16,292 bases of DNA from Acholeplasmatales bacterium (lineage in GTDB: Bacteria > Bacillota_I > Bacilli_A > Acholeplasmatales > Anaeroplasmataceae), in NCBI GenBank assembly GCA_016288675.1, contig JAEELC010000160.1, positions 1-16,292 on the forward strand. Direction: 5' to 3'. Shown here one piece after another: positions 1-16,292 of the stretch (its first letter is position 1; every line of letters begins with the position of its first letter). The notes under the pieces were generated by a model, which saw nothing but the letters and a program-made list of their open reading frames with translations, was not told where the DNA came from and did no database searches. Position numbers and translations under genes: made by a program.

Positions 1-702
1 TATAAGATTGCATTCACAAAGACTGCAACTGGTTCAACAGGTGGACCAAGTTTATTCTCAATTACATTAGTAAACTCCCTAATTGTAGGTTTCACATCTA
101 CATTCTTAGGTGTTGCCTTAACTATTCTTGCAGCATATGCATTTGCTCGTATGGAATTTAAGGGTAAGAATCTAGTATTCTCAATTTTATTAATGACAAT
201 GATGGTTCCTGGTGAATTATTCACTATTACAAACTATATTTCTGTAACAGGATTTGGATGGCGTGATACATACATTGTTATGATTTTACCATTCTTATGT
301 TCTATCTATTATATTTACTTATTAAGAAATAGCTTCAAATCTATTCCTGAAAGTTTATATAAAGCTGCAAAGGTTGATGGTTGCTCAGATATGAAATACT
401 TATTACAAGTAATGATTCCATTATCAAGCCCAACTATCATTTCAATTACTATCTTAAAGTTAATTGCAACATGGAACTCATATATTTGGCCAGAATTAGT
501 TAATACTCCAACTTGGCGTCTTGTTTCAAACTGGATGTCTACAGCTGGACAAGGTGGTGCAGGTCAACGTGTATCTGATGGTACAGACTACCCAGTTAAG
601 CTTGCTGCTTCACTTATTATATCTATTCCACTATTTATTGTATTTATTTTCTTTAGAAAATATATCATGCGTGGAGTTTCAAAGAGCGGTATTAAGGGTT
701 AA
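1..702 (+). CDS. Carbohydrate-type ABC transporter permease, MalG family, 5'-truncated
   Basis: The frame is open from base 1, so the gene begins left of the window; 233 residues are visible and the Met at 151 is internal. It is the inner-membrane permease of a CUT1-type ABC importer. Before that Met comes the usual NSLIVG...AYAFAR stretch of these permeases. Several hydrophobic segments follow, and the cytoplasmic EAA loop, which docks the ATPase, lies at about 349-438 (ESLYKAAKVDGCSD, then IPLSSP). The C-terminus is a last membrane helix followed by a short basic tail ending GIKG, as in full-length MalG proteins. A solute-binding lipoprotein gene lies 86 bases downstream. The partner permease and the ATPase must lie outside the window. 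Family assignment is secure; the substrate is unknown, and sugar is only the family default. Confidence 0.93.
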   Translation, partial: YKIAFTKTATGSTGGPSLFSITLVNSLIVGFTSTFLGVALTILAAYAFARMEFKGKNLVFSILLMTMMVPGELFTITNYISVTGFGWRDTYIVMILPFLCSIYYIYLLRNSFKSIPESLYKAAKVDGCSDMKYLLQVMIPLSSPTIISITILKLIATWNSYIWPELVNTPTWRLVSNWMSTAGQGGAGQRVSDGTDYPVKLAASLIISIPLFIVFIFFRKYIMRGVSKSGIKG

Positions 703-710
703 AGCATTTT

Positions 711-744
711 GAAATTGTTATTCGCTTGGGATAAGGACAATTTC
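711..744 (+). promoter_or_regulatory. Intercistronic hairpin before the solute-binding protein gene
   Basis: GAAATTGT (711-718) and ACAATTTC (737-744) form a perfect 8 bp stem with an 18-base loop. No T-run follows, so it is not an intrinsic terminator. Hairpins between permease and binding-protein genes often protect or process mRNA so that the binding protein is made in excess. That role here is inference. Confidence 0.45.
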
Positions 745-762
745 ATTTATGTAATGTATATA
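734..762 (+). promoter_or_regulatory. Possible weak internal promoter for the solute-binding protein
   Basis: AGGACA (734-739, four of six to TTGACA) and TATATA (757-762, five of six to TATAAT) are 17 bp apart, just upstream of the AAGGAG at 771-776. In such AT-rich DNA this could be chance. The -35 box also overlaps the 3' arm of the hairpin at 711-744. Confidence 0.25.
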
Positions 763-788
763 AAAGTACAAAGGAGACAAAAAAACAA

Positions 789-2192
789 ATGAAAACAAAG
801 AAATTATTTGGAGCTGCAGCAATTACTGTAGCAGCTGCTGCTGTTTTAGCATCTTGTAACGGAAATAAAGGTAATGACAAGGCAGTTGTATTCTTAACTA
901 CTGCTGGTGACAACCTAAAGACAGTATTAGATGATGCTAAGGCTAAATTTGAAAAGGAAAACGATGGTTGGACTGTTGATATTCAAACAGGTTATTCTTA
1001 TGACTCATTAAAGACTAAGGTAACATCTGACCTTACAGCTGGTGGACAACCATCATTAGCTTACTGCTATGGTGACCACGTTGCTAGCTATTTAAAGACT
1101 GGTAAGGTTCTTGACTTCAACACATTTATTAATGGTGCTGATGGTTTAACTGAAGAAGACAAGACAGACCTTGCTGCTTATTATGATGAAGGTACTGTAT
1201 TCGGTGATTCAAGCAAGCGTTACACAATGCCAATGAGCAAATCAACTGACGCTGTTTACTATAATAAGTCAGTAATTACTGATGAATTATTAGCTAAGCT
1301 TGACATTGATTTCTCAAATCCAGCTAAGTGGACATGGGCAAAGATGTGGACTTTATGCTCTGAATTAAAGAAATTATATCCAAACTCTATTCCACTAGGA
1401 TATGACTCAGAAGCTAACTGGGTAATTTCTTACCTAGAAGCTGCTGGTGCTTTAAATAACACTAAGTTATATACTGATGGTACACAATCAGGTAAAGATA
1501 AGATTGTATTCAACAATGATTCAACAAAGGCTATGTTTGGTGAATGTTGGGATAAGTTTGCAGATGGTTTATTTACAACTAAGGGTGTTTCTGGTTCATA
1601 TACATCATCTCTATTCACTCAATATAAGAAGACTTCAACAGCTGCTGATTACAAGGGATCATTTATCTCAATTGGTTCAACAGGTGGTGCTTCACACCAA
1701 ATGCCAGAAAAAGATGAATTTGAAGTAGGTCTAGTACGTACTCCTTCAATTGATGGTACTGAAAAGTCATTAAAGATGATTTCTCAAGGTCCATCTCTAG
1801 TTATGTTTGATCAAGGTTCTCAAGAACGTGCTAACATGACTTGGAAGTTCGCTAAGATTTTATTATCTACAGAAGTTCAAACTGCTTATGCTAAGGCTTC
1901 TGGTGGTTATTCTCCAGTTCGTAAGTCTGCAATCGATGCTGTATTAGCTGATCTAGACTTAACTACAGCTTCTGGTAGAGTTAATAAGCTTTGCTTAGAC
2001 GTTATGGCTCAAGCTAAGGGTAACTTCTATACTTCAGATTGCTTCGACGGTTCTTCAACTGCTCGTACTGAAATCGGTAATGCTTTAATTACATTACTTA
2101 AGGCTCAAGCTAAGCCAGGTGCTGATAAGGCTTCAAATATTAATTCAGCAATTAAACAAGCATTAGATGAAACTAGTTACTATACAAAGTAA
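789..2192 (+). CDS. Extracellular solute-binding lipoprotein, family 1 (ABC importer)
   Basis: A 467-residue lipoprotein that captures substrate outside the membrane for the upstream permease. The N-terminus is a lipoprotein signal: MKTKK, an Ala/Val-rich hydrophobic stretch, then lipobox LASC with Cys23 as the lipidated residue. The mature part has the length and layout of family 1 (MalE/UgpB-like) binding proteins, including an early region predicting a two-lobed fold (TVLDDAKAKFEKENDGW) and a late hinge-like segment near SGGYSPVRKSAI. An AAGGAG at 771-776 lies 12 bases before the ATG; the start is also fixed by the signal peptide. Lysine is written mostly AAG, unlike the last gene of the window, which may reflect high expression. 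Substrate cannot be read from sequence; the downstream nuclease makes nucleic-acid breakdown products a possible alternative to sugars. Confidence 0.92.
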   Translation: MKTKKLFGAAAITVAAAAVLASCNGNKGNDKAVVFLTTAGDNLKTVLDDAKAKFEKENDGWTVDIQTGYSYDSLKTKVTSDLTAGGQPSLAYCYGDHVASYLKTGKVLDFNTFINGADGLTEEDKTDLAAYYDEGTVFGDSSKRYTMPMSKSTDAVYYNKSVITDELLAKLDIDFSNPAKWTWAKMWTLCSELKKLYPNSIPLGYDSEANWVISYLEAAGALNNTKLYTDGTQSGKDKIVFNNDSTKAMFGECWDKFADGLFTTKGVSGSYTSSLFTQYKKTSTAADYKGSFISIGSTGGASHQMPEKDEFEVGLVRTPSIDGTEKSLKMISQGPSLVMFDQGSQERANMTWKFAKILLSTEVQTAYAKASGGYSPVRKSAIDAVLADLDLTTASGRVNKLCLDVMAQAKGNFYTSDCFDGSSTARTEIGNALITLLKAQAKPGADKASNINSAIKQALDETSYYTK

Positions 2193-2222
2193 TTTAAATC
2201 TAAAATAATAAAAAGGTAAATG

Positions 2223-3389
2223 ATGAAAAAAATATTAAAATCATTATCCTTAGTAGCATTAGGAGCAGGACTTATTAGTCTTGCTTCTTGCTCTAAGGGA
2301 AAAGAAGATTCTGACATTACCGGTTCACTAAAACTAACTCGTTCTATCAGTGACAAAACTTTCTCTGAAAATGGTATTGAAGGTGCAAAGCTAGGTCATA
2401 CAACAGATGGTGATACTTCTACATTTATTCTTAACAGCGGAAAAAGTATTACTGTTAGATATTTAGGTATCGATACAGCTGAATCTACTGCTGGTTATGA
2501 AAAATGGGGTAAAGCTGCATCAGTTTGGAATGCTAGCATTCTAAAAAAAGCTACTTCAATTGTTATTGAATCAAATGGTACTGAACCTGAACTTGATTCT
2601 AATGGTACTAGATATATTGCATATGTTTGGTATAAGACAAGTGATACAAGTGAGTACCGTAATTTAAATCTTGAAACAGTAGAAAATGGTTATTCTGCAT
2701 ATACTGGTTCAGCTTCAACAGTTAAATATAATGATACTTTTAATAAAGCTGCTCAAAAAGCTAAAGATTTAAAGCTTCATATGTTTGGCGATGAAGAAGA
2801 TATCTATTATCCAGAAGAAATCAAAGATATCACTTTAAAAGAATTAAGCGAAAATCATGATAAGTATTATGACAAAGAGAAGGATATTCCTACTCATGTT
2901 CAATTTGATGCTTATATTAAAGAAATTAAGGTTAATTCTAAATTTGTAAATGCTACTGTTGCACAAATTGTTGACGGTAAAGAATATACTTATGACATTA
3001 CTGTAGGTTATACAGGTAATAAATTAACAAATGAAATTTTTGCTTCATCTCGTGTTAAATACGGTGCATTAATTCATATTTGTGGATTTACAATGTCATC
3101 AGCAAGCATTCATGGTTTAATTGCATATTCAACAACTAAATCTAATGAATTTACTTACGTTAAACAAGCTGTTTATAACCCAGATTTATCTGGTTTTAAA
3201 ATCACAAAAGTTGAGAAAGTTGATAATAATACAGTTCTTACAGCTAAAGATGATAAGAGCGTTGAAATTAAAATTACTGTAGAAAATGCTACTAAGACAT
3301 ACTCAGTAGGTCAAGAACTTACTGGTAGCGCTGAATTTGTTTCTAGTCTAACATTTAAGAGTAATGAAGAAAAATTAAGTACAAAATAA
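2223..3389 (+). CDS. Surface lipoprotein with staphylococcal-nuclease-like (SNase/TNase) domain
   Basis: A 388-residue lipoprotein predicted to cut nucleic acids at the cell surface. Two ATGs stand in tandem at 2220 and 2223; the second is chosen because AAAAGG (2211-2216) lies 6 bases before it but only 3 before the first. The signal peptide ends in lipobox LASC, Cys23. Residues about 60-190 match the SNase fold: D62-G-D-T (calcium site), R79, D84-T, E87 and R130, corresponding to S. aureus Asp21, Arg35, Asp40/Thr41, Glu43 and Arg87. The catalytic set therefore looks complete, although the usual YGR before the last arginine reads NGTR. Residues about 205-320 resemble an OB-fold, and a beta-rich tail ends the protein. 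It sits 30 bases after the binding-protein gene and 27 before another lipoprotein, with no terminator between, so co-transcription is likely. It uses more AAA lysine codons than its neighbours. Confidence 0.85.
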   Translation: MKKILKSLSLVALGAGLISLASCSKGKEDSDITGSLKLTRSISDKTFSENGIEGAKLGHTTDGDTSTFILNSGKSITVRYLGIDTAESTAGYEKWGKAASVWNASILKKATSIVIESNGTEPELDSNGTRYIAYVWYKTSDTSEYRNLNLETVENGYSAYTGSASTVKYNDTFNKAAQKAKDLKLHMFGDEEDIYYPEEIKDITLKELSENHDKYYDKEKDIPTHVQFDAYIKEIKVNSKFVNATVAQIVDGKEYTYDITVGYTGNKLTNEIFASSRVKYGALIHICGFTMSSASIHGLIAYSTTKSNEFTYVKQAVYNPDLSGFKITKVEKVDNNTVLTAKDDKSVEIKITVENATKTYSVGQELTGSAEFVSSLTFKSNEEKLSTK

Positions 3390-3416
3390 AAAAAACAAAT
3401 AGAGGAGAAATTACAA

Positions 3417-5492
3417 ATGATTAAAGTTAAAAAGGTATTATCAGTTGCTGCACTAAGTGCATTAGTTGCTGCTGGTTTAGCTTCATGTGGAAACGACCAA
3501 AAGGCTGTTGATGAAGCTGCAAAAGTTGTATTATTCGAAAAGGATGGATCTAAAGTTGAAAGCAACTTTAAATTACCTGCACAAGCAGTAAATAATGGTA
3601 AAACTTATGATCTAGAATGGCATACAGTTGATGAATCAAGCTCAAGCCTAATTTCATTCGAAAAGGTTGAAGCTGATGGTGATGTTGCTGCTTATTATAA
3701 GGCTGTTGTTACTCGTCCATCTTCTGATTCTGCTGATTATACAGAAGCTCAATTCTATGCTACTGTAAAGTATAAGAAGTCTTCTGCAGATACAGAAAAG
3801 TTTAAGGTTCGTGTTCATCGTCAATTAACTCCAGAAGAAGCTTGGGAAGCTTGGCTAACTGGTTCTGACGGATATGTAGCTTCTATGAATGGTTATGTAA
3901 TCGCTAAGGTTGGTTATGTAGACAACTATAAGCAAGCTAACTTAATTGTATATGATGAAAATGGTAAGGGTGCATTCTTTATTTACAACTGCTACCTAGA
4001 CAAGGATGTTTATAATTCATTAGAATTAGGAACATATGTAAAGATTGGTAATGCAAAGAAGAAGACTTATAACGGTTTAATTGAAACTGATTATGGTGCT
4101 TCATGTGTTGTTGATACTAATCATGCAAAACTAGATTTATCTACATTAGCTAGAAAAGATATTTCAGATGCTATTATGCGTGGTAAATCTAGCACATTAA
4201 CTCCAATTCAAAGCTTACCAGTTGAAGCTAAGGGATTTGAAGTTACTAGCGAAGTTGAAACAGTTGAAACTACAGCTGGTAAGTATGGTACTACAATGAC
4301 TCCTGTAGCTACTCTTAAGAAGGCTGACCAAGAAATTGATATCGTATTAATGGAAGGTTTAACTTCATTTGCTGCAGATGACACTAAGGCTATGGTTAAA
4401 GCTATTAAAGACAAGATCACAGCTGCTACAAAGACTGCTCATGGTACTTATGTAAATGTTAAGGGTACATTAAGCTGGAACTCTAAGCCAGTTATCGTTG
4501 TAACAAGCGCTGCTGATGTTGAAGTATTAACTGAAGCTCCTGCTCAAAGTGATTATGAACAAATCGCTGAAATTAAAACTGAAACTCTTGCAGAATTCAA
4601 AGATGTAATTACATCTAATTTTACAAAACCAGTAACTGGTAAAGATGGAGATGTAACATTTAAGACTGAACTTCAAGGTGCTGCTGTTGAAGGTATTTCA
4701 ATCACTGATGGTGTTTTAACTGTTGTTCCTGGTGCTGAATTAAAGACTCAAGACGCTAAGGTTACAATTTCAAAAGGTGAAGAATCTATTACATTCACTG
4801 TTACAATTAAGTCTAAATTAATGACTGATGAAGAAAAGGCTCAAGCTGAACTTGATGCGATTAAAGATATTTCCTCATTTGGTGGTTCAATTGCATTAGC
4901 TACAAATGGTAGCTCATATTCAAGTGTTGCATTTGAATATAAGGTAGCTGATGGTGCTAAGAATGTTAAGATTGAAAATGGTAAGTTAGTTATTACTCCT
5001 TCTGCTGAAGCAGAAGAAGTAAAGCTAACAGTAATAGCTAAGTCTGGTACTGCTAGTAAGACAAAAGAAGTTAAGGTTAACGTTAATGCTCCATTAACTG
5101 TTGCTGAAGCATTAAAATTAACAGCTTCTGACAAAGGAACAACAAAGACTGTTTCAGGTGTTGTATCAGCTGTGAACGTAAGCTTTGATAAGACTTCAAA
5201 AAAAGTTAAGAATGTTACTATCTTTTTAGGTCTTGATAAGGATTCTAAGAAGGTTGCTGATAAGACAGTTCAAATCTATGGTTTAGATGATAAGAAGGAC
5301 ACTGTATTATCTGATACTTCTGCTGACGCATTAGCTTCATGGGTTGCTACAAATTATGGTATTGCTGTTGGTGATACTGTAGTTGGATTTGGTGAATTTA
5401 CAATTTACCAAGACACTAAATATGAAGTTCAAAGTAATAAGAATAATAAAGTTGCAGTTACTATAGTTAAAGTTACAAAGGCTGCTGCTTAA
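3417..5492 (+). CDS. Large modular lipoprotein with Ig-like and OB-like domains
   Basis: A 691-residue lipoprotein of unknown function. The signal peptide ends in LASC with Cys24 as lipidated residue. By eye the modules are: an Ig-like domain at about 40-135 resembling the atrophied bacterial Ig type (LPAQ... LEWHT... VTRPSS... FKVRVH); an OB-like beta domain at about 150-235; a second possible OB region at 268-370; two related Ig-like repeats at about 400-467 and 485-558 (each with an I..G.L.V.P-type core and closing strand); and a C-terminal OB-like domain at about 560-688 (TKTVSGVVSAVNVSF ... VGDTVVGFGEF). No catalytic motif is evident. GAGGAG (3402-3407) precedes the ATG. Last in the operon, followed by a strong terminator. 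OB folds often bind single-stranded nucleic acid or sugars, so it may hold substrate for the adjacent nuclease; that is inference. Codon use is AAG-rich like the binding protein. Confidence 0.8.
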   Translation: MIKVKKVLSVAALSALVAAGLASCGNDQKAVDEAAKVVLFEKDGSKVESNFKLPAQAVNNGKTYDLEWHTVDESSSSLISFEKVEADGDVAAYYKAVVTRPSSDSADYTEAQFYATVKYKKSSADTEKFKVRVHRQLTPEEAWEAWLTGSDGYVASMNGYVIAKVGYVDNYKQANLIVYDENGKGAFFIYNCYLDKDVYNSLELGTYVKIGNAKKKTYNGLIETDYGASCVVDTNHAKLDLSTLARKDISDAIMRGKSSTLTPIQSLPVEAKGFEVTSEVETVETTAGKYGTTMTPVATLKKADQEIDIVLMEGLTSFAADDTKAMVKAIKDKITAATKTAHGTYVNVKGTLSWNSKPVIVVTSAADVEVLTEAPAQSDYEQIAEIKTETLAEFKDVITSNFTKPVTGKDGDVTFKTELQGAAVEGISITDGVLTVVPGAELKTQDAKVTISKGEESITFTVTIKSKLMTDEEKAQAELDAIKDISSFGGSIALATNGSSYSSVAFEYKVADGAKNVKIENGKLVITPSAEAEEVKLTVIAKSGTASKTKEVKVNVNAPLTVAEALKLTASDKGTTKTVSGVVSAVNVSFDKTSKKVKNVTIFLGLDKDSKKVADKTVQIYGLDDKKDTVLSDTSADALASWVATNYGIAVGDTVVGFGEFTIYQDTKYEVQSNKNNKVAVTIVKVTKAAA

Positions 5493-5527
5493 TTTAATCA
5501 ATTATAGTTTTTGATATAAAATTATTT

Positions 5528-5564
5528 AAACGGATGGATAAGAAATTTATCCATCTGTTTTTTT
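5528..5564 (+). terminator. Intrinsic terminator of the transporter/nuclease operon
   Basis: A 14 bp stem with one G-U pair, 5528-5541 against 5547-5560, with loop GAAAT. The tail is seven Ts at 5558-5564, three of them in the stem. It lies 35 bases after the stop of the large lipoprotein gene. Confidence 0.92.
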
Positions 5565-5588
5565 ATCAAATTATATATTTATATTCTT

Positions 5589-5614
5589 AAAATGATGGCT
5601 GATGCCATCTTTTT
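5589..5614 (+). terminator. Second terminator-like hairpin
   Basis: GATGGC (5594-5599) pairs with GCCATC (5604-5609) around loop TGAT. After one T-T mismatch, AAAA (5589-5592) faces TTTT (5611-5614). The U-tail is short. It may back up the terminator just upstream. Confidence 0.55.
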
Positions 5615-5623
5615 ATGTTTATA

Positions 5624-5632
5624 TGGTATAAT
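5624..5632 (+). promoter_or_regulatory. Extended -10 promoter of the methyltransferase gene
   Basis: TGGTATAAT is a perfect extended -10 (TGN plus TATAAT at 5627-5632). No good -35 lies 17 bp upstream, which is common for extended -10 promoters. The leader would be about 15 bases to the ribosome binding site and start codon. Confidence 0.7.
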
Positions 5633-5656
5633 TAGCCTATAGAAAGAGGTAATATG

Positions 5657-6436
5657 ATGGATTTAGAAGAATATTACAATAAATTTAATGAAGATAAGAG
5701 ACTAAAATCTCGTCATGGACAAGTTGAATTTTATGTTTCTTTAAAATACATATTAGAATATCTTAATAATGATTTTTCAAAGAAGGTTATTGATGTAGGT
5801 GCTGGTACTGGTAGATATTCTATAGAGCTTGCTAAAATGGGTTATGATGTTACAGCTGTAGAGCTTACTGCACATAATTTTGGTAATTTAAAAGCGAATG
5901 TTAAAAAAGAAGGCTTAGATATACCTTGTTATAGATTAAATGCGCTTGATTTAAAAAAGATTAAATCTAATTCATATGATTTAGTTATATTATTTGGTCC
6001 AATGTATCATTTACATTCTAAAGAAGATAAATTACAAGCCTTATCTGAAGCTTATAGAATCCTTCGTGAAGGTGGTATATGTCTTGTTGCTTATACTATG
6101 AATGAATATAGTGTAATTAGACATGGTTTTATGGATAATTTAATTGTAGAAGAAAAGGCACGTGGTAAGATTGATGAAAATTATCATGTCACATTATGTG
6201 CTGAAGATTTGTATGATTATGTAAGAATGGAAGACATAATAGAACTTGTTGATAATACTCAATTTAGTCGTATTAAAACTATTACTCCAGATGCATTAAC
6301 TGATTATTTACGCTTTGATATTAATAAAATGAGTGATGAAGCGTTTGAACTATATAAAGATTATGTTTATAAGATAAGCGCAAGACCTGATGTTTTGGGC
6401 TTATCTAGTCATACTGTTGACATATTAAAGAAATAG
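5657..6436 (+). CDS. Class I SAM-dependent methyltransferase
   Basis: A 259-residue Rossmann-fold methyltransferase, probably cytoplasmic. Motif I, the SAM-binding glycine loop, is VIDVGAGTGRY at 44-54. The acidic residue closing strand beta-2, which normally binds the ribose hydroxyls, is E69 (VTAVE). Later come the LNALDL segment at about 94-99, DLVILFGPMYHL at 108-119, and the usual EAYRILREGG helix and strand at about 131-140. The C-terminal third is less conserved and probably sets the substrate, which cannot be named. Tandem ATGs stand at 5654 and 5657; AGAGG at 5645-5649 is 7 bases from the second and 4 from the first, so the second is preferred. It is a single gene with its own promoter; the next gene also has a promoter. 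Small-molecule, RNA and protein targets all remain possible. Confidence 0.87.
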   Translation: MDLEEYYNKFNEDKRLKSRHGQVEFYVSLKYILEYLNNDFSKKVIDVGAGTGRYSIELAKMGYDVTAVELTAHNFGNLKANVKKEGLDIPCYRLNALDLKKIKSNSYDLVILFGPMYHLHSKEDKLQALSEAYRILREGGICLVAYTMNEYSVIRHGFMDNLIVEEKARGKIDENYHVTLCAEDLYDYVRMEDIIELVDNTQFSRIKTITPDALTDYLRFDINKMSDEAFELYKDYVYKISARPDVLGLSSHTVDILKK

Positions 6437-6462
6437 ACAATTTTACCAAAATATGGTAAAAT
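6434..6462 (+). promoter_or_regulatory. Promoter of the DHH gene pair, with an inverted repeat
   Basis: TAGACA (6434-6439, five of six to TTGACA) and TAAAAT (6457-6462, five of six to TATAAT) are exactly 17 bp apart, and TGG precedes the -10. The -35 overlaps the TAG stop of the methyltransferase. TTTTACC (6441-6447) and GGTAAAA (6455-6461) form a 7 bp inverted repeat across spacer and -10, placed like an operator. Confidence 0.72.
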
Positions 6463-6484
6463 AGCGTGTTAAGGAGAAAAGATA

Positions 6485-7447
6485 ATGAAGAAAATGATTA
6501 AAGACTTAATTAAGAAAATAAAGAAGTATGATACTATCATTATACTTAGACATAATAGACCAGATGGTGATGCACTTGGTACACAACTTGGTTTAAAGAA
6601 ATCTATACAAAAAACATTTCCTAACAAGAAAGTATATGCAACAGGTGATTTAAACCCTCGTCTTTCCTTTATAGGCGAAATGGATGAAATTAATGACGAT
6701 GTATTTGAAAATGCGCTTGTAATCATCTGTGATGTAGCTGTAAGCTATATGCAAGGTGATGCTAGATATAACAAAGGTAAAGAAACATTTGTTATTGATC
6801 ATCACACAAATAAGAGCGACATTGTTGATGATAATCATTTCATTTGCGATTCTACATGTGCTGCATGTGCTGAGCTTGTTAGCGAAATCTTATTTGACAA
6901 CAGATTTGTTGTCGATAAAGATGTAGCATTAAGCTTATATACAGCACTTGTTACAGATAGTGGTCGTTTCCAATATAATGAAACTAGTCCTCGTACATTA
7001 CGTATAGCTGCTAAATTACTTGAAACAGGATTTGATCCACAAAAGATATATTCAAAGTTATATGTTGAAACTATTGAAAAGAGAAAATTAACTGCTGAAT
7101 TTACAAGTAGATTTAAATTAACTAGTAAAAATGTAGCTTATATGTTTAATACAAAAGAAACATTAGAGAAATATAATATTTCATTTAATGATTGCTCACG
7201 CGGTATGGTATCTGTAATGGCTGGACTTGAAGGTATCTTGATTTGGGCTAACTTTACTGAAGAGCCAGAAACAGGTAAGGTTATTGCTGAATTTAGATCT
7301 AGAGGCTTCTCAATTGTAGATATTGCAAAAAAGTATGGTGGTGGTGGACACGACCAAGCTTGTGGTGCTACACTTGAAAGCTTTGAGCAAGCTCTAGAGG
7401 TATTAAAAGACTTTGATCAAAGGATGGTAGAGGTAAATGGACAATAA
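6485..7447 (+). CDS. DHH/DHHA1 phosphoesterase, NrnA type (copy 1)
   Basis: A 320-residue cytoplasmic phosphoesterase of the family that degrades 2-5 nt RNA fragments and/or hydrolyses 3'-phosphoadenosine 5'-phosphate. All metal-binding DHH motifs are visible: HNRPDGDA (23-30), the Asp of VIICD (D83), the name-giving VIDHH (103-107) and LVTDSG (155-160). The C-terminal DHHA1 substrate-binding domain carries GGGGHDQACGA at 285-295. Length is normal for NrnA. AAGGAG (6471-6476) stands 8 bases before the ATG. The 3' end overlaps the next gene, a paralogue, by 11 bases, implying translational coupling. Sequence alone does not tell nano-RNase from pAp phosphatase or cyclic-dinucleotide activity; nano-RNase/pAp is the best guess. 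Confidence 0.9.
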   Translation: MKKMIKDLIKKIKKYDTIIILRHNRPDGDALGTQLGLKKSIQKTFPNKKVYATGDLNPRLSFIGEMDEINDDVFENALVIICDVAVSYMQGDARYNKGKETFVIDHHTNKSDIVDDNHFICDSTCAACAELVSEILFDNRFVVDKDVALSLYTALVTDSGRFQYNETSPRTLRIAAKLLETGFDPQKIYSKLYVETIEKRKLTAEFTSRFKLTSKNVAYMFNTKETLEKYNISFNDCSRGMVSVMAGLEGILIWANFTEEPETGKVIAEFRSRGFSIVDIAKKYGGGGHDQACGATLESFEQALEVLKDFDQRMVEVNGQ

Positions 7448-8408
7448 GAAGAAAACATTTAAAAAGATTTTAAAAGCTATTAGAGATCATGAAACTATTT
7501 TAATTCATGGTCATGTTAGACCAGATGGTGACTGTATTGGTTCACAAATTGGTTTAAAAAAATTAATTTTAGCAAATTTCCCAGAAAAGAAAGTTAAGGT
7601 TGTTGGTGACGTTTGTGAATATTGTAAATTCGTTGGAGTACCTGATGGTGCAGAGGATGAAGAATACAGAGGAGCTTTATCAATTGTTGTAGACTGTGGT
7701 AATGCTGAACGTATTAGTGATCAAAGATACAAATTTGGTGATACTTTAGTTAAAATTGATCACCACGTTGAAGATACACCATATGGTGATATTTCTTATG
7801 TTGAAGATAGCGCTGGTTCTTGTACTCAAATCATTACTGATTTTGCTCGCCAAATGAAGCTAATGATGACTTTAGATGCTGCATATCCTTTATATGTAGG
7901 TATGGTAACAGATACAGGTAGATTTAGATTTGATTCTGTAACTTCAACTACATTTGAAGATGCTGCATATTTATTATCTTGTGGTGTTAATATTGAAGAT
8001 GTAGATAATCATTTATCAGTTACAACATTAAAGACATTAAAATTACAAGGTTATGTATTATCTAATTTCAAGGCTACAGATAATGGTTATGCATATATCT
8101 GCATGACTCAAGATATCGTTAAAGAATATGGTGTAACTAACGAAGAAGCTGCAAACCAAGTATCAACACTTGCTGGTATTGAAGGTTATCCAGTTTGGGG
8201 TCTATTCATGGAATATCCTGATGAGATCCGTATTCGTATTAGAAGCCGTGGACCTGAAATTAAGACATTAGCTAATAAATACAATGGTGGTGGACATGAA
8301 AAGGCTGCTGGAGCTCATTTGGATAATTGGGAACAGTTACCTGACTTTTTAAATGATGTTGACCAACTTGTTAAGCAATATAAAGATTCTCTTGTTAAAG
8401 AAGATTAA
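7437..8408 (+). CDS. DHH/DHHA1 phosphoesterase, NrnA type (copy 2, tandem paralogue)
   Basis: A 323-residue paralogue of the preceding gene, read in another frame and overlapping it by 11 bases. Motifs: HGHVRPDGD (24-32), VVDCG with D86, KIDHH (106-110), MVTDTGRFRF (156-165) and a C-terminal NGGGHEKAAGA in which the first glycine of the usual GGGGH is Asn. All metal ligands are kept, so it should be active. AGAGG (7429-7433) is only 3 bases from the ATG; no better start exists because the DHH domain begins soon after. Clear divergence between the two copies over their whole length suggests an old duplication with split substrates, for example oligoribonucleotides versus pAp, though this cannot be assigned to a copy here. 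Confidence 0.9.
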   Translation: MDNKKKTFKKILKAIRDHETILIHGHVRPDGDCIGSQIGLKKLILANFPEKKVKVVGDVCEYCKFVGVPDGAEDEEYRGALSIVVDCGNAERISDQRYKFGDTLVKIDHHVEDTPYGDISYVEDSAGSCTQIITDFARQMKLMMTLDAAYPLYVGMVTDTGRFRFDSVTSTTFEDAAYLLSCGVNIEDVDNHLSVTTLKTLKLQGYVLSNFKATDNGYAYICMTQDIVKEYGVTNEEAANQVSTLAGIEGYPVWGLFMEYPDEIRIRIRSRGPEIKTLANKYNGGGHEKAAGAHLDNWEQLPDFLNDVDQLVKQYKDSLVKED

Positions 8409-8414
8409 TTTTTT

Positions 8415-8451
8415 AAGCTTATGAATAGATCATTATTCGTAAGCTTTTTTT
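8415..8451 (+). terminator. Intrinsic terminator of the DHH pair
   Basis: A 12 bp stem with one G-U pair (8415-8426 against 8435-8446), 8-base loop, then a T-run 8445-8451. It begins 7 bases after the TAA. The reverse strand lacks a U-tail, so it works on this strand only. Confidence 0.88.
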
Positions 8452-8501
8452 AAATTATTATGAAAAAAAGTGTAAATTAATTATTTTAAACCTGTTTTGA
8501 G

Positions 8502-8530
8502 TTGGTTAAAAAAAGCGCTTATGTTATAAT
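8502..8530 (+). promoter_or_regulatory. Promoter of the flippase-like gene
   Basis: TGTTATAAT at 8522-8530 is a perfect extended -10. A weak -35, TTGGTT (8502-8507), lies 17 bp upstream. Its position shows that the upstream in-frame ATG at 8502 cannot be the start, since transcription should begin near 8537. Confidence 0.75.
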
Positions 8531-8558
8531 TAACTTACAAGAGCAAGGAGATTTGTTT

Positions 8559-9761
8559 ATGGAAAATAAAATCGAACCTACTGTAAAAAAGAAAAGTAGC
8601 AAGAAAAAAATAATAGCGGAAATAGTATTAATAGTAGCTTTACTTGTGTTTGTTGTTAGTATGTTTATGAATGATGGCTCAACTACACCTGCAGAAATAG
8701 GAGAAGCTGTAACTAATGCAAGATATAGATATTTCTTTGCGGCAATAGGTGTATTATTAGGATATATGTTTGTTGGTTCATTATCATTACGCACAATAAT
8801 GCGCAAGACTGGTGTTAAAGCTAGCTTTATAGATACAGTTTTAATATCTCAAACTGAATATTTTTTCAATGGAATTACACCAGGAGCTGTTGGTGGTCAA
8901 CCATTCCAAGTTTTCGCATTTAATCAAGTTGGAGTTCCTGCAAGTAAATCAACAGGTGCTATTTTAATGAACTTTGTTTGTGGAATGCTTGCACAGCTTA
9001 CATTAGCTTTATGTTCTTTAGCATTCTATCCATTAATTTTAGAGAAATGTCCTAGTATGATTACTCCATTCTGGATTGGATTCTTTGTAAATGCTTTAGG
9101 TACATTATTCTTTGCATTCTTAGGATTTTCAAAAATATTTAGAAAACTAATGGTAAAACTTATGAACTGGGTTTCTACATGGAAAATCATGCGTAAATTT
9201 AAAGGTATTGATAAGAAATTTGAAGAATATATGACTAATGCACAAACTGCATTTAGCTTAGCTTGGGCGCATAAGTCTACATTCTTAATTGCTTATGCAT
9301 GTAAGTTGTTACAATTTATAATCTTATATGCTATACCATTCTTTATTTTAAAAGCTATTAGAATGCCTGTAGGACACGAAGCGGGACAGCTTGATTGTAC
9401 AATGATTTATAAGGTTGTAATGATAACAAGCTTTGCGATGATTACAGCAAGCTATGTTCCTACTCCAGGAGCTACAGGTGCACTTGAATTCGCTTTTAAA
9501 GGCTTCTTCTTACCTTTACTAATAATGTCAGGTACTGAGCCTACAGGAGCTGAATCTGCAAATGCTACAGCTGGTGTATTATTATGGAGAATTGTTTCAT
9601 ATTATATGCTTATGCTATTTAGCTTTATTTCATATTTTGTATTCACTAAGAAACAACATAGAGATTTTAAAATAGATAATTTACAAAAATCAGATAATTG
9701 CCAATTAGATAATGAAAAATTATCTGAAGAAATAAATGAAACTGAAGTTTCAAATGATTAA
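8559..9761 (+). CDS. Polytopic membrane protein, UPF0104/flippase-like (LPG-synthase TM domain family)
   Basis: A 400-residue integral membrane protein. An in-frame ATG lies further upstream at 8502, but the start at 8559 is chosen because AAGGAG (8545-8550) is 8 bases before it and the promoter -10 lies between the two. A basic N-terminus (VKKKSSKKK) precedes about eight hydrophobic segments at roughly 19-36, 58-77, 135-159, 170-189, 242-264, 283-299, 310-323 and 342-362. Two family motifs are clear: NGITPGAVGGQP near 104-115 and PTPGATGALE at 301-310. This domain occurs in MprF and AglD-like proteins linked to lipid flipping or lipid-linked sugar transfer; the soluble aminoacyl-lipid synthase domain of MprF is absent. 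A charged, Asp/Asn/Glu-rich tail of about 35 residues ends it. Function beyond lipid handling is unknown. Single gene between its own promoter and a terminator. Confidence 0.83.
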   Translation: MENKIEPTVKKKSSKKKIIAEIVLIVALLVFVVSMFMNDGSTTPAEIGEAVTNARYRYFFAAIGVLLGYMFVGSLSLRTIMRKTGVKASFIDTVLISQTEYFFNGITPGAVGGQPFQVFAFNQVGVPASKSTGAILMNFVCGMLAQLTLALCSLAFYPLILEKCPSMITPFWIGFFVNALGTLFFAFLGFSKIFRKLMVKLMNWVSTWKIMRKFKGIDKKFEEYMTNAQTAFSLAWAHKSTFLIAYACKLLQFIILYAIPFFILKAIRMPVGHEAGQLDCTMIYKVVMITSFAMITASYVPTPGATGALEFAFKGFFLPLLIMSGTEPTGAESANATAGVLLWRIVSYYMLMLFSFISYFVFTKKQHRDFKIDNLQKSDNCQLDNEKLSEEINETEVSND

Positions 9762-9780
9762 AATATCGTTCAACAAGGTC

Positions 9781-9803
9781 AAACGGGAATAATTCCCGTT
9801 TTT
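9781..9803 (+). terminator. Intrinsic terminator after the flippase-like gene
   Basis: AAACGGGAA (9781-9789) pairs with TTCCCGTTT (9793-9801) around the 3-base loop TAA, with a T-run 9799-9803. It lies 19 bases after the stop codon. Confidence 0.9.
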
Positions 9804-9804
9804 C

Positions 9805-9833
9805 TTTACTTTTATAAATAAATTTGATAAAAT
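9805..9833 (+). promoter_or_regulatory. Promoter of the T-box/hisS-aspS operon
   Basis: TTTACT (9805-9810, four of six to TTGACA) and TAAAAT (9828-9833) are 17 bp apart, with TGA before the -10 as an extended element. Transcription would start near 9840, just ahead of the T-box stem I. It abuts the terminator of the previous gene. Confidence 0.7.
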
Positions 9834-9849
9834 AGATTGATATTAAAAT

Positions 9850-10047
9850 GAAGATGAAGAAGAGTATTTAATTACCTTTATTCTAAGCGAGAACTGTATG
9901 GTGAAAGAGTTCAATAAAGAATTAAAGAAGACACTTCGGAATGATTGAAAAGAATCCGTATCAGGCGTTAACGACAATGAGCTAACTATGTTTAGAAAAT
10001 AAGGTGGCACCACGTCTAAAACGTCCTTTGTACAAGGATGTTTTTTT
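9850..10047 (+). promoter_or_regulatory. T-box riboswitch leader of hisS-aspS; specifier region GACAC, probably tRNA-Asp
   Basis: The leader senses uncharged tRNA and lets transcription continue into the synthetase operon. Stem I can be drawn by hand: basal GAAG (9856-9859) with CTTC (9934-9937); a specifier loop with the AGTA element (9863-9866); TTTAATT (9867-9873) with AATTAAA (9920-9926); CTTTATT (9876-9882) with AATAAAG (9913-9919); a bulge with AGCGA; GAACT (9891-9895) with AGTTC (9908-9912); and a terminal loop containing GGTGAAA. The 3' side of the specifier loop reads GAA-GAC-A, so the canonical codon is Asp GAC (9930-9932) followed by a purine; His CAC overlaps at 9932-9934. The T-box AAGGTGGCACCACG is at 10001-10014. 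The antiterminator pairs AAGG with CCTT (10025-10028) and ACG with CGT (10022-10024), leaving a 7-base bulge starting TGGC, which pairs with tRNA ending GCCA. Confidence 0.93.
10018..10047 (+). terminator. Regulated intrinsic terminator of the T-box leader
   Basis: AAAACGTCCTT (10018-10028) pairs with AAGGATG plus Ts (10034-10044), with one G-U pair and a 5-base loop, followed by a T-run to 10047. Its 5' arm (10022-10028) is the same sequence that closes the antiterminator, so the two folds exclude each other. Confidence 0.9.
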
Positions 10048-10067
10048 ATTTTTTTAGGAGGTAAATT

Positions 10068-11381
10068 ATGATAAGTCGTCCAAGAGGAACCCAAGATATT
10101 CTTCCAGGTGAAGTAGAATACTGGCAAAAGATTGAAAATTATTTAAGAAGAATATGTTCTTTATATAACTATAAAGAAGTACGTACACCAATATTTGAAT
10201 CAGGTAACTTATTCCATAGAGATCAAAACGATTCAAGTGATATGGTTACAAAAGAAACTTACGACTTCAAGGATAGAGGAGATAGAGATTTAACTCTACG
10301 TCCTGAAGGTACTGCTGGTGCAGCACGTGCATTTATTGAAAATAAGCTATATGCACAAAATCCAGTCACAAAGTTATTCTACATGGGACCAATTTTTAGA
10401 TATGAAAGACCAAGCCAAGGTAGACAACGTCAATTCCATCAATTTGGTGTTGAAGCATATGGTTCAAATGATCCATTACTTGATGCAGAAGTAATCGCTC
10501 TTGCAGTTACTGCAATTAAAGGTTTAGGTTTATCTGGTGTTAAAGTTAAGATTAATACATTAGGTGATGAAGCATCACGTAACAGATATAGAGATGAATT
10601 AGTTAACTACTTTACTCCACATTATGATGATTTATGTGAAGACTGTAAGGTACGTTTAAAAAAGAATCCACTTAGAATTCTAGATTGTAAGGTAGATGGT
10701 GATAAGGATTATTTTAAGGCCGCTCCAGTAATCACTGATTATTTATCAGAAGAATCTAAGTCTCACTTTGATAAGGTTTTAAACGCTTTAAAAGAAATGA
10801 ATATTGATTTTGAAGTAGATCCAACTCTAGTAAGAGGTTTAGATTATTATACATATACTGTATTTGAAATCGAAGCTAATATTAAAGATTTCGGTGCAGC
10901 TAATGTAATTTGTGCTGGTGGTAGATATAATAATCTAGTTAAAGAACTAGATGGTCCAGAAACTCCAGCTGTTGGACTAGCATTTGGTATGGAACGTTTA
11001 ATTCTAGCTTTACAAAGCGAGAATAGACTTCCTCGTATTGATGCAACTAGCCATATCTACTTTATTGGTTTAGGTGATAGAGCTAATGCTGCAATAAGCC
11101 GTATCATGAATGTTTGCCGTTTCGGTGGATTAAAGTGTGATACAGACTATACACATGGTTCATTAAAGAGTCAATTTAAGAAGGCTGATAAGGCTTTAGC
11201 TATGTTTACAGCAATACTAGGTGATAATGAACTTGATAATGCACAAATAAACATCAAGAATAATGAGACTGATGAACAAGAAACAATCAATATTAATGAT
11301 GTTTATCCATATGTAGTTAAGTATATTCAAAGTAAGAGTACAAGCAAATGTGCATCATGCCCATCTGCTAAGGAGGAATAA
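10068..11381 (+). CDS. hisS: Histidine--tRNA ligase (HisRS)
   Basis: A 437-residue class II synthetase charging tRNA-His in the cytoplasm. The start MISRPRGTQDILPGE is the standard HisRS opening, 6 bases after AGGAGG (10056-10061). Motif 2 is at about 105-127 (FRYERPSQGRQRQFHQFG), the histidine-specific LVRGLDYYTYTVFE at 254-267, GGRYNNL at 284-290, and motif 3 (VGLAFGMERLIL) at 302-313. Between motif 2 and the His-specific block lies the LCEDC...NPLRILDCK insertion, whose cysteines may bind zinc. A C-terminal anticodon-binding domain follows, with a short tail containing CASC (428-431). The final codons AAG GAG GAA double as the ribosome binding site of aspS, with one base between the genes. 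Expression should be controlled by the T-box leader. Confidence 0.98.
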   Translation: MISRPRGTQDILPGEVEYWQKIENYLRRICSLYNYKEVRTPIFESGNLFHRDQNDSSDMVTKETYDFKDRGDRDLTLRPEGTAGAARAFIENKLYAQNPVTKLFYMGPIFRYERPSQGRQRQFHQFGVEAYGSNDPLLDAEVIALAVTAIKGLGLSGVKVKINTLGDEASRNRYRDELVNYFTPHYDDLCEDCKVRLKKNPLRILDCKVDGDKDYFKAAPVITDYLSEESKSHFDKVLNALKEMNIDFEVDPTLVRGLDYYTYTVFEIEANIKDFGAANVICAGGRYNNLVKELDGPETPAVGLAFGMERLILALQSENRLPRIDATSHIYFIGLGDRANAAISRIMNVCRFGGLKCDTDYTHGSLKSQFKKADKALAMFTAILGDNELDNAQINIKNNETDEQETININDVYPYVVKYIQSKSTSKCASCPSAKEE

Positions 11382-11382
11382 T

Positions 11383-12684
11383 ATGGTACGTACAAAGATT
11401 AAAGATATTAAGTTAGGTGAAGTAAATCATGTAGCGGGTTTCGTTGAAAATATTCGTAATAAGAAGACAATGTGCTTCATTGTATTACGTGATATTTCAG
11501 GTAAGCTACAAATTACAATTGAAAAGGGTAAGCATCCAGAAATGGAAGAAGATCTTGCTCGTATTACTGTTGATTCAGTAATTGAAGCTACAGGTCTTGT
11601 TCAAGCTAGCGAATATGTTAAGCTTAATGGTATGGAAATGTATCCAGATACTATTAAGATTGATTCTATTGCAGAAGCTAACCCAATTGTCGCTCCTGTT
11701 GGTGAAGAAACAAACATCGATACTCGTTTAGACTATCGTTGGGTAGATATCAGAACTGATAAGAACACATTAATGTTTAAGGTTCAATCTTTATTTGTAA
11801 ATAAGATGCGTGAATTCTTAAATATCAATGAATTTACTGAAATTCATACACCAAAGCTAATTGGTGCTGAATCAGAATCTGGTGCTGGTGTATTTAAGGT
11901 AGATTATTTTGGTAGAGATGCATTCCTTGCACAATCTCCACAATTCTATAAGCAAATGGCTATGGCTGCTGGTCTAGAACGTATTTACGAAGTAGGACCT
12001 GTATTCCGTGCAGAAAAGTTTGCAACACGTAAGCATTCAACAGAATTCACTTCATTTGACCTTGAATTTGCATATATTGATTCATTTAAGGATGTTATGC
12101 ATATGGAAGAAGAAATGATTACTTATGCATTAAAGGCTGTTAAGGAAACTTATGGTGATGAAATTAAGAAGGTATTTGACATTGATGTTGTAGTACCTAC
12201 ACTTCCTTTCCCTGTAATGGACTTACAAGATGTATATAAGGAACTAGAATCTCGTTATGGTTATACAGTACCTGAAAGTGAAAAGGGTGACCTTACAACT
12301 GAAGGTGAAAGAATGGTTGCTAAGCTAAGCCAAGATATGTTTGGTCATGAATTCTTATTCGTAACTGGTTATTCAAAAGAAAACCGTGCATTCTATCATA
12401 TGAGAGATGAACATGGTGTTCCATGTGGTTATGACTTAATTTGGAAAGGTTGCGAAATTACTACAGGTGCTCAACGTGAACACAGATATGATATCTTAAA
12501 GGCTCAAGCTGCTGAAAAGGGTCTAGGTAAGGATATTGAATTCTACCTACAATTCTTTAAGTATGGTGTTCCACCACACGGTGGTTTTGCTATCGGTGTA
12601 GATAGAATTACTATGTTATTATTCAATGTTGGTATTCGTGAAGCTGAATTCATCTTCCGTGGACCAGATAGATTAAATCCATAA
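11383..12684 (+). CDS. aspS: Aspartate--tRNA ligase, archaeal/eukaryotic-type (AspRS)
   Basis: A 433-residue class IIb synthetase. The start at 11383 is chosen over an in-frame ATG at 11350 because AAGGAGG (11370-11376) is 6 bases before it and the earlier one lies inside hisS. An N-terminal OB anticodon-binding domain (about 7-96) is followed by the catalytic domain: motif 1 near 144-159, a flipping-loop region GAESESGAG, FLAQSPQFYKQM, motif 2 with FRAE (208-211), and motif 3 GGFAIGVDR (401-408). It ends IFRGPDRLNP. It lacks the roughly 100-residue GAD insertion of the usual bacterial AspRS (about 590 residues), so it is of the short archaeal/eukaryotic type. These enzymes may be discriminating or may also make Asp-tRNA(Asn); this cannot be settled by eye. 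AsnRS is excluded as first choice by overall pattern and by the Asp-type T-box. Confidence 0.93.
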   Translation: MVRTKIKDIKLGEVNHVAGFVENIRNKKTMCFIVLRDISGKLQITIEKGKHPEMEEDLARITVDSVIEATGLVQASEYVKLNGMEMYPDTIKIDSIAEANPIVAPVGEETNIDTRLDYRWVDIRTDKNTLMFKVQSLFVNKMREFLNINEFTEIHTPKLIGAESESGAGVFKVDYFGRDAFLAQSPQFYKQMAMAAGLERIYEVGPVFRAEKFATRKHSTEFTSFDLEFAYIDSFKDVMHMEEEMITYALKAVKETYGDEIKKVFDIDVVVPTLPFPVMDLQDVYKELESRYGYTVPESEKGDLTTEGERMVAKLSQDMFGHEFLFVTGYSKENRAFYHMRDEHGVPCGYDLIWKGCEITTGAQREHRYDILKAQAAEKGLGKDIEFYLQFFKYGVPPHGGFAIGVDRITMLLFNVGIREAEFIFRGPDRLNP

Positions 12685-12698
12685 TTATAGGTGATTAT

Positions 12699-13172
12699 AT
12701 GTCACATATAAGCTGGGATGAATATTTTATGGGTGTAGCGCTCCTTTCAAGTGAGCGCTCTAAAGACCCACATACTAAAGTTGGTGCTTGTATTGTAAAT
12801 ACTCGTAACAGAATAGTTGGAATTGGTTATAATGGATTTCCTTATGGATGTAACGATACAGATTATCCATGGGGTAATGCTCAAGACGCTAAATTCCTAG
12901 ACACTAAATATCCATATGTGGTTCATGCTGAAGCTAATGCAATCTTAAATGCTACACAAAGCTTACTTGATGCACGTATTTATGTATCTTTATTCCCTTG
13001 TAATGAATGCGCTAAGCTTATCATTCAATCAGGAATTAAAGAGGTAGTATACATGTCTGATAAATATTCTGGTACTGATACAAATATTGCTAGTAAGCGT
13101 ATGCTTGAAAGTGCTGGCGTAAAAGTTAGACAAATGAATGAAATAAGCATTACACTTAAGAAAGGAGAATAA
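12699..13172 (+). CDS. Zinc-dependent dCMP deaminase-like protein (ComEB family)
   Basis: A 157-residue cytoplasmic cytidine/deoxycytidylate deaminase fold protein, likely converting dCMP to dUMP for dTMP synthesis. The zinc site is clear: H76-A-E78 (VVHAEANAI) with the catalytic Glu, and PCNEC with C101 and C104. The N-terminal WDEYFMGVA, the DPHTKVGA segment and the YNGFPYGC stretch are typical of dCMP deaminases rather than of cytidine or tRNA-adenosine deaminases. AGGTGAT at 12689-12695 matches the downstream half of the full Shine-Dalgarno consensus, so its short distance to the ATG is normal. It follows aspS by 14 bases and precedes lspA by 2, with no terminator, so it is probably in the T-box operon. 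Confidence 0.9.
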   Translation: MSHISWDEYFMGVALLSSERSKDPHTKVGACIVNTRNRIVGIGYNGFPYGCNDTDYPWGNAQDAKFLDTKYPYVVHAEANAILNATQSLLDARIYVSLFPCNECAKLIIQSGIKEVVYMSDKYSGTDTNIASKRMLESAGVKVRQMNEISITLKKGE

Positions 13173-13174
13173 GA

Positions 13175-13729
13175 ATGATTTTATCAATTCTAATTGCTCT
13201 TTTAGTTATTATATTAGATCAAATAACTAAATCAGTTGTTGTATCTAATATGACATTAGGAGAGAATATTACAATTATTCCAAACCTACTTAAGTTTCAT
13301 TATGTTCAAAATACAGGAGCTGCATTTTCAAGCTTAGATGATGCTACTCCATTGCTATTAGTTATTTCACTTGTTGCAACTGTAGCACTTGCGTATTGCT
13401 TAGTTAAATATACAGATTATTTAGCTCATAAATTATTATCAGTATCAATTAGCTTTGTACTTGGTGGATGCATTGGGAATTTAATTGATAGATTCCTAAC
13501 AGTGATTCATCAACAAGATGGAGTAACTGATTTCATTGAATTATATATTGATAATAAAAATATTATAGGTGGATCTACATTTAATGTAGCTGACGCCTTC
13601 TTAGTTGTTGGTTGTATTATGTTTGTAATCGATGTATTATTCGTAGATACTGCTCGCGCTAAGAAAACAGCACGCCCTGAAATTAAGGAGGACAGTACTG
13701 ATGGAAATAAAGAAAATAGAAATAACTAG
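13175..13729 (+). CDS. lspA: Lipoprotein signal peptidase (signal peptidase II)
   Basis: A 184-residue membrane aspartyl protease that removes the signal peptide of lipidated prolipoproteins. Four hydrophobic segments are visible. Conserved blocks: LDQITK (14-19), VQNTGAAFS (44-52), GGCIGNLIDR (97-106), VTDFIEL with D119, and FNVADAF with D140; the two Asp residues are the catalytic pair. AAAGGAG (13161-13167) is 7 bases before the ATG. A charged tail (after residue 160) extends past the last helix, and its final 29 bases overlap the next gene in another frame. It would process the lipoproteins with LASC lipoboxes encoded at the left of the window. The neighbouring pseudouridine synthase gene is the common partner of lspA in Firmicutes. 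Confidence 0.96.
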   Translation: MILSILIALLVIILDQITKSVVVSNMTLGENITIIPNLLKFHYVQNTGAAFSSLDDATPLLLVISLVATVALAYCLVKYTDYLAHKLLSVSISFVLGGCIGNLIDRFLTVIHQQDGVTDFIELYIDNKNIIGGSTFNVADAFLVVGCIMFVIDVLFVDTARAKKTARPEIKEDSTDGNKENRNN

Positions 13730-14612
13730 CGAAATGCTAGGTATTCGTATTGATAAGGTTTTATCAAGCATTATTGATAAAAGCAGAGAAATTATCTCTG
13801 ATGATATCAAAGATGGTCATGTGCTAGTTAATGGAAAGGTTGTAAAACCAAGCTATAAACTAGAAGAAAATGATGAAGTTACATATCAATTTGATGATCC
13901 TAAGCCTTTAGACCTTGAAGGCGAAGACCTTGGTCTTGAAATTGTTTATGAAGATGATGATGTAGCTGTTGTTAATAAGCCTTCAGGAATGGTAGTACAT
14001 CCTGCAGCTGGTAATCAAGAGCATACATTAGTAAATGGTTTATTATACCAAATGGATTTAGATAGCACTATTAATGGTGTTATTAGACCAGGTATTGTTC
14101 ACCGTATAGATAAAGATACATCAGGGTTACTTATGATTGCTAAAAATGATAAAGCTATGGAAAGCTTGTCAGAGCAATTAAAGTCTCACTCATGTAATCG
14201 TATCTATGTTGGTCTTGTATATGGTACTATTGGAGAAAATGAAGGAAAAGTCATTGCTCCAATTGGTCGTGACAAGGATGACAGAAAAAAGATGTGTGTT
14301 ACAGAAAGTGGTAAAGAAGCTATTACACACTTTAGTGTCTTAGAACGCTATAATGGTTTTACACTTCTTCAATTTAAGCTTGAAACTGGTAGAACACATC
14401 AAATTAGAGTTCATATGAAGTTTATTGGGCATCCTCTTGTTGGAGACCCTGTATATGGACCAAGACACGTTATAGGTAATAACGGTCAATATTTACATGC
14501 TAAAACAATCGGATTCAAACATCCAACTACAGGAGAATATATGGAATTTACTAGTGAACTTCCAGAATATTTCACTGAAATGCTTAGCACATTAACAAAG
14601 AGAGAAATTTAG
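13701..14612 (+). CDS. Pseudouridine synthase, RluA family (RluD/YlyB type)
   Basis: A 303-residue RNA-modifying enzyme, probably acting on 23S rRNA. An S4 RNA-binding domain occupies about 13-62 (RIDKVLSS ... HVLVNGKVVKPSYKLEEND). The catalytic domain shows VVNKPSGMVVHP (90-101), the signature HRIDKDTSGL (134-143) whose D137 is the catalytic aspartate, and GRTHQIRVHM. Length and order match RluD. AAGGAGG (13685-13691), inside lspA, is 9 bases before the ATG and fixes the start, so the 29-base overlap with lspA is real. Last gene of the T-box operon; its stop codon lies in the loop of the terminator. Exact target uridines cannot be told from sequence. Confidence 0.94.
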   Translation: MEIKKIEITSEMLGIRIDKVLSSIIDKSREIISDDIKDGHVLVNGKVVKPSYKLEENDEVTYQFDDPKPLDLEGEDLGLEIVYEDDDVAVVNKPSGMVVHPAAGNQEHTLVNGLLYQMDLDSTINGVIRPGIVHRIDKDTSGLLMIAKNDKAMESLSEQLKSHSCNRIYVGLVYGTIGENEGKVIAPIGRDKDDRKKMCVTESGKEAITHFSVLERYNGFTLLQFKLETGRTHQIRVHMKFIGHPLVGDPVYGPRHVIGNNGQYLHAKTIGFKHPTTGEYMEFTSELPEYFTEMLSTLTKREI

Positions 14613-14626
14613 TTTTCTCTCTTTTT
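14597..14626 (+). terminator. Intrinsic terminator of the hisS-aspS-lspA operon
   Basis: AAAGAGAGAAA (14597-14607) pairs with TTTCTCTCTTT (14614-14624), loop TTTAGT, T-run 14622-14626. The TAG stop codon (14610-14612) lies in the loop, so the last coding codons form the 5' arm. Confidence 0.85.
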
Positions 14627-14657
14627 AATATTTTTTTAAATATTTTAAAAAAAGTTC

Positions 14658-14686
14658 TTGATTTTTAGTTTATTTGTTAGTATAAT
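14658..14686 (+). promoter_or_regulatory. Promoter of the tRNA-Gln gene
   Basis: TTGATT (14658-14663) and TATAAT (14681-14686) are exactly 17 bp apart: the best -35/-10 pair in the window, as expected for a stable RNA. The tRNA begins 18 bases after the -10. Confidence 0.85.
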
Positions 14687-14703
14687 GATTAAGCAATTGA
14701 TAT

Positions 14704-14777
14704 AGGACTATAGCCAAGTGGTAAGGCAAAGGACTTTGACTCCTTCACCGCTGGTCCGAGTCCAGCTAGTCCTGCCA
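14704..14777 (+). tRNA. tRNA-Gln, anticodon TTG
   Basis: A 74-base cloverleaf. Acceptor AGGACTA (14704-14710) pairs with TAGTCCT (14767-14773), then G discriminator and encoded CCA (14775-14777). The D arm is GCC...GGC (14713-14727) with GG in the loop. The anticodon stem AAGGA/TCCTT is perfect with loop CTTTGAC; anticodon TTG at 14736-14738 reads Gln CAA and probably CAG. The T stem GCTGG/CCAGC (14750-14754, 14762-14766) is perfect. Its loop reads TCCGAGT, so position 55 is C instead of the near-universal U (pseudouridine). The first acceptor pair is A-U rather than the U-A common in tRNA-Gln. Confidence 0.95.
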
Positions 14778-14789
14778 GTTGAAAGTTAC

Positions 14790-14813
14790 AAGCTATCACA
14801 AGATAGCTTTTTT
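14790..14813 (+). terminator. Intrinsic terminator of tRNA-Gln
   Basis: AAGCTATC (14790-14797) pairs perfectly with GATAGCTT (14802-14809) around loop ACAA, followed by a T-run 14808-14813. It starts 13 bases after the tRNA end. Confidence 0.92.
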
Positions 14814-14841
14814 CTTTTTTATGAAATAATTTAAGAAAAAT

Positions 14842-14878
14842 AAGAATCACCTTGCTATGAAATAGTGAGGTGATTTTT
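14842..14878 (+). promoter_or_regulatory. Long hairpin sequestering the ribosome binding site of the last gene
   Basis: AATCACCT (14845-14852) pairs perfectly with AGGTGATT (14868-14875). Two wobble pairs (T53-G67, G54-T66) join it to CTAT/ATAG (14855-14858, 14862-14865) with triloop GAA; below, AAG can pair with TTT. That gives about 17 bp in all. The 3' arm is the Shine-Dalgarno GAGGTGAT (14867-14874) of the gene starting at 14880, and it runs into six Ts (14874-14879). It could block translation, or act as a terminator that ends at the start codon. Confidence 0.7.
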
Positions 14879-14879
14879 T

Positions 14880-16292
14880 ATGATAAGAAAAATATACAAA
14901 AAAGTATTATTTATAGGCTTATCTTTAGCTTTTATATTATCAATTACTTATAAAAGTAATGCTAATAATGAATTTGATGATAATTTAATAACTAAAGAAA
15001 GTCTATCGGATAATGTTATTAATCCACAATATGTTTATAATGATTATGCTTATATATGTTATAAAGCGTGGATTCCTTTAACGGAAGAAAAATATACCGT
15101 TATTATTCAAAATATATGTATAGAAGCTGAAGAAGATAATGATGAATGCTATATGGCGTTTGAATTAAAAGGAAAAGATAAAATAACAGTAAATGCTTAT
15201 ATTGATACTACACATTCAGTTAATATATTTAAATTAGATTTAAGTCAATATAAAGATTCATATTCTTATTTTAGGCCTATACCATACTGTACTCAGTATT
15301 TAAATTCTATTTATAATGATGAAGATTATAGTAAACATTTCTTTATTAATAAAGGAGATTCTATTAAAACAACTCCATTTGTACCTTTAGATGATTATGT
15401 TAAATATGACAATAATAAAAATGTTATTGTTACTAATACAAAGAATAAAATAAATGTTAATTTAATTAAAGATTCTATTAAATCTTATGATTTATATGGA
15501 GTTAAATCTACTACTCTTGTGGAAGATAATTATAGTTCTAATTATTTAACACCTGGTGATTATAATGTCTTATATAAAGTAGAAGATAATAATGGAGCAA
15601 TCACCAACGTATCTTTTTTAGTCCATGTATATAAAGAGGCTGTAGGCGTTATTGAAGGACCTGATGAAGTTAATGTTTATATAAGTAAAGATTATGGAGA
15701 TGCTGAAATGGGATTAGCATCTGATATTGAAAAACTTTATAAAGGTACATGCGGAGAAAGTGAAGTATATTTTAATTGCGGCTTTTGTGATCAAAACGGA
15801 GATAATTATGATAATACAATAAGTATGATGACTATTATGAAAAAACCAGGTTCTTATTATATACTTCTAAAACTAATTAAAAGAAGTGGTCAAAAATGTG
15901 TAGCTACAAAAGTTATTAAAATAAATGTTATTGATGATGAAGGACCTAGTGTTTATGTTCCTAATAGCTTTGTTGCATTATCAGATTTAGATAATGCAAG
16001 TGATGATGATTTATATTCATATTTTCTTCGCATTAAAGGCTTTTTAGATAAAGATATATCTAATGTAGTAATGCTAAGTAATACATATAGAGGACATGAA
16101 AATGAAATTGGTGAATATAAGGTAGTATATTCATATACTAAAGATAATCAAACCTATATTGATGCACTTAATTTAAATGTTAGCTCTAATATTGATACTC
16201 CTACAGTAGTTAATAATATAGAAGATGTTAAACAAAAATCTAAAGACTATAATAATATTATTTATATTCTATTAATCATAGGCTTATTCACA
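14880..16292 (+). CDS. Secreted Ig-like-repeat protein with C-terminal membrane segment, 3'-truncated
   Basis: An open frame of 471 codons with no stop, running off the right edge. GAGGTGAT (14867-14874), a near-perfect anti-16S match, is 5 bases before the ATG. The N-terminus has a Sec signal peptide: basic MIRKIYKK, hydrophobic 9-22, and a possible cleavage site after SNA (about residue 28). There is no lipobox. Three beta-rich, Ig-like repeats end in similar strands: about 190-250 (PGDYNVLYKV), 258-350 (PGSYYILLKL) and 354-434 (IGEYKVVYSY). Residues 459-471 (NIIYILLIIGLFT) begin a membrane segment, so it is probably anchored with most of its mass outside. Eight cysteines (60, 80, 90, 137, 291, 300, 303, 340) include a GTC...NCGFC cluster, which could form disulfides or bind metal. 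Function is not recognised; no sortase motif is seen. Very AT-rich codons (AAT, GAT, TAT, ATA, AAA) set it apart from the housekeeping genes. Confidence 0.82.
   Translation, partial: MIRKIYKKVLFIGLSLAFILSITYKSNANNEFDDNLITKESLSDNVINPQYVYNDYAYICYKAWIPLTEEKYTVIIQNICIEAEEDNDECYMAFELKGKDKITVNAYIDTTHSVNIFKLDLSQYKDSYSYFRPIPYCTQYLNSIYNDEDYSKHFFINKGDSIKTTPFVPLDDYVKYDNNKNVIVTNTKNKINVNLIKDSIKSYDLYGVKSTTLVEDNYSSNYLTPGDYNVLYKVEDNNGAITNVSFLVHVYKEAVGVIEGPDEVNVYISKDYGDAEMGLASDIEKLYKGTCGESEVYFNCGFCDQNGDNYDNTISMMTIMKKPGSYYILLKLIKRSGQKCVATKVIKINVIDDEGPSVYVPNSFVALSDLDNASDDDLYSYFLRIKGFLDKDISNVVMLSNTYRGHENEIGEYKVVYSYTKDNQTYIDALNLNVSSNIDTPTVVNNIEDVKQKSKDYNNIIYILLIIGLFT

Follow-up and report, generated by a model that had tools for sequence, protein, structure and literature searches.

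Which tRNA does the leader of a hisS-aspS operon read when the codons for both amino acids overlap in it? The question is raised by the window, i.e. the whole stretch of 16,292 nucleotides analysed here, whose sole T-box leader stands ahead of hisS-aspS and carries the letters GACAC, in which an Asp codon (GAC) and a His codon (CAC) share one base. In print, such leaders have been given different readings. The passages of PMC5313534 that deal with them describe GACAC as characteristic of hisS-aspS T-boxes, and cite Gutierrez-Preciado et al. 2009 as having suggested mainly aspartyl-tRNA as the effector. The class is therefore already known, as an earlier note on this DNA had suspected, and the window leader, a T-box with GACAC before hisS-aspS, falls within it. 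On the other reading, a suggestion reported in a passage of PMC4342826, hisS-aspS leaders would adopt two alternative structures sensing both tRNAs, and in part of PMC7927825 a hisS-aspS element is named a histidine T-box.

Materials and methods

The source genome is 74% complete, with 1.24 Mb in 193 contigs and 14 T-box matches; its closest named relatives in a HisRS scan were Acholeplasmatales metagenome bins, at 62-63% identity. hisS was gathered from 149 genomes of the class, 146 of which gave a match, and from 80 named contigs. Specifier registers were taken from Rfam alignments, obtained for 29 of the 30 leaders for which they were requested (a set partly picked as unusual-looking), and from R1, a covariance model made from 14 Stem I sequences in which the specifier was written as N to avoid bias. 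This masked-specifier model superseded two home-made scans: the first, in which only some of the genome's 14 T-boxes came out in register, was excluded from the counts, and the second, which presupposes GAC, served as a guide only, apart from its UGGN count.

Whether CAC is a by-product was examined on 98 R1 T-box matches from the family of the source genome (103 sources given), the window being one of the 98. The control T-boxes were the best-scoring ones plus the source genome's own, not a random draw, and four control rows possibly one base off in R1 (L014, L281, L309, L358) were kept as read. Paenibacillaceae were sampled around locus L236: of 118 genomes, 70 were taken (30 by rank and 40 from further down), together with 38 named loci, and AsnRS was sought in them by TIGR00457. 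A tRNA search of the source genome gave 17 matches.

Results

The T-box leader of the window

A covariance search placed an RF00230 T-box at 9842-10031 on the forward strand, scoring 102.4 bits (E 4.6e-22; gathering score 93), in agreement with the earlier claim of a T-box before hisS-aspS (Table 1). Besides this score over the cut-off, the leader has a specifier followed by a purine (GAC-A), a UGGC bulge matching G73 and a terminator hairpin. The stability of Stem I alone is ordinary, no better than that of shuffles (z -0.56). From the hairpin and the T-run behind it, competition between terminator and antiterminator is predicted.

Table 1. Features of the hisS-aspS leader and of the two genes behind it, in positions of the window.
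Feature	Position	Strand	Basis
T-box Stem I	9848..9943	+	Rfam alignment; masked-specifier model R1, 83.3 bits (the window is 1 of R1's 14 seeds)
GAAG, 5' arm of the helix beneath the specifier loop	9856..9859	+	pairs with CTTC 9934-9937; Rfam, R1, fold, letters
AGUA motif, 5' side of the specifier loop	9863..9866	+	Rfam alignment, letters
GGUGAAA, Stem I distal loop	9900..9906	+	Rfam alignment
Specifier GAC (Asp), then A9933	9930..9932	+	register by RF00230 and by R1 (specifier masked)
Overlapping CAC, +2 frame; ends on C9934, which opens the lower helix	9932..9934	+	Rfam alignment, letters
CUUC, 3' arm of the lower helix	9934..9937	+	Rfam, R1, letters
T-box core GGUGGCACCACG	10003..10014	+	Rfam alignment, letters
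Antiterminator bulge UGGC, complement of GCCA (discriminator G73)	10005..10008	+	Rfam alignment, letters
Intrinsic terminator hairpin, then T-run	10018..10044	+	fold, z -2.3
hisS, histidine--tRNA ligase, 437 aa	10068..11381	+	TIGR00442, 476.8 bits, cut-off 286.75
aspS, archaeal-type aspartate--tRNA ligase, 433 aa	11383..12684	+	NF003483, 429.3 bits, cut-off 353

Specifier register

The earlier note had read GAC in the canonical register with a purine next to it, and CAC two bases off with one C shared. The Rfam alignment of the window gives GAA-GAC-A and then the helix CUUC, which pairs with the upstream GAAG, and GAC is therefore the specifier. R1, whose masked columns hold no specifier letters, also places GAC-A-CTTC there, a placement that is not an independent match because the window is among its 14 seeds. 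Both models thus put GAC in register, and not CAC, and the letters confirm the position of CAC as it had been described.

Acceptor ends of tRNA-Asp and tRNA-His

Base 73 was compared in the source genome only. Its tRNA-Asp(GTC) ends in ...CCGAACC-G-CCA, i.e. G73, and its tRNA-His(GTG) in ...ATGACGC-C-CCA, i.e. C73, with a G encoded at -1; no tRNA-Asn was among the tRNA matches listed. UGGC fits tRNA-Asp because the genomic tRNA-Asp carries G73, as had been claimed from the bulge. The C73 of tRNA-His mismatches UGGC, which is a weak test since C73 is possibly paired with G-1; according to the part of PMC7778990 that describes it, TBDB omits discriminator matching for His because C73 can be paired. 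The further claim that tRNA-His would need TGGG fails, given this exemption, the G-1 encoded in the source genome, and the UGGA bulge of the sole canonical-register His T-box found in the family (L318).

Among the 111 distinct hisS leaders with a strict T-box core, UGGN ends in T in 60 cases, in C in 51, and in A or G in none. Both T and C can face G73.

hisS leaders in the family and the class

Readable hisS leaders were present in 30 of the 36 family genomes, and the specifier is GAC in 29 of them and GGC in one (L095). The GAC lies in the exact R1/Rfam register in 26 leaders and one base upstream in three (L096, L097, L106). Unread were G001, G008 (L123), G014, G028, G031 (L099) and G032, the last at a contig end; no T-box was found at L099. 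The exceptional leader, L095:2015-2201 on the reverse strand, belongs to a hisS-aspS operon and has GGC in register and a UGGC bulge, with GAC lost and CAC retained.

Loss of the T-box in most family members was considered and rejected, the T-box being present in 19 of 20 loci that had seemed to lack it. Our pattern had missed family T-boxes because of an intervening gene, a variant core (L098, L100) or a misplaced hisS start (L092). Of the 19 family loci listed, 16, L121 among them, have a frame of 104-202 aa separating the T-box from hisS; the one at L121:426-986 is a GNAT acetyltransferase (PF13302), and the other frames were judged by likeness alone.

In the class, an AspRS-like sequence lies behind hisS in most loci, and behind every one of the 111 strict-core leaders except L262. 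This locus, set aside as not hisS-aspS, has at 1869-2086 a T-box with a GUA (Val) register and UGGU before a hisS that has no AspRS match behind it. The Rfam alignments cover 28 hisS-aspS leaders: GAC is in register in 21, four are one base lower (L096, L097, L106, L116), and the register is unsettled in L154, L176 and L177. In these 21, GAC is followed by AC, AU, AG, AA, GC, UU or CU, and outside the family the alignments show GACAU, GACAG, GACAA, GACGC, GACUU and GACCU besides GACAC. By the scan that presupposes GAC, GACAC is common in the class outside Paenibacillaceae.

R1 matched 41 of 52 and 22 of 82 hisS loci, with GAC read in 34 and 19, respectively. Its other reads were ACA (L096, L097, L104, L106, L110, L181), ATC (L136), GGC (L095) and GTA (L262), and that of L119 was incomplete at the specifier. 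Rfam reads GAC for L104, L110, L119 and L136, and agrees with R1 on ACA for L096, L097, L106 and L181; L116 is ACA by Rfam and GAC by R1. In the ACA-read leaders, GAC sits one base upstream of the model register. It follows from the Rfam reading of ACA in L096, L097, L106, L116 and L181 that the lower helix admits alternative drawings.

The overlapping CAC

In T-boxes the base behind the specifier is a purine, usually A, and the helix that comes next frequently opens with C. Wherever a C-ending specifier, such an A and a C-starting helix come together, the +2 frame therefore reads CAC. Among the non-hisS T-boxes of the family, A-C follows the specifier in 9/13 AAC, 5/7 TTC, 2/4 TAC and 1/1 ATC leaders, and in 0/9 CGC and 0/1 GCC leaders; the AUC (L010) and UUC (L011) leaders of the source genome also carry it. 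The family hisS leaders have A-C in 28 of 30, the exceptions being GACAA (L097) and GACAG (L106), as against 17 of the 25 AAC, TTC, TAC and ATC controls (Fisher 0.03) or 17 of 35 when CGC and GCC are included (Fisher 1e-4), the rows being close kin in both comparisons. An extra constraint on CAC within the window's family is possible. The two bases after GAC in 55 Paenibacillaceae leaders are TT in 21, AT in 19, CT in 14 and AC in one.

The earlier note had allowed for a possible second input from tRNA-His. On such a reading, tRNA-Asp would read the GAC of GACAC and tRNA-His, upon a shift of two bases that opens the lower helix at its first pair, the CAC, and each synthetase gene would thus have its own signal. 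CAC does overlap GAC in the window, but it would take up the base with which the lower helix begins, and a U would follow it. The A-C kept in nearly all family hisS leaders fits two inputs, yet A-C also follows the C-ending specifiers of Asn, Phe, Tyr and Ile T-boxes, and is missing from 54 of the 55 Paenibacillaceae GAC leaders, in which CAC is thus near-absent; these two observations speak against the proposed second input. The retention of CAC in L095, where GAC is lost, and a helix putting CAC in register that is drawable in L201 have to be set against the finding that neither Rfam nor R1 placed CAC in the canonical register in any hisS-aspS leader that they read. The idea of two structures is in print (part of PMC4342826) and TBDB's exemption of His weakens the discriminator as an objection (PMC7778990, in part); however, the family's one true His T-box has a canonical CAC and UGGA, not UGGC, and the +2 frame lies outside the -1/0/+1 frames that TBDB examines, as described in the same part of PMC7778990. 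We consider two inputs improbable, with only a small chance of being right; to judge from the sequences compared, CAC is probably a by-product of T-box construction.

The His T-box of L318, on the reverse strand, reads GAAA-CAC-A-CCTT and precedes a gene whose product resembles binding proteins of amino-acid ABC transporters, possibly part of a histidine uptake system. A search for a His T-box pattern in 392 genomes of the phylum gave two matches, neither with a T-box core within 300 bases.

The hisS and aspS genes

hisS and aspS are one base apart. The best solved-structure match of the window AspRS is 3nel, an aspartyl-tRNA synthetase, and the name of its family, NF003483, is aspartate--tRNA(Asn) ligase type. 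Archaeal-type AspRS was found in 33 of the 36 family genomes searched (in G012 split over two contigs), with no match in G001 and weak matches in G008 and G014, that of G008 falling in a frame of bacterial-type length. Other searched families of the order gave weak archaeal-AspRS matches, mostly in frames of AsnRS or bacterial-AspRS length, and closer relatives were seen in another family of the class, at L078 (57% identity) and L158 (43%). The archaeal-type aspS suggests a putative in-place gene replacement under a retained leader.

Could the leader answer tRNA-Asn too, its AspRS being of the aspartate--tRNA(Asn) ligase type? The family name NF003483 would agree with this, and tRNA-Asn normally also carries G73. 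The specifier, however, is GAC and not AAC, and the source genome has an AsnRS of its own (C134, 550 bits) behind its own AAC T-box (L004). In addition, gatB was not found in the source genome (G000) or in G002, both about 75% complete and with AsnRS present. An Asn role of the window AspRS is unlikely given the AsnRS and the gatB not found in these incomplete genomes, and we regard an Asn input to the leader as very improbable indeed. A decayed or non-functional leader is hardly credible either: shuffles fold as well as Stem I does by itself, but the T-box parts, the terminator, the register and the matching G73 are all there, and relatives have kept the element.

In G002, which belongs to the same genus, an intact 298-aa frame (L092:1397-2290) lies between the GACAC T-box and aspS. 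It resembles HisRS solely near the N-terminus and at the anticodon-binding end; its catalytic core is unrecognisable, it has no Pfam match, and its TIGR00442 match, at the C-terminal end, scores just 47 bits. The rest of this 75% complete genome yielded no full HisRS.

AAC leaders in Paenibacillaceae

In four Paenibacillaceae loci (L235, L236, L238, L259) the Rfam alignments have AAC, an Asn codon, in register before hisS-aspS. A register script resolved 64 of 104 genomes of this family at high confidence, 55 as GAC and nine as AAC, the latter comprising these four loci and L413, L416, L422, L423 and L427. AsnRS is missing in 9/9 AAC genomes, and GatB is over its cut-off in all nine. Among the 55 GAC genomes, AsnRS is present in 45 and absent in 10 (AAC vs GAC, Fisher 3.4e-6, kinship not removed; the tree offers too few independent pairs for a sign test). 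It should be noted that the absence of AsnRS in any single genome could be a gap, completeness not being given. L201, GACAC by Rfam, was dropped from the count, the script having preferred CAC as its specifier.

Thirty of the 40 genomes that the script did not resolve were inspected by eye, giving 17 GAC, 13 unreadable and no AAC. Seven of the 40 are without AsnRS, six of them GAC by eye and one unread (L386). All AsnRS-less genomes taken together comprise nine AAC, 16 GAC and one unread, with G473, G479 and G494, also AsnRS-less, outside the count. Since six more AsnRS-less genomes read GAC by eye, AsnRS loss often goes without a specifier switch.

A HisRS tree of 67 rows sets the four AAC rows that have a hisS sequence apart in three positions: one in Thermobacillus, one in Cohnella and two as a pair in Paenibacillus. 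The labels on 59 rows, 14 of which came from Rfam or from inspection by eye, call for three specifier changes, and a single AAC clade is rejected (AU p 0.00013); the history may also be one gain with reversals.

Bacteria that lack AsnRS and have GatCAB need a non-discriminating AspRS. AsnRS being absent and GatB present, AspRS presumably charges tRNA-Asn in the AAC genomes. The hisS-aspS leader thus seems to follow the tRNAs that AspRS must charge, with hisS along for the ride. We lean, with some reserve, towards a wider form of this idea: that the leader tracks the substrates of AspRS alone, and that, where AsnRS was lost and AspRS came to charge tRNA-Asn for GatCAB, GAC would have switched to AAC in some lineages, with at least two changes in Paenibacillaceae. 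hisS would then be driven by an asparagine tRNA, the codon reporting the second gene's job. The AAC specifier before hisS-aspS in AsnRS-less Paenibacillaceae seems to be a new result; no report of Asn specifiers before hisS-aspS was found in the literature searched, and one may exist outside that set.

Discussion

We hold with high confidence that the hisS-aspS operon of the window has, as its leader, a transcriptional T-box riboswitch with tRNA-Asp as its single input and CAC as a by-product. Its register, its letters, the discriminator match and the conservation pattern are direct observations. The earlier note had proposed that this hisS-first operon is read mainly by tRNA-Asp, a proposal that GAC in register and the match of UGGC with G73 support, as far as sequence can speak. 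In the mechanism that we propose, GAC in Stem I would pair with the GUC anticodon of tRNA-Asp, and the GCCA end of the uncharged tRNA would pair with UGGC, by which the antiterminator would be held and transcription would run into hisS and aspS. A charged tRNA, without this second contact, would let the hairpin in front of hisS stop transcription, and hisS would be carried along in an Asp-controlled operon. By analogy with the T-box family we expect tRNA binding and antitermination here, and no effect of His.

T-boxes with a C-ending specifier commonly have a His-looking CAC beside it by default, which alone gives no ground to score dual sensing. A two-synthetase operon whose specifier varies with the range of substrates served by its second gene is a natural test. 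In the AAC genomes, which lack AsnRS and have GatB, the specifier seems to have moved with the work of AspRS, and this switch argues against the printed idea that hisS-aspS leaders sense histidine too. The present data favour the Asp view of these leaders over the His or dual views in print. The window leader is a real, ordinary Asp T-box; what merits following up is the change to AAC in Paenibacillaceae without AsnRS.

Compared with the published GACAC hisS-aspS leaders, as far as the passages cited above describe them, the window has the same operon, the same GACAC and the same proposed reading, mainly by tRNA-Asp; it differs in its archaeal-type aspS and in its host, an uncultured relative of Acholeplasmatales. 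Set beside the transcriptional T-box leaders of RF00230, it has the same hallmarks of sequence and structure, with no basic difference. A two-codon T-box of Clostridium acetobutylicum was reportedly treated by Saad et al. in 2013, in a paper, listed among the references of PMC7778990 and PMC4206432, whose title claims the binding of two tRNAs. Two tRNAs are discussed for one specifier loop in both cases; in C. acetobutylicum two-tRNA binding is the title claim, whereas in the window the second codon looks like a by-product. Saad et al. are also said to have linked, in a paper of 2012 referenced by PMC4206432, a T-box of C. acetobutylicum to the indirect Asn pathway. That T-box and the AAC leaders of Paenibacillaceae are both tied to this pathway but, unlike it, the Paenibacillaceae leaders stand before hisS-aspS.
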